A DNA stretch of 64,000 nucleotides, taken from contig CASDWE010000002.1 of NCBI GenBank assembly GCA_949284685.1, forward strand, positions 147,064 to 211,063, in the 5' to 3' direction. The translations under genes and the position numbers were made by a program. Of the stretch, positions 1 through 64,000 are shown piece by piece (positions within the stretch are counted from its first letter, which is position 1; every line of letters starts with the position of its first letter). The notes beneath the pieces are model-generated. The model was not told where the DNA came from and did not search any database. It saw only the letters and a program-made list of their open reading frames with translations. Source of the stretch: an uncultured bacterium (lineage in GTDB: Bacteria; Bacillota_I; Bacilli_A; RFN20; CAG-826).

Positions 1-766
1 TTTTATCGATTATTTTAATCCATTCGATTTGTTTTTTAGCCACATTAGTGGTTTTAACCATATTAGCAACATCTAAATTAGATAAACGATTTGCAGAATT
101 GATAAAATCTCTATCTATCCTAACATTTTCAAATTCCATACAAGAATTAACCGCTCCGATTAATACGAGAAATTCTCCTATCTTATCGGATTTTTTAATA
201 TATATGACATATTGATTTCTTCTTTGAATTAATTTTGGCTCAAAAGTAGTTGTTTTATATTTTAAAAATAACTTAATAATTTTTTTAGCATAATCTTCAT
301 CATTAATCGCTAATTCAAGATGATATTTACTGACATTAGGAGAATTAATTGACCCACACGCTAAAAATAAACCACTTAAATATCCCGCAATAGTGTCATC
401 ATCAAAAACTATATCCTTGCTTATTTTATTTTCTAAAAAAGAAATGCCTAATTTTTTTAAAATAGTATCGACATCATTTTCTATCACCATCTTATATGAT
501 GTTGTTTTATTAAGTTTTTTATTTTTCACATAATAAAAATGAACGTTACTAGTAAAGAAAAATTTTAATAATTGATAAATAAATTTAGCCACCTTAGCGT
601 TTTCTGTTTGAAGAATAATTAAACTATCTTTATTTAAAATATTAAAGTAACCATTGCATCTAACATAAGCGCTTAAAAGTGCGATTTTTCTTGCATCGCT
701 TATATTTAAATTATTGGATATTTCTTCTTTAACTTGACTAGAAAATGAATGCTTATTACTTTTCAT
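1..766 (-). CDS. whiA: WhiA-family DNA-binding regulator (partial, 3' end cut by window)
   Basis: The minus-strand frame opens at the ATG at 766 and runs without a stop off the left edge, about 255 codons. It begins MKSNKHSFSSQVKEEISN and contains the LAGLIDADG-like stretch LSGLFLACGSINSP. Further on it reads MEFENVRIDRDFINSANR and LDVANMVKTTNVAKKQ. These are WhiA landmarks: a degenerate homing-endonuclease fold followed by the start of the helix-turn-helix region, which lies outside the window. WhiA is a nucleoid-associated regulator of division and sporulation genes in Gram-positives. It starts 4 nt after the rapZ stop, so the two are co-transcribed. The usual yvcK between them is absent. 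Confidence 0.9.
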   Translation of the reverse strand, partial: MKSNKHSFSSQVKEEISNNLNISDARKIALLSAYVRCNGYFNILNKDSLIILQTENAKVAKFIYQLLKFFFTSNVHFYYVKNKKLNKTTSYKMVIENDVDTILKKLGISFLENKISKDIVFDDDTIAGYLSGLFLACGSINSPNVSKYHLELAINDEDYAKKIIKLFLKYKTTTFEPKLIQRRNQYVIYIKKSDKIGEFLVLIGAVNSCMEFENVRIDRDFINSANRLSNLDVANMVKTTNVAKKQIEWIKIIDK

Positions 767-770
767 ATTT

Positions 771-1628
771 TTACTCTTTATTTATATCACGATAAAAACA
801 CATGACATTGTACTTATTTTTATAATGATTTGTTAAGCGATTGGCTATATACACGCTTCGATGTTTTCCTCCTGAACAACAAATGCCAATCGTAAAATTA
901 CCTTTTCCATCTTTTTGAACTAAATCAATATAATAATCCAAATACTCCACCATTTTTTTAAAAACTTCGTCACATATTGGATATTTTTTAAAATAATCCA
1001 CGATTTGCACGTCTAAACCATTATATTTGCAAAGATTTTTATCCCAAAACGGATTAGGAAGAACTCTAGTATCTAATATTAAATCAACATCTAATGGTAT
1101 ACCAAATTTATGACCGAAAGAAATAAAGTTTATGTTTACTAAATCGTTTTCTTTTCGCATATCAATTAAGTTAAATAAAATTTTTCTTAATTGACCAACA
1201 TCATAAGCGGACGTATCAAAATAATAAGACGTAATATCATCTAATGACTTCATATTTTCTTTATCCAATTTTAAAGCTTCTTCAAGCGTAATATTATCTA
1301 ACATTGTCAAAGGATGTACATGCCTTGTTAATTTATATCTTTTATACAAAGTTTCATAATTGCAATCCAAAACAATTAAATCAATTTGAATATTTAATTT
1401 ATTTAAAACTTTATAAGCGATATCATAAATTTCTTTTGCATAATTTGGCGTCACAACCAAAAGGCAATTACTATATTTTTTTTCTTTTATAAACAAGTCT
1501 TCTAATATTGGCTTTACTCCACTTGGAAGAATATTATCTATGACAAAAAAACCTCTTTCTTCAAAAACATATTGAGCACTGGTCTTACCAGAACCAGATG
1601 GTCCTGTTAAAATGAATAATCTTGCCAT
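771..1628 (-). CDS. rapZ: RapZ/YvcJ-family P-loop nucleotide-binding protein
   Basis: The product is 285 aa, normal for the family. It has an N-terminal Walker A motif GPSGSGKT (about residues 9-16) and the C-terminal RapZ signatures FGHKFGIP and GICCSGGKHRSV. In E. coli RapZ is an RNA-binding adaptor that controls GlmZ decay. In Bacillus the homologue YvcJ binds and hydrolyses GTP and its RNA role is unclear. The start ATG (1628) leads straight into the conserved MARLFILTGPSG segment. It sits directly upstream of whiA, the classical context, but yvcK, normally between the two, is missing. Confidence 0.93.
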   Translation of the reverse strand: MARLFILTGPSGSGKTSAQYVFEERGFFVIDNILPSGVKPILEDLFIKEKKYSNCLLVVTPNYAKEIYDIAYKVLNKLNIQIDLIVLDCNYETLYKRYKLTRHVHPLTMLDNITLEEALKLDKENMKSLDDITSYYFDTSAYDVGQLRKILFNLIDMRKENDLVNINFISFGHKFGIPLDVDLILDTRVLPNPFWDKNLCKYNGLDVQIVDYFKKYPICDEVFKKMVEYLDYYIDLVQKDGKGNFTIGICCSGGKHRSVYIANRLTNHYKNKYNVMCFYRDINKE

Positions 1629-1671
1629 GCAATAATTATAATATGAAAATCAATAAATTAAATTGATTAAT

Positions 1672-2574
1672 TTATCCAATCGGGAAATCAGCGTCAAAGA
1701 CAGGTGAATATGAAAAACATATTTTATTCATATATTCTTTTGGTATTTCAAAAAGATAATAAAAATAATTATTATAATACCATGTGGGTGGAAAAATAAC
1801 TGTATCTGGTAACGCTAATTTAAAAGAGAAATGCAAATTATCATTTTGATCGATAAATGCTGTGTCATAATAAATGTCATCTATATTATTCCCTTCAAAA
1901 AAGTATATACGCAACAAAATATTATTTTCAAAAAAGCTTTCGCTATAATCTTTGCTAATAGGACCCATACCGCCAAGCATATAATCATCCTTGCAAGTAA
2001 CATAATCAATCATGCTTGGAAAAGAATCACCAGTCTTAAAAGCTTCTAATTGTTTAGCCATTCTAACATCTTTACATTTTTCATAATCTAATATTTTTAC
2101 ATCGAAACTACAAACGACATCACCAATCTTTAATGTAATATTAGTTTTATCAACTGGTTTTAATGTAGTTATATAATAACAAGGATGTTTTGCTTTAATA
2201 ATTTCATCAGGCTCCGGATCTTCTTGTATTGATATATATTCCTCATCATAAATAAAATTAGTTATATCAAAATCGACAATAATACGATTATCGTTTTTGT
2301 CAAAACAATAAAAGCAATATGTATAAGTCATTCCAACATAAAATGTATTGTTTTCGACATAATCTTTAATTACACCATCGATATTATAATAATCTTCAAA
2401 TTCATACGATAAATGATAATTGGAATTGAATTTTGTAGATTGATAATAATTGATATGATCTAATAATTCAATTTGATTAATATTTACATGCGAAGAAGAT
2501 AATTCGTTATTTGGAGTGCATGATGAAAGCAATGAAATGCAAGTAATAAGAAATAAAAAACCTTGTTTTTTCAC
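1672..2574 (-). CDS. Lipoprotein of unknown function
   Basis: A 300-aa protein starting MKKQGFLFLITCISLLSSC: a lysine-rich start, a hydrophobic stretch and a lipobox LSSC (Cys about 19). This predicts export and lipid anchoring by Lgt. A short Ser/Asn linker follows, then a mainly beta-type sequence rich in Tyr and Asp. I recognise no catalytic motif and do not assign a function. It follows the subtilase-like gene by 18 nt, with an AGGGAGGG-type ribosome binding site, so the two are probably co-expressed. They may act together at the cell surface, which is inference. Confidence 0.75.
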   Translation of the reverse strand: MKKQGFLFLITCISLLSSCTPNNELSSSHVNINQIELLDHINYYQSTKFNSNYHLSYEFEDYYNIDGVIKDYVENNTFYVGMTYTYCFYCFDKNDNRIIVDFDITNFIYDEEYISIQEDPEPDEIIKAKHPCYYITTLKPVDKTNITLKIGDVVCSFDVKILDYEKCKDVRMAKQLEAFKTGDSFPSMIDYVTCKDDYMLGGMGPISKDYSESFFENNILLRIYFFEGNNIDDIYYDTAFIDQNDNLHFSFKLALPDTVIFPPTWYYNNYFYYLFEIPKEYMNKICFSYSPVFDADFPIG

Positions 2575-2592
2575 AAATAAAACCCTCCCTAA

Positions 2593-4953
2593 TTAACGTT
2601 CGTATTCATAAAAATATCTTAAACTATAATAACTATCATCCACAACAATCGACTCATATCTATTAGAAATGAAATTTTGATTCTGATTATCTAACAATAC
2701 AATATCATCAATACAAATTCTACCTTTGTTATCATCCCTGATTTTTTTGTTTTCTGCGACAATTTTTATTCCATAAATTGGTTCACTATATTGACTTACA
2801 AAACGATATATATCCATTCTATTTTCTGGTAAAGCAACATCATATAAAATATTAAATTCTTCTATCCAATTGCCATTTGAATCTTTAACTTCAATATGTG
2901 CTTGAGATTTTTCAAAAAACAAATATTCAAAGTCACTCCAAACCGTGATTCCTACCATAAATCCATACATAGGTCTATCAAATGTTAATTCAAAATAAGC
3001 AGTACCAGCATTTATATTTCTTGGAGATAGCACAACATATGTGTCTTCGATATATCCACATCTTAATCTCTTTGTGCTGAAATTTACATCATTTTTGATA
3101 AAATTAGTTGTTTTTTCTTCAAAAAAGTATTGCTGTTCAAAATTGTATTCGTGTGGTTTAATCTGTATTAAATTATTAAAATCTTCTGGTTCATAAAACA
3201 CAAATGGTTTAGATACAAAGAAATCATCATTGATTCTGCATTCAACATAAGCATAATATTCTCGACCTCTCAACCATATAATTTCATCCCATTCATCTTC
3301 AGTAAGAGTAATTGTGTCTATCCTATCCAAATCTTCTTTTTTAAATAAAACTTTTCCATCTTGACCAACAAAAACTAAAGTCACATCATAATTATAATAA
3401 CTTATAGTTTGATTATAGTCCGAAGCATCAATCTCGAACGTTGGACATTCATCTAGATAATTTCCATCTATCAAATTTAATTCAATAGCATGTCCTTTGT
3501 GAATGTTGTAATTTAACCCTATTTTAGTTGTCAGTGGCTCCTTTTGTTCGCCATCTAAATATACTTCTATTTTGTATGTGTGTGTATATAAAGGATTTAC
3601 ATCACTAACATAAGAAAAGTTGCTAATACTATCGCTATAAACAGCGTGATTTTTCATAGTGTCAATCAATTTAATTTTGACTTTTGAGAATTGCATTGAC
3701 GATGGATCAACATAGTCTGTAAAATCTAGCGTATTAAAAAAATCGTTATTTCTAGCATCGTATAATGTGAAAGCAGTTATATCAATAGATTCATTAGCCT
3801 GCAGAGTAACATATTCCTCATATATTAAAGAATCAGCGGGCGTATTAGAATCTAAAACAATACTTCGCGTATTATTTGCTGCTTTTTGTGCTTCCGAATA
3901 ATTGATTATTCCAAATCCATTGGTTCTATCTACAAATTCAGTTTGATTTGCAGCTTTTGTGGCAGTGTTACATATCAATGGTATGACCATTTCAGGATGT
4001 CTTTTTAAAAATGGGAATTCTTCCATTAACAAAGCAATAATTCCGCTTACAATAGGAGCAGACCAACTTGTTCCGCTAATCAAATCATCTATTTTTGTTG
4101 CATTGTAGTTTATACCACTGATATTAAATAAATCAGCTCCTGGAGCAAGAATGGTTGGAGAAAGAATAATATCATCATATATATAATGAGACTCATCCGC
4201 GTTAATTGAGTTATCTGCAACAAATTCTTTTGTAGATGCTCCAACAGAAATAGCATTTAATGCGAGTGATTGGCTAGCAATAATATGGTTATCGCTTTGA
4301 TTACCAATAGCAGTAACGTATAAAGTTCCATTATTTAAAATAAAGTTGTCCAAATAATCAGAAATGTTGGAATAATAACCAGAATGTATGTCTTCATTAG
4401 ATTCACCAGGCATAACAAGTCCTGTGGAAGAACTAATCACATCTGCATCATTTTCTTCAAACCATTCAAAAGAATCTATGGTGGCAGATGAAGTATAGGA
4501 GGAACTTAATAATTGACTTTGTGAAGCTATTGAATTATTGCCTGCTAAAATTGTTGCAACATTAGAAGCATGTGGGACTTGTTTGCTTAAATAATCATCC
4601 CTGTATGCTTCTCCTATAATATCTAATTCATAGTAAAAATCATTTAGATTATTATTGTATGTAATATTATCGAGTTCACCATTATCATCATTAATAAACG
4701 CATTTTCCATAACGCCAATATTTACACCATTGCCATAATATTCTCGTGTAGGATACACACCAACATCTAAAAGGACTTTTTGAAAAATATATCCTTCGTT
4801 GTGCCTTAATATAGGTGCAGTCCTATCTTCGTAGGCAAAATTTACATATTTTTTTGTTTCATTCTTTTCGCTTAATAAACCATTAGAAAAATAAAAGAAA
4901 ATAGAAATAAAGCAACTTATCAACAAAAATTTTTTGATATAAATTTTGTTCAT
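2593..4953 (-). CDS. Exported subtilase-like (S8) protein with Glu at the catalytic Asp position
   Basis: A 786-aa protein with an N-terminal signal sequence or membrane anchor (about residues 7-24). The subtilase fold covers about 70-360. Its His motif is HASNVATILAG (H128), the oxyanion-hole Asn is in VTAIGN (N218), and the Ser motif is GTSWSAP (S296). The first triad motif, normally DTG or DSG, reads GVMENAF, with Glu83 in place of Asp. Residues 360-786 look like beta-rich surface modules. It is either an active variant with a Glu-His-Ser triad or an impaired, binding-type subtilase. Its own promoter is at 4966-4993; translation starts very close to the predicted transcription start. Confidence 0.85.
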   Translation of the reverse strand: MNKIYIKKFLLISCFISIFFYFSNGLLSEKNETKKYVNFAYEDRTAPILRHNEGYIFQKVLLDVGVYPTREYYGNGVNIGVMENAFINDDNGELDNITYNNNLNDFYYELDIIGEAYRDDYLSKQVPHASNVATILAGNNSIASQSQLLSSSYTSSATIDSFEWFEENDADVISSSTGLVMPGESNEDIHSGYYSNISDYLDNFILNNGTLYVTAIGNQSDNHIIASQSLALNAISVGASTKEFVADNSINADESHYIYDDIILSPTILAPGADLFNISGINYNATKIDDLISGTSWSAPIVSGIIALLMEEFPFLKRHPEMVIPLICNTATKAANQTEFVDRTNGFGIINYSEAQKAANNTRSIVLDSNTPADSLIYEEYVTLQANESIDITAFTLYDARNNDFFNTLDFTDYVDPSSMQFSKVKIKLIDTMKNHAVYSDSISNFSYVSDVNPLYTHTYKIEVYLDGEQKEPLTTKIGLNYNIHKGHAIELNLIDGNYLDECPTFEIDASDYNQTISYYNYDVTLVFVGQDGKVLFKKEDLDRIDTITLTEDEWDEIIWLRGREYYAYVECRINDDFFVSKPFVFYEPEDFNNLIQIKPHEYNFEQQYFFEEKTTNFIKNDVNFSTKRLRCGYIEDTYVVLSPRNINAGTAYFELTFDRPMYGFMVGITVWSDFEYLFFEKSQAHIEVKDSNGNWIEEFNILYDVALPENRMDIYRFVSQYSEPIYGIKIVAENKKIRDDNKGRICIDDIVLLDNQNQNFISNRYESIVVDDSYYSLRYFYEYER

Positions 4954-4965
4954 ACCTCACTTACT

Positions 4966-4993
4966 ATTATAATACCTAAAAAAATATTTACAA
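4966..4993 (-). promoter_or_regulatory. Promoter for the subtilase-like gene
   Basis: On the minus strand a TTGTAA -35 box and a TATAAT -10 box are separated by 16 nt, ending 12 nt before the ATG at 4953. The leader would be only a few nucleotides. AGTGAGG abuts the start codon, so ribosome binding may be weak or near-leaderless. Confidence 0.6.
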
Positions 4994-5046
4994 TATTATG
5001 CACACTACACCACGCAATATTATTTTATATATTATTTAGATTAAAA

Positions 5047-5976
5047 TTACTCTATATTTAAATACTTTGTAATACCTTTTACAGCTTGTTTAGCGTCAAA
5101 TTCTGATAAATATATTTGTTTTATTACACGCGGTAAAACATCACCAACGGCAAATAATCCTTCGCAGTTTATAGACATCATGTCCTTATTAACAGGAATG
5201 CATTTATACGAATCTAATACATTATCAATTTGAATATAAGAAGTGTTTGGATTTTGACCAACAAGTGGAAATAAACCTTGTATAGATAATATTAACGATT
5301 CGTTTGTTTCTTTATTTAATATTTCTAAACTTGTCAATGTCTCATCGCCTATTATTTTAATAGGTATGTATGGTGTTAATATTTTTACATTATCTTTTTG
5401 TTTTAATTCTTCCACTAATTTCAAAGAACCTCTAAATTCATTGCGACGATGAATCACATATAACGTTTTAACTAAATCTGCTAAATAAATAGATTCCTTT
5501 AATGCTGCGTTTCCACCACCGATAACTGCAACATCTTGTCCTTTAAAAAAATGTCCATCGCAAAGTGCACAATATGAAATACCATGTCCAAATAACTTAT
5601 CTTCATTTTCTAGATTAAGTTTTTTTTCAGTTGTTCCGCTTGCACACAAACAAACATCACATACAAAAATAGTGTCTTCACACTCAACATAAAATTTATT
5701 ATTTTTCTTTTTTAAAGAAATAACATTTTCACCAAAAATAGAAATATTATTATCTAAAAGTCTTTGATAAAAAACCATGGCTAAATCAGGACCAGGGATT
5801 TCTTTATATCCAGGATAATTGTCCACTCTTGGAGCAATATTAACTTTACCACCGGGAGTGGAACCATCAATTAAAACAAAATCAAATCCTAATTTATTTA
5901 ATTCAACCGCAGCGGTTATACCACCAGGTCCTGCACCTATAATGCAAATTTGTTTATTTATGATATTTTTATCCAT
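5047..5976 (-). CDS. trxB: Thioredoxin reductase (NADPH, FAD)
   Basis: About 309 aa. The FAD-binding GAGPGG motif lies near the N-terminus. The redox-active pair is in CALCDG (about C136/C139), followed by the NADPH-binding GGGNAA, then HRRNEFRGS and the FAD-contacting AVGDV near the C-terminus. It reduces thioredoxin with NADPH in the cytoplasm. The CxxC is CALC rather than the common CATC. I prefer the ATG at 5976 over an upstream TTG at 5982; neither has a clear Shine-Dalgarno. It follows lgt, as in the Firmicutes hprK-lgt-trxB neighbourhood. Confidence 0.92.
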   Translation of the reverse strand: MDKNIINKQICIIGAGPGGITAAVELNKLGFDFVLIDGSTPGGKVNIAPRVDNYPGYKEIPGPDLAMVFYQRLLDNNISIFGENVISLKKKNNKFYVECEDTIFVCDVCLCASGTTEKKLNLENEDKLFGHGISYCALCDGHFFKGQDVAVIGGGNAALKESIYLADLVKTLYVIHRRNEFRGSLKLVEELKQKDNVKILTPYIPIKIIGDETLTSLEILNKETNESLILSIQGLFPLVGQNPNTSYIQIDNVLDSYKCIPVNKDMMSINCEGLFAVGDVLPRVIKQIYLSEFDAKQAVKGITKYLNIE

Positions 5977-6027
5977 ATACAATAAATTTAAATATTTTTC
6001 TTATAAATGACAATAATCAAGTCTACT

Positions 6028-7620
6028 TTAACTAGCGATATCTTGTTTATTTTTATTAAATGAGTACCCTTTAATTAAACAAACAATTGGCAAAACAATT
6101 GAAGGAATTAAAAAGCATCCCACTATCAACATAATTAAACCAACGTTATGAGGAACAAGTGCAATTAATTCCACACCTTCAGGCATGTCATATCCTAAAT
6201 ATAAACCTAATCCAATGCCAAACATTGCAAATGAAATTAAAGTTGTAATTCCTAATCCAATATAAGAATTTAAAATATATTTCTTTTGATTATTTTCATC
6301 GATAACCAAATTTTTCTTTTTCTTTTCGTTAATGAAATGGAAAATAATATGATTAACGATAATAGCTAATAATCCAACACCTATAAATATAATTGACCAA
6401 TACCAAGACCAGCCACCATCATCGCCCATATTAAAAGCTGGATCTCTTAAAGGTTCCATAAATGTTCTAGTTAATCCATACCAGGCAACATAACCAAACG
6501 CTAAATCGAAAGGTTTGACATATTTTTTAAGCCCACGGCCAAAACCAAAACTTAATAAATAATATCCAGCAATATTAACAATAGCTTCAATTAAAAATAA
6601 AGGCACATACATCTGTCCATCAGGGGCCCATCCACCTTCAGAAGAATATTTCATTTGCTGTTGAATAAATGTCGGTAACCATGAAAAAGCTTTTTCATCG
6701 ACAAGAAAACCATGAACTTCACAATTAAAGAAATTTCCCCATCTACCGACAGCTTGAGCAATTAATATAGTTGGCACAATTATGTTAATAGCCTCACCAA
6801 GAGGAATATCTTTATGTCTAAATTTAAACCAAAGGCAACCAACAATAATTCCGACAATCGCACCACCTAAAATGGTCAACCCGCCTTCCCAAATAGCAAA
6901 AGGCTTCCACCATTCTTTACCAGCAAATTCAACATTCCATTGTCCAATAACATAAGCAATTCTTGCACCGATTATACCAGCGGGAAAAGCAATAAAAAAT
7001 GTCGACTCCACTAGACCATGTTTACCATATTTTTTATACATAAAGTGATCGCAAATAAAATAAACATAAATTGCACCACTTAAAATGCATAATGCATACC
7101 ATGCAATATTTGGATGACCATTTGCCGCGGAAGTCAATCCAAATGGATCAAAACGAATTCCGTTTGGAAGTGGATAGTTGATATGTAAAGCCATGCCTTC
7201 ACTAAATAACCAAATAAATAAAACTATTAAAGGGATTGTAGAAAGCATGATTCGATACATCCATTTATCTAGTTTTGTATTACTTAATAATTTTTGATAA
7301 TAATGGATGCGAAAAATAAAATATAAAATCAACAAAAAGAAAATTGTAAAAAATCCACCAAAAATAAGAGCGAGCCATTCTGTTACTAGCATTGTCCAAT
7401 CACAATATAAACTGACTCCAACAAAAAATAATGCAAAGGAAATTGAAGCAATAATATCTAAAATACCTGCAAAAATGAATTCTTTTTTAAAATTGAATAT
7501 TTCAATAGTCTTGCTAATTGCAATTTTTCTAGTTCTTAAAATTAAATACACTAGCGAACCAATAAAAATAATTGCAAACAAGACCATCATTACAATTCCC
7601 GCTACTACCATATTATTCAT
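6028..7620 (-). CDS. lgt: Prolipoprotein diacylglyceryl transferase, extended form
   Basis: Lgt transfers diacylglycerol from phosphatidylglycerol to the lipobox Cys of prolipoproteins in the membrane. The core signature GRWGNFFNCEVHG is at about 292-304 and EGGLTILGG at about 245-253. At 530 aa it is nearly twice the usual 260-300. About 130 extra residues precede the core, with three hydrophobic segments, and about 100 follow it, with two more. The start overlaps the uvrA end by 8 nt and has a GGGAG ribosome binding site, so it is translationally coupled. At least ten lipoproteins in this window are its expected substrates. Confidence 0.93.
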   Translation of the reverse strand: MNNMVVAGIVMMVLFAIIFIGSLVYLILRTRKIAISKTIEIFNFKKEFIFAGILDIIASISFALFFVGVSLYCDWTMLVTEWLALIFGGFFTIFFLLILYFIFRIHYYQKLLSNTKLDKWMYRIMLSTIPLIVLFIWLFSEGMALHINYPLPNGIRFDPFGLTSAANGHPNIAWYALCILSGAIYVYFICDHFMYKKYGKHGLVESTFFIAFPAGIIGARIAYVIGQWNVEFAGKEWWKPFAIWEGGLTILGGAIVGIIVGCLWFKFRHKDIPLGEAINIIVPTILIAQAVGRWGNFFNCEVHGFLVDEKAFSWLPTFIQQQMKYSSEGGWAPDGQMYVPLFLIEAIVNIAGYYLLSFGFGRGLKKYVKPFDLAFGYVAWYGLTRTFMEPLRDPAFNMGDDGGWSWYWSIIFIGVGLLAIIVNHIIFHFINEKKKKNLVIDENNQKKYILNSYIGLGITTLISFAMFGIGLGLYLGYDMPEGVELIALVPHNVGLIMLIVGCFLIPSIVLPIVCLIKGYSFNKNKQDIAS

Positions 7621-10465
7621 ATCTCCCTTTTAATAGTATATCTTTTAAAAATTGTCCCGTATATGAGTTTTTATTTTCGCTGACTTCTTCAGGAGTTCCT
7701 AACGCTATTACTTTTCCACCATTATCGCCACCATCTGGTCCTAAATCAATTATATAATCGCTAACTTTGATTATATCAAGATTGTGTTCAATTATTAAAA
7801 CTGTATCACCATGATCAACTATGCTATTTAAAACTTTAATCAATCGAGACACATCATCGCTATGTAAACCAGTCGTGGGTTCATCTAATATATATAATGT
7901 TTTTCCTGTTGGACGTTTTTGTAATTCATAAGCTAATTTAACTCTTTGGGCTTCACCACCGCTCATTGTTGTCGCAGGTTGGCCTAATTTCATATATCCA
8001 AGTCCAACATCATTTAATGTTTGAAGTCTTTTTTTAATAGATGGAACGTTTTTAAAAAACTCTAAAGCGTCTTCGATTGTCATTTCTAACACTTCATAAA
8101 TATTTTTTCCTTTATAAGTGATTTGTAATGTCTCATCATTATATCTTTTCCCATCACATTCACTACATTTAACATAGACATCAGGTAAAAAATTCATAGG
8201 GATTCTAGTAACACCTGCGCCTTGACAATGTTCACAACGACCCCCAACTACATTAAAAGAAAATCTTCCTTTATCATAACCTTTGGCTTTAGCAAGAGAT
8301 GTATTAGCAAACAAATCACGAATATCATCGAATACTTTTGTATAAGTAGCGGGATTACTTCTTGGAGTTCTACCAATAGGTTCTTGACTTACATTTATTA
8401 CCTTGTCAATATATTTAATTCCTGAAATTGATTTAACTTGACCAACATCTAATTGTTTAACACCCGTCAGTGCTTCTTTTAAATACAAATATAATGTTTG
8501 ATTTATTAAAGATGATTTGCCAGAACCAGAAACGCCTGTAACTACGACAAACATTCCTAAAGGAATATCAACATTTACATTTTTTAAGTTATTACATTTT
8601 GCACCTTTAATTTGAATAAATTTTCCATTTCCTTTTCTTCTTTTTTTAGGAATAGGAATATATTTTTGACCATTTAAATATTGACCTGTTATTGAATTTG
8701 AACAATTCATCACATCATCTAAAGTACCGCTTACAACAATTTCTCCACCATGAGTTCCTGCTTTTGGTCCAACATCAACAATATAATCGGCACTTCTTAT
8801 AGTTTCTTCATCGTGTTCCACTACTATTAAAGTATTGCCAAGATCTCGCATCTTTTTAAGTGCATTAATTAATTTAACATCATCTTTTTGATGTAAACCG
8901 ATTGATGGTTCATCTAAAACATATAAAACACCACTTAACTTAGATCCGATTTGTGTTGCTAATCTTATTCTTTGTGATTCACCACCAGATAAAGTCATCG
9001 ACATGCGTGAAAGGTTTAAATAATCTAATCCAACTTCACAAAGAAAAGAAGTACGTGCTTCAACTTCTCTAATTACCAAATTAGCAATTACTTTTTTGTC
9101 TTGTTCTAATTTATCATTTAAAGAAACAATCCAATCATGCAAGTCTTTAATAGAAAGTAAACAAACATCATAAATGTTTTTATTATCAATTCTAACAGAG
9201 AGTGCTTCTTTATTTAATCTTGCTCCATGACATGTAGTACAAATTCTATCACGCATAAATTTTTCATAATATTCACGCATAAATTCGCTAGAAGTTTCAT
9301 TATATAACCGTTCTACTTTATTTTTGATACCTTCAATATATTGATATCTATTATTTGTATTTCCACTTGAAGATTTCAAAGTATATTTAATTGGTTCAGT
9401 GGAACCATATAAAATTATATCTTTTTGTCTTTTAGTCATTTCATCGTATGGTTTATCAAGTGGAACATTATATAACTTGCATAAAAGTTCAAATTCTTGC
9501 CATTCTAAATTTTTAGTTCCAACGGTCCATTTAAAATATTCAATACATCCTTCCTTTATTGTTAATTCTGGATGTGGAATTAATAACGATTCATCGGCTT
9601 CTCTTTTAATTCCCAATCCCTTACAATCAGGACAACAACCACTTGGTGAATTAAAAGAAAATAATCTTGGTTCTAATTTCGGAACAGAAAAGCCGCAATA
9701 TTTGCAAGTATGATGTTGGCTTAATAATTGTTCTTTCCCATCATTATATATAGTTAGATATCCATGCGAATAATCTAGTGCTAATTCAACCGCATCATAA
9801 ATTCTAGAACGTAAATCAATATCATCTTTAATAACAACACGGTCAATAACAATATCGATATTATGTTTTTTGTTTTTATCTAATTCAATTTCATCTGTTA
9901 TTAAGCAAAAATTATTATCGATTCTTAATCTTTGAAAACCATTTTCTTTAATTATTTTTAAAGTATCTTTATGCGTTCCTTTTTCACTTCTCACAATTGG
10001 TGATAATATTTGAATTTTACTACCAACAGGATAATTTAAAATAATATCCACCATTTTAGCAGGTGCAAATGAAATAATAGGTTCATTATGAATTGGGCAA
10101 TAAGGAACACCGATTCTTGCATACAATAATCTTAAATAATCATATATTTCAGTAACTGTTCCTACAGTTGATCTGGGATTGTGTGAACTTCCTTTTTGAT
10201 CAATAGCAATCGCAGGAGAAAGACCTTCAATAGAATCAACATCTGGTTTTTCTAAATTTCCTAAAAATTGTCTAGCGTAACTAGATAACGATTCAACGTA
10301 TCTTCTTTGACCTTCAGCAAAAATAGTGTCAAACGCTAAAGTGGTTTTGCCACTTCCAGAAAGCCCACTAAAAACAATCAAAGAATCTTTTGGCAAATCA
10401 ACATTAACATTTTTTAAATTGTTTTCTCTTGCCCCACGTACTTTAATTAATTTTTTATCATTCAT
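7613..10465 (-). CDS. uvrA: Excinuclease ABC subunit A
   Basis: A 950-aa, full-length UvrA. It has two ABC ATPase modules, with Walker A motifs GLSGSGKT (about 33) and GVSGSGKS (about 640), two LSGGE/MSGGE signatures, and zinc-binding CxxC pairs in both halves. UvrA is the damage-sensing ATPase of nucleotide excision repair, loading UvrB. No uvrB is upstream here: the neighbouring gene is a divergent tRNA. A perfect 20-bp palindrome 22 nt before the ATG suggests repressor control, possibly damage-inducible. No Shine-Dalgarno is visible before the ATG at 10465. Confidence 0.97.
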   Translation of the reverse strand: MNDKKLIKVRGARENNLKNVNVDLPKDSLIVFSGLSGSGKTTLAFDTIFAEGQRRYVESLSSYARQFLGNLEKPDVDSIEGLSPAIAIDQKGSSHNPRSTVGTVTEIYDYLRLLYARIGVPYCPIHNEPIISFAPAKMVDIILNYPVGSKIQILSPIVRSEKGTHKDTLKIIKENGFQRLRIDNNFCLITDEIELDKNKKHNIDIVIDRVVIKDDIDLRSRIYDAVELALDYSHGYLTIYNDGKEQLLSQHHTCKYCGFSVPKLEPRLFSFNSPSGCCPDCKGLGIKREADESLLIPHPELTIKEGCIEYFKWTVGTKNLEWQEFELLCKLYNVPLDKPYDEMTKRQKDIILYGSTEPIKYTLKSSSGNTNNRYQYIEGIKNKVERLYNETSSEFMREYYEKFMRDRICTTCHGARLNKEALSVRIDNKNIYDVCLLSIKDLHDWIVSLNDKLEQDKKVIANLVIREVEARTSFLCEVGLDYLNLSRMSMTLSGGESQRIRLATQIGSKLSGVLYVLDEPSIGLHQKDDVKLINALKKMRDLGNTLIVVEHDEETIRSADYIVDVGPKAGTHGGEIVVSGTLDDVMNCSNSITGQYLNGQKYIPIPKKRRKGNGKFIQIKGAKCNNLKNVNVDIPLGMFVVVTGVSGSGKSSLINQTLYLYLKEALTGVKQLDVGQVKSISGIKYIDKVINVSQEPIGRTPRSNPATYTKVFDDIRDLFANTSLAKAKGYDKGRFSFNVVGGRCEHCQGAGVTRIPMNFLPDVYVKCSECDGKRYNDETLQITYKGKNIYEVLEMTIEDALEFFKNVPSIKKRLQTLNDVGLGYMKLGQPATTMSGGEAQRVKLAYELQKRPTGKTLYILDEPTTGLHSDDVSRLIKVLNSIVDHGDTVLIIEHNLDIIKVSDYIIDLGPDGGDNGGKVIALGTPEEVSENKNSYTGQFLKDILLKGRYE

Positions 10466-10487
10466 ACTTTTGTGATTTTATCATAGG

Positions 10488-10507
10488 TTACTAGAATATT
10501 CTAGTAA
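10488..10507. promoter_or_regulatory. Perfect 20-bp palindrome (candidate operator) upstream of uvrA
   Basis: The half-site TTACTAGAAT is followed immediately by its exact complement ATTCTAGTAA. It lies between a weak TTACTA -35-like box and a TATGAT -10-like box (10478-10483) of a possible uvrA promoter. It does not match the Bacillus LexA box (GAAC-N4-GTTC). The regulator is unknown. Confidence 0.6.
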
Positions 10508-10548
10508 TTTACATATCTTCAAAATAAGATTAGTTTTACAAACCATAT

Positions 10549-10576
10549 TTGCAGATACGATTTAAATTGATATAAT
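10549..10576 (+). promoter_or_regulatory. Promoter of tRNA-Pro
   Basis: A TTGCAG -35 box (10549-10554) and a perfect TATAAT -10 box (10571-10576) are separated by 16 nt. The tRNA begins 10 nt after the -10 box, so transcription starts at or just before its first base. Confidence 0.8.
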
Positions 10577-10585
10577 AATTTCACT

Positions 10586-10662
<77 letters not shown>

Positions 10663-10674
10663 TTTCTAACGAAT

Positions 10675-10706
10675 ACCTATAATGTTTTAGCATTATAGGT
10701 TTTTTT
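10675..10706 (+). terminator. Rho-independent terminator after tRNA-Pro
   Basis: A 10-bp perfect stem ACCTATAATG/CATTATAGGT with a 6-nt loop is followed by TTTTTT. It ends the tRNA-Pro transcript. Confidence 0.88.
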
Positions 10707-10765
10707 ACCAATTATTACTAATTTATGCTCGTTATGTCGCATCTTAATTTTTTAAAGGCTTAGCA

Positions 10766-10834
10766 TTACCATTGAAAAAAGTAGGGAATCCGCTTAAAAA
10801 TCAGGCTTTTTCAAAGCTCTCGAAACCATGGTAA
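10766..10834 (+). other. Possible structured RNA element (nested inverted repeats)
   Basis: This lies in the 507-nt gap between the tRNA-Pro terminator and the kinase gene. TTACCAT (10766-10772) pairs with ATGGTAA (10828-10834). Directly inside, TGAAAAAAG (10773-10781) pairs with CTTTTTCA (10806-10813). The result is an apparent two-layer helix ahead of the small broken ORF. It matches no RNA family I know. The rest of the gap holds only the ORF remnant. Confidence 0.3.
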
Positions 10835-10878
10835 AATAATAAGTACTAAGAGACAAATCGGGCTTTATGGAGATAAAT

Positions 10879-11119
10879 ATGAAAAAGAAGTACAGCACAT
10901 TACCTAATTGTTGATGGTGATGACTATGTTTTAATGTACCTCGAAATTGTCAATATTCATATTGATGAAAAACATATGGATGAGAGTAATCTTGGAAGGA
11001 CGGGAGAAACGGGAATTCTTTATAACATCCATCATCCTATCAATCCAGAAAATTTCAAAGGGACAGCCCATGATTATGTTGGCATAATCAAAAAGATACG
11101 TGATTATAGCGAATATTGA
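10879..11119 (+). pseudogene. Small ORF remnant, probably frameshifted
   Basis: A GGAG site precedes the ATG at 10879, which starts MKKKYST and stops after 11 codons. A +1 frame overlapping it is open from 10883 to the TGA ending at 11119 and reads VDGDDYVLMYLEIVNIHIDE, then ILYNIHHPINPENFKG. Joining the two frames would give a protein of about 80 aa, so a single-base frameshift is the simplest reading. Alternatively a shorter peptide starts at the internal ATG 10934. I do not recognise the family. It is one of few plus-strand ORFs here and sits next to a tRNA gene, a common site for acquired and decaying DNA. Confidence 0.35.
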
Positions 11120-11214
11120 GAGATAAGATTTTATTCATATTCCCATTTATCGTGACGATAGCAACTGCAATTCGGGCATATATTTTTTAAAACATTGCAA
11201 AAACTAATTATTTT

Positions 11215-11712
11215 TTAAATTCTATCAATTAAAGTCGCTAATGAGTTGTTGTCTTTAATAACATAAATATGTCTATATAATTTTTTGTCGCTTTCGCCAA
11301 TATCTTGAAAATATTCATAAAAATTTTCTAATACTTTATTAGGGACAGGAAAATCTCGTTCTATATTTTGGGAAAACACTAATTGTTTATCAAGTTTAAA
11401 CATGACAAGAGATACTTCATCAAATAATGATTCAAGTGGTTTAATATTTTCATAACGTATTTTTTGTGTTGCATGACAAGCATCTAATATTACATAAGCA
11501 TCTTTATCATTACAATAAACACGAGGCAATTCATAAAACAATTTCCAAATTAAATCATCTTGCGATAAATCTTGTTGATTATTCAAAACAAGACTTCTTA
11601 ATTCATCGCTAGAAATTATATAAACATGTTTTTGTTTAACTTTTTTTAACAATTTAGAAAAATAAGATTTACCAGAACCTGGTACTCCACTTAAAACAAT
11701 TAATTTAGACAT
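11215..11712 (-). CDS. AAA_33/polynucleotide-kinase-like P-loop kinase
   Basis: A 165-aa cytoplasmic protein starting MSKLIVLSGVPGSGKSYFSK, with a Walker A motif GVPGSGKS at about 9-16. The motif SSDELRS follows at about 34, and AYVILDACHAT at about 76 resembles a Walker B or catalytic strand. This is the layout of small zeta-toxin/T4-Pnk-like kinases (AAA_33). The phosphate acceptor, whether nucleic acid 5' end or small molecule, cannot be read from sequence. The ribosome binding site GGAGGGAAT is strong. It lies 60 nt downstream of nifJ and might be co-transcribed with it. Confidence 0.75.
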   Translation of the reverse strand: MSKLIVLSGVPGSGKSYFSKLLKKVKQKHVYIISSDELRSLVLNNQQDLSQDDLIWKLFYELPRVYCNDKDAYVILDACHATQKIRYENIKPLESLFDEVSLVMFKLDKQLVFSQNIERDFPVPNKVLENFYEYFQDIGESDKKLYRHIYVIKDNNSLATLIDRI

Positions 11713-11772
11713 ATTCCCTCCAAAAATAATACGGTGACTTCCGCCACCGTATTATTAAAATTAATCTAATTA

Positions 11773-14700
11773 TTATAATCCGAATTTTTTAATTCTTTCC
11801 CAACGCAATTCAGCGTATTTTTGAGATTTCTTTAATAATTCTTCAGCATGAGCAGGATTAACTCTTGGTAATTGAGAGAATCTTGTTTCGCTCATGACAA
11901 AGTCATTAAATTTGCTAAAGTCAGGTTCTTTGCAATCTAATGTCAATGGAGATTTGCCTTCTAAGGCTAAACGTGGATCATATCTAAATGTTGTAAAATA
12001 ACCACATTCCACTGCTGCACGTTCAACTTTCATTGAATTAGCAAGACCACCTTTAATTCCATGGTTAGCACATGGTGCATAGCAAATAATCAAAGATGGG
12101 CCATTATATGATTCAGCTTCTTTTAATGCTTTAATCGCGGCGATTGGATTTGCACCTAATGAGATTTGAGCAACATAAACATGTCCGTATGTCATAGCCA
12201 TTAAAGCCAAATTCTTTTTCGCGGTTGTTTTACCAGAAGCGGTAAATTTAGCAATCGAGCCAGTTTGACTTGATTTAGAAGATTGACCACCAGTATTTGA
12301 ATATACTTCAGTGTCAAGGACTAAGATATTAACATCTTCTTCATTAGCGATGACATGATCTAATCCACCATAACCAATATCATATGACCAACCATCACCA
12401 CCAACAATCCAAATGGATTTATCAACTAAATCTCTTTCATAAAGCAAAACTTCTTTTACAGCTTCGTTTTTGCTTTCTTTGACTAATCTTACTAAATCTT
12501 TAACAACGTTTCTACAAACATCTCTATTTTTAATATTAGCAAGATAATTATCAATAACATCTTTTAATTCTTTAGAAACATCCTCCGCTTCTTTGGCGTT
12601 TTCTAAAATAGTGACAATTTTATGTAGTTTATGGTCAGTAGCAATTCTCATACCATAACCAAATTCAGCATTGTCTTCAAATAAGGAGTTGGCCCAAGCA
12701 ATACCATTACCATCTTTATCAGTGCAGAATGGTGTCAATGGAGTTGAACCAGAATAAATTGAAGAACATCCAGTAGCGTTAGCCACTAACATATCCTTGC
12801 CAAATAATTGTGAAACTAAACGATAATATGGAGTTTCACCACAACCAGCACAAGCACCACTAACTTCCATGTATGGCATTAAGAATCCAACACCCTTAGT
12901 AGTTGTAAGTGGAAACTTATCAGATTTGTATGTAACATGTTTGAATAAGTAATCAGCACCTTCTTCTTGAGCAAATTGTGATTTAGCTTCAACAAGTTCA
13001 AGAGCTTTTTTACCAGGAATTTTATTTCCTAAACATTCAATAACACACAATCCACAGCCAACACAATTTTGAGTTGAAACTTGAATTTTGAATTTTAATC
13101 CTTTAACATTTGGACCACCCTTAACATCTGTAACATCATTTTTGACAATGTCAGGAGCGTTTTCTAATTCCTTTTCATCAAGCATGAATGGTCTAATTGT
13201 CGCATGTGGACAAACAAAAGCACATTGATTGCATTGAATACAATCTTCTTTATGCCAAAGAGGTACACGGTCAGCAATACTACGTTTTTCTTTGAAAGTA
13301 ATATTGTTTTCCATTGTTCCATCTTCTAATTCGAATTCTTTGAATTTACTAACTGGTAAATTATCTCCATCCAAATCACCAATTAAGGAAACATAAGAAT
13401 CAAAATATTCATCGCCAGTTAATTTTCTTTCCATGACAGGTTTTAATTCAGCCCATTTTGGATCAACTTTGATTTCTCTTAAACCTTCAGCGCCTGCATC
13501 GATGGCCTTATAATTCATTAAGACAACATCTTCGCCTTTTTTAGCATAAGATTTTTTTGCATAAACTTTCATTAAATCTTGTGCTTGTTCATAAGGCATT
13601 ATGCTTGGATTTAAGTAGAAGAAACTAGCTTGTAAAGTTGTATTAGTATGACGACCCATACCAATTTCACCTGCAATCTTATTAGCGTCAATAACATACA
13701 TTTTTGCATGTTTTTTTGCTAAATAATATTTCATACGATTTGGCATAGATTTAATCAATGTTTCATCATCCATATCGGTATTTAATAAGAATGTTCCGCC
13801 TTCTTTTAAATTTTTCAACATATCAAATTTGAAAATATAAGTATCTAAAGAACAACTAATAAAGTCGGCGTTGCTAACATAATATGTGGAATGAATTGGA
13901 GATTTACCAAATCTTAAGTGACTACGTGTGACACCTCCAGCTTTTCTTGAATCATAAGCAAAATATGCTTGAGCGTATTGATGGGTAGCTTCACTAATAA
14001 TTTTAATTGATGATTTATTCGCAGAAACTGTACCATCACTACCTAAACCATAAAATAAGCAAGAGGTATAATCGGCTTTAACGTGGAAATTATCATCGAC
14101 AGGAATTGATTTATGTGTGACATCATCGTTAATTCCTACTGTAAAATCGTGCCATGGTTTTTCACTTCTTAAGAAATCAAAAACGGCTTTCATATCTTTT
14201 GGTTGAGTGTCTTTACTAGACAAACCATAACGACCGCCAAAAACTTCAACATTATTCAAACCACTTCTATTTAAGCAAGAAACAACATCTAAATATAATG
14301 GTTCACCAGAAGCACCTGCTTCTTTTGTTCTATCTAAAACAGCAATTCTTTTAACTGTTTTTGGCAAAACAGATAAGAAATGTTTCATTGAGAAAGGACG
14401 ATAAAGATGGACTTTAACTAATCCTAATTTAGAATCTTTTAATTCATCAATAACTTCTAAAATTGTTTCAGTAACACTTCCCATCGCAACAATAACATAT
14501 TCAGCATCTTTGCTGCCATAATATGTAAAAGGTGCATAATGTCTGCCAGTTAATTTGCTAGCTTCATCAAAATATTTGCATGCAACATCCACCACTTTTT
14601 CATAATGTTGATTTTGAGCTTCACGACCTTGGAAATAAATGTCATCATTTTCCGCTCCACCACGAGTAACAGGATGAGTGTGAGGATTTAAAGCTCTTGA

Positions 14701-15318
14701 TCTAAATTTTTCTACCTTATCCATTGGGAGAAGTTTTTTCCATTCAGCATCATCAACAAATTCAACATTTTGAATTTCATGTGATGTTCTAAAACCATCA
14801 AAGAAATGGATAACAGGAACTTCACCGTCAATAGCGATTAAATGTGCAACATTAGCTAAATCAGCAATTTCTTGAACAGAATGTGAGCACAACATAACCG
14901 CACCTGTTTGTCTAACAGCGTAAATATCTTGATGATCACCAAAAATTGATAATGCACGAGTCGCTAAAGAACGAGCAGAGACATGAACGACAACAGGCAA
15001 TTCTTCACCAACCCATTTATAAATATTTGGTATCATTAATAACAAACCTTGGCTGGCTGTATAAGTAACAGCTAAACTACCACCTTGCAAAGCACCATGA
15101 ACAGCACCAGAAGCACCACCTTCTGATTGCATTTCGACAACTTTGACAACACTGCCAAAAAAGTTTAAACGACCTTGCGAAGCATAAACATCCACTAATT
15201 CAGCCATCGGTGATGATGGTGTAATTGGATAAATACCAGCAACTTCTGCATAATTATAACTTTCTAATGCAGCAGCGGTATTACCATCGACGGCTAGAAA
15301 ATTCTTTTTAACTTCCAT
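11773..15318 (-). CDS. nifJ: Pyruvate:ferredoxin (flavodoxin) oxidoreductase, single-chain
   Basis: About 1181 aa, the full length of the homodimeric single-chain PFOR. It begins with the pyruvate-binding domain (YPITPSSPMAE), followed by the gamma-type domain. Two 4Fe-4S clusters are bound by CIQCNQCAFVCP (about 690) and CVGCGLCVIECLG (about 750). The C-terminal thiamine-diphosphate domain contains GDGWSYDIGYGG (about 975) and ends with the usual tail. The enzyme oxidises pyruvate with CoA to acetyl-CoA, CO2 and reduced ferredoxin, which points to anaerobic, fermentative life. The ATG at 15318 has GGAGG 5 nt upstream; a TTG 12 nt earlier lies inside that ribosome binding site. Confidence 0.97.
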   Translation of the reverse strand: MEVKKNFLAVDGNTAAALESYNYAEVAGIYPITPSSPMAELVDVYASQGRLNFFGSVVKVVEMQSEGGASGAVHGALQGGSLAVTYTASQGLLLMIPNIYKWVGEELPVVVHVSARSLATRALSIFGDHQDIYAVRQTGAVMLCSHSVQEIADLANVAHLIAIDGEVPVIHFFDGFRTSHEIQNVEFVDDAEWKKLLPMDKVEKFRSRALNPHTHPVTRGGAENDDIYFQGREAQNQHYEKVVDVACKYFDEASKLTGRHYAPFTYYGSKDAEYVIVAMGSVTETILEVIDELKDSKLGLVKVHLYRPFSMKHFLSVLPKTVKRIAVLDRTKEAGASGEPLYLDVVSCLNRSGLNNVEVFGGRYGLSSKDTQPKDMKAVFDFLRSEKPWHDFTVGINDDVTHKSIPVDDNFHVKADYTSCLFYGLGSDGTVSANKSSIKIISEATHQYAQAYFAYDSRKAGGVTRSHLRFGKSPIHSTYYVSNADFISCSLDTYIFKFDMLKNLKEGGTFLLNTDMDDETLIKSMPNRMKYYLAKKHAKMYVIDANKIAGEIGMGRHTNTTLQASFFYLNPSIMPYEQAQDLMKVYAKKSYAKKGEDVVLMNYKAIDAGAEGLREIKVDPKWAELKPVMERKLTGDEYFDSYVSLIGDLDGDNLPVSKFKEFELEDGTMENNITFKEKRSIADRVPLWHKEDCIQCNQCAFVCPHATIRPFMLDEKELENAPDIVKNDVTDVKGGPNVKGLKFKIQVSTQNCVGCGLCVIECLGNKIPGKKALELVEAKSQFAQEEGADYLFKHVTYKSDKFPLTTTKGVGFLMPYMEVSGACAGCGETPYYRLVSQLFGKDMLVANATGCSSIYSGSTPLTPFCTDKDGNGIAWANSLFEDNAEFGYGMRIATDHKLHKIVTILENAKEAEDVSKELKDVIDNYLANIKNRDVCRNVVKDLVRLVKESKNEAVKEVLLYERDLVDKSIWIVGGDGWSYDIGYGGLDHVIANEEDVNILVLDTEVYSNTGGQSSKSSQTGSIAKFTASGKTTAKKNLALMAMTYGHVYVAQISLGANPIAAIKALKEAESYNGPSLIICYAPCANHGIKGGLANSMKVERAAVECGYFTTFRYDPRLALEGKSPLTLDCKEPDFSKFNDFVMSETRFSQLPRVNPAHAEELLKKSQKYAELRWERIKKFGL

Positions 15319-15353
15319 ATTTTCCTCCAAATAATAGTTAAATTGACCAATAA

Positions 15354-15372
15354 TTAGTATATATTATACTAA
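15354..15372. promoter_or_regulatory. Inverted repeat overlapping the nifJ -10 region
   Basis: TTAGTATA and TATACTAA flank a 3-nt centre. On the minus strand this contains TATAAT, so a repressor here would block the nifJ promoter. It does not match the classical Rex operator (TTGTGAAN-type). The adjacent Rex-like protein is a candidate binder by inference. Confidence 0.45.
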
Positions 15373-15392
15373 AATGAAATAATATAAAAAAA

Positions 15393-15836
15393 TTATCTTT
15401 TTATTTTATTTTTCTTATTAGCGGTTTTTCTTAATGCTTGTTCTTGATTGATTAATCTTTTTAAAGTTCTTAAATCAGCGTCATCCAAAACAACACTTCT
15501 ATCAATAATTCCAGATATAGTCATTTTTTGATAAATAAAATCTCCAATGGATGAATATTGATCTAATTGCTTTTTTGTTACTAACTTTTTATGAGGTTTA
15601 TTTTCATTTTCTTTGGATAAATCATTAATCAATTTTTCTAAATCATCATATAAATCCATCAAATTGTATTGATAATCCATATTGACCATCGGATCAAAAT
15701 AAGAAAATGTTTCATTAATGATTTCAGGGTAAATTCCTACTTCTTTTGAAAGAAGCTCGCTAGTAACATATTTTTTCTTCATCCTTTTTAAACAAGAAAA
15801 ATATTTTTTTAATATACTTATGTGTGGTGTTTTCAT
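15393..15836 (-). CDS. Rex-like winged-helix protein lacking the NAD-binding domain
   Basis: A 147-aa basic protein. Residues 3-65 (ISILKKYFSCLKRM, then YVTSELLSKEVGI, NETFSYFD and YQYNLMDL) follow the winged-helix pattern of the redox repressor Rex: xLxRYxxyLxxL, then SSxxLAxxxGvxxxxvRxDLSYFG and GYxVxxL. Full-length Rex is about 210 aa, with a Rossmann domain that senses NADH/NAD+. Here the C-terminal half has no GxGxxG motif and instead ends in a Lys-rich tail, so NADH sensing is unlikely. It lies 75 nt upstream of nifJ on the same strand. I infer a DNA-binding regulator of that gene. No Shine-Dalgarno is evident. Confidence 0.55.
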   Translation of the reverse strand: MKTPHISILKKYFSCLKRMKKKYVTSELLSKEVGIYPEIINETFSYFDPMVNMDYQYNLMDLYDDLEKLINDLSKENENKPHKKLVTKKQLDQYSSIGDFIYQKMTISGIIDRSVVLDDADLRTLKRLINQEQALRKTANKKNKIKR

Positions 15837-16148
15837 GTATTTATTTTAAAACAAATAATCTATATTTTGAATACATATTTAATACCAATTGCTATCATAA
15901 ATTTATTTAAAACTCGTATATTTTATTAATGTTATAATTATTCAACTACAATGCATCAATTTTTAGTAGAAAATTTTAATCATATATTATGCTATATCAT
16001 TTTCGTAAATATCTTTTTTTATTAAATTTGCTGATGGAAATGTCTTTAACAAATGTCGGCTCTATAGAATGTTATTTATATTCCACGTCAAATCCCATAG
16101 ATTTTGACTTGTTTTATTCTTTAACACCACTAGATTCTAGCGAGCCTT
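15837..16148. other. AT-rich intergenic stretch without a recognised gene
   Basis: 312 nt between the Rex-like gene and the tRNA-Lys terminator. All frames are broken by stops. It should contain the promoter of the Rex-like gene, but no convincing -35/-10 pair stands out in such AT-rich sequence. A weak dyad around GTCAAATC (about 16089) is the only structure noted. Confidence 0.5.
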
Positions 16149-16178
16149 AAAAAAAGCCACTGACGCTTAATCAGTGGG
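16149..16178 (-). terminator. Rho-independent terminator after tRNA-Lys
   Basis: On the minus strand CCACTGA pairs with TCAGTGG across a 7-nt loop and is followed by C and a T tract (A residues at 16149-16155). The hairpin is also nearly the exact reverse complement of the tRNA-Lys anticodon arm (see findings). Confidence 0.85.
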
Positions 16179-16189
16179 AATAGTTTAAT

Positions 16190-16265
16190 TGGTGAACCGT
16201 ATAGGAATCGAACCTATGACCCACTGATTAAGAGTCAGTTGCTCTGCCAGCTGAGCTAACGGTCC
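16190..16265 (-). tRNA. tRNA-Lys (anticodon CTT)
   Basis: A 76-nt cloverleaf on the minus strand with encoded CCA. The acceptor GGACCGT pairs with ACGGTTC with one G-T pair. The D stem is GCTC/GAGC. The anticodon stem ACTGA/TCAGT encloses loop CTCTTAA, giving CTT at 34-36. The T arm is ATAGG/CCTAT around TTCGATT. It reads AAG codons. Confidence 0.95.
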
Positions 16266-16329
16266 AGTGTCAATATATCTTAAAATAAGTTTTTTGTTAT
16301 TACAATTGTTTTTTTGGGTTTTGGGATAA

Positions 16330-16357
16330 AAGTAAGGCTGGTCTCCCAGCCTTACTT
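16330..16357 (-). terminator. Terminator at the end of the nuclease/ABC operon (bidirectional)
   Basis: A perfect 12-bp stem AAGTAAGGCTGG/CCAGCCTTACTT with a TCTC loop. On the minus strand it is followed by TTTTATC, and on the plus strand by GTG and seven Ts. It lies 28 nt past the last stop of the nine-gene operon and insulates it from tRNA-Lys. Confidence 0.85.
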
Positions 16358-16384
16358 GTGTTTTTTTCGGGTTTGTATGTTTAA

Positions 16385-19030
16385 TTAGGCATCCATTGTG
16401 TATAAATGAGCATGATATTGATTGGTTTCACTAATCTTGTCCATTGTGTAACCGCCGATTGTGTTATATTGACCATATGTGCCCATCCAACATTCTGCAT
16501 CACCGATAACGGCTTGGAAACAATTATATTGAGTATTATAAGTCCAAACTGTGGCTTGTTCAGCGGTGTCAACTAAAGTGACATTATAATGTGTACCGCT
16601 TTGTGCACTTCCGATGTATTTACCACCTTCAAATTGAAGAATCCAACCTTCACCAGAAGCAGTTACGATGATTTCTTTAGCTTGAGTGTAATCACTTGTT
16701 GTACCCATATAGTATCCTGCCATTGAACCAGTAGCATAGTAATATGTTGCTTCTTGTTCTTGATAAAGGCCAAACAAATAGGATTGACCACTAACAGGAG
16801 TAGTGACCAATGTTGGTTCAGGAACTTCAACAGAAGCTACATCACCAGTATAGAAGAAACAATGGAAATCAACAGAATCTCTTAAAGCAATACTTGTTGT
16901 GTAATTACCATAGTTTCCTAAATAAACTGTTGTTCCTTCTAGTACAGTCCAAATACCATTTGTGGCATCATAGTTCCAAACATATGGATCTGCTTGGAAA
17001 ACGTTGTTAAAGTGAGTTCCACTGACGACTGCACCAATATATTCACCATTATCTAATTGGAATGTCCAGCCATCACCACTTGCGGCAACAGTAACATTTT
17101 GTGACTTATTATAATCGGTCATTGTGCCGAAGTAAAAATCACTTACCATTTCGCCAGTAATATATCTAATGTTATTAGCGGCAACTTCCATACCTAATTT
17201 ATAAGTACCAGCAGTTAATTCAGTTACTTTTGTTGGCTGTTCTGGTTCAGGTGGAATAACTTGTTCTTCAAAAGTATAAAGATGTCCAACAAAACTTCCA
17301 CCAGCATAAGAAATAGCGGAAGCACTTAAAGTTGTGTAAGTGCCATAAGTTCCAATGTAATAAGTATTTACTTCACTTTCATGACCTGGAACGACGACTT
17401 TTGCAGTATAGGTATTATAAGTTGAATTATAGTCAAACAAGAATTCGGTTGTACTATAAGCTGGATTTGCACCATTATCGCCATTATCTTTTGCAGTTAA
17501 AGCTAAATAACCTTTTTCACTTTCAAATGACCATTTGCCATCAGCACTCTTATGAGCGGTGAATTCAATAGCTTCATTATAATCGGTTGTTGTTGCTAAA
17601 TAGTATGAACCGGACATGCTGCCATTTGCAAATAATGTTGAACCAGTATTTCCTTGATAGACACCAAATAAATATGTTTTACCATCTTCAGCTTCGCTAA
17701 TTAATACTTGTGGAGCATCAGCATCTACGATAACGTTAATTTCTTTTGTGCCTTTGACTTCATTATCAATACGGCTAGTAGCGGTTAAAGTAAATTTACC
17801 TTCTTTAACAGGTGAAACAGAACCGGTATATTGATTAACGGTTGCGACACTTGTATCACTACTTGTCCAAGTAACTGCTTGATTAGCATTGCTTGGAGTA
17901 ATACTTGCACTATATACAACACTATTTCCAGTAGCAATACTATCTTCACCAGTAATGGTAACAGCGGTTGGATTAGCTAAAGCTTCAACTGGAACAATGT
18001 TTTCACTGACAGTTTTATCAGCTAAGAATTGTGGTGATAATTGTGGTAAGTTGTACCAGCTAATAACACCATATAGATCGACTAAATCGCCTGGTTCTAA
18101 AGCATCGACAATACCTTTAAACATGTTCATTTCGTCATTACCAGTGTGATAATTTAAACGAACTGGAAGTGTAACATCAACGCCATCAGCGTTAGTTAAG
18201 GCGAAATTAATTGTTGAATGGCTTCCGATATTAACTTCACCATCAACATATTTTGCATCTTCGACAACGAATAAACGTCCATCTTGACCAGCAAGAGCAC
18301 CAGCTGAGAAATTATCAGCGGTAATTGTTAAAGCAGTTGGCTCTGCAATAGTTGTATCACTAACTTCTTCAAAAACAGTTGGTTGAACTTCGTTTAAACC
18401 ATTGTATGGGGATAATGAACCTTCAACGTGAACGGTATCACCAATTTCAAAATCACCGGCACCCCATAATTTTTCTAAGTCACCGCCATAAATCATTAAT
18501 GCATATTCACCATCTTGAACATAAACGCCATCTCCGATGTCGCTTTCTGCCATGGTCGCGGTAATTTTACCATTAAATGAAACTTTATCGCCACTTGCGA
18601 TATCACCAGAAGCAATTCCTTCTCTGACATCTTTTAATTTCATGGTGACATTTTCGCTTATGGTAATGTCAACACTATCTGTTAAACCACCATAAGAAGC
18701 ACTAATCGTGGCTGTACCAGCACCTTGTGGCATAATCATACGATTAGCAATTGTAGCAACTTCAGTATTGCTGGATGTAATTTTTAATGCACCAGAACTG
18801 ATTGCTGTGTTAATGTTTGTCTCTGGAACGATTTCAAAATTAATTTGACGATTGCCTTGATTTAATCCCCATGCTGCGGTTAAGGCATCTTTGTTTGAAA
18901 TTTTAAACGTTTCAACTTCGACTTGTTGTGATGATGTTGTGCTTGTAGAACTTGAAACATTATTGTCACAAGCTGCTAAACCAAGGCTAACAACAGCAAG
19001 TAATGCGATTGGTAATAGTTTTAATTTCAT
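16385..19030 (-). CDS. Large lipoprotein with Big_2-like, OB-fold-like and three tandem C-terminal repeats
   Basis: 881 aa with signal peptide and lipobox LAAC (Cys21), then a Ser/Thr linker. Residues about 48-125 and 352-435 look like Big_2 immunoglobulin-like domains (TWTSSDTSVATV). Residues about 132-225 (ASGDKVSFNGKITA, then GDGVYVQDGEYALMIYGG) look like an OB fold of the type found beside secreted nucleases, and a related segment follows to about 345. Three repeats of about 125-140 residues fill the C-terminus (about 449-588, 607-730, 748-880), sharing YLFGxYQ, DYNxA and YxGxYGxYTT. It is the last gene of the nuclease/ABC operon. I infer surface capture of nucleic acid or another polymer; this is not proven. 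Confidence 0.75.
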   Translation of the reverse strand: MKLKLLPIALLAVVSLGLAACDNNVSSSTSTTSSQQVEVETFKISNKDALTAAWGLNQGNRQINFEIVPETNINTAISSGALKITSSNTEVATIANRMIMPQGAGTATISASYGGLTDSVDITISENVTMKLKDVREGIASGDIASGDKVSFNGKITATMAESDIGDGVYVQDGEYALMIYGGDLEKLWGAGDFEIGDTVHVEGSLSPYNGLNEVQPTVFEEVSDTTIAEPTALTITADNFSAGALAGQDGRLFVVEDAKYVDGEVNIGSHSTINFALTNADGVDVTLPVRLNYHTGNDEMNMFKGIVDALEPGDLVDLYGVISWYNLPQLSPQFLADKTVSENIVPVEALANPTAVTITGEDSIATGNSVVYSASITPSNANQAVTWTSSDTSVATVNQYTGSVSPVKEGKFTLTATSRIDNEVKGTKEINVIVDADAPQVLISEAEDGKTYLFGVYQGNTGSTLFANGSMSGSYYLATTTDYNEAIEFTAHKSADGKWSFESEKGYLALTAKDNGDNGANPAYSTTEFLFDYNSTYNTYTAKVVVPGHESEVNTYYIGTYGTYTTLSASAISYAGGSFVGHLYTFEEQVIPPEPEQPTKVTELTAGTYKLGMEVAANNIRYITGEMVSDFYFGTMTDYNKSQNVTVAASGDGWTFQLDNGEYIGAVVSGTHFNNVFQADPYVWNYDATNGIWTVLEGTTVYLGNYGNYTTSIALRDSVDFHCFFYTGDVASVEVPEPTLVTTPVSGQSYLFGLYQEQEATYYYATGSMAGYYMGTTSDYTQAKEIIVTASGEGWILQFEGGKYIGSAQSGTHYNVTLVDTAEQATVWTYNTQYNCFQAVIGDAECWMGTYGQYNTIGGYTMDKISETNQYHAHLYTMDA

Positions 19031-19092
19031 AATTTCCTCCTATGTTTTTTATCGCAATATTATCTTTTAACAAGATAAATGATGAATGACTT

Positions 19093-19572
19093 TTACTGGA
19101 TAAAAGTCTTGTTTTTAATATCATCAAGTAGACTATAGTATTGATGTTTTTTAACCGCACCAAATATAGCCAACACGAGACCAACAATAAACATTGCTCC
19201 ACCGACGACTGTTAAAACAATGAAAACATAAAATTCAGCACATTGAGTATCTAAAATCATTTGATTTTGCAAATCAATCGATAAGCAATAAAAGATAACA
19301 GCAATCGCTAAAGCAATGACTCCAATAGCAACATTGCCCATCCCTGATGAAAAGAAATTATTGCTTCTTTGTATTTCAGCGTGTGCTGCACGTGAGAGTT
19401 GTTTAACATCATTTTCATCTAAATCACGATGAATAATATGCTCGCAGCGTGGGCAAACATAAACGACTTCGGTTTGATCGTTAATAACATCTTTTTGAGA
19501 AACTAAGGAATTTAATTTAGCTTCAACTTTTTTCTCATCGATTTTTTTACCACAATTTGAACAATATAACAT
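19093..19572 (-). CDS. Zinc-ribbon membrane protein
   Basis: About 159 aa. The N-terminus is a split zinc ribbon with CSNC and CPRC pairs about 33 residues apart. A charged stretch and two hydrophobic helices follow (about 81-104 and 118-141), then a basic tail. I know no enzyme activity for this layout. The ATG at 19572 has GGGGAG at good spacing; a TTG at 19578 is the alternative. It is embedded in the operon between the thermonuclease and the OB-fold lipoprotein, so it may be an accessory or assembly factor (inference). Confidence 0.7.
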   Translation of the reverse strand: MLYCSNCGKKIDEKKVEAKLNSLVSQKDVINDQTEVVYVCPRCEHIIHRDLDENDVKQLSRAAHAEIQRSNNFFSSGMGNVAIGVIALAIAVIFYCLSIDLQNQMILDTQCAEFYVFIVLTVVGGAMFIVGLVLAIFGAVKKHQYYSLLDDIKNKTFIQ

Positions 19573-19594
19573 AAACAACTCCCCTTATATTATT

Positions 19595-21040
19595 TTAGGC
19601 TGTAGGCGCATCCGCCCAAACAAAGTCAGCGTTATTTGTTGGGTTAATTTGCCAACTTCTTCTTCCGCTGACGGAATCATGATAGGTATATATACCTTGG
19701 ATATACATACGTTTACCAATCCATTGTTCTTCAGTAATCCAATATTCGTTTGGCTTATCAGGATTGCCACGATACATAAAGCAAACATATGCATTGAATT
19801 CACAATTTTCAAAATAAACTGTAATTTCATTGCTAGCAGCAATATAGACATCTTGGACAACTAATGGTTCAGTTACCTTAACAGCGGTATTTAAAGATTC
19901 ATAATTTTTTGAAGTAACAACTTCGTTTAATTCTTCGCGTGTGTATTCAAATGTGTAAAGTGAATCTTCATCAACGTTTTCTTCTGGTGACAATAATACT
20001 TTTGCATCAGAATCACTATAAGAAATAGTATTTGGGAAACGTCCTTCGGTATCAGTTATTTGGAAACCAAAATTACTATAGACAGCTTTTCCACTAACTT
20101 GAATAAAGGCGTTTCTTTCTCTATATTTTGATGGTGGATCAGACATACCAACGAAAATATTAATTCCTGCGTATTCTCCTTCTGGATAGCGGGCCCCTTC
20201 TTCTTCAGTAAAGTATTGGACTAAATAAAGAATATGGTTTGCAAATCCAGCAACTGTACCTGTAAATGTAATTTTTTCATTATTATATTCAGGAATATAA
20301 TCAGGATCTTCTAAGGTCTTTTCAATTTCAATTTTTAAGTCCAATAAAGAAACATCAGTACGATATTCGCCATCATTCCATCCTGGTGGATTTTCAGAAC
20401 TATGAATATGTAATTGGAAGGCTTTTGCTTGAGCTTCCGCGGCAGTAAATGTATCTGCCATTTCTGGGAAGTCCATAACGTTTTTAGCAGTAGAATATCC
20501 TTCTTGAACTAACATTAAATTTAATAATATTAAGTCTTCTTTAGGAGCATTTTTAACTGTTTCATTAATCCAAACAAGGGTGACATATCTTTCACCAGTA
20601 GAATCTGGTTCTGGAGTGTGATAGTCATTATATGGTGAGGAAAGAACTACCGTACCATTTTGCACTGCATTCCAAACTTTTTCATGAGTGAAATCGCTTG
20701 CTTGTTTACCCCATGGTTGAATTTTACCAGTTGATTCTGGTGTATCAACACCATAAAAACGGGATTTAATACGTTCGCTACTAGTTGTGGTGACAATTGG
20801 ATCAAAGTGGACTGTATCACCATCAATACATTGTTTTTCGTATTTGACAGTGACTTGACCAATTCCATCGGTGTAAAAATCATGCCCCTCATAATCTAAC
20901 TTCAAACTAACAGAACCATCATTTACGTAATCTATCCATTCTGGCTGTGTAGAAGTTGTATCAGGAGTACATGACGCTAATGAAATCATCACGACACCTA
21001 AAATAGCTAAAAGAGGAATTTTACGAGTAAATTTTAGCAT
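19595..21040 (-). CDS. Surface lipoprotein thermonuclease (SNase/TNase family)
   Basis: 481 aa. The signal peptide ends at lipobox LASC (Cys24). The staphylococcal-nuclease domain (about 60-214) keeps the metal ligands in CIDGDT (D73, D75) and D99 of GVDTPE. The catalytic Arg94 (SRFYGVD) and Glu102, and a second Arg151 (GERYVTLVW), are also present, so it should be an active Ca2+-dependent nuclease. The C-terminal 250 residues contain an OB-like segment (about 250-340). It is tethered outside the cell and encoded 17 nt downstream of a solute-binding lipoprotein of an ABC importer. That is the arrangement of MG186 of Mycoplasma genitalium with its transporter. Likely role: cutting extracellular DNA/RNA for uptake. 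Confidence 0.9.
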   Translation of the reverse strand: MLKFTRKIPLLAILGVVMISLASCTPDTTSTQPEWIDYVNDGSVSLKLDYEGHDFYTDGIGQVTVKYEKQCIDGDTVHFDPIVTTTSSERIKSRFYGVDTPESTGKIQPWGKQASDFTHEKVWNAVQNGTVVLSSPYNDYHTPEPDSTGERYVTLVWINETVKNAPKEDLILLNLMLVQEGYSTAKNVMDFPEMADTFTAAEAQAKAFQLHIHSSENPPGWNDGEYRTDVSLLDLKIEIEKTLEDPDYIPEYNNEKITFTGTVAGFANHILYLVQYFTEEEGARYPEGEYAGINIFVGMSDPPSKYRERNAFIQVSGKAVYSNFGFQITDTEGRFPNTISYSDSDAKVLLSPEENVDEDSLYTFEYTREELNEVVTSKNYESLNTAVKVTEPLVVQDVYIAASNEITVYFENCEFNAYVCFMYRGNPDKPNEYWITEEQWIGKRMYIQGIYTYHDSVSGRRSWQINPTNNADFVWADAPTA

Positions 21041-21057
21041 CTAATTCTCCTTTCTTA

Positions 21058-22521
21058 TTAGCTCATCGCTAATAGTGTTTCATTAATAGCATCAGCAAAG
21101 GCTGTATCGATGTCTTTAGTATTTCTAAAGACACTAGCGAGAATACTTCCACCTTCATCTCTTAATGTCGCACTGCCTTTAAAAACAGGAGTGACAATAA
21201 AGTTATTATCGATGTCTTCAAAAGAAACACGTGAGGCTTCAGCGTAAATATCTCCGCCTTCAATAAAAGCCATGAAATCATCTGTTTCATATGCTGATTC
21301 TCTAACTGGAACATAACCATTGCTGCCATTAATGCATATTTCAACATTATTATTAGCATTAGTTAGGTATTTAATAAATTCCCATGCATAACGAACACGC
21401 ATTGAATTTTCTTGTTCGCTAATGGTTGAAGAATTCATTATACAAAGAGTTGGTCCTTGAGAAACATACATCGGGGTGTTGTCATAAGGAACTTTAACAA
21501 CACCGACGGTGAAAGCATCGCTAGCGGGAACATTATATCCAGTTCCACCAGTCGAACCAATAGAGAAAATTGATTTGATTTGAGTAAAGTTATCGCTACC
21601 ATAAGTGCCTTTAACACCTTTAGTGGTAAATAAACCTTTATCGAAATCTTCTTTTAATTCTCTAACAATATCTTTTGCGGCTTGCAAAGCTTCTCCATCT
21701 TTAAAATCAACATTTCCACTTCCATCTTCATTAACGCTAGAATATGGAACATTGTTTTGGAACATTTTAGTAATGAACAAGTTTGCATCGCTATCATAAT
21801 ATGCAGGAACTTCAATAGTGTTAGAAATATATTGCTTATTAGCGTTGATAAATTCACAGAAATCCATAAATTCATCCCAGGTTAAATTTCTTAAGAAAGT
21901 GTTGATTTGATCTTCACTTCCAGCAAATTCTGGACGATAACCTGTAAAATCGCTATTACCATTAAGAGCTAGTTGAACAGCTTCAACATTATAAAACATA
22001 ATTTCGCTAGACTTCATAAATGGAATAGAATACAAACCCTCTCTAGCATAATGTGTGCCTTCATCAATATAAGTTTGAACAAAGTCATCCATGCCAGCAC
22101 TATCGCCTAAATATGGTTGAGTATTAAAACCATATTCTTCGTTATCCGCCATAGTTTGAAGATTTACAACGTATTGTCCAGCGTAGGTTTCGCGATTTAA
22201 ATATTCTGCGACGTGATCTGGATAAGCGACCGCCATCGTGGGTATATTACCAGCAGCAAATCCATCATTAATTTTCTTTAAAATATCATCATAAGAACCG
22301 GAATTGCTCAAATGAATTTGAACTTTAACGCCTTCGTTTTCTTCAACTAAATCAACGAATTGATTAATTTTTCTTTCGAGTGTTTCAACGATGGTTTGAC
22401 CAAAAGTGTGCCAAAAATAAATATTGACTGTATCACCATCGCCACCATTATTAGGTCCACAAGCACTTGTAGCTAATGTTGCTAGAAGTGCTAATGAACC
22501 AATGAATGTAGTTTTCTTCAT
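21058..22521 (-). CDS. ABC transporter solute-binding lipoprotein (family 1), copy B
   Basis: 487 aa with a lipobox TSAC after a short signal peptide. The mature start NIYFWHTFGQ and the later AYPDHVAEYL match family-1 extracellular solute-binding proteins, the MalE/UgpB fold. It is a clear paralogue of the next gene upstream and is separated from it by 29 nt. In sugar or glycerol-phosphate importers this protein delivers ligand to the permease pair. Here the neighbouring nuclease suggests a nucleoside, nucleotide or oligonucleotide ligand. The ligand cannot be read from sequence. The ribosome binding site is GGAGG. Confidence 0.88.
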   Translation of the reverse strand: MKKTTFIGSLALLATLATSACGPNNGGDGDTVNIYFWHTFGQTIVETLERKINQFVDLVEENEGVKVQIHLSNSGSYDDILKKINDGFAAGNIPTMAVAYPDHVAEYLNRETYAGQYVVNLQTMADNEEYGFNTQPYLGDSAGMDDFVQTYIDEGTHYAREGLYSIPFMKSSEIMFYNVEAVQLALNGNSDFTGYRPEFAGSEDQINTFLRNLTWDEFMDFCEFINANKQYISNTIEVPAYYDSDANLFITKMFQNNVPYSSVNEDGSGNVDFKDGEALQAAKDIVRELKEDFDKGLFTTKGVKGTYGSDNFTQIKSIFSIGSTGGTGYNVPASDAFTVGVVKVPYDNTPMYVSQGPTLCIMNSSTISEQENSMRVRYAWEFIKYLTNANNNVEICINGSNGYVPVRESAYETDDFMAFIEGGDIYAEASRVSFEDIDNNFIVTPVFKGSATLRDEGGSILASVFRNTKDIDTAFADAINETLLAMS

Positions 22522-22550
22522 GTAATTGCCTCCTTAAATAATCTAACAAT

Positions 22551-24038
22551 TTACATTGCTAATTTTGTTTGATTGACTGCTGTTTCAAAAATACCATTCA
22601 ACCAATTGTCAGTGCACAATTCTTTAGAAGCAAGTAAGACTTGGCTCATGACAGAAGCGGCTTGTTGACGAGCTGTTGAACTTCCTTTAAATACTGCAGA
22701 AACAAATAATGAACCACTATTTGCGATTGTTTGACTATAAACACCAACTTTAGCAGCTAACAATTCAGGAGAATATTCTGATTTGCCTTCTAAACTAATA
22801 TAGTCTAGATAAGCATCACTTTCATAACTGGATAAACGAACTGGCATATATCCTGTTTGAGTTCCCCAGTACAAAGTATTTTCAGCATTTGTTAAAAACT
22901 TATAAAACAACCAAGTTGCTAATTTACGATTTTCAGTATTAGCTTTGTTAGTTTCTAACATGGCAACAGATGGCCCTTGGTTAATAACATAATAATCTTT
23001 GCCTTCTGCTCTTGGAATATTAGCAACACCAACATTGAAAGTTTCGGCGACTTGATATTTATATCCACCAGTAGAACCTACTGAGAATAAAGTGTTTTGT
23101 TTTGTAAAGAATTCATTGGTGTAATTACCACCAGAAGTACCTTTAGTAATGATATATCCTTTATTTGCAGCATCATTAAATACTTTCATTAAAGATTTCA
23201 TTTCAGGATTGTTGAATAAAATTTCACCAGTACCTGTAGTTTCATTTAAAGCGGTATATCCATAACCATATTGTTTAGCAAGTGTGATGAATAAATTGTC
23301 ATCGCTATCATATGCAAAAATACCATGATAAGCTTCGTTTTCTAATAAAATCTTTTCAGTTGCTGGTTGAGCATCGTTATATGCGGTAATTGCTGGGCAT
23401 AATTTATTAAATAATTCTTCCCAAGTAAGATTATTTAAATAATCAGCATCCAAAGCTTCGCCATTGTTAATAGTGGAATCATAAGCAGACAAGTCTAAAC
23501 CAATTAAAACATCTTCGTTATAAAACATTGCTTCAGTAGATTTAGCCATAGGCAAGGAATAAGTACCAGGAATGCTATAAGATTGACCTTCTTCCATAAA
23601 ATTTGGAATGACATCATTATATTCTTCTTCGGTCCAGCCATATTCTTCATTATTAATGTAAGGATCTGCATCAACAGCAATACCATAATCAAGATATTCC
23701 GCGACATGATCTGGATAAGCAAGAACTAAATCAGGAGTGTTACCAGCAGCAATACCATTAATTACTGTTGTTTTTAATCCATCATAACCACCATTTTGTT
23801 TTTCTAAGTGAACAGTGACATTTGGTTCGATTTTTTTAAATGCGTTGACAATGTTTTCAAGCTCTGTCACATAAGAAAATGTGTGCCAAAAATATATATC
23901 GGTTTTTTCTTTGACAAAACCTTCACCTGAACCGCCAGTAACACTAGTTGTGCTATCAGTATTGCTTGGTGGAGTGCAAGACGCTAACAACATCGCAAGT
24001 GCGACAGGCAGCATTAGCATTATTCGACTTTTTTTCAT
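22551..24038 (-). CDS. ABC transporter solute-binding lipoprotein (family 1), copy A
   Basis: About 495 aa with a lipobox LASC. The mature part begins DIYFWHTFSYVTELENIV and contains VLAYPDHVAEYL and FYNEDVLIGL, family-1 binding-protein features shared with copy B. ATG 24038 is chosen because GGAGG lies 5 nt upstream; the TTG at 24050 overlaps that site. It is the first binding protein after the two permease genes. Keeping two binding proteins for one permease pair suggests two ligand classes or affinities (inference). Confidence 0.88.
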   Translation of the reverse strand: MKKSRIMLMLPVALAMLLASCTPPSNTDSTTSVTGGSGEGFVKEKTDIYFWHTFSYVTELENIVNAFKKIEPNVTVHLEKQNGGYDGLKTTVINGIAAGNTPDLVLAYPDHVAEYLDYGIAVDADPYINNEEYGWTEEEYNDVIPNFMEEGQSYSIPGTYSLPMAKSTEAMFYNEDVLIGLDLSAYDSTINNGEALDADYLNNLTWEELFNKLCPAITAYNDAQPATEKILLENEAYHGIFAYDSDDNLFITLAKQYGYGYTALNETTGTGEILFNNPEMKSLMKVFNDAANKGYIITKGTSGGNYTNEFFTKQNTLFSVGSTGGYKYQVAETFNVGVANIPRAEGKDYYVINQGPSVAMLETNKANTENRKLATWLFYKFLTNAENTLYWGTQTGYMPVRLSSYESDAYLDYISLEGKSEYSPELLAAKVGVYSQTIANSGSLFVSAVFKGSSTARQQAASVMSQVLLASKELCTDNWLNGIFETAVNQTKLAM

Positions 24039-24100
24039 AAATACCTCCAAAATATAAGTCTTTTTTTAAAATAATGTGAGCATTATAATAATCAATTTTA

Positions 24101-25102
24101 TTATCCTTTAATACCCGCTCTTCCAACACCACGCATGATGTATTTTCTAAAGAAGACGAATAATAAGAATAACGGGACAGTGACAAGCATCGTTGCAGCG
24201 GTTTGATAACCATATTCTGTTTGTCCTGAATCGACATCAACGAAGCTTGAACTTCTAAGACCATTAGAAATAAGCCTAAAGGATTCTTCTTGAGTAACTA
24301 AATTTGGCCACACGTAAGAATTCCATGTTCCCATAAATTTCAAAATAGTAATAGAAATCAATGTTGGCATTGCTAATGGAACCATAACTCTCCAAAGGAA
24401 ACTCCAATCTGATTTTCCATCCACTTTCGCGGCTAAGTATAGTTCATTAGGAATCTGTTTAAAGTTTTGACGCAATAAATAAATGTAGAAGACGCTGATC
24501 CAGAAAGGAACAATCATCGCAGCGTAAGCTTCAATTAGTGTTTGGCCTTCACCAATCCAACCAAAAGAAGCAACGGTAACATAGTTGGAAATGACCATCA
24601 TTTCACCAGGAATCATCATAGTCATCAAGAAGACTAAAAATAATGATTCACGGCCTTTAAATTTTAATCTTGCAAACGCAAACGCCGCAAAAATGGTCGT
24701 CAATAATGTACCAATTGTTGAGAATATCGCAACAACAATAGTGTTACCCATAAATGTGACAAAATCGAATACTTGGAAAACATAAACGTAGTTTGACCAC
24801 ATCACTATTGTTGGGAAAAACGTTTGATTGACATTTGTAATTTCGCTATTTTGTTTCAAAGATGTGATAATCATCCAATAAAATGGGAAAATAACAACAA
24901 GAGCAAGTGCAACAATAAATATGTAAGTTAATATCGTTGAAATAATATGAGTGACTTTTTCTTGTCTTTTGATTGAATCTACTGTGCGACCAGCTTCTTC
25001 TATTGAAATTACAATTGAATCAACATTTGGTGCAAAAATAGGATAAGGAGAACTATTTATAGGTTTATTTACTTTTTTGTTAGACGAATTATTTTTTTCC
25101 AT
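24101..25102 (-). CDS. ABC transporter permease, MalG/UgpE type
   Basis: 333 aa with a cytoplasmic N-terminal extension of about 55 residues and six predicted membrane helices. The EAA-type coupling loop ELYLAAKVDGKSDWSFLWRV contacts the ATPase. This is the MalG-like half of the carbohydrate-uptake class 1 permease pair. The C-terminus FRKYIMRGVGRAGIKG is typical (usually MxGxTxGAxKG). It starts with GGAGG 14 nt after the MalF-like gene. Confidence 0.92.
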   Translation of the reverse strand: MEKNNSSNKKVNKPINSSPYPIFAPNVDSIVISIEEAGRTVDSIKRQEKVTHIISTILTYIFIVALALVVIFPFYWMIITSLKQNSEITNVNQTFFPTIVMWSNYVYVFQVFDFVTFMGNTIVVAIFSTIGTLLTTIFAAFAFARLKFKGRESLFLVFLMTMMIPGEMMVISNYVTVASFGWIGEGQTLIEAYAAMIVPFWISVFYIYLLRQNFKQIPNELYLAAKVDGKSDWSFLWRVMVPLAMPTLISITILKFMGTWNSYVWPNLVTQEESFRLISNGLRSSSFVDVDSGQTEYGYQTAATMLVTVPLFLLFVFFRKYIMRGVGRAGIKG

Positions 25103-25116
25103 AAACTGCCTCCTTC

Positions 25117-26190
25117 CTAATAATGGACACGCGATTTAGAAACCGCGAATTGTAATAATGTAAACAATAAGATGATAACAAATAAGAACACGGCAGCTGC
25201 TGCTGCTAATGAAGTTTGATTTGCAAGTTTATCATAAATATAGAAAACGATTGTTTCCATATTTGGATCACCATTTTCACCCATTGTACCAGGTCCATCA
25301 AACAAACCAACAACAGAAGTATATTCTTTAAATGCACCAATAAAGCTTGTGACAAGAATATAAAGTATTTGAGGTGATAATAATGGAACAGTAATTTTCC
25401 ATAATACTTTACCACGACTACAAGAATCGATTTGAGCAGCTTGATAATATTGTTTATCAATTCCTTGTAAACCGCTTAAGAAAACTAAAATTTTAAATGG
25501 TATAGAAGACCAGATGATGTATAAACAAAGTGGAATCATAGCGGTCATTGGTTGAGCACCATAAATCCAAGTTATATCAGTATTAAAAATGTAATTGATA
25601 ATACCATGATCATCAAATATAACGCTGAAAACCATACCAACCGCGATAGCGTTAGTAACATATGGTAAGAAAAATACTGTTTGTAGTACTTTTTGAAACC
25701 ATTTTATAGAATTTAAAGCTACAGAAATAATTAACGCTAATAAGGTTGAAATAGGAACGGTTACAAAAACGATTAAAAAGGTATTAGGAATAGCGTATCT
25801 AGTAAAATATTCCTCATGGACTCCTAACGCTGTCGGTGTCAAATTTAAAATAACACCGAAGTTATTCAATGTAAAACCATCAAATTGACCTGATGCATAT
25901 TGATAGTTTTCAGTAAAGGCGATAAAAATAGTGTTAATCAAAGGATAAATCAAAAATACTGCGATTAAAACTATAACAGGCCCAAGATATAACCAAGCTT
26001 TCCAATTGTTTTTAGCACTGACATCTTCAATACCAGTAATTTGATAAGGTTTTTTGTTTTTACGATGAGAAATAAGTCTAACAACAACGTTTTCTTCTTC
26101 GTTATAACTTGTATCAGAAAGAACCGCTGTTCCATCAGCGTTAACGTTGACGTTTTCCACCATTTCTTCTTTCTTCTTCATTTTAAACAT
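25117..26190 (-). CDS. ABC transporter permease, MalF/UgpA type
   Basis: About 357 aa with a soluble N-terminus of about 70 residues and six membrane helices, the first in WLYLGPVIVLIAVFLIYPL. The coupling loop QYYQAAQIDSCSRGKVLWKI is the EAA motif. It pairs with the MalG-like protein to form the channel. The ATG at 26190 has AGGTGA upstream; the GTG at 26199 lies in that site. The gene follows the ATPase stop directly, so translation is coupled. Confidence 0.92.
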   Translation of the reverse strand: MFKMKKKEEMVENVNVNADGTAVLSDTSYNEEENVVVRLISHRKNKKPYQITGIEDVSAKNNWKAWLYLGPVIVLIAVFLIYPLINTIFIAFTENYQYASGQFDGFTLNNFGVILNLTPTALGVHEEYFTRYAIPNTFLIVFVTVPISTLLALIISVALNSIKWFQKVLQTVFFLPYVTNAIAVGMVFSVIFDDHGIINYIFNTDITWIYGAQPMTAMIPLCLYIIWSSIPFKILVFLSGLQGIDKQYYQAAQIDSCSRGKVLWKITVPLLSPQILYILVTSFIGAFKEYTSVVGLFDGPGTMGENGDPNMETIVFYIYDKLANQTSLAAAAAVFLFVIILLFTLLQFAVSKSRVHY

Positions 26191-26204
26191 AAACTTCACC
26201 TAAA

Positions 26205-28133
26205 CTATTTGATATAGATTCTTTCTTCGCTTTCCGCGTCAAATATAAACATCTTATTTGGTTTAACTTTTAGGGATAGATTTTCTTCATCAGTGCGATC
26301 TTCACTTGAAATAATAATTTTAAATGTCTCTTTTGTACATTGTGGATTTGTCGCCACCATTGAAATATCGCGTCCAAGAATTTGAATCATAGATAATTTA
26401 GCGTGTAAAACTTCTTTATCTTTCTTATCAGCAATTGCAAAACCTTCTGGACGTATTGCAACATAAACTTTCTTATCTGCAACCTTTTCTTTTAATGTGT
26501 AAACAACATCATCACCAACAACAACTTTGTTATCTTTAATTTCGCCTTTAAAGACATTAATTGGAGGGGTGCCTAAGAATTGTGCAACGAATAAGTTAGC
26601 AGGATCATTATAGACGTTTTGTGGAGCGTCAATTTGTTGCATTTCACCAAGTTTCATAACGACAATTTTATCAGAAATCGACATTGCTTCTTCTTGGTCG
26701 TGAGTGACGAAAACTGTTGTGATACCAGTTTCTTTTTGAATACGACGAATTTCTTCTCTAGTTTGTAATCTTAAACGAGCATCTAAGTTAGATAATGGTT
26801 CATCTAATAATAACACTCTTGGTCGTTTAACAAGAGCACGAGCAATAGCGACACGTTGTTGTTGACCACCAGATAATTGAGAAGGTTTTCTTTGTAAATA
26901 TTCATCTACCTGCACTAACTTAGCAGTGGACATAACAATTGATCTTCTTTCTTCTTTTGTTAATTTACGATGAGCGATTGCAATCGTTGAAGATAACTCA
27001 ATATCTGATAACTTTAATTGTCTTGCTAATTCATCTAAAACATCTTTTGCCCCTTCTTTGCTTACACGCACTAATTTAAAGTACAATTTGATGTTTTTCT
27101 TATCAAAATATAATTTGAAATCAGAATACCTAATATTGTTTTGTTTTAAATGGTTTTTAACAACAACTTCTAAACTTTTATCTTTCATATCGGTGATAAA
27201 AGTATTGACGCTGTTAAAGTTATAAACAGATGAAATTGCTTTAACACATTCATCAATTCTTGCAAAATTGAGATTGTTTAACATTGCCATCAATTCATAA
27301 CCACCTGATTGTGTTCTAGTAATAAGGACACCTTCAATATGAGCAAATTTATTAGTTTTTATAATATTTTTGGTCTTGTTAATTAAATCATCGATATTAC
27401 CAACATCAAATTTCTTTGTTAAATCACCTTTAAATGTTAATGACGTGATTGCATTATCGCTGACATTATTAACAGTGGCTCTAAATGAACTATCATAAAG
27501 TGTTTCACTAGCTTTTTCTTCATGCAATAACTTTAAAGGTGTTTTAACAATAAGTGGAAAGGTTTCTTCTATTAATTTTTTAGCTTCCACTGACACTTTC
27601 TTTAACAAAATGTGAATTATAATGTGATTAGGATGTTCTTTGTTTTTTTCAATTTGAACACTATATTGATTAAAAGATAATCCCGCACGCATCATCAATG
27701 ATTTAATAGATTTTTGTAAGAAATATAATTTTTCATTTTCGTTTAAATCATGTTCAACTACATATTCATAATTATAAAAGTCAACAAGTGGTACTTCGAC
27801 TTTCAAATTAGTCAAAGGGAATTCGATGTTTTTATAAATTGTCATGTGAGGATATAAAGCATAGTTTTGGAAAACTAAACCAATACCTCTTTTTTCAGGA
27901 GATAGATTTGTAACTTCTTGATCACCAAACCAAACTTCTCCAGATGTTGGATTTTGCAAACCGCTTATCATATAAAGTGTTGTAGATTTGCCACATCCAG
28001 AAGGTCCTAATAATCCAACCAATTTACCATCAGGGACAACAAAGTCTAAATCTTTGACAGCGATTGTGTCACGAATATTTTTCTTTGGATCACCTGGGAA
28101 GATTTTAGTTAAATCTTTAATTCTAATTTCCAT
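26205..28133 (-). CDS. ABC transporter ATPase (MsmX/UgpC type) with a ~280-residue insertion
   Basis: 642 aa against about 370 for the family. Walker A GPSGCGKST is at 43-51 and the Q loop FQNY at 88-91. The signature LSGGQQQ is at 420-426, Walker B LLLDEP at 441-446, the D loop SNLD follows and the H loop is H478. A TOBE-type regulatory domain ends the protein. Between FPLTNLKV (about 112) and LTKEERR (about 391) lies an inserted block within the helical subdomain, with three apparent beta-beta-alpha units. All catalytic motifs remain, so it should be active. The ATPase beside mycoplasma surface nucleases (MG187, MPN134) is, as I recall, also oversized. It powers the operon's permease pair. 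Confidence 0.92.
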   Translation of the reverse strand: MEIRIKDLTKIFPGDPKKNIRDTIAVKDLDFVVPDGKLVGLLGPSGCGKSTTLYMISGLQNPTSGEVWFGDQEVTNLSPEKRGIGLVFQNYALYPHMTIYKNIEFPLTNLKVEVPLVDFYNYEYVVEHDLNENEKLYFLQKSIKSLMMRAGLSFNQYSVQIEKNKEHPNHIIIHILLKKVSVEAKKLIEETFPLIVKTPLKLLHEEKASETLYDSSFRATVNNVSDNAITSLTFKGDLTKKFDVGNIDDLINKTKNIIKTNKFAHIEGVLITRTQSGGYELMAMLNNLNFARIDECVKAISSVYNFNSVNTFITDMKDKSLEVVVKNHLKQNNIRYSDFKLYFDKKNIKLYFKLVRVSKEGAKDVLDELARQLKLSDIELSSTIAIAHRKLTKEERRSIVMSTAKLVQVDEYLQRKPSQLSGGQQQRVAIARALVKRPRVLLLDEPLSNLDARLRLQTREEIRRIQKETGITTVFVTHDQEEAMSISDKIVVMKLGEMQQIDAPQNVYNDPANLFVAQFLGTPPINVFKGEIKDNKVVVGDDVVYTLKEKVADKKVYVAIRPEGFAIADKKDKEVLHAKLSMIQILGRDISMVATNPQCTKETFKIIISSEDRTDEENLSLKVKPNKMFIFDAESEERIYIK

Positions 28134-28147
28134 ATCTAACTCCTTAT

Positions 28148-30241
28148 TTATTTTGTACCATCATCATCTGATGATTCATCCAATTTTAATTTTATAACTC
28201 TTCTTCGTTCTCTTTCAGCCTTAACAGTTATTAAAAGATATCGAATGTAATAGCCAATAAATAACACAGAAGCAATAGCAAATACAATGACATAGATGTC
28301 AACAGGATTGAAAACAACAATCGCATTGTTAAATGGGACGCTTCTAAAGTAAATGAAGATTATAGCTAGTATTACTGTTAACATTCCTGCAAATAATGTA
28401 ATTGCGGATTTAATGAATTTTTTAGGTTTGACACGTCTAAATTCATCATTACGAAATTTATGTCTCATATATAAGAATAATCCGACTGAACCTAATGCAA
28501 ATACAATAGCAAATATAACGCAAGTTAGAATCAATACTAAATCGCCATTGTAGAAATTAACGCTGTCAAAATAATAATTTGTAGTACCGCTATCGGTGGA
28601 TTTGGCTTCTGGTACAACCATGGTGCCGGTTCTAATTACTGGAATCACACCAAATCTTGTTGATATTGATGATTTAGAAACAATTGCTCCACTTGTTGTG
28701 AATAAATCCATTGAAATAGTTAATCCAACAAGAGAAAATTCTTTAATATTAGATCCATTAAATCCTTCTCCAACAGTGGAATTTTCAATTAAGAATGAAA
28801 CATAATTACCTTTTTCATAAGATAAAATGTATCTTGGAATATCGCTATTGATTGGAACATCAACAGAAATAAGTTCACCATTGTATTCATATGTTATTTG
28901 ATAATACATTGAATTTAAGTTAACAAAACGATATCTAATTGACATTAATCCATTAGCGATATTTTCTTTATTGGTTTCATAAGTTGATTCTTTAACTTTT
29001 TCATAAATGCCAGGGACTCTATCAACATTCATTGATAAGGAAGTAAAGCCTTGGAAAGAAGAACTCATATCAAATTCATAAGTAATATAATCAGATATAT
29101 TTTCTCGCATTGCATATCCTACACCAGCCCCTGCATAGTAGGAATTAGTAGTAACAGGAAAATATGGTTTGCCTGGTCCTTCTCTTTCAGCATCATAAAT
29201 ACCATAAAAAACGATAGTGTCATCTTTGATTTGATATGACTCGCTCATTTCTATATCGATGGTTTTTGTATAAGTTGAAGAACCAACAGAACTTCCAACA
29301 CCTTCATAACGGCTATTGACATCATAATTTCTAATTCCGCTATCTATTGGAAGAACAGCATATTCTTCGCTTACGCTATTAGTGGACAAATCCAATAAAT
29401 CATATTTCATAATCAAAGGATAATATCTGCCATCACCATCTTCATATCCAAGCATGAAATTTCTATCATTACCAAAAGTACGATTGCTTTGCACATTATA
29501 AGTTGCTATTTTTTCTTGTTCATCAGTTAAAGTATAGCCCCAAACAATATTTTGACAATCCGTCCAATTATCGGCCCATCCTTCAGGTTTTTCATCTGCT
29601 TCACAATAAATTTTAACGTCAGGAAAGGTTAATCCTGTAAATGCGTTTTCAGAAATATATTCAATATTATTTGGAATGACAATAGAATTAACATTTGCCT
29701 TGTTGCTCTCATCAATAGCGTTTTCATAAATTGTATCTATATCGATGTAAAATTGTGTACCTCTTGCCATCGTACGAGGAATAACAACAGATTCACCTAA
29801 TCCATTATTTGTTTTGACATTCGTAATAGTATAAACAGCTCCAGGATATCTAGGTCTTAAATCTGGATCTGAAATTGTTTCTTGTTCATTAGGATTAAAT
29901 GATGGATCAGTTATTGTAACGTAAACTTTTCCATCTCTATTAGCGTAAGCCAAAATCGATGAAGAAAATGTTACAGAATAAGACTGTGTTTCAGGAGTTA
30001 CAGATGATTTTGTAATTGATATGCTTAAATCACTTGTCGACAATCCAATAGCGTTTTCAAAATCAAAATCTTCAATAACTATTTCAGCGTTTTTCTTCGT
30101 ATCAATACTAGCTGCATTATTAATGTTTTTTGTTTGAGAAAAATTATAGGAAGGTTGTAAAAGTGACGCACTTAACAAAGCAACACCACCTAAACCAATC
30201 GCGACAATAGACGCCGTTAGGAATAACCTTTTATTGCTCAT
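28148..30241 (-). CDS. Large exported membrane protein at the head of the nuclease/ABC operon
   Basis: About 697 aa. There is an N-terminal hydrophobic segment (about 6-26) and a long extracellular region. That region has a short BspA-like leucine-rich motif (SIVIPNNIEYISENAFTG, about 195-215). Three membrane helices follow at about 573-597, 612-636 and 650-675, then a charged cytoplasmic tail. I do not recognise the family. ATG 30241 has GGAGG 9 nt upstream; the TTG at 30247 is too close to that site. A weak promoter (TTGGAA-18 nt-TATATA, 30304-30333) may start the nine-gene operon here. It ends 14 nt before the ATPase, so a transporter-associated receptor or scaffold role is inferred. Confidence 0.7.
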   Translation of the reverse strand: MSNKRLFLTASIVAIGLGGVALLSASLLQPSYNFSQTKNINNAASIDTKKNAEIVIEDFDFENAIGLSTSDLSISITKSSVTPETQSYSVTFSSSILAYANRDGKVYVTITDPSFNPNEQETISDPDLRPRYPGAVYTITNVKTNNGLGESVVIPRTMARGTQFYIDIDTIYENAIDESNKANVNSIVIPNNIEYISENAFTGLTFPDVKIYCEADEKPEGWADNWTDCQNIVWGYTLTDEQEKIATYNVQSNRTFGNDRNFMLGYEDGDGRYYPLIMKYDLLDLSTNSVSEEYAVLPIDSGIRNYDVNSRYEGVGSSVGSSTYTKTIDIEMSESYQIKDDTIVFYGIYDAEREGPGKPYFPVTTNSYYAGAGVGYAMRENISDYITYEFDMSSSFQGFTSLSMNVDRVPGIYEKVKESTYETNKENIANGLMSIRYRFVNLNSMYYQITYEYNGELISVDVPINSDIPRYILSYEKGNYVSFLIENSTVGEGFNGSNIKEFSLVGLTISMDLFTTSGAIVSKSSISTRFGVIPVIRTGTMVVPEAKSTDSGTTNYYFDSVNFYNGDLVLILTCVIFAIVFALGSVGLFLYMRHKFRNDEFRRVKPKKFIKSAITLFAGMLTVILAIIFIYFRSVPFNNAIVVFNPVDIYVIVFAIASVLFIGYYIRYLLITVKAERERRRVIKLKLDESSDDDGTK

Positions 30242-30378
30242 GGGCAATTAACCTCCAATAATTATTTAATTATTTGTGCAATTAAATTGTAAATCACAAT
30301 AAGTATATATGCAAACCATTTTTTATTTTCCAAACAATGTTGAAAATGAGTTTTTTTAGCGTTGACAGAAGACTATTT

Positions 30379-31413
30379 TTATGTTAAGTCACGATTTTTA
30401 AATTTGATATCTTTTGTTGGTTTTTCAATCGCATTAATTTTTGCATCAGTGAGATCATAAAATATTTTTAGATTTGTTGTATCAACTTCATACAATCCTA
30501 GCATATAATCGCAAAAACCTTGTCTTTTTTTAGAAAACGCCATTAACGAAAATGAAATAATGTATGGAATACCAAATGTAAACAATGAAAGAATTAATTC
30601 AGCAAAATAAAATATGCTAAACCTTGCAAAACTTCTACCAAATGATGGATTTAGAAAGTTTTTATCCACTAAACCAATACGATAGATAGCTTTTCCAAAA
30701 GTTTTTCTTCCTCTTTTAAAAATTAATGTTGGAACAAAATAAATTAATATACCTGACAGCAAATAAGAAACTGGTATTTCAACATAAAATAACATATCGC
30801 CAGAAAATTTATTTAGTTCATAATAATTAGGAATTGCGGTAATTAAATAACCTTGCAATACATTATCAATAAATGGTGCGTAAGCATTTTCATAATACTC
30901 TAAATAATTAGCGGGACAATCTTCATTTTCAATTACAAAACCATCAGCATCTACTTCTTTAAAATAAGGGGTGCTTGTACTAGTTTTTTCATCAAAATAC
31001 ACTAATTCGTCATCAAGAAAATAATTTAAATAACTTTCATAAATTTCATTATATGTTTTTTCATCACACACTTTTTGACTATAATTTAAAAATTTGTTAA
31101 TCGATCCAACCGCATTAGATTTTTTTTGACTAGCGGAACCATAAAATTCGTTAATATAACTAACTATATCTAACAAACGATTGTCCTGACTAACAACACG
31201 TTCATATAACCCGCTTTCTAAACGAATATTATATAATTCTTCATTAACATTTTTACCATACTCGGTAGAATTAACTATTGCTCTTGTGGAAACAAATAAA
31301 ATTCCAAAACAAAACAAAAATAAAATAATGTCAATTAGATTGGCCATCACACGTTTAAAAAATCTTGCGTATTGATAAGTTATATAAGTTTTGTTGTCTT
31401 TGTTTTCAATCAT
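30379..31413 (-). CDS. RDD-family membrane protein
   Basis: 344 aa. The first helix region YARFFKRVMANLIDIILFLF carries the Arg and Asp of the RDD domain. A long extracytoplasmic loop (about 50-205) follows, then further helices with KAIYRIGLVDK, the usual GxxxxxlrVvd element. RDD proteins are poorly characterised; some act in ion or Na+/H+ transport or in membrane insertion of partners. It overlaps the upstream gene by 8 nt, an ATGATTGA junction, so the two are coupled and probably form a heteromer. Confidence 0.8.
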   Translation of the reverse strand: MIENKDNKTYITYQYARFFKRVMANLIDIILFLFCFGILFVSTRAIVNSTEYGKNVNEELYNIRLESGLYERVVSQDNRLLDIVSYINEFYGSASQKKSNAVGSINKFLNYSQKVCDEKTYNEIYESYLNYFLDDELVYFDEKTSTSTPYFKEVDADGFVIENEDCPANYLEYYENAYAPFIDNVLQGYLITAIPNYYELNKFSGDMLFYVEIPVSYLLSGILIYFVPTLIFKRGRKTFGKAIYRIGLVDKNFLNPSFGRSFARFSIFYFAELILSLFTFGIPYIISFSLMAFSKKRQGFCDYMLGLYEVDTTNLKIFYDLTDAKINAIEKPTKDIKFKNRDLT

Positions 31414-32506
31414 GCAAATATCCTTTTATTCTTGCCATTTCATCAAAGTCATCACTTGATATTAAAACAGTTTGGGAAATAAAGTCAATTAGACTGCGAT
31501 TATACGCTGTTAGTAAAATAGATACAAAAGAAGCAATTATTAAAATCAAGGAAATCAAAGATACAATAAAAAGAGTCCCTGCGGAAAATAAATAATTAAA
31601 ACTAACTACAAATGATGGCAAAAACATGATGAAAGCTAAATTAAATACTAATTCAAAAACAAATTGTAATATTCTTTCTTTTCGTTTTAAAAAATATAAA
31701 TTGTTAATTGCCACTCTTTCAATTTTCATTATTTGCATTGTGATTGTTTTTCCGCTTTTATTAATCATAGGTATAACTAAATAAAAGATAACACTGCTAA
31801 TTAAAAACGTAACATAAGAACACGTAACAATTAGAATATCATAATAATTGTTAACTTCTTTAACAACAGTTTGATAGTTGTTATATTCCGGAATAGTGTT
31901 ATTTTGTTCAATATTTAAAAGCATTTCAGAATACAAAAACAAGAAAACGTTATTTAAAAAAGTATCATAATTATGTAAATCTTCTTCTCCTAAAACATCA
32001 TCTTCATCAAAATATAATTTCAAACTATCTTTGTATTCTTGCTTGAGATGAATATCGTTATTTGTTATATCAAAAAAGTTATAACTTTTGTTAACATCGC
32101 GATATAAATTCAAATACAAAGATTCATCTTTTACTATTTCAACATAATATTTCTTAATGACTTCATATTGAACATCTTCATCATTTTCAAACACGTAGTA
32201 GCGTAAATATAAATCAAAAGTATAATTTAAATTTAATTGAAGAGAATTTTTTTCTTCGTCTAATTCATAATATAAAAGTTTATTATCGTATAATACTTGA
32301 TTTCTATCTTTTTCAGCATTGTCAATTAAAGCCATTTTTTCATCATAACCAGAACTAACTTGTCCAATAGGAAATGCGATAATATTAAATATAAACATCG
32401 CAACAATAAAATTAATAAAAAAATCTCCAAGAAACACTAACATTCTTCTTCCCTTGGTAATTGGAGCAATATCTAAATATTTTTCTTCTTTCTTTTTTTC
32501 TTTCAT
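31406..32506 (-). CDS. RDD-like membrane protein (paralogue of the next gene)
   Basis: About 366 aa. It has the same plan as the following gene: a first helix after KGRRMLVFLGDFFINFIVA (with the Asp), a long polar loop, then GKTITMQIMKIERVAI and two more helices. The Arg/Asp signature is less perfect than in its partner. The ATG at 32506 has AGGAT upstream and starts 8 nt after the ZIP stop. An alternative upstream start at 32572 would force a 58-nt overlap with the ZIP gene and is less likely. Confidence 0.72.
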   Translation of the reverse strand: MKEKKKEEKYLDIAPITKGRRMLVFLGDFFINFIVAMFIFNIIAFPIGQVSSGYDEKMALIDNAEKDRNQVLYDNKLLYYELDEEKNSLQLNLNYTFDLYLRYYVFENDEDVQYEVIKKYYVEIVKDESLYLNLYRDVNKSYNFFDITNNDIHLKQEYKDSLKLYFDEDDVLGEEDLHNYDTFLNNVFLFLYSEMLLNIEQNNTIPEYNNYQTVVKEVNNYYDILIVTCSYVTFLISSVIFYLVIPMINKSGKTITMQIMKIERVAINNLYFLKRKERILQFVFELVFNLAFIMFLPSFVVSFNYLFSAGTLFIVSLISLILIIASFVSILLTAYNRSLIDFISQTVLISSDDFDEMARIKGYLHD

Positions 32507-32514
32507 TTCATATA

Positions 32515-33354
32515 CTATCCTAGTGTAACATCTAACGCCATCATAATCAAAAACCCAATAACTGCTGACCAAGTAGCAAGATGCGGTTTTTTAAATGACA
32601 TAGCGTCAGGAATAATATCTTCAATAACAACAAAAATCATCGCACCTGCACCAAAAGCCAAAAACCATGGTTGTGCTCCCACCAAGGCAAAAGATAAAAA
32701 GAAACCAATAATTGCCGCGATTGGCTCAACAATACCAGATGCACTTCCTAATAAAAATCCTTTTGTTTTAGAATTTAATTCAGTTGAAAATGGTAATGCA
32801 ACAGTTGCCCCTTCTGGAAAATTTTGAATAGCCATTCCAATCGCAACCGCTAATGGAGCCATTAAAACTTCTGCTCCACCAGAAGCGACATTTGCCCAGG
32901 CTGCACCAAAAGCAAAACCAACAGTCAAGCCTTCTGGAATATTATGAATTGTAACAGCAAGAAAAAATTTGATTTCTTTATTCAATCTACTTTTTATGCC
33001 TTCTTCGTTACCAGTTTTATGAATGTGTGGAATGATATGATCGAGCAATAATAAAAATAAACATCCTAAAACAATGCCACCTACTGTTGGTAAAACTCCT
33101 AAAAATGTTACTAACCCATCACCTTCTTCACGTTCTGGAAATAAACTTTTAAAAAATTCATGTCCTTGCTCTAAAGCTGGATCAACTAACGACCAAATAG
33201 CAGCAGCTATCATTACACCTGCGGCAAAACCAAGAAATATTGTATTTAAGCGTGGCGAAATATCTTTTTTAAAAATAAAAACTAATGCACTACCTAAAGT
33301 GGTTCCTAAAAAAATAATCGCAAAGCCAATAACTACATATAAAATCGGATCCAT
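32515..33354 (-). CDS. ZIP-family divalent metal transporter (ZupT-like)
   Basis: About 279 aa with eight hydrophobic segments. Helices 4 and 5 carry the metal-site motifs HNIPEGLTVG and QNFPEGATVALP. The loop between helices 3 and 4 is His-containing (DHIIPHIHKTGNEE). ZIP proteins bring Zn2+, Fe2+ or Mn2+ into the cytoplasm. The second site has Asn/Glu where many have His/Glu, so metal preference is uncertain. ATG 33354 is preferred over a GTG at 33375. No Shine-Dalgarno is visible. The dyad at 33369-33383 lies at the probable transcription start. Confidence 0.88.
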   Translation of the reverse strand: MDPILYVVIGFAIIFLGTTLGSALVFIFKKDISPRLNTIFLGFAAGVMIAAAIWSLVDPALEQGHEFFKSLFPEREEGDGLVTFLGVLPTVGGIVLGCLFLLLLDHIIPHIHKTGNEEGIKSRLNKEIKFFLAVTIHNIPEGLTVGFAFGAAWANVASGGAEVLMAPLAVAIGMAIQNFPEGATVALPFSTELNSKTKGFLLGSASGIVEPIAAIIGFFLSFALVGAQPWFLAFGAGAMIFVVIEDIIPDAMSFKKPHLATWSAVIGFLIMMALDVTLG

Positions 33355-33368
33355 AATACAAATATATA

Positions 33369-33383
33369 CGTGCACAAAGCACG
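33369..33383. promoter_or_regulatory. Dyad at the ZIP transporter promoter (candidate operator)
   Basis: CGTGC-ACAAA-GCACG, flanked by alternating AT, lies just downstream of a TATAAT on the minus strand (33389-33394) and 15 nt before the start codon. It could be an operator for a metal regulator or a 5' hairpin that hides the ribosome site. Confidence 0.4.
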
Positions 33384-33550
33384 CATATATTATACTAAAA
33401 ACATCATAAAGTTAGTAATATAAATTCATTGTCTACATAATACGAGACACATATAACAAACCAACAACAACAAAACCAACATCCGCTAATAAAAAAGAAG
33501 ATGAAATAAATGTTACAATAAAAATTTTTCTTATTATTTTTATTTTAATG

Positions 33551-33589
33551 TAAAAAAAGACTGTTCAACCCATTAGATTAAACAGTCTT
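33551..33589 (-). terminator. Terminator after tuf
   Basis: On the minus strand AAGACTGTT pairs with AACAGTCTT across a 14-nt loop and runs into seven Ts. It ends the str operon. Confidence 0.85.
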
Positions 33590-33613
33590 ATTGGTTTTAA
33601 TTAAGACGTTAAC

Positions 33614-34798
33614 TTATTTTAAAATTTCGTTAACGGTACCAGCACCAACGGTTCTACCACCTTCACGGATGGAGAATTTGGTACCTTTTTCAATAGCGAT
33701 TGGGTGAATTAATTCAACGGTTAATTCAACGTTATCGCCTGGCATAACCATCTTAACATCACTTGGTAAAGTAATAACACCAGTAACGTCAGTTGTTCTG
33801 AAATAGAATTGTGGACGATAATTGCTTAAGAAAGCTGTATGACGGCCACCTTCTTCTTTTGTTAAAACATAGACATTAGCTTTAAATTTGGTGTGAGGAG
33901 TAACAGTACCAGGTTTTGCTAAAACTTGACCACGTTCGACTTGATCACGGTTAATACCACGGAGCAAGACACCAACGTTATCGCCAGCTTCAGCTGTATC
34001 AAGAATCTTACGGAATGATTCAAGACCAGTAATAACGGATTTGATTGTTGGACGAATACCAACGATTTCAACTTCGTCACCTAATTTAGCAGTACCTCTT
34101 TCAACACGGCCAGTAACGACAGTACCACGACCAGAAATAGTCATAACGTCTTCGATAGCGAGTAAGAAAGGTTTGTCTAAATCGTGAACAGGATCTGGGA
34201 TATAGCTATCAACAGCGTCCATCAATTCAAGAATTGCTTTTTCGGCTTCTGGATCGCCATCTAATGCTTTACGAGCAGAACCTTTGACGACTGGAACTTC
34301 ATCACCTGGGAATCCGTATTTATTTAATAAATCACGGACGTCCATTTCGACTAAGTCGATTAATTCTGGGTCATCAACTAAATCAGTTTTGTTTAAGAAC
34401 ACAACGATGTATGGAACACCGACTTGACGAGCAAGTAAGATGTGTTCTCTTGTTTGTGGCATAACGCCATCGGTTGCAGCAACAACAAGGATAGCACCAT
34501 CCATTTGAGCTGCACCAGTAATCATATTTTTAACATAGTCAGCGTGCCCTGGACAGTCAACGTGGGCATAGTGACGTTTAGCTGTTTGATATTCGATGTG
34601 AGCTGTATTAATCGTGATACCACGAGCTTTTTCTTCAGGAGCTTTATCGATTTGATCATAAGCCATTTCTTTTGCTCCGCCTTGTTTGGCGAGAACTTTT
34701 GTGATCGCGGCGGTTAATGTAGTTTTGCCATGATCAACGTGTCCGATAGTACCAATATTCACGTGAACTTTGGATCTATCAAATTTTTCTTTTGCCAT
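33614..34798 (-). CDS. tuf: Elongation factor Tu
   Basis: 394 aa, complete. It contains GTPase motifs GHVDHGKT (19-26), DCPGHADY (switch II) and NKTD, then the two beta-barrel domains ending [13 protein letters not shown]-Tu delivers aminoacyl-tRNA to the ribosome. It is the last gene of the str operon but also has its own strong promoter in the fusA-tuf gap, suiting its high expression. The ribosome binding site is AGGAGGAATC. Confidence 0.99.
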
Positions 34799-34847
34799 TT
34801 TGATTCCTCCTTAGTAATAGTTTCGTCAAAAAAACTCTAACGAAATA

Positions 34848-34875
34848 AGTATAGCAAATTTGTTTTTTTAGTCAA
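34848..34875 (-). promoter_or_regulatory. Internal promoter for tuf
   Basis: On the minus strand TTGACT and TATACT are separated by 16 nt, about 50 nt upstream of the tuf ATG. This gives tuf transcription beyond what reads through from rpsL. Confidence 0.8.
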
Positions 34876-34891
34876 TACCAATAGGTATTAA

Positions 34892-36970
34892 TTAACGATT
34901 GTTCATTCCTGATTTTTTAATAATTTCATCAGCAACGAATCTTGGGCATTCACCATAGTGGTCAAATTGCATTGTATAATTACCTCTACCTTGTGTCATT
35001 GAACGCAAATCAGTAACGTATCCAAACATTTGTGCGAGCGGGACTTGGGCATCAATAATTTTTGCATTTCCTCTTTGGTTTTCGCCCATTACTGTACCTC
35101 TTCTTCTAGCAATATCTCCAACGACATCACCATAATATTGTTCTGGAACAGTAATTTCTAATGACATGATTGGCTCTAATAAAACAGGATTACATTTTTT
35201 AGCTGCTTCTTTTAAAGCCATCGAAGCGGCAATTTTAAATGCAGCTTCACTAGAGTCGACATCGTGGTAACTACCATCAAAAAGGGTAGCTTTGATATCC
35301 ATGACTGGATAGCCAGCGATTAAACCACGATTTAAAGAATCTTCAAGACCATCTTTTGTCGGTTTAATGTATTCTTTTGGAACAGTACCACCAACGATCG
35401 CGTCTACGAATTCAAAACCTTTACCTGGATTAGGTTCAAATCTAATCCAAACGTGACCATATTGACCACGACCACCACTTTGTCTAATATATTTTCCTTC
35501 ACATTCAGCAGTGGATTTAATTGTTTCACGATATCCAACTTGAGGGGCACCAACATTAACTTGGACATTAAATTCTCTTCTTAAACGATCAACTAAAACA
35601 TCCAAATGCAATTCACCGACACCAGCAATAATTGTTTGACCAGTTTCATTATTAGTGTGAACTTTAAATGTTGGGTCTTCTTCTGCAAGTTTTAATAAAG
35701 CAATTGTCATTTTTTCTTGGTCAGCTTTTGTTTTTGGTTCAACTGCTTCTTCTATAACTGGCTCTGGAAACTCCATCTTCTCAAGAATAACAAGATGCTC
35801 AGGGTCACACAATGTGTCACCAGTTATTGTATTTTTTAAACCAACAACCGCGCCAATATCACCAGCGTGTAAAGCATCAACTTCTTCTCTATGATTAGCA
35901 TGCATTAAGACAACACGACCAATTCTTTCTTTGACACCTTTGCTGGAATTATAAACATATGAGCCGCTTTTCAAAACTCCAGAATAAACGCGGACATACG
36001 CTAAACGACCAATAAATGGATCAGTAGCAATCTTAAATGCTAATGACGCTAAAGGTGCATCATCATCAGCGGTGCATAAAACTTCTCCACCATTTTTATC
36101 TTCCCCTTTAGCGGGTGGAATATCTAATGGTGATGGTAAATAATCGATAATACCATCTAACAATAATTGAATATTTTTATTTTTGTATGCTGAACCGCAG
36201 AAAACTGGGAAGAACTCACCTGTTAAAACAGCTTTTCTTATTGTTGATTTAATTTCTTCAACAGTAAGTGTTTCGCCTTCTAACACTTTCATCATAATAT
36301 CATCATCAAAAGCCGCAATCGCTTCTAATAATTTTTGATGTAGTTCATTAGCTTTATCAACATATTCAGCTGGAATTGGAACTTCATGAGGTGGTTCATT
36401 GACATCTTTATCATATTCCCATCCCTTCATTTCCACTAAATCGATACAACCTTTAAGTGTTGATTCAATGCCGATAGGATATTGAACAGCAACTGCATTC
36501 GCGGCTAAACGTTCATGCAAAGAATTGACGCTCATTTCAAAATCAGCACCAATTGCATCTAATTTGTTAACGAAGACAATTCTTGGAACACCATATTTGC
36601 TTCCTTGTCTCCAAACAGTTTCAGTTTGTGGCTCAACACCATTTTTGCCATCTAAGACAGTAACAGCACCATCTAAGACGCGAAGTGATCTTTCGACTTC
36701 AACAGTAAAGTCGACGTGCCCAGGAGTATCGATAATATTAATACGATTACCTTTCCAAAATGCAGTTGTTGCTGCACTAGTAATAGTAATACCTCTTTCC
36801 TGTTCTTGTACCATCCAGTCCATAGTGGCACTTCCCTCATGGGTTTCACCAATTTTATGAATTTTATGAGTAAAGAACAAAATTCTTTCTGTACAAGTTG
36901 TTTTACCAGCATCAATGTGTGCCATGATGCCAATATTTCTTGTGTGTGCTAAATCGTATTCACGTGCCAT
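34892..36970 (-). CDS. fusA: Elongation factor G
   Basis: About 692 aa, full length. GTPase motifs are [17 protein letters not shown] and NKLDAIGAD, and the rest follows the five-domain EF-G plan through the C-terminal [15 protein letters not shown] drives ribosomal translocation. The start is ATG 36970, with AGGTGG 7 nt upstream; the in-frame GTG at 36979 overlaps that ribosome site and is rejected. It follows rpsG by 12 nt. Confidence 0.99.
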
Positions 36971-36982
36971 AGCATCCACCTA

Positions 36983-37453
36983 TTACCAACGATAATGTGC
37001 ATAGGCTTTATTAGCTTCAGCCATACGATGAGTATCTTCTTTCTTCTTAACAGAAGCTCCTGTACCGTTAGCGGCATCAATTATTTCACCAGCGAGACGA
37101 TCTTCCATTGATTTTTCACCTCTTAAGCGTGAATAATTAACAAGCCATCTAAGACCTAATGTTACTTTACGATCTGGATTAACTTCAATTGGTACTTGAT
37201 AGTTACCAGCACCAATACGACGTAATTTTAATTCGACTTCTGGCATAATGTTATTCATAGCAGTGGCGAATACATCCATTGCTGGTTTGCCAGTTTTTGC
37301 TTCGACTTTATTAAAAGCACTATATAAAATTTTTTCAGCAGTGCCTTTTTTACCATCTAGCATAATTTTATTGATCAAACGTGTAACCAATTTTGAACTA
37401 TAAATTGGATCTGGTAAGACATCTCTTCTTACCACACCTCCCTTACGTGGCAT
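36983..37453 (-). CDS. rpsG: 30S ribosomal protein S7
   Basis: 156 aa, the typical length, running from [18 protein letters not shown] to [14 protein letters not shown]7 is the primary assembly protein of the 30S head and the translational repressor of str operons in E. coli. It lies between rpsL (43 nt) and fusA (12 nt). Confidence 0.99.
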
Positions 37454-37496
37454 ATTTATTTCCTCCTTAATAATTTAATTTTTGTTTGAATATTAA

Positions 37497-37916
37497 TTAG
37501 TCATTGCCTTTTGGTTTTTTAGTTCCATATTGGCTACGACCTTGACGGCGTGCTTCAATACCTGCACAATCTAATGTTCCACGAATAATGTGATAACGAA
37601 CACCAGGTAAATCTTTAACACGTCCTCCACGAATCATAACAGTTGAGTGCTCTTGTAAGTTGTGTCCTTCTCCACCAATATAAGCGGTAACTTCATATCC
37701 ATTAGACAAACGAACACGAGCGTATTTACGCAAAGCAGAGTTTGGTTTTTTTGGCGTCATTGTTCCAACACGAGTGCAAACTCCACGTTTTTGTGAAGCG
37801 TTTTGGTTAGTGGATTTACTTTTCAAAGTATTCCATCTTTTACCAAGTGCAGGCGATTTGGATTTCTTGACTGATTGGGTTCTGCCTTGACGAACTAACT
37901 GATTAATTGTTGGCAT
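37497..37916 (-). CDS. rpsL: 30S ribosomal protein S12
   Basis: 139 aa with the Firmicutes-type N-terminal insertion (about 20-40). The decoding loops [11 protein letters not shown] and [13 protein letters not shown] are intact, with Lys at both classical streptomycin-resistance positions, so no resistance change is seen. It is first in the str operon and has the ribosome binding site AAAGGAG. Confidence 0.99.
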
Positions 37917-38048
37917 ATTTTTCTCCTTTCAATTTAACTGCAACGTATCCGGGCGTATCATTTTGCCCTTTAAAAAATAACCTTTCGGTCACAAAGCCTA
38001 AGATTTTAGGCGCTCTTATAATATATATAAGGTAAAAAATGATTGCAA
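37917..38048 (-). promoter_or_regulatory. str operon promoter and hairpin-rich leader
   Basis: TTGCAA (38043-38048), a 17-nt spacer and TATATT form the likely promoter. The leader then holds a hairpin GCCTAA-AATC-TTAGGC, a small TGACC-GAAA-GGTTA hairpin followed by TTTTTT (a weak attenuator shape), and GGGC/GCCC pairing close to the rpsL start. I cannot tell which fold dominates. Confidence 0.5.
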
Positions 38049-38055
38049 TATTTTT

Positions 38056-39618
38056 TTAAATTTTTTCAAATTTTATTGTTGCGACTTTGCTAGTCATATC
38101 AACAATAGAAAATTTATATGTTAAATCATCTCCATTATAAAACTTAAAACCTGAATATGTATTATAACCAAAACTATCACCTTTTTGAAATAAAGTTGCA
38201 TTAGTTATTTTATTTCCTTCTTTAAAAGTGTTTTTACCACCTGCTTCTATAAGCGAAATAAATGGATGATTAATATTGCTATTAGAAAAAGCAAAATCTA
38301 AGCAATAAGTAAAATATTCTCCATTGTCTTCACATTGTTTTTTATATTCATCCATTTTATTTTTCGAATTTGAATCACCTAGAATAGTTATAATATTTCC
38401 AAGACCTTTGTTTCTAACATACGCTGCCCTAGCGTCAACATGATATAACTTAATTCCATATTGAGAAAATAAAGAAACTTTGTTGAAATTATTATTACTA
38501 TCATAATATTCGTAATCTAATAAAGTATCCTTATAATTTATTCCAGTTGGAGAATAAAATTCTAAAAGTAAAAATTCATCAAATATTGAATTATTATAAC
38601 CAGAAGAAGTTGGAATAAGTATACATTGACCAGTGTCTTGAAATAGTTGTAACTCGATTGTGGCACTTTCTTTAATTACAATTGGTGTTGTCCAATTAAA
38701 TGCCATTTTAGAATATGCGTTGTGGTCGCCCAAATTACAATCCATCATATCGCTAAAGCCAAGAGGCTGATAATCCGTGTTATTGTAAAAATCATCCAAT
38801 CCTAAAGCATGACCAAATTCATGAATAATAACATGACTATCCACTAAGTTATTACTAGCAGGTTTAATAAAATCATAAGAAGCCCAAATATATGTTGAAG
38901 CATAAGGCTCTTCATCATTAATAATGACATTATTTACTTTTTCAAAAGGATCAATTCGATCAGTATACCCCCAAAATAATGAATTGTTATTGCCTAATTT
39001 GTAATCATAAATTAAATAAACACAATCAATATATCCATCCTTATCATTATCAAAAGTTTCAATATCATCATAAGTTTCTTTATACCAATTAATAGCTAAA
39101 TCCAAAACCATACGAGAAGCATTTAAATTAGAACCATACTCAGAAAGTAAAGAATTAGCAAAAATATCTGTATGAAAAAAATCGCTTACTTTTCCTTGTA
39201 TTTTTAAATGTCCATAACTTGATTTATTATAAAAAGAGGTGAGTGATTCGTTTACATTTTTGCTCGTATCACCAAAAAAAGCATTTTCAATTAAAATCTT
39301 TTTATCATCTAAATTGGTTTTATTTGAATCTTGAAAACTTATTGGAATAACTAAAATGTTTATATCACCAGTTGTCTGGACTGTTTTATATGTTCTTCCG
39401 TTATTAGTGGACGCAACTAAATCAGACAAATTCTCAATTTCATTTTTTTTAGAAGTTGGATCTGGATAGTCACTTAAAAGTTCAACACTTTGATAAGTAT
39501 GCTTTGTTTGACTTGGCTCGATAAAGTTTGTAAATGGTATGAAACTTATATCGACGTAATTACAAGCGGATAAAGTAACTAATAACATAAATAAAACAAA
39601 AATATTTTTAAGTTTCAT
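38056..39618 (-). CDS. M6-type metalloprotease lipoprotein, copy 1
   Basis: 520 aa. A signal peptide ends in lipobox LSAC (Cys19). An acidic DNDKDGYID loop (about 190-198), likely Ca2+-binding, precedes the zinc site HEFGHALGLDDFY (266-278), an HExxHxxGxxD motif. A downstream MMD may act as the Met turn. This is the immune inhibitor A-like (M6) pattern: a surface-tethered zinc protease. It is a paralogue of the next gene upstream. The start at 39618 has no clear Shine-Dalgarno, and a terminator lies between the pair, so expression may be lower. Confidence 0.85.
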   Translation of the reverse strand: MKLKNIFVLFMLLVTLSACNYVDISFIPFTNFIEPSQTKHTYQSVELLSDYPDPTSKKNEIENLSDLVASTNNGRTYKTVQTTGDINILVIPISFQDSNKTNLDDKKILIENAFFGDTSKNVNESLTSFYNKSSYGHLKIQGKVSDFFHTDIFANSLLSEYGSNLNASRMVLDLAINWYKETYDDIETFDNDKDGYIDCVYLIYDYKLGNNNSLFWGYTDRIDPFEKVNNVIINDEEPYASTYIWASYDFIKPASNNLVDSHVIIHEFGHALGLDDFYNNTDYQPLGFSDMMDCNLGDHNAYSKMAFNWTTPIVIKESATIELQLFQDTGQCILIPTSSGYNNSIFDEFLLLEFYSPTGINYKDTLLDYEYYDSNNNFNKVSLFSQYGIKLYHVDARAAYVRNKGLGNIITILGDSNSKNKMDEYKKQCEDNGEYFTYCLDFAFSNSNINHPFISLIEAGGKNTFKEGNKITNATLFQKGDSFGYNTYSGFKFYNGDDLTYKFSIVDMTSKVATIKFEKI

Positions 39619-39645
39619 ATCAATAAATATTTTATCAATTTATAA

Positions 39646-39687
39646 GAAAAAAGGCATAACTTTCGTTACACCTTTATTTGTTATACC
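39646..39687 (-). terminator. Terminator between the two M6 protease genes
   Basis: On the minus strand GGTATAAC pairs with GTTATGCC (one G-T pair) around a 19-nt loop and is followed by six Ts. Confidence 0.7.
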
Positions 39688-39697
39688 ATCTATTTAA

Positions 39698-41341
39698 TTA
39701 AGCTGCAGGAGTTGTTGCGTCTTCATGAACGGTTATTTCAATTGTGCAAGTTTTATTTTCATCATCAATTTCAACAATTGAAATATCATAGCCTAATGTA
39801 TAGCGTTCATTTGTTAAAGAACCCTCAACATTAGTGTTCATTTGCCAATTAACAAGAGATTGTCCTTCTTGCCATAAGGCTTCATTATGAACGATATCCA
39901 AATTAGCGGTACCACCATTAAGAGGGGTAATTAATTGCAATAATCTGTTGTTATTAACGGTTCTTGTTTTGGTATTATCATGAGCAAAATCAGTGTAATA
40001 AGATTCAGATGCTGAAGCATTTAAATGTGGAGATTCAACATATTGAGCAAATGAACCATCTTGAAGACTGAAAACACCGATACGGGAATCAGAATGAATA
40101 ATTCTTACACCATTGGTGTTATAAAACAATGGATAAGCATTTCTATACTTGTGCAAGCCATCAGCGTAAGCTAAACCATCAGGTGTATCAAATTGAATAA
40201 TTAAGTATTCACTTAAGATTGTAAAATCTTCACCAAATTTAACATCAGCAGCATTATCCCCTGCTAATCTAACAGCTTCTTCATAATCGTTTTCTTGAAC
40301 TGCACGAATTGGAACGATAATAGCGTCACCATATAATTCAAAACTTCTTAAAGTAATACGAGTATTTCCAGTAACTACCATTGGATCAATCCAACCCATC
40401 AAAGTTTTAGAATAAGCGTTGTTATCACCAACGTTATTATCCATCATGTCAGCACCACCCATAGGTGCGTCGCCATTATAATCGTATGAATAATAGTCCG
40501 CTAAACCTAAACCATGGCCGGTTTCATGAATATAAGTATGGCCATCTAAAGTTGCTTCTCCGCTTGTTTTTTGAGCATTTGTCCAAGAATGGAAATTATC
40601 ATTATCGTCATAATATCCACCTTCATACATGAAATTATATGAAGCCCAAATATAACGTGAAATATTTGCAACACTTAAATCAGGGTTAAAATTAGAACGT
40701 TGAGTAGTGTATGCCCAGAAAACATCTTCATTACCATTTGTTCTTTCAGGACAAGAATAGACAAAGAATGTTAAATCGATATAACCATCATCGTTAGCGT
40801 CAAAATCATTGACATCAATAATTTTGCTTCCTTCACCAGTACGATAATAATCATTAACAGCGTTTACTAAGTTTTGCACTCCATAGTTATTAGCAAATTC
40901 TAAAGTATTCATGTCTAAAGTCCACCAATCCATGACTTCACCAGTAATTTTACATTTGCCATAACTAGATTTTTCATAAAATGATGTTAACGTTTCCCAC
41001 ATAACTTGATCATCTTTTGAAGAATCGTCACCGAATAAAACTGTTTCAATAGCGTCTTTTGTACCTTCTCTTCCTAATGGTAAATCATCAGCTTTGAAAT
41101 TAGAAAATTCAACTGGCACCACTAACACTCTGACATCACCAGATTGATTGGCTTCAGTGTCGTAGACATATGCAGTTCTTAATTCATTAAAATCTTGATT
41201 AGCGTCACTGCCGTTTAATATAAAATAATTATCCCAAGTTTCTTCACTAGTGGATGAAACACCAGGAGTGGGATCACAAGCTGTTAAGGCTAACGCTGCA
41301 ACTGCAAATAATCCAAATAAACTTAAACTTTTAGTTTTCAT
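39698..41341 (-). CDS. M6-type metalloprotease lipoprotein, copy 2
   Basis: 547 aa with lipobox LTAC (Cys22). It has a Ca2+-loop-like DANDDGYID (181-189), zinc site HETGHGLGLADYY (272-284) and a probable Met turn in GGADMMDN. It shares length, order of motifs and many segments with copy 1 (FFVYS/YLIYD, IWASYNF/IWASYDF, NAYSK). Predicted role: protein degradation at the cell surface. It has a strong promoter (41404-41432), a leader hairpin and an AAGGAGG ribosome site, so it looks like the better expressed copy. Confidence 0.87.
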   Translation of the reverse strand: MKTKSLSLFGLFAVAALALTACDPTPGVSSTSEETWDNYFILNGSDANQDFNELRTAYVYDTEANQSGDVRVLVVPVEFSNFKADDLPLGREGTKDAIETVLFGDDSSKDDQVMWETLTSFYEKSSYGKCKITGEVMDWWTLDMNTLEFANNYGVQNLVNAVNDYYRTGEGSKIIDVNDFDANDDGYIDLTFFVYSCPERTNGNEDVFWAYTTQRSNFNPDLSVANISRYIWASYNFMYEGGYYDDNDNFHSWTNAQKTSGEATLDGHTYIHETGHGLGLADYYSYDYNGDAPMGGADMMDNNVGDNNAYSKTLMGWIDPMVVTGNTRITLRSFELYGDAIIVPIRAVQENDYEEAVRLAGDNAADVKFGEDFTILSEYLIIQFDTPDGLAYADGLHKYRNAYPLFYNTNGVRIIHSDSRIGVFSLQDGSFAQYVESPHLNASASESYYTDFAHDNTKTRTVNNNRLLQLITPLNGGTANLDIVHNEALWQEGQSLVNWQMNTNVEGSLTNERYTLGYDISIVEIDDENKTCTIEITVHEDATTPAA

Positions 41342-41360
41342 ATTTATTGCCTCCTTTTCA

Positions 41361-41432
41361 ATTAATTATTCTTCAATTTATTGAAGATGTAATTAATGCA
41401 AAAAGTGTAATGCATTTTAAAATATTTGTCAA
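41361..41432 (-). promoter_or_regulatory. Strong promoter and leader hairpin for M6 protease copy 2
   Basis: TTGACA (41427-41432) and TACACT (41404-41409) are separated by 17 nt. The leader contains a hairpin with TCTTCAA/TTGAAGA at its top and ATTAATTA/TAATTAAT at its base (41361-41397), ending just before the ribosome site. Confidence 0.75.
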
Positions 41433-41558
41433 CAAAAGTAATTTTTTAATAAATATATGGAAAATTAAAATCCATGAAAAAATACTTAATTTTATGCAAA
41501 TCTAAACTTTTTTTGTCTTTTTTTACAAAACATAGATATTTTTTGAATTTGTTAAAAT

Positions 41559-41602
41559 AAAAAGCTGTTCACGTGATTGTTTTAAAATGAACAGCTTTTT
41601 TA
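41559..41602 (-). terminator. Terminator after rpoC
   Basis: AAAAAGCTGTTCA pairs with TGAACAGCTTTTT (13 bp) across a 16-nt loop, with T-rich ends in both directions. It separates rpoC from the protease genes. Confidence 0.88.
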
Positions 41603-41624
41603 AATTGTTATTTTTGATCAGGAA

Positions 41625-44600
41625 TTATAAACTGCTTTCTTCTTGTTCTTGTTTTTTCTTAGCTAGTTTATTATCCATTTCTTGAATAGCACGGTCATGT
41701 GCTTCAATATATTGATCTTTAACTTTTGCCATGGCTTTATCAACACTGAAATCTTTTAAGATTGTGTCTTCTTGTTCTTCACTTAATAAACCTCTTCCAG
41801 CAGGAATAAGTTTTCCAGTAATTACATTTTCTTTTAAGCCATGCAAATGGTCTACTTTTCCTTTAATTGCTGCATCAGTTAAAACACGAGTAGTTTCTTG
41901 GAATGATGCTGCTGAAAGGAATGAACCACTTTCAAGAGCAATTTTTCTAATACCAAATATAGTTGGATAAAATACAGCTGGGCGTTTTCCTTCTAATAAA
42001 GCACGACGATTAGCTTCAGTAATAGAAGTTATATCAATGTTGACACCACTTAATAAATTTGTATCGCCTGAATCAATAACGTGTCCTTTACTTAACATTT
42101 GACGGATAATTACTTCGATGTGTTTATCTGAAATTGAAATACCTTGTAAAGAATAAACTTTTTGAACTTCTTTTAAGATATATTTTTCAACAGTAGTAAT
42201 ATCGCTTACTTCAATTAATTTCTTTGGAGAAATAGCACCTTCGGTAATCTTTCCACCATTTTTAATTGAATCGCCTTTTTTAACTCTTAATCTAGCACCA
42301 TAATTAGTGATATATTCTTTTGATTCTAATTCGTTTTCAACAACGACTTTATAGCGACCATTTTCTTCGCTAATTTCTTTAACGGTGCCAGAAATTTCAC
42401 TAATTGTGGCTTCGCCTTTAGGATTGCGTGCTTCAAACAATTCTTGGACACGTGGTAAACCTTGAGTAATATCGCTACCGGCAACACCACCAGTATGGAA
42501 GGTTCTCATTGTTAATTGAGTACCAGGTTCACCGATGGATTGAGCAGCCATAACACCGACAGCTTCACCGACTTTAACTTCATCACCAGTTGCTAAGTTA
42601 CGTCCATAGCAGTGTGCACAAACACCATTTTTGGTTTCGCAACCAAATAACGAACGAATCTTTACATGAGTAATGCCAGCATCAATAATTTGTTGAGCGT
42701 GTTCTTCATCAATCATTGTATTGCCTTTAACAATAACTTCTCCAGTTTGAGGATTGACAATATCATTTAAGGCATAACGACCAACAAGACGATCATATAA
42801 TTTGACAATAACAGCGTTTCTAGCTGAATCGATAATTTCGCTAACTTCAAATCCATGATCGGTATGACAATCTTCTTCTCTAACGATAACATCATGGCTA
42901 ACGTCAACTAAACGTCTTGTTAAATATCCTGAGTCAGCGGTTTTTAATGCAGTATCAGCACCACCTTTACGTGCACCATGTGTCGCAATAAAGAATTCTG
43001 CCACAGACATACCTTCACGGAAACAAGATTTAACAGGTAATTCGATAGTTTCACCTGATGTATTACCCATAAGACCTCTCATACCTGCTAGTTGGACGAA
43101 GTTAGAAATGTTACCACGAGCACCACTATCGGACATCATGAATAATGGATTTTTATCATCTTCTTCAAATTGTTTAGTTAATTTTTGTTTAACTTGATCT
43201 AAGACATTATTCCAAACATCGACAACATGTTTATGTCTTTCAGAATCAGTTAATAAACCATTTTCAAATAATTCATTGATTTGACGGACTTTTTCATCAC
43301 CCTTAGCAATCATTTCTTCTTTTCCTTCAACGATAGAGATATCCGCTAAAGAAACAGTAATACCGGCGTAGGTTGCGTAAGTAAATCCTTGGTCTTTTAA
43401 TTTATCCAAGACTGCACTTGTCTTTGTTGTTCCATATCTAATAAAGATTTCATTAATAATCGTGCCTAAATCTTTCTTTTTAAATGGTTTATGAATAGGC
43501 ATCTTTTTGATTTCTTCTTTAACATTGCTGCCACGTGGGACAAAGAATTTTTTCATATATTCTTTATCACCATGCAAATTAGCATCGTTAACCAAATTTA
43601 AATATGGGAAATCGGCTGGGAAAATTAAATTGAAAATAACTTTACCAACACTTGTTAAAAGATATGATGAATTCATATAGTCATCAAAATCTTCTTTTAA
43701 TAAAGCTGAACCAACAATTGCAATACGATTGTGCAAATGAATTTGTTTTAAATTGTACGCTTTAATAACATCGTTAACTGTTTTAAATAGTTTGCCTTCA
43801 CTAGCAGCGTATAATTCATATTTTTCAGCTTCTTCAATATCATTGTGACTTCTTAAAATTTCTGCAGTTTTTAAGAAATCTTCTTTTGTTTCTTCTAATG
43901 TTAAATAATAATTACCTAAAACCATGTCTTGAGATGGAGTAACAATTGGTTTTCCATCTTTTGGACCTAATATATTATTACTTGCTAACATTAAATCTAA
44001 AGCTTCTTCTTGAGCAGCTTTAGAAAGTGGGACGTGAACCGCCATTTGGTCACCATCGAAGTCAGCATTAAATCCTGTACACACTAATGGATGCAAACGA
44101 ATTGCACGTCCATCAACAAGTATTGGTTGGAAAGCTTGAATACCTAATCTGTGAAGAGTAGGTGCTCTGTTTAACAATACTGGGTGGAAGGAAATAATTT
44201 CTTCGATAATATCAAAGACAACGTCATCATAACGATCGATAATGCGATCAGCTTGTTTATGAGCGGTAGCGTACCCTCTTTTTAATAATTCACAAGCAAT
44301 AAATGGTCTTAATAATTGAATAGCCATTTCTCTTGGTAAACCACATTGATACATTTTTAATGATGGTCCAACCGCGATAACACTACGTCCAGAATAATCG
44401 ACACGCTTACCTAAAAGGTTTTGTCTAAAACGACCTTGTTTTCCTTTTAATGTCGATGATAAAGATTTTAATGGTCTACCACCTGTTCCTTGAACTGGTT
44501 TATTGCGACGGCCGTTATCAATTAAAGCATCCACTGCTTCTTGTAACATACGTTTTTCGTTCATCAAAATAACTTGAGGAGCACTCATATCAATAAGTTT

Positions 44601-45578
44601 TTTCAAACGATTATTTCTCGAAATAACTCTTCTATATAAGTCATTTAAATCAGAAGTGGCAAAACGTCCGCCATCTAATTGAAGCATTGGTCTTAAATCT
44701 GGTGGAATGACAGGAATAACATCTAATATCATCCATTCAGGTTTATTATTAGACTTTCTAAAATCTTCAATAACTTCTAAACGTTTAATTAATTTTGCTC
44801 TATTTTGTTCGGTTGCGTCTTTTAAACGAGCTTTGATCGATTCACTTTCTTTATTTAAATCGACAGCTTGCAATAATTTTTTAATTGCTTCTGCACCTTC
44901 ACTAAAAACCGCACCATTGCCTGTTTTTGGATCAATTGTGTGATTGGCAACAAATTTAGAAGTAGTTTCAAAATCAAACACTTCATTACGATTGCTCAAA
45001 CGATCAATTAATTCAACACATCTTTGATAATCATAACTTTCGTTTTTACCTTTTAATCCCCATTCATCATTTTCTAAAATTTCTTTTAAAACAGGAATAA
45101 AGACTTCACGTCCATTTTTTTCATCGATGAATTCACCAACAGATAATTTGCTAGACATACCTGGTTCTAAAACAATATGTGCCGCAAAATAAACAACTTC
45201 TTCAAGATGTTTTGGCGAAACATCTAAAATTAATCCAATACGAGAAGGAATACCTTTTAAATACCAAATATGAGTACATGGAGACGCTAATTCGATGTGG
45301 CCCATTCTTTCACGTCTAACTTCTTTAGTGGTAACTTCTACACCACATTTTTCACATACAATACCGGCATAACGAATTTTTTTGTATTTTCCGCAGTGGC
45401 ATTCATAATCTTTGCTAGGACCAAAAATCTTTTCGCAGTACAATCCTGCCATTTCTGGTTTTTGGCTACGATAATTAATAGTTTCTGGTCTAGTGACTTC
45501 ACCATGTGACCAACTACGAATTGCTTCTGGAGAGGCTAAGCCAATTTTAATCGCGCTTAATTTTTTGACATCAAACAT
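41625..45578 (-). CDS. rpoC: RNA polymerase subunit beta'
   Basis: 1317 aa. The N-terminal zinc site is [19 protein letters not shown], the Mg2+-binding catalytic loop is NADFDGDQM, and the second zinc-binding cluster is [13 protein letters not shown]. The trigger-loop region follows ([16 protein letters not shown]). The protein is complete. It is encoded 17 nt after rpoB and ends in a strong terminator. Confidence 0.99.
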
Positions 45579-45595
45579 ATCTTATTTTCCCTCCT

Positions 45596-48500
45596 TTAAT
45601 TATTTGAAGAATCAAGAGTAAACGATGAATCTTCAACATCTACTTCAGTTTGGTCAGTAGTTTGTCTTAAATATGCATCTGATTTTCTTTCTTCTTTTTC
45701 AGCATCTTTTGCAAGTTCATCCATATCGATGTTATAACCTTCACCATCTAGCAAACGTACATCTAAAGATAAGGCTTGCAATTCTTTAACTAAAACCTTA
45801 AAGGCTTCTGGAATGCCTGGTTTTGGTATTTGTCTACCACGAATAATCGCTTCATAAGTTTTTCTTCTTCCAACGCGATCATCAGATTTAATTGTTAAAA
45901 TTTCTTGTAAAATGTGAGCAGCACCATAAGCTTCCAAAGCCCAAACTTCCATTTCACCAAATCTTTGTCCACCATTTTGAGCTTTACCTCCTAATGGTTG
46001 CTGTGTGACTAGTGAATATGGACCTGTCGCGCGAGCGTGCAACTTATCATCGACCATGTGGACAAGTTTAATCATATACATGACACCGACAGTGATTCTT
46101 TCATCAAAACGTTCACCTGTACGGCCATCATATAAGACTGTCTTACCATCTGGATCCATTTTGGCTTTATTCATCAAATCAAATATTTCTTCATTTGTAA
46201 TACCATCAAAAACTGGTGTTGCAATTTTATAGCCTAATTTCTTTAAGGCCATACCTAAATGGACTTCTAAAATTTGTCCAATATTCATACGAGAAGGAAC
46301 ACCAAGAGGATTCAACATAATATCGATTGGTGTGCCATCAGGTAAAAATGGCATATCTTCTTCAGGCAAGATACGAGAAATAACACCTTTATTACCATGT
46401 CTTCCTGACATCTTATCACCTTCAGAAATTTTACGTTTTTGAACGATATAAACTCTTACAACTTCATTAACACCAGGTGCTAATTCTGCTCCTTCACTAC
46501 GTTTGAAAACTTTGACATCCAAAACAATACCGCTTCCACCATGTGGAACACGTAAAGAAGCATCTTTTCCTTCTTTTGTTTTGTCAGAGAAAATAGCCAT
46601 CAATAATTTTTCTTCTGGTGTTGGCTCGGTTTGTCCTTTTGGTGTAACTTTACCAACAAGGATATCTCCTTCTTTAACTTCCGCACCTGGAATAATTATT
46701 CCTCTTTCATCTAAATAAGCTTTAGCATCTTCTCCAACGTTAGGAATGTCGCGAGTAATTTCTTCATCGCCTAATTTTGTTTCACGACACTCAATTTGAT
46801 GTTCTTCAATATGTATTGAAGTATATGTATCATCTTTAACGAGTCTTTCAGACATAATAACCGCATCTTCGTAGTTATATCCATTCCATGTCATAAAGGC
46901 AATGGTGACGTTTTGCCCTAACGCTAAATCGCCATTTTGCATTGCTGGTCCATCAGCAATAATTTGTCCTTTTTTAACTTTATCACCTAATTTGACAATC
47001 GAGTGTTGATTAATACATGTTCCTTGGTTTGATGGTTCAAATTTTTGTAGTTGATATGTACGAACTTTGTCCCCTTCTTTGACTTTGATCGAACAAGAAT
47101 CGTTATACACTACTTCTCCATCATTGCTAGCAATAACCGCTAAACCGGAGTCATGTGCAATTTGATTTTCCATACCAGTTCCAACAAATGGAGCGTGTGG
47201 TCTTAACAATGGAAGGGCTTGACGTTGCATGTTTGCACCCATCAATGCACGTGTAGTATCATCATTTTCTAAGAAAGGAATACACGCTGCTGCAATAGAA
47301 ACAATTTGTTTTGGAGAAACGTCAACATAGTCGACATCATTTTTATTTGCAACAATGTTTTCTCCTCTATAACGAGCAATAACTTCATCATCAAGAATTT
47401 CGCCATCGCTAGACAAATTAATATTTGCTTCAGCAATAACTAATTCAAATTCACTCATTGCATCTAAATAATCAGTATTTTCAACACCATCTAATACGAA
47501 AGCCTTACCATCGCGATGTTCAACACGACGATATGGTGTTTCAATAAATCCATAAGGATTAACTTTAGCGTAAGTTGCTAAGTTATTAATTAAACCAATG
47601 TTTTGACCTTCTGGAGTCTCAATTGGGCAAATACGTCCATAATGTGAGAAGTGAACGTCACGAACCTCACTTGATGCACGATCTCTAGTTAAACCACCAG
47701 GACCTAATGCAGATAGACGTCTTTTATTTGTTAACTCTGCTAAAGGATTAACTTGATCCATAAATTGAGAAAGTTGACTTTGAGCAAAGAATTCTCTAAT
47801 TGAAGAGGTTAAGGGACGAATATTGATTAACTTTTTTAAAGTTGCTTCTTCAACATTCGTAGTAGACATTTTTTGTTGAACAGATTTGGCCATTTTAGAA
47901 AGGCCAACTCTAAATTGATTTTGAATCAATTCACCAACGCATCTAACACGTCTATTTCCTAAATGATCGATATCATCAAATGTGCCAATACCATCTTGAA
48001 TATTCATAAAATATGAGAAGGTAGCAATCATATCAGAAATAGTAACGCGTGAAAGTGTTTCGTTTAAATCTGTACCAATAATATTTGCAACAGTATCTTT
48101 GCTATCATCAGTGTAAACTTTAACAATGTTTACTGTTGAATGAGTATCAAGGTTTTGATTAACTTTAATTGTCTTGGTGTGTGCACCTTTTTCAAAAAAT
48201 TCAATATCGCGCAAATGATCGACATCACTTTCAGTTAATCGATCACCTTTTTTGTAAACGACTTCACCATCACTAGAAATGAGGTTTTCCGCTAAGATAG
48301 CGTTGACTAAACGATTATAAACACCTAATTTAATATTAAATTTATAACGTCCAGCACGGCCTAAGTCGTAGCGCTTATCATCAAAGAATTTTTGTACTAA
48401 AAAATTAACAATACTTTCTTTTGTAACTGGTTCACCAGGTTTTAATTTTCTAAAAATATCCACTAATGCACATTCGCTAATGGAATAATTTAATTTTTTA

Positions 48501-49219
48501 AGTTGTGGATCTTCAGTAATATCGACATTCTTTTTTAATGTCTCTACTAAGTTCTTTCTTTTGCCAAACAATGAGAAAATAGTTTCATCTTTTTCTAAAC
48601 CGATGGCTTTTAAGAAAGTTCCAGCATTCATTTTGCGTTGACGATCAATACGAACATTTAAAATATCTTTTTGATCGCTTTCAAATTCTAACCAAGTTCC
48701 ACGACCTGGAATCAAATCAGCTTCATAAATAAATTTACCGGATTTTTCATCACGGGTTTTTGACATATATGCACCAGGAGAACGAACTAATTGCGAAACA
48801 ATTACTCTTTCCGCACCATTAATGATAAATGTACCAGAATTGGTCATTAATGGTAACTCGCCCATATATATTTTAGATTCTTGAATTAAACCGCTTTGTT
48901 TACGGTGCAAGCGTAAAGAAACATGCATCGGAACACAATAATTCAAATCGCGAGCTTTGCAATCTAAAAAGGAATGCTTTGGTTCTCCAAGTTCAACATT
49001 AACATAACTAATTTCTAATGTATTAGTGTAGTTAGTAATAGGAAATATTTCTTTAAATACTTCATCTAATCCTTTTTGTTTAAATTCTTCATAAGACTTG
49101 GTTTGAATTTCAACAAGATTAGGTAAAGGAAGACTACCAGAAATTTTTGAATAATTAACACGGCCGTTATTTAATTTGGCCAATGAATTGATATCTCTAA
49201 TATTGTTTTGTTTTGACAT
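45596..49219 (-). CDS. rpoB: RNA polymerase subunit beta
   Basis: 1207 aa, complete. The rifampicin-pocket segment reads [20 protein letters not shown], with Asn where E. coli His526 and Bacillus His occur (codon 47726-47728). Downstream [24 protein letters not shown] and the C-terminal [16 protein letters not shown] regions are conserved. A short Asp/Ser-rich tail ends the protein. Asn526 is the change linked to natural rifampicin insensitivity of mollicutes. GGAGC precedes the start. Confidence 0.99.
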
Positions 49220-49231
49220 CAGCGGGCTCCT

Positions 49232-49831
49232 TTATATTTTTAAAGCTTTTATTATCCAGTAACCTTTGCCCTTAGCAATCACACAAACACTCTTAAATAG
49301 GCTTTCTAAATATTTAAAAGCACTTGGTGCGCCTTGAGCTTTACGAATTACGATAAACAAACACCCATTTTTCTTAAGATGCTCATAAGCACCTAAATAC
49401 ATTGAATAGGTAACATCCTTCCCAGCACGTATCGGCGGATTAATGATAATATTATCAAATTCGCCAGTAATGTTTTCATATATATTAGATATTAAACACG
49501 TGCAACGCGCATGAAGGTGATGATTATTAACATTTAATTTTGCTAGTTCCACTGCTCTTTTATTAACATCGGCAAGAACTACACGACAATCCTTATTAAA
49601 ATAGGCAATCGTTATTCCAATAACACCATATCCGCATCCTAAATCTAATATGTCATTAGATAGACGAAGAGGAACGAGTGCTTGTAAAAGCAACTTCGTC
49701 CCTTCGTCAATATGCTTTTTACTAAATACGCCGTTATCGGTTATAAATGTTAATTGCTGCCCCAAAATTTCGAATTTAATTTCTCTTTGAAAAGTTTTAA
49801 CTTTATCATCGTTATCAAAATATTGAGACAT
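49232..49831 (-). CDS. Class I SAM-dependent methyltransferase (YbxB/RsmC-like)
   Basis: 199 aa. SAM motif I is ILDLGCGYGVIG (about 62-73), the acidic strand is VVLADVN, and the substrate motif IINPPIRAGK (about 131-140) is of the N6/N2-methyltransferase NPPF/Y class seen in RsmC-like 16S rRNA guanine methyltransferases. B. subtilis has its homologue ybxB in this exact position between rplL and rpoB. The rRNA target is inferred from family and context. Confidence 0.9.
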   Translation of the reverse strand: MSQYFDNDDKVKTFQREIKFEILGQQLTFITDNGVFSKKHIDEGTKLLLQALVPLRLSNDILDLGCGYGVIGITIAYFNKDCRVVLADVNKRAVELAKLNVNNHHLHARCTCLISNIYENITGEFDNIIINPPIRAGKDVTYSMYLGAYEHLKKNGCLFIVIRKAQGAPSAFKYLESLFKSVCVIAKGKGYWIIKALKI

Positions 49832-49844
49832 ATTTTTTGATTAA

Positions 49845-50219
49845 CTATTTAATTTCGACTTCAGCACCAGCAGCTACTAAAGCTTTTTTATGTTCTTCAG
49901 CTTCAACTGGTGAAATGTGTTCTTTAATTGGGCTTGGAGCAGCATCAACAAGTTTTTTGGCATCCATTAAGCCAAGACCTGTGATAGCTTGAACAGCTTT
50001 AATAACTTGAACTTTGCTAGCACCAACAGCTTTTAAAATTAAGGAAACTTCACTTGGTCCTTTTGCAACTTCTTCTTCAGCTGGAGCGGCAGCAACTGCA
50101 ACAGGTGCAGCAGCGGTAACACCAAATTTTTCTTCAACTGCTTTAACTAAATCGTTTAATTCTAATACTGTCATTTCTTCTAATGAAGCGACAATTTCTT
50201 CAATTGTTAATTTTGCCAT
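49845..50219 (-). CDS. rplL: 50S ribosomal protein L7/L12
   Basis: 124 aa. An N-terminal dimerisation segment is followed by an Ala-rich hinge (about 37-52) and the C-terminal factor-binding domain ([20 protein letters not shown]). It forms the stalk with L10 that recruits GTPase factors. It lies 19 nt after rplJ. Confidence 0.98.
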
Positions 50220-50238
50220 TTATATATCCTCCTTTTGG

Positions 50239-50724
50239 CTAGTTTTTATCCGCTACTGCTTTAACAGCGCAAGCAAATGAGCGAACTGGTGCTTGTAAGC
50301 ACGATAGTAACATTGAAATCAAGCCTTCTCTACCTGGTAGACTTGCTATTTCTTTGATGCCTTTCGCATCAACAACGCGGCCTTCAACCAAACCGCCTTT
50401 TAAAACGAGATTATCATTTCTTCTTGCAAATTTTGCAGCGACTTTAGCCCCAGCAATAACATCTTCTGAGAAAATGATTGCGTTTGGGCCAGTAAGAATA
50501 TCAGATAATTGTTCTTGTCCTACTTCTTTTAAAGCACGAACAACCATTGAATTCTTATAAACGCAAAATGTGGAATTTGTTTCACGTAACTTATTACGCA
50601 AATCTTCTAATTGATTGACAGTCAAACCGCGATATTCACAAACGACAGTCGTTTTAGCATTGTTTAACTTTCCAACAATAGAATCCACTACTGCTTTTTT
50701 TGCATCCAAAGTTATTTGATTCAT
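50239..50724 (-). CDS. rplJ: 50S ribosomal protein L10
   Basis: 161 aa starting MNQITLDAKKAVVDSI, with the RNA-binding region VCEYRGLTVNQLEDLRNKLR. L10 anchors L12 dimers and represses its own mRNA through the leader immediately upstream. The ribosome binding site is GAAGGAGG. Confidence 0.98.
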   Translation of the reverse strand: MNQITLDAKKAVVDSIVGKLNNAKTTVVCEYRGLTVNQLEDLRNKLRETNSTFCVYKNSMVVRALKEVGQEQLSDILTGPNAIIFSEDVIAGAKVAAKFARRNDNLVLKGGLVEGRVVDAKGIKEIASLPGREGLISMLLSCLQAPVRSFACAVKAVADKN

Positions 50725-50749
50725 CGTTTTACCTCCTTCTTTAAAAATT

Positions 50750-50850
50750 TTTGAGGTTCAATATACGTTAAGGAGAAATAACTAAATCTATATTCCACCT
50801 CGGTAACATTATTAAGCAAAGCCGTTACTGTCTTAGGTATATTGAAATCT
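50750..50850 (-). ncRNA. L10 leader (autoregulatory 5' UTR)
   Basis: The 147-nt gap between rplA and rplJ contains the Firmicutes L10-leader pattern. A closing helix pairs TTCAATATAC (50757-50766) with GTATATTGAA (50837-50846), a perfect 10 bp. Inside it are CCTAAGACAGTAACGGC, TGTTACCGAGGTGG and two arms. L10(L12)4 binding to this element lowers rplJ-rplL expression; this mechanism is known for the family and not tested here. Confidence 0.85.
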
Positions 50851-50871
50851 AATTAGCCGACCAAGATGGAA

Positions 50872-51555
50872 TTATCTTCCATCAAAAGTAATTTTAATGC
50901 TAGGTCCCATGGTCGTATGAATAACAGCATTGGTGATATATACACCTTTGACCGCACTTGGACGCACTCTAACGATAGTGGTAACAATAGTCTTTAAATT
51001 TTCCACCATCTTATTGACGTCAAATGATACTTTTGCAAAAGCAATGTGCATATTACCATCACGGTCACAACGGTATTCAACTTTACCAGCTTTAATTTCG
51101 CTGATAGCTTTTGCAATATCGTTAGAAACTGTACCTGTTTTTGGATTTGGCATTAAACCTTTTGGACCAAGTAAACGACCCATACGGCCTAATTCACCCA
51201 TCATGTCAGGTGTTGCCACGATGACATCATAGTCAAACCAATTTTCTTTTTGAATTTTTTCTAACATTTCTTTACCACCAACAAAGTCAGCACCAGCTTG
51301 TGTAGCTTCTTCAACTTTGTTAGTAATTGCTAAGACACGTTTGGTCTTACCATTACCATTTGGAAGAATCAATGTACCACGAACTTGTTGATCAGCTTGT
51401 TTCATATCAACATTGAGCTTTAATGAAACACCGACTGAAGCATCAAATTTTGTTACAGAAGTTTTTTTAACAAGTTCACAGGCTTCTTCTAAGGTATAAA
51501 GTTTGCTGTGGTCCACTAATTGGTCTACTTCACGATATTTTTTACTTCTATGCAT
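50872..51555 (-). CDS. rplA: 50S ribosomal protein L1
   Basis: 227 aa, typical length. Signature elements [17 protein letters not shown] and [15 protein letters not shown] are present. L1 forms the mobile E-site stalk and can repress its own mRNA. It follows rplK by 14 nt with an AGGAGG ribosome binding site. Confidence 0.98.
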
Positions 51556-51569
51556 GATTTAATACCTCC

Positions 51570-51980
51570 TTAGTCATCCACTTTAATTCCCATGTTACGG
51601 CATGAACCAGCAACAATTTTCATTGCAGATTCAACATCATGGCAATTTAAATCAGGTAATTTGTATTCGGCAATCTTTCTTAAATCTTCCTTGGAAATAT
51701 GTCCAACGATGTTTTTAGAATTGCCAGAACCTTTACTGACACCTGCTGCTTTTAAGATTAAACCTGCAACAGGTGAGGTTTTGATGACAAAACTAAATGT
51801 CTTGTCTTCATAGGCAGTGATAATAACTGGAACAATCTCTCCACGTCTATCGGCAGTTTTTGCATTAAAGTCGGTACAAAACTTTGGCATAACAACACCG
51901 GCAGAAGCAAGTTTTGGTCCTGGTTTGGCATCGCCACCAGGGAGTTCCATCTTCACTACTTTTGCGATTTTTTTACTCAC
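51570..51980 (-). CDS. rplK: 50S ribosomal protein L11
   Basis: 136 aa with AKPGPKLASAGV and the RNA-binding C-terminal GSGNSKNIVGHI. L11 sits at the GTPase-associated centre with L10/L12. It starts with GTG at 51980, preceded by AGGAGG at 8 nt. The residue after the usual KLA is Ser-Ala rather than Pro-Ala-Leu-Gly, a minor departure in the thiostrepton-binding N-terminal domain. Confidence 0.98.
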   Translation of the reverse strand: MSKKIAKVVKMELPGGDAKPGPKLASAGVVMPKFCTDFNAKTADRRGEIVPVIITAYEDKTFSFVIKTSPVAGLILKAAGVSKGSGNSKNIVGHISKEDLRKIAEYKLPDLNCHDVESAMKIVAGSCRNMGIKVDD

Positions 51981-52075
51981 GTGACTTTCCTCCTTTAAAA
52001 ATGTCCGTGCAGTGGGAAACGGGTGAAATCACACGCCCTACCACGTATGCATATACGCGCATTCAAGCGATATGC

Positions 52076-52110
52076 TTTGATATGATATCAAATATAAAAA
52101 CTTAATTCAA
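52076..52110 (-). promoter_or_regulatory. rplK promoter with an overlapping 17-bp palindrome
   Basis: TTGAAT (minus strand, 52105-52110), a 17-nt spacer and TATCAT (52082-52087) form the rplK promoter. The -10 box lies inside the perfect palindrome TTTGATAT-G-ATATCAAA (52076-52092), in the divergent ktrB-rplK gap. The 100-nt leader below it can pair GGGCGTG with CACCC and GTGG with CCAC. Confidence 0.6.
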
Positions 52111-52240
52111 TATATTTTTAAAAAGGAAAGAAAATTATTGTAGAAAAATGTTAAGAAGTAAATTAGTAAAATTTACCTCTCAAAAAATAAAATTTGCAAG
52201 TTTTATAGTTTACATATATCATAGTGGCATTGAAGGACTT

Positions 52241-53641
52241 ATGTTTAAAGACAAATCGATAAAAAATAAAATTCATATATCACCATTTCTATTATCAATT
52301 ATTTCTTTTTTTCTAGTCATCTTTGTTGGTGCGTTTTTTATTTGTACGCCGATGGCACAAACGACAGGACAATGGGGAGATTTCGTTGATGCATTATTTA
52401 CTGCAACAAGTGCAACATGCGTGACTGGTCTTGTATCTTTAAAAGGTGGAGTCGTTAATGACTTAACTTTTTTTGGACAATTAATTGTTATCATCTGTAT
52501 TCAAGTCGGTGGTTTAAGTTTTATTACAATCCTTGCTTTTATCATCACTTTGTTTAAAAAGAAATTACAATTTAAAGATAGATTTTCATTAAGTCAAATC
52601 GTCGGTGCTGAATCAATGAATCAGCTTGCAAAATTTGTTAGAAAAGTCATTTTAATTGCATTTTGTTTTGAATTTGCAGGGTTTTTGCTTTCATTGCCAG
52701 CTTTTTTAACCATCTATCAAAATCCTTGGGATGCCATTTGGGCAAGTATATTTCATTCAATTTCTTCATACAATAATGCTGGTTTTGATATGTTTTCTAC
52801 GACATCCTTTGTAAGAGAAACCGCAATAGAAGGATCACTGCTTTTAATGATGCCGGAATGGGCATATCAATATCTATGCATTATTACGATGCTGTTAATT
52901 GTCTGCGGAGGTATATCATTTGTCGTTGTTATTGAAGTCTTTACTTTTAAAAATCCAAAACAATACACTGTTTTTACAAAAATAGTATTAATTATGACCA
53001 CAATATTAATATTTGGAGGGGCTGGATTATTCATGCTGACAGATGGCATGAAAGGTGAAAATAGTATGGACTTTATGCAGGCCTTATTCCAAAGCGTAAC
53101 GCTAAGAACAGCAGGGTTTGCAAGTTATGATCAAGCATCATTATCAGTAGCAGGAAGAATATTATCTTGTTTATTAATGTTTATAGGTGCTGCACCACTT
53201 TCCACTGGCGGTGGTATTAAAGTCACGACTGCTTTTTTAATTGTGTTAACTATGTATTCCTATTTGCGAGGAAAACGAGTGATTGCTTTTAAAAGATTTT
53301 TTTCACAAAAAACAATTTTAAAAGGTCTCTCATTAACATTTTTAGCGTTTGGTGTTGTAATATTGTCTTATGTAATATGTGCATCAATTGAGGCAAATAA
53401 TCCAAATTATGATCAAAATCGATTAACTGATTTATTATATGAAAGTTTTTCAGCATTTGGAACAGTTGGCGTATCAACAGGAATTACTCCTACTTTACAT
53501 CCAGCTTCAAAAATAGTTTTATCAATAGTAATGTTTATTGGTCGATTAGGACCTATTACATTCTTCCAAGTATTTAATAGCAAAGATAGTCAACAAGACG
53601 CAAATATCCGTTATGTTGAAACAGATATTCTCATCGGCTAA
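52241..53641 (+). CDS. ktrB: Potassium uptake channel subunit KtrB (TrkH family)
   Basis: About 466 aa. The four selectivity-filter loops are visible: ATCVTGLVS, YNNAGFDMF, LRTAGFAS and GTVGVSTGI, each with the central Gly. Eight-helix M1-P-M2 repeats fit the SKT superfamily. KtrB conducts K+ (Na+-coupled) and is gated by KtrA, encoded next. I choose the ATG at 52241, with AAGGA just upstream. An in-frame ATG at 52148 would add 31 residues without a good ribosome site. Confidence 0.93.
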   Translation: MFKDKSIKNKIHISPFLLSIISFFLVIFVGAFFICTPMAQTTGQWGDFVDALFTATSATCVTGLVSLKGGVVNDLTFFGQLIVIICIQVGGLSFITILAFIITLFKKKLQFKDRFSLSQIVGAESMNQLAKFVRKVILIAFCFEFAGFLLSLPAFLTIYQNPWDAIWASIFHSISSYNNAGFDMFSTTSFVRETAIEGSLLLMMPEWAYQYLCIITMLLIVCGGISFVVVIEVFTFKNPKQYTVFTKIVLIMTTILIFGGAGLFMLTDGMKGENSMDFMQALFQSVTLRTAGFASYDQASLSVAGRILSCLLMFIGAAPLSTGGGIKVTTAFLIVLTMYSYLRGKRVIAFKRFFSQKTILKGLSLTFLAFGVVILSYVICASIEANNPNYDQNRLTDLLYESFSAFGTVGVSTGITPTLHPASKIVLSIVMFIGRLGPITFFQVFNSKDSQQDANIRYVETDILIG

Positions 53642-53654
53642 GGAGGTATAAAAA

Positions 53655-54356
53655 ATGGCAAAAAAATCTTATGCGGTAATTGGTTTAGGACAATTTGGCA
53701 CTGCTGTGGTTGAAGAATTAGTGGACAAAGGAGTCGATGTAATAGCAATCGATTCTAATGAAGAAAGTGTTAAAAGAGTTGCTGATATTCTCCCAACTTG
53801 CTTTATTGCTGATTCCACTAATGAGGAAGCACTTCAAGAATTAGGAATTAAAGATGTTGATGCTGCAATTATTGCTTTTGGTCAAAATGATAAAGCAATG
53901 ATTTTAACTACTGTTATTTTAAAAGAAATCGGTGTTAAAAGAATAATTGTTCGTGTTGATAATGATTACTATATTCCTATTGTTAAAAAGTTGGGTGCTA
54001 CTGAGGTTGTATCTCCTCAAAAAGCAGCAGGAGCGGGATTAGCTAATCGTTTAGAAAGTTATGATTATAAAGATTATTACAAACTAGATAGAAAATATAA
54101 TGTTGTTTCAATTATGGTTAATCCGAGTTTTATTCCCACTACATTAATGGAATTGCAACCAAAAGAACGATTCGGTGTTAACGTCTTATTAATCGTTAGA
54201 AGCGATGGTGCTTCATTTGTTCCGGGTGGAAATGATAAAATTCTTCCAGATGACAAAGTATTTGTTGTTGGAACAACACGTGAAATTAAAGCTTTTAGAG
54301 AAGGCATTAATGGCAAAAAAGTGCGCGTTGTAAAAAACAAAAAAACAAAAAAATAA
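53655..54356 (+). CDS. ktrA: Potassium uptake regulator KtrA (RCK domain)
   Basis: 233 aa. The RCK_N Rossmann motif GLGQFG (about 8-13) and the acidic IDSNEES bind ATP/ADP or NAD. The C-terminal RCK_C half (about 140-220) is where c-di-AMP binds in Bacillus and Staphylococcus homologues. KtrA rings gate KtrB. It starts 13 nt after ktrB with AAGGAGG. It ends in a Lys-rich tail and a shared terminator. Confidence 0.95.
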   Translation: MAKKSYAVIGLGQFGTAVVEELVDKGVDVIAIDSNEESVKRVADILPTCFIADSTNEEALQELGIKDVDAAIIAFGQNDKAMILTTVILKEIGVKRIIVRVDNDYYIPIVKKLGATEVVSPQKAAGAGLANRLESYDYKDYYKLDRKYNVVSIMVNPSFIPTTLMELQPKERFGVNVLLIVRSDGASFVPGGNDKILPDDKVFVVGTTREIKAFREGINGKKVRVVKNKKTKK

Positions 54357-54381
54357 ATTATATTTTAAAGAACATTTTTAA

Positions 54382-54410
54382 AAAAAGAACTGCAAATCGC
54401 AGTTCTTTTT
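54382..54410. terminator. Bidirectional terminator between ktrA and the lipoprotein operon
   Basis: AAAAAGAACTGC and GCAGTTCTTTTT pair as a perfect 12-bp stem around a 5-nt loop, with A/T tails serving both convergent transcripts. Confidence 0.9.
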
Positions 54411-54422
54411 GTTTATTTTGTC

Positions 54423-55268
54423 TTAATTTAAATCTATTAATTTATCGCCATCGTAAACGCTATCGACAGTTGAATATTCAATTTCATTAGCAATCGATTG
54501 ATAATTAGTAGCGTCTTCTACTGATTGATAATAACTCGATTGAGATTTTATAATTTCACTATTTTGAATTGTCAACGTATCTTCACGATAAAATTCGAAT
54601 TGAACATAACTACCTTTTTTAAATGCTAAACGATAGTTAAATGATTTAACTCCATCTTGATTAAAATCAACATCAAAAATATTAGTGTCTAAATATGCCG
54701 AACAACCGCTGTATTGCTTTAATGCTGTTAAAGAAGAATCTAATACTTCATAGCAATAAATAGTAGCAAAGTCGACTGAGAAAAAATATTCAAGATAATC
54801 AGCAGGATATTCACCATTATCATCTCTATCGATAAAAATTTTATCAAGAATACTATCGACTTGTGTTATTTGATAAAGATGCTCTGAATTATCAAAACCG
54901 CGATCGATTCTTCCATTATATGGTGTACTTTCACCAATTTGTTCAGAATATAAATCTTGATAAAAATAATCTTGATAAGATGTTTTTTCACCTGTGCGTG
55001 TCGTGGTTATATCAACCGCTCCATAATAATCAAACTGTGTAATGGTATAACTAGCGTGATTATAATTACCTTTGAGTTCTTTCATTATTTGACGCACAGC
55101 TTCAATATTATCCTCAATAGCGGGTTCTTCACTTGTTGTTGAAGTGATACTTGTAGATGATGAAATAGAACTACTAATTGATGTTGAAGAGCTAGAATTT
55201 TCTATATTATTGCAACCACTCAACAAAACAATTGATATGATAGGTAAAATTACTTTTTGAAACTTCAT
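54423..55268 (-). CDS. Lipoprotein of unknown function
   Basis: 281 aa. Signal peptide with lipobox LSGC (Cys19), then a Ser/Thr-only linker of about 25 residues (22-46). The globular part (about 50-275) is beta-rich and aromatic, reminiscent of LolA/LppX-like barrels also suggested by its neighbours' N-terminal halves. It is last in the four-lipoprotein operon, beginning 2 nt after the previous stop. No catalytic motif is seen. Confidence 0.7.
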   Translation of the reverse strand: MKFQKVILPIISIVLLSGCNNIENSSSSTSISSSISSSTSITSTTSEEPAIEDNIEAVRQIMKELKGNYNHASYTITQFDYYGAVDITTTRTGEKTSYQDYFYQDLYSEQIGESTPYNGRIDRGFDNSEHLYQITQVDSILDKIFIDRDDNGEYPADYLEYFFSVDFATIYCYEVLDSSLTALKQYSGCSAYLDTNIFDVDFNQDGVKSFNYRLAFKKGSYVQFEFYREDTLTIQNSEIIKSQSSYYQSVEDATNYQSIANEIEYSTVDSVYDGDKLIDLN

Positions 55269-55270
55269 AA

Positions 55271-57088
55271 TTATGCCTCTACAACTGGATAAAAATAGTG
55301 AACATATGCAGTAACATCAACACGTAAAGTAATTTCTTGGCAATCTAAAGAGATGTCGCCGCTATTATATGCATATGGATAATCTGGGTTTGTTAAATTA
55401 GAAACAATTAATTGAGAGCCATTTAACGAATAAGTAAAATCAGTTTCAATTATTTCGTTGCCTGAATAAAAACGTAAATGTGCGGTCGTTTCACTTACAA
55501 ATGTCAAATCAGCACTTCCGCCTTGATACAACGAATCCCAATGATATTCTGTGTTCATTAATATAGCAATTCTATCTTCATCAGTTAGTTCATCTTTAAT
55601 ATTATAAGTGACATCATAAGAGACTTCTCCACTTTTAAATGTAACGGTAACTGATTTTGAAGAATTATTTGCTAATACTTGGTATTCAAGCTCAATCATT
55701 GTTGAATAAGTAGCAACCTTGGTTATTGATAAAACACTAGAATCGCTTATTTCCCAAGTTAGATTATCTAAGCCGGCTTCTCTTGGTTCAACACCGACAT
55801 AAATGCTATCGTAAGTTTGTCCAACATAAATTGAATAAATAGGATTATCATCGCTATCATAATCTAATTCAATATCACTAGTAGCGTGTGTATAAGTAAT
55901 CGATTCAACATCAGGAATACCAGCAGCGACACTAACATTTAAAACAACACCAGTTTGGCTTTCAATAGTTAATGTTGCTCTACCAGCAGCAGTAACTTCA
56001 AATACATTTCCGCTTATTACAAATGCAGGGTTAGATGATTCAACAGCGTTCATAGATAAGTCTACTGCTAAAGATGGTTCGTATACGCTAGCTTCAAATG
56101 CTAAAAATATACCGACAGGAACATCGTTTAAATCAACATAAACTTTTTCACCATTATCATAATAAAAGCCTTTAACTTCACTTACGCTTGCTAAAAAGTA
56201 ATTACTTGGGTCCATATCAATATTAGAATTAGCAAACGATGTTCTTTCATCATAACTAACCGTATATGTATCGTCAATTGTGATAACATAATTTTCGCCA
56301 TAATCTACACTAGTGTGAAGCTCAGCACTTATAATTCGATCATCATCAAATGTTAATAAAAACGTGTATGTGTATTTTAAATCATCTACTTCAAAAATAA
56401 AATCTTGTAATTCATAAAATTGATTTCCGTCTTTAACATATGAAAGAACATATGGAATATTACCATTTGCCTGACTTAACATAACAGCGATAAAGTTGCT
56501 AGCAATTAAACTAACTTGTTTATTAATTTGACCAATAACAGAGCCTTGTGCTAAATAATCGCTACCTTCCACTAAACCAGGCATTTCACTTTCATATACT
56601 GGTAGTCTTGTCGCATCATCACGCCAATTTTGATATTGTGCCCCATCATTATTAAAATCTGTTACAAAATAAATTACTTTTTGATTTGAGATAGTTTCCG
56701 TTTTAACAATATGTCGATATGTATCTTCTTTATATGAATTGTCAGTATCGCTATCTGGATAATTAAGTGTATTTTTACCAGTTGCATATCCAACTTCATC
56801 ATCATAAACAGTCCATTCCTCGTCATAAGTGTAAATGGCTGTGTCACCACGGTTTTCATCACCATGATAGACAATTTTACTCGCGTTTCTTACTTCGTTA
56901 GCGTAATATTGCTGTGTTAATAATGTTTGCAAATCGCTAGAAAGAATTTGATCAACATTTTGAGAAGATGTTGATGTATTAGAAGATGCGGAATTAGAAC
57001 TACTTGAAATTGTTTCAGGTGTACAAGCAGTTAATCCAAGAACTAATACACTTGCAATAGATAAAATAGAAAACAATTTTCTTTTCAT
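55271..57088 (-). CDS. Large multidomain lipoprotein, unknown function
   Basis: 605 aa with lipobox LTAC (Cys22) and a Ser/Asn/Thr linker. An N-terminal beta-rich domain (about 50-290) resembles those of the two upstream neighbours. Ig-like bacterial domains follow (about 330-490, with LTIESQTGVVLNVSVAAG). A C-terminal lipocalin-like beta domain (about 495-605) contains ADLTFVSETTAHLRFYSG. Binding rather than catalysis is likely, but the ligand is unknown. It lies 4 nt downstream of the preceding gene. Confidence 0.7.
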   Translation of the reverse strand: MKRKLFSILSIASVLVLGLTACTPETISSSSNSASSNTSTSSQNVDQILSSDLQTLLTQQYYANEVRNASKIVYHGDENRGDTAIYTYDEEWTVYDDEVGYATGKNTLNYPDSDTDNSYKEDTYRHIVKTETISNQKVIYFVTDFNNDGAQYQNWRDDATRLPVYESEMPGLVEGSDYLAQGSVIGQINKQVSLIASNFIAVMLSQANGNIPYVLSYVKDGNQFYELQDFIFEVDDLKYTYTFLLTFDDDRIISAELHTSVDYGENYVITIDDTYTVSYDERTSFANSNIDMDPSNYFLASVSEVKGFYYDNGEKVYVDLNDVPVGIFLAFEASVYEPSLAVDLSMNAVESSNPAFVISGNVFEVTAAGRATLTIESQTGVVLNVSVAAGIPDVESITYTHATSDIELDYDSDDNPIYSIYVGQTYDSIYVGVEPREAGLDNLTWEISDSSVLSITKVATYSTMIELEYQVLANNSSKSVTVTFKSGEVSYDVTYNIKDELTDEDRIAILMNTEYHWDSLYQGGSADLTFVSETTAHLRFYSGNEIIETDFTYSLNGSQLIVSNLTNPDYPYAYNSGDISLDCQEITLRVDVTAYVHYFYPVVEA

Positions 57089-57092
57089 ACTT

Positions 57093-58931
57093 TTACTCCT
57101 TTACTAAATCACTTAAAACATTTGCACCAAAGAAATCAGTGCATGTAAGTTGAAGACGGGCGCTTTTCCCATCAAGCCATAACCACATTGTATTATAGTC
57201 ATAAACTGTCCAGTCAGCGGTTATTTCAGAAATAAGAATTTCTACACGATCTATATAACCACTATTTTCGTTAACAGACCAAGTGAATTGATATGGTTGA
57301 TTTGGGACAAATAACATGCCTGTATCATCGCTTTGACATGTGAATTGTCCGCTGTTATCATCAAAAAACTCAATTTTTGCAGCGTTTTCAATATAATTTT
57401 CATTATTTTGATCTAACATTGGACCATACCAAGTACCAATTAAATTTGCGATAACTTCTTCTTTTGATTTTTGTTCAATTACTTCATATTCTATCGTAGT
57501 GGAAATATCAGGATTATTTACACATCTAACGGTTAATTTGACATCACCAAGTGCAATATTTGTTACACTATAGTAATTGTTTTCATCTGGTCCATTTAAC
57601 TTTGCGGTTTCAGGGGTGTTATTAATAATTTCAAAAGAATCTAATGTGTTGTCAGGATAAACTGTAACATAAATATCTTCTGTATCATTTAAGTAATGAT
57701 ATTGTGAATAAATTTTAGCTTCAATTCTTTCCATACTAGGAGCTTTGACTGTAACTTGTAATGTTTTGCTAATAGTTTTGTTTTCATTAGTAATAGTTAA
57801 TGTTGTCGTGCCTTCTCCAACACTGCTAGCAATGCCATTACTAACTCTTATAACTCCACTATTGGAACTAGCACTAATTGTTAAATCAGTATCTAAAGCG
57901 TTAATAGGTGTAACTTCTTTAACTTGTGCAATTAAATAACGATCATAAGCAATTGAATCATTATCTTGAAGAATAGGTGTTTCACCACTTACTTCATAAG
58001 CATAAATCGCAGGAACAAAATCAGTCATAAAATAATCTAATGGATTTAAAAAATCATTGTTATATGTTTGTTTTGTCCCTAATGTGACTATAGTATTATC
58101 ATTTATTGAATAGATAACAAAACTTTCTTCAGTTGTATCACCAGTTACATCATCAATAATAAATTGATGTTCAGAATATTCAAAATTAAATTCTAACAAA
58201 TTTCCATCTTTATCAAATAAAATACCGATGTTGCAAACAAAACCAAAATCAATAGAAGAAATGGTTTCTGTCCATGATTGATTTATTTGATATGAAAAAG
58301 AGCCGTTTGTTGTATCGATAGTGGGTTCAATATCGTCAAAACCTTTGATAATTTGACCAGATAAATATGTATCGTAATAACTTAACAAAGTGCTAACAGC
58401 GTTAACAGATGTCAATTCTAATAAATAATTAGACATTGAGGATGTAAAATCAACGCTTGTCGCGTAATCGTTTTCTTTTCCATTTTCAAAGTCAACAATT
58501 GAATAAATTTTATTATCTAATAAAGTTGTGATTCCTTTATAATTATCCTTTTGAGTTGTTTCATCTACACCATTATTGCGTGTTGTTGTTTGTGTTCCAC
58601 TTACAGTAAGCGTGGTGTCGAAATAAGATATACCACTTGAGACATCGCTAATAGTTGTGGACGAGTATTGAGTTTGTTCAAATTGAGACATGTTTTTTTC
58701 AAACGAAACCCCATTTTCAACTTCTAAATCAAGACCATCGGTTTCTAAATATGCAAATATATCAGTTATCGAATGAAAAACATCAATATTTGGCAATATA
58801 TCTTCATTGGAACTTGAAGTTGAAGAAGATGTAGATGAATTTATTATGCTTGAACTAGATGTATCATTATTGTTACAACCAACTAACAGAAGTGAAGTTG
58901 CAACTAGTAGTGCTACTTTTTTTAAATGCAT
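57093..58931 (-). CDS. Large multidomain lipoprotein, unknown function
   Basis: About 612 aa from the ATG at 58931, which has AGGAGAG upstream and leads directly into a signal peptide with lipobox LVGC. A longer reading from 59006 would bury the signal peptide and is rejected. After a Ser/Thr linker come a beta-rich N-terminal domain, a Big_2-like domain (about 360-410, EGTTTLTITNENKTISKTLQ) and a second Ig-like domain. A C-terminal domain begins LIGTWYGPM and contains KIEFFDDNSGQFTCQ, matching the ends of its neighbours. No enzyme motif is seen. Confidence 0.72.
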   Translation of the reverse strand: MHLKKVALLVATSLLLVGCNNNDTSSSSIINSSTSSSTSSSNEDILPNIDVFHSITDIFAYLETDGLDLEVENGVSFEKNMSQFEQTQYSSTTISDVSSGISYFDTTLTVSGTQTTTRNNGVDETTQKDNYKGITTLLDNKIYSIVDFENGKENDYATSVDFTSSMSNYLLELTSVNAVSTLLSYYDTYLSGQIIKGFDDIEPTIDTTNGSFSYQINQSWTETISSIDFGFVCNIGILFDKDGNLLEFNFEYSEHQFIIDDVTGDTTEESFVIYSINDNTIVTLGTKQTYNNDFLNPLDYFMTDFVPAIYAYEVSGETPILQDNDSIAYDRYLIAQVKEVTPINALDTDLTISASSNSGVIRVSNGIASSVGEGTTTLTITNENKTISKTLQVTVKAPSMERIEAKIYSQYHYLNDTEDIYVTVYPDNTLDSFEIINNTPETAKLNGPDENNYYSVTNIALGDVKLTVRCVNNPDISTTIEYEVIEQKSKEEVIANLIGTWYGPMLDQNNENYIENAAKIEFFDDNSGQFTCQSDDTGMLFVPNQPYQFTWSVNENSGYIDRVEILISEITADWTVYDYNTMWLWLDGKSARLQLTCTDFFGANVLSDLVKE

Positions 58932-59020
58932 ATATTGTTTCTCTCCTATTTTTCTACTTATAGTAATCAAAGACGCCTTCAAAAGAAGACGTCTATGATG
59001 TTTCAAATTTTAATATTTAG

Positions 59021-61450
59021 TTACGCTTGTGGTTGTTCGATAGTGGTTCTTGTGATAAGTGCAAAATCATAACTATAAGCATAACCACCATTGTAACTAA
59101 TAGATAAACTTACTGATGAGATTGAAGCAAAAGAAACTTCTTCAATATTATAACGAGCGGAATCATCATCTGGTGTGACGGTAACTTCTAATGTAGATTC
59201 GTCAACTGACCAAGTAAAAGTTGAATAATAATCAGTTCCACTTTCGTTAACATGCATAATGCCTGTGTTGTCGCTATTGAAATTGACCCAGTATTCATCA
59301 GTATATTCGGAATAATTTAATGTATTGGATGTTAAAATAGATGTAATTTCACTAGCGCTTTCAGGAACTCTAAAATCAACACGATCACCAAATACTAAAT
59401 CCATATCATAATCGCTACCAAAATAATGGGCAACAGCGAATAAGTTATTTTCATCAACAATTACAAGATTAGTAAATGGAGAGAATCCTCCAGTTGTAGC
59501 GGATGGATTATCAAATACTGTATCAATAGTTAAATTGACTTCATCAATTTCCCAAGTAAATGAAATTGGATCACCGCTATCGACTTGATAATATCCACGT
59601 CCATTTTCTTCAAAGGTAATTGTATGATCGCTATAATAAGCATCACCTTTTAAAGACATTGTGAACAATTTTTCTTTAACAACTTCAACATCTGGTTTTT
59701 CACTAGCGACCAATTGAAGAACTACGCTTAATTCTGGATTAGCACTAGATGTAATTAATAATGATAAATCGCCAACTGAAGCAGGTGTTATGCCAAATAC
59801 GCCATTACCTTTATCGACAATATTGGCTTGAATAGAACTTGATTCATCCACTACTACTGTCACATCTTGTGAAGCTTCAGCAGGTAAAATAGAAACTGTT
59901 AAGTCTGTTTCTTGCTCAATGAAAATGGTAGAACCATTTGTTAAAGATGTAGAAATAACATGTGGTTGAGCAGGAGTAGAAGTAAGCGCAACAGTCTTAA
60001 TTTCACCTAAACCATTATCGAAATATAATTCAAAATTGCCTTCTTTTAAAATACGAGCTTCTTGACCATTAACTTCGACAAATCCTTCTGTTCCACCAAC
60101 TAAAATTGGAGCGTTAACCCATGGATTATCATCTTTAACAGTAAATCCAAATGATAATGTAGAGCCTGCTTCAACAGTGCCATCTGCCACTGCTAAATAT
60201 TCAGAAACGCCATCAACTTTCATATATGTTCTAACATCATAATTGCTAGGTGCATAATATGTTGGATCAAGAACTGGTTCGACATGTAGTTTGTATCCAC
60301 GAACAAAGTCAAAGTTGGTATAAACATCTAAAATTGGAGTAGCATCACTTGCTAATTCACCCAATGTTTCATCGTAATCATTGATATCATATTCAGTTCT
60401 TGTGTAATGAGCGGAATTTAAGAAGCCATCACCATCAAATGTTAGTAACATTTCACCAATACGATAAGATGAATATCCAACATAAGTTCCATAAACAGTT
60501 GTAGTGTAAGTTTTTTTATCACTATTTACTTGACTAGAAACTTTAACTTCATCATAGGAATATTTATCACCAAATTCATCATTTGTGAAAAATTCCTCCA
60601 CTAATAAATCGACCAAACCATAACTTGACACTAATTTACTAGCTTGACTTTGATAAATATGATTGTCATCTAAAGTTGGAGCTTCTTCGCCTTCTTGTAA
60701 AGTTGGATCTGCTACCACTAATTTAAATTCAGGTTCAACGCTTAATGATTCATAACTTGAACTAGTGGTAATTGAATAATAATGTTCTTCATCATACATT
60801 CCACGTTGAACAGAAAGATGTTCACTAATCGTGGAAGTATCGCTAGATAATGTATAACCATTCATCATTAAAACATTATTTTTACCTGCTACTACTTCAT
60901 AATGTGTAATATCATCTGTATCAAAATCATATGTTGAATCCAAAGTCGCGGATTTCATATAAGTTCCTTCAACAGCACTTGCGTATGCTAATCTTTCTTT
61001 TAATGTGTCATAAGAAGTAGGAACATCTTCTTGTTTAACATCGCTGACGTTTAATAAACTACCATCACCAATACTATTAGTGGCGACAGTAATTGTTGTG
61101 TCTTTATTAGGCATAACAAATGAATAATTGTTGTTTTCAAGTTTAACAACATTTGTGTCGCTAACACTGACGCTTACAATTTCGTATAGATCATTTGTTA
61201 GGACAACACTAAATTCAACACTGCTTCCAGCTGCATATAAACCATTTTCTTTTGCGCTGGTAACCAAAGTAACATCGACACCCTCACCTTTATTAATACC
61301 GACTGCATAATCAGTAACAACAGGATTTGGCTGCGATGATGTAGTAGTAGACGATTGAGACATTGAACTAGAACTTTCAGTTGAAGTACATCCGACTAAG
61401 GCCCCAGTCATTAAGGCGACTACTGCTACTGCACTAAGTACTTTTTTCAT
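59021..61450 (-). CDS. Large multidomain lipoprotein, unknown function (first of four)
   Basis: 809 aa with lipobox LVGC (Cys21), then a Ser/Thr/Gln linker. There is an early Ig-like domain (about 55-125) and a beta-rich domain (about 140-430) like those of the downstream genes. Big_2-like domains cover about 430-620. The C-terminal lipocalin-like domain seems duplicated (ITFEENGRGYYQ at about 630 and VNFNSDNTGIMHV at about 740). It heads the operon and has a consensus promoter with an overlapping dyad and a GGGAGG ribosome site. Confidence 0.72.
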   Translation of the reverse strand: MKKVLSAVAVVALMTGALVGCTSTESSSSMSQSSTTTSSQPNPVVTDYAVGINKGEGVDVTLVTSAKENGLYAAGSSVEFSVVLTNDLYEIVSVSVSDTNVVKLENNNYSFVMPNKDTTITVATNSIGDGSLLNVSDVKQEDVPTSYDTLKERLAYASAVEGTYMKSATLDSTYDFDTDDITHYEVVAGKNNVLMMNGYTLSSDTSTISEHLSVQRGMYDEEHYYSITTSSSYESLSVEPEFKLVVADPTLQEGEEAPTLDDNHIYQSQASKLVSSYGLVDLLVEEFFTNDEFGDKYSYDEVKVSSQVNSDKKTYTTTVYGTYVGYSSYRIGEMLLTFDGDGFLNSAHYTRTEYDINDYDETLGELASDATPILDVYTNFDFVRGYKLHVEPVLDPTYYAPSNYDVRTYMKVDGVSEYLAVADGTVEAGSTLSFGFTVKDDNPWVNAPILVGGTEGFVEVNGQEARILKEGNFELYFDNGLGEIKTVALTSTPAQPHVISTSLTNGSTIFIEQETDLTVSILPAEASQDVTVVVDESSSIQANIVDKGNGVFGITPASVGDLSLLITSSANPELSVVLQLVASEKPDVEVVKEKLFTMSLKGDAYYSDHTITFEENGRGYYQVDSGDPISFTWEIDEVNLTIDTVFDNPSATTGGFSPFTNLVIVDENNLFAVAHYFGSDYDMDLVFGDRVDFRVPESASEITSILTSNTLNYSEYTDEYWVNFNSDNTGIMHVNESGTDYYSTFTWSVDESTLEVTVTPDDDSARYNIEEVSFASISSVSLSISYNGGYAYSYDFALITRTTIEQPQA

Positions 61451-61478
61451 CTTTAAGACCTCCCTTAAATATAAGCAA

Positions 61479-61516
61479 AAGATACGCCGTTAGATTACAT
61501 TTGTCAAGCAAATGTA
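61479..61516 (-). promoter_or_regulatory. Promoter of the four-lipoprotein operon with overlapping dyad
   Basis: TTGACA (61502-61507) and TATCTT (61479-61484) are separated by 17 nt. A perfect inverted repeat ACATTTG-TCAAG-CAAATGT (61498-61516) overlaps the -35 box, placing a possible repressor site on the promoter. Confidence 0.75.
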
Positions 61517-61517
61517 T

Positions 61518-61544
61518 TAAAAAAGCTGTCAATGAGACAGCTTA
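61518..61544 (-). terminator. Terminator after nusG
   Basis: On the minus strand AAGCTGTC pairs with GACAGCTT across a 5-nt loop, followed by a T run. It separates rpmG-secE-nusG from the lipoprotein operon. Confidence 0.85.
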
Positions 61545-61567
61545 TCAAGTTCTACTTATATTACTAA

Positions 61568-62173
61568 TTATAATATATTGGATTTTTCAATATTCGAGAA
61601 TTCAACATCGAATGTCGAAGCTCTACCAAAGAATGTCGCTTCAACAACAACCATTCCTTTTTCTTTATCAATAGAAATGATTTTTCCTTCGGTACCTTCA
61701 AATGGTCCATTAATGATTTTAACATAAACGCCTTCTTTATAACGATCATACATGGAATCATCAACAACACCCATTCTTTTTAAGACAGGTTCAATTTGTT
61801 CGCGTGGAATTGGGAATGGCTTTGTGCCTTTTCCAGATGAACCAACAAAACCAGTAACACCCGGGGTGTTTCTTACAACATACCAAGCATAATCAGTCAT
61901 AATCATTTCAACAAAAACATAACCAGAATAAATAATTTTCATTCTTGTTTTTCCAGTTGGTTTGCCATCTTTCATTACTGGCACTTCTTCTTCTGGAACT
62001 ATAATACGAAATACCAAATCTTGTAGTCCCATTGATTCAACACGTTTTATAAGATTATCTTGAACTTTCTTTTCGTGAGTAGAATAAGTATTAACAACAT
62101 ACCATTCTTTTTCACCTAAACCACTTTTGTGTTCTGGATTAGTATCTAATAATACACCTTGATTTTGGCTCAT
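61568..62173 (-). CDS. nusG: Transcription elongation/antitermination factor NusG
   Basis: 201 aa. The N-terminal NGN domain (about 23-130) contains EWYVVNTYSTHEKKVQDNL and VRNTPGVTGFVG. The C-terminal KOW domain follows with VKIINGPFEGTEGKI. NusG binds the RNA polymerase clamp and couples it to partners such as Rho or S10. It lies 21 nt after secE. Confidence 0.98.
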   Translation of the reverse strand: MSQNQGVLLDTNPEHKSGLGEKEWYVVNTYSTHEKKVQDNLIKRVESMGLQDLVFRIIVPEEEVPVMKDGKPTGKTRMKIIYSGYVFVEMIMTDYAWYVVRNTPGVTGFVGSSGKGTKPFPIPREQIEPVLKRMGVVDDSMYDRYKEGVYVKIINGPFEGTEGKIISIDKEKGMVVVEATFFGRASTFDVEFSNIEKSNIL

Positions 62174-62194
62174 AACTTTCTCCTACTCCTACAA

Positions 62195-62395
62195 TTATTT
62201 ATTTAATGTTGAGAAGGCATCTCTTAATAATTCTAATAATGTATTACCTGCCCAATCCTCTAACCATAAAATTAATCCAGCAAAAATAGCAATAACTAAA
62301 ACTGTAATAACACTTGCTATCATAATATCTCTTTTTGGCCATCTTACACGGCGACCTTCTTTAACAACTTCGCCAGTAAATTTTTTTAAACCCAT
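62195..62395 (-). CDS. secE: Preprotein translocase subunit SecE
   Basis: 66 aa, the short Gram-positive form. An amphipathic GEVVKEGRRVRWPKR segment precedes a single membrane helix (about 26-46). It stabilises SecY in the export channel used by the many lipoproteins here. Its position between rpmG and nusG is the conserved one. Confidence 0.96.
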   Translation of the reverse strand: MGLKKFTGEVVKEGRRVRWPKRDIMIASVITVLVIAIFAGLILWLEDWAGNTLLELLRDAFSTLNK

Positions 62396-62410
62396 AATAT
62401 TGTTTCTCCT

Positions 62411-62560
62411 TTATTTGGACTGCTTGTGAATAGTGTACTTATTACAACGGGGACAAAATTTATTAATTTCTAAACGTTGTTTTTGCTCGCCTTTTTTAAC
62501 TGTTGTTACGTAGTTTCTTGACAAGCATTCGCTGCAAATTAAAATCACTTTTTCTCTCAT
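62411..62560 (-). CDS. rpmG: 50S ribosomal protein L33
   Basis: A 49-aa [23 protein letters not shown] in its first 20 residues, ending HKQSK. The CSEC and CPRC pairs make it the zinc-binding L33 type. It starts 33 nt after the -10 box and precedes secE by 15 nt, the standard rpmG-secE-nusG order. Confidence 0.96.
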
Positions 62561-62593
62561 CTAAAGCCTCACTATTTTAATTTAAGCAAAAAT

Positions 62594-62622
62594 ATTATAT
62601 TTTTCAATATCTATCTTGTCAA
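62594..62622 (-). promoter_or_regulatory. Consensus promoter for rpmG-secE-nusG
   Basis: TTGACA (62617-62622) and TATAAT (62594-62599) on the minus strand, with an ideal 17-nt spacer: a perfect sigma-A promoter. Confidence 0.9.
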
Positions 62623-62680
62623 CATATTTAAATAAAAAATCACACGTAAAGCAAAAGCACTTGATACATCAGTGAATTTT

Positions 62681-63682
62681 CTACTTGATAGCATTGATTT
62701 CCTTTTCCAACCGCGCCACTGCGCTCATGATTTCCTCAAAACTCGGTTTTTCACCGAATAGCATATTTTGCATGTGTTCGTAATCCGAACGGAGCTTTAC
62801 GACATTATATTCGGGCGGCAGTAATTTCATCGTACCGCGTTTTGCAAGGTCGTACCTTGCCCACGGACAATGGTAAAATTTGTCTTTGAACCGCACAACA
62901 TGTTCTAACAGGTCGTTATCCTGCAAGGCGTTATCTTTTACAGGACTTTGCATCATTTTATATAGATCGTAATAATGCCGCGAATATCTTAACGGAAATG
63001 GCCGGTCTTTGGGGCGAAACGCCTCTCTATGTAAAATCGTGACCTTTTCCCAAAACGTACGTTCCGGCAAAACGGTCAAAACTTCCGTTGATGGTTGCTC
63101 AAAAAGTCGTGCATATTGTTCAGCGGCGTATGGCGTGATCATCGTATATTTGACGGGCGTCCAAGCGGCAAGCGCGCCTATTTCAAGGCGGATTTCTTGA
63201 AGGATTGATGTGTCGGAAAAACTGTTCGGATATATAATCTTTACCGTCTGCGGGTCGTCGCTATCGATATAGCAATGAAGATTCTCACCAAGTTCGGCAG
63301 TCAGATCGGAAGCGATCGCCGGAAGAAACGTATCACGCAAAAATACTTCAGCGCGGGCATTTGCTTCTTTGTTGAACGTGTCCTGTTTGGTGTTGCTGCG
63401 TTGTTCCCACGGTTCGTTGATGCCGTATCCGAGAACGCGCCAATCGAGGATCAAATCGATATCTTCCGAAAATCGTTCTATAAGGCCATATGCCTTTGAT
63501 AAACTCGTACCGCCTTTGAATGCGATTTTGTCTTTCCAAGTGCAGCGGTGAAAAAGATAATCGAGCATATAGCATACCCAAAAATCTTTTTCGACAATGG
63601 CATCCGTCATGCCTGTTTTAGCAGCTGTATTATGGAAGAGCGCTTTTCTGTCGCGCTCATTGATCTTTGCGATATTTCTCAT
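62681..63682 (-). CDS. AbiEii-type nucleotidyltransferase toxin
   Basis: 333 aa. The polymerase-beta-like nucleotidyltransferase motif KGGTSLSKAYGLIERFSEDI with the following DL gives the GG-S...DxD pattern (about 57-77). A Lys/Arg-rich middle and the PLRYSRHYYDLYKM segment are typical of AbiEii/AbiGii (DUF1814). In AbiE systems this toxin modifies tRNA or related substrates and causes phage-triggered growth arrest. It overlaps the antitoxin-type gene by 4 nt (ATGA). Codon use is visibly more GC-rich than anywhere else in the window, which suggests horizontal acquisition. Confidence 0.88.
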   Translation of the reverse strand: MRNIAKINERDRKALFHNTAAKTGMTDAIVEKDFWVCYMLDYLFHRCTWKDKIAFKGGTSLSKAYGLIERFSEDIDLILDWRVLGYGINEPWEQRSNTKQDTFNKEANARAEVFLRDTFLPAIASDLTAELGENLHCYIDSDDPQTVKIIYPNSFSDTSILQEIRLEIGALAAWTPVKYTMITPYAAEQYARLFEQPSTEVLTVLPERTFWEKVTILHREAFRPKDRPFPLRYSRHYYDLYKMMQSPVKDNALQDNDLLEHVVRFKDKFYHCPWARYDLAKRGTMKLLPPEYNVVKLRSDYEHMQNMLFGEKPSFEEIMSAVARLEKEINAIK

Positions 63683-64000
63683 TTTTCACCTCTGCAAATT
63701 TGTTTGATGTATTCGTAGATCCATGAAGTAGCGATTTTTGCTTCGCCCAACATCGTCGTTTTTTCCTCGGTAGAGAATAATTTCCGTAACTTTTCGATCA
63801 CGGTTTTATCGACTTTATTTTTTCCCAATGCTTTTAATGCCTGAATGGTTAGCGCAGTCTTGTAAGAGAATTTCGATATGTCCTTATTCGTCGTCCTTTT
63901 GAAACGGATGACGGTATTATCATAAGAATATTCTTTATAAGGCCCGTCGCTGACATATAGCCAAACGGCAGGAACTTGTGTCGATAAAGCAAGCAAGTTC
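63679..64000 (-). CDS. AbiEi-type antitoxin (DUF6088-like), 5' part outside the window
   Basis: The frame is open to the right edge and ends with TGA at 63679, so only the C-terminal 107 or so codons are present. The segment ALSTQVPAVWLYVSDGP and the following TNKDISKF region match the C-terminal part of AbiEi/DUF6088 antitoxins, which normally have a winged-helix N-terminus that binds the promoter. It is coupled to the toxin gene by a 4-nt overlap and shares its higher GC content. Confidence 0.78.
   Translation of the reverse strand, partial: NLLALSTQVPAVWLYVSDGPYKEYSYDNTVIRFKRTTNKDISKFSYKTALTIQALKALGKNKVDKTVIEKLRKLFSTEEKTTMLGEAKIATSWIYEYIKQICRGEK

Follow-up and report, generated by a model that had tools for sequence, protein, structure and literature searches.

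Among the NADH sensors of Gram-positive anaerobic metabolism, Rex is the best known, and small local regulators encoded beside a single target form a general class. In the S. agalactiae Rex-DNA complex, as described in PMC8376106, the base contacts are made by two helix-3 residues, Arg50 and Arg51, and by Arg62 in the wing. Rex dimers are held together by their C-terminal helices and the S. aureus Rex operator follows the consensus TTGTGAAW4TTCACAA, both according to PMC2883068. Literature searches covering open-access text returned no paper on a Rex lacking its Rossmann domain.

The gene analysed here, Q, is located in a 64,000-nucleotide stretch of DNA (the window) from an uncultured bacterium of the order RFN20 in GTDB, which is described in PMC10868615. 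Q has the N-terminal winged-helix fold, the sequence ancestry and the association with a fermentation gene in common with Rex (PF06971 and PF02629), but differs through the lack of a Rossmann NAD(H) domain, the replacement of the base-reading arginines and a different C-terminal domain. It is also reminiscent of small local regulators, being a small winged-helix protein encoded just upstream of a linked gene with an operator-like dyad at that promoter; however, the dyad also occurs where Q was not found, and no such dyad precedes Q itself. Based on profile comparisons, a predicted structure and gene neighbourhoods, we tentatively propose, with slightly less than even confidence, that Q is a local regulator, specific to the order and derived from Rex, whose recognition has been rebuilt and which does not sense NAD(H). 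The features of the locus are as follows.

15393-15836, minus strand: Q, a Rex-derived protein of 147 aa (the coordinates cover the stop codon as well), supported by an open reading frame, conservation and purifying selection.
15612-15836, minus strand: residues 1-75 of Q, a Rex-type winged helix with replaced base-reading residues.
15426-15578, minus strand: residues ~87-137 of Q, a conserved C-terminal domain; searches found no relatives.
15396-15425, minus strand: residues ~138-147 of Q, a Lys/Arg-rich tail, the exact sequence of which is not conserved.
11773-15330, minus strand: PFOR (nifJ, pyruvate:ferredoxin oxidoreductase), the downstream partner of Q, with its likely ATG at 15318-15316.
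15354-15372, no strand assigned: a perfect 19-bp dyad, TTAGTATA-TAT-TATACTAA (8+3+8), an operator candidate.
15843-15848, minus strand: TAAAAT, a hexamer that ends six bases ahead of the ATG of Q, with TTCAAA 17 bases upstream.
16190-16265, minus strand: tRNA-Lys, upstream of Q.
10586-10659, plus strand: another tRNA gene flanking the Q-PFOR region.

The open reading frame had already been recognized in a sequence-only reading of the same DNA and is confirmed here, on the minus strand and upstream of PFOR. It is more than a chance frame, since a Q profile matches 116 of the 146 genomes of the taxonomic family, mostly over the full length, and since dN/dS is 0.055 and 0.21 in comparisons with two congeners. 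We also looked for a frameshift or a lost Rossmann domain downstream, which the earlier reading had considered, and saw no sign of either at Q: the frame is closed, the next gene downstream on the minus strand among the window's open reading frames is the co-directional PFOR, and relatives of Q stop at about the same point, so that a lost domain is not indicated. A frameshifted Rex was rejected, as the relatives of Q have a common length and C-terminus.

Similarity to Rex is limited to residues ~1-75. A single Q sequence does not reach the curated cut-offs, obtaining 33.8 bits (E 3e-8) with the NCBIfam Rex models, where the cut-off is 138, and 14 bits with Pfam PF06971, where it is 27. A profile of the Q family (38 sequences) matches the Rex structure 3wg9 in the PDB at E 4.5e-5, and profile-profile comparison of Q with full-length Rex proteins of its taxonomic family (22 sequences) yields E 4.4e-6 and a probability of 87. 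An AlphaFold2 model of Q was derived from 58 sequences (mean pLDDT 82, pTM 0.52). Rows 1-16 of its VIA fold list are Rex-family winged helices, with 5zz5_B as the best match (Z 8.8, rmsd 2.8, 72 residues), and include one row titled AT-rich DNA-binding protein, a chain which a Rex profile matches; the first unrelated row is an EF-hand domain at Z 7.1. Foldseek returned E-values of 0.02 or worse with the same model, the top 32 rows all being Rex-family. Assignment to an unrelated helix-turn-helix family is not supported, as other winged-helix chains have Z-scores of at most 6.0 in VIA and other weak Pfam matches remain below cut-off. In the search for a Rossmann NAD(H) domain, no Rossmann family match was obtained in Q beyond the winged helix, after which only ~70 residues are left, while the full-length Rex of the window's own genome does match PF02629. 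Together, the profile comparisons and the predicted fold show that Q shares ancestry with the N-terminal half of Rex, in agreement with the N-terminal Rex winged helix and the missing NADH sensor that had been suggested from the letters alone. By the defining features of Rex, however, Q is not a Rex.

Columns 41, 42 and, by position, 53 of Q match Arg50, Arg51 and Arg62 of the S. agalactiae protein. A basic residue is present at these columns in 0, 3 and 0 of 58 Q proteins, respectively, the base-reading arginines having mostly been exchanged for Asn/Ala and Glu/Asp, with Asp/Glu at column 42 in 53 of the 58. In a 48-sequence set including more divergent members, the corresponding counts are 4, 1 and 0, and in Rex proteins of the same family both helix-3 positions are basic in 22 of 22. 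Three of the four intact outgroup Q proteins have kept the first arginine (IREDL/LREEL), with the second basic residue already replaced by Glu; this retention fits a stepwise change from Rex. At its N-terminal part, Q carries a mean net charge of +0.3 (58 proteins, first 72 residues), compared with +3.9 for Rex (22 proteins, first 80 residues). Consequently, of the earlier description of Q as a 'DNA-binding-only' Rex, the missing sensor stands, whereas DNA binding is doubtful because the residues that read bases have been replaced.

The sensor had been thought to be exchanged for about 80 polar residues. This region is not filler, and holds a conserved C-terminal domain with the consensus YxSVxDFIYKKMTxGGLxDRNxxLSDxDLxxLKKLIxEE (residues ~87-137), with G109 and E132 of Q present in 48 of 48 sequences. 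That this domain might be more conserved than the winged helix was not borne out, the two being about equal in mean majority fraction (0.57 vs 0.53 in 38 sequences and 0.64 vs 0.64 in 58), and dN/dS relative to a congener with 80% identity is higher in the C-terminal part (0.42) than in the winged helix (0.13), indicating faster evolution of the former. Modelled alone (pLDDT 82, pTM 0.60), the domain is predicted to form a pair of short helices, a hairpin and one long helix. Searches among PDB sequences detected no match, the best hit of the fold search (Z 3.9) is not convincing, and Pfam gives scattered weak matches, the best at E 0.0049 in 1 of 58 sequences and none above chance. These missing matches, to sequences and to folds, do not prove a new fold. 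If Q senses something other than NADH, the C-terminal domain is the natural candidate.

Judged from genome searches, the Q family is order-specific. Every carrier genome of the family has one profile match, while a single Q sequence at E <= 0.01 reaches 118 family genomes, the two extra ones by chance; weak matches of the single-sequence search in G005 and G058 were rejected as unrelated proteins. Across the order, Q is found in 168 of 279 genomes, five of these from three other families. The class-wide search matched 35 of 395 genomes, namely the same order and one weak match, in G169, which was discarded as an unrelated 404-aa protein. Within the family, Q is missing from 20 of 99 good-quality genomes. 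A scan of named genomes yielded 65 Q loci, nearly all from MAGs, with labels such as Bacilli, Bacillales, Erysipelotrichaceae and Coprobacillus. A contig labelled as a Staphylococcus epidermidis MAG (L133) also carries Q, possibly a mislabelled record.

The position of Q beside PFOR, which had been pointed out for the window, extends through the family. Q and PFOR are present on one contig in 97 genomes, with PFOR downstream on the same strand in 97 of 97. The two genes are within 2 kb of each other in 91 of these genomes, where the gap has a median of 169 bp and stays within 300 bp in 63; in the remaining six pairs they are separated by 2.4 to 18.6 kb. A PFOR match is present in 110 of the 116 Q genomes, and in 13 carriers the two genes are on different contigs. 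Six genomes have Q without a PFOR match, five of which represent one genus while the sixth has a congener with both genes, and PFOR without Q occurs in 23 genomes. Of 38 Q loci read in detail, from which two further fetched loci (L068 and L069) were set aside as chance matches, 34 contain PFOR and 21 contain UvrA, which ranks second in stability among the neighbours. In 5 of the 38, the gene immediately after Q is galU (gap -4 to +4), which was assigned by a PF00483 match and presumably encodes GalU. Five genomes outside the family carry Q, and three of them (L227, L241 and L242) have the order Q-galU-PFOR with overlaps or short gaps, as in L242, with a 4-bp overlap of Q and galU and 1 bp between galU and PFOR. 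L244 (G617) has the same order with broken Q and PFOR frames in a fragmented genome of 66% completeness, representing either assembly error or decay, and in L243 (G613) other genes follow Q. A divergent PTS-HPr gene (PF00381) adjoins Q in L227 and L242, and in L241 an HPr-like gene is located one gene further from Q. Downstream of PFOR, the cluster of a 128-aa protein (L036:4801-5184) recurs in 8 loci; this protein has no Pfam match at E <= 0.001.

The dyad at 15354-15372 is, by its sequence and position, a good operator candidate. By eye, it contains a TATAAT hexamer on the PFOR strand; the promoter scan called no full promoter on that strand at the dyad, and called one on the opposite strand (10/12). 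The arrangement TTAGTATA-N3-TATACTAA is, again by eye, unlike the S. aureus Rex operator, a consensus that may not be that of this genome's Rex. No other copy with 0-2 mismatches exists in its own genome, and across five genomes of the genus, the own one included, the arms are invariant with ATA, GTA or TTT as spacer. A shorter pattern, AGTA-N2-9-TACT, is present in 20 of 108 PFOR promoters vs 5 of 139 control promoters, counts that do not amount to a clean probability because the promoters are related; the split is 13/69 and 3/12 for carriers, 0/8 for carriers with unlinked PFOR and 4/19 for non-carriers. Of 105 loci, 69 promoters were kept (those without a PFOR start, short or identical being dropped), and the 39 added for this count include duplicates of the 69. 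Inverted repeats with arms of at least 6 separate the two groups weakly (35/69 PFOR vs 46/139 control promoters), those with arms of at least 7 occur in 25/69 vs 29/139, and a shuffle test per promoter is mostly not significant (18/69 at p <= 0.05). In genus g24, the dyad is present in 5 of 7 Q carriers and in 0 of 5 non-carriers. In genus g6, a perfect and equally good dyad of the type AATAAGTAT-N3-ATACTTATT is located upstream of PFOR in 4 of 4 genomes (L200-L203), in none of which Q was found, and TAAGTA-N2-7-TACTTA has only 1-3 copies per g6 genome. No dyad of this type was seen in the promoters of several Q carriers, for example in g17 and g9, or upstream of Q (0/40). Overall, the comparison of carrier and non-carrier promoters does not support Q as the binder of the dyad.

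We infer that Q acts as a local regulator of the PFOR locus. Mechanistically, a Q dimer would still contact DNA, using its altered winged helix together with the basic tail at the C-terminus, its sequence specificity would be different or low, and its activity would be set by the ligand of the C-terminal domain rather than by NADH/NAD+. The most obvious possible target would be the PFOR promoter dyad, to which g6 provides a counter-example. This is the best single mechanism, closely followed by a somewhat unlikely alternative in which the winged helix now binds protein and Q, devoid of DNA binding, associates with PFOR, GalU or another partner, for example as a factor for assembly or activity control. 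Such a role would suit the exchange of the base-reading arginines, mostly for Asn/Ala and Glu/Asp, the low N-terminal charge compared to Rex and the tight outgroup packing with galU and PFOR, but Q is kept in the six genomes in which PFOR was not matched, its basic C-terminus is suited to nucleic acid, and linkage or overlap of genes does not show physical contact. The galU-PFOR locus combines UDP-glucose synthesis with pyruvate oxidation, and Q may, rather improbably, be an order-wide control protein of this locus that senses some metabolite distinct from NAD(H) and possibly does not bind DNA sequence-specifically at all.

Alternatively, Q may be a housekeeping binder of nucleic acid, associated with the nucleoid, RNA or RNA polymerase, and be found beside PFOR mainly through inherited gene order. 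The single match in each of the 116 carriers, the basic tail, the persistence of Q in five genomes of a single genus that lack PFOR, the 19 genomes in which Q and PFOR are separated by more than 2 kb or placed on different contigs and the retention of UvrA, too, in 21 loci are compatible with such a role; however, PFOR, found in 34 of the 38 loci, is linked more strongly than all other neighbours (UvrA being found in 21) and Q is missing from a fifth of the good-quality family genomes (20/99), and we consider this explanation improbable. Antagonism of a full-length Rex, for example via inactive heterodimers, had also been raised for Q. A search for such a Rex in the window's genome was successful, identifying a protein of 216 aa, with the fold it has in common with Q, encoded four bases upstream of adhE (L032:8971-12238). 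Across the family, PF06971 is matched over the cut-off in 75 of 146 genomes, and 60 of the 116 Q carriers have no Rex over this cut-off, including the 96-100% complete G006, G014, G017, G022, G027 and G042, although incomplete genomes or a divergent Rex may add false absences. As these carriers lack a detected Rex, an obligatory anti-Rex role is unlikely. There is no positive association between Q and Rex (Fisher p 0.16) and a Rex-type dimerising C-terminal domain was not found in Q, leaving antagonism in any form highly improbable. Helix 3 of the Rex in L032 has Lys-Lys, most Rex proteins of the family having Arg-Lys. By eye, no canonical Rex site precedes its gene, and a scan of its genome with a Rex-like pattern was swamped by background (790 matches vs 859 with a control pattern).

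In Q, an order of mostly uncultured Bacilli keeps a relative of Rex beside its main pyruvate enzyme, with about half of the carriers having no detected full-length Rex. Q suggests how a redox repressor can be turned into something different, draws attention to a conserved C-terminal domain without found relatives, and represents a test case for the control of pyruvate oxidation in these small genomes.

Regarding expression, a terminator-like hairpin at 16177-16157 follows the upstream tRNA-Lys, so Q probably begins its own transcript. No Shine-Dalgarno sequence precedes Q in the window, and the promoter scan scores the TAAAAT site 9/12, such matches being no more frequent here than in shuffles. 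A start of the TAAAAT type is present in 17 of 39 Q genes (three of them also SD-like) vs 43 of 411 controls with approximate starts, and it is possible that the Q mRNA is leaderless. No terminator was called between Q and PFOR in the window; by eye, a terminator-like hairpin is located between the two genes in L044, L045, L055, L060 and L070, and hence Q and PFOR need not share a transcript in these genera.
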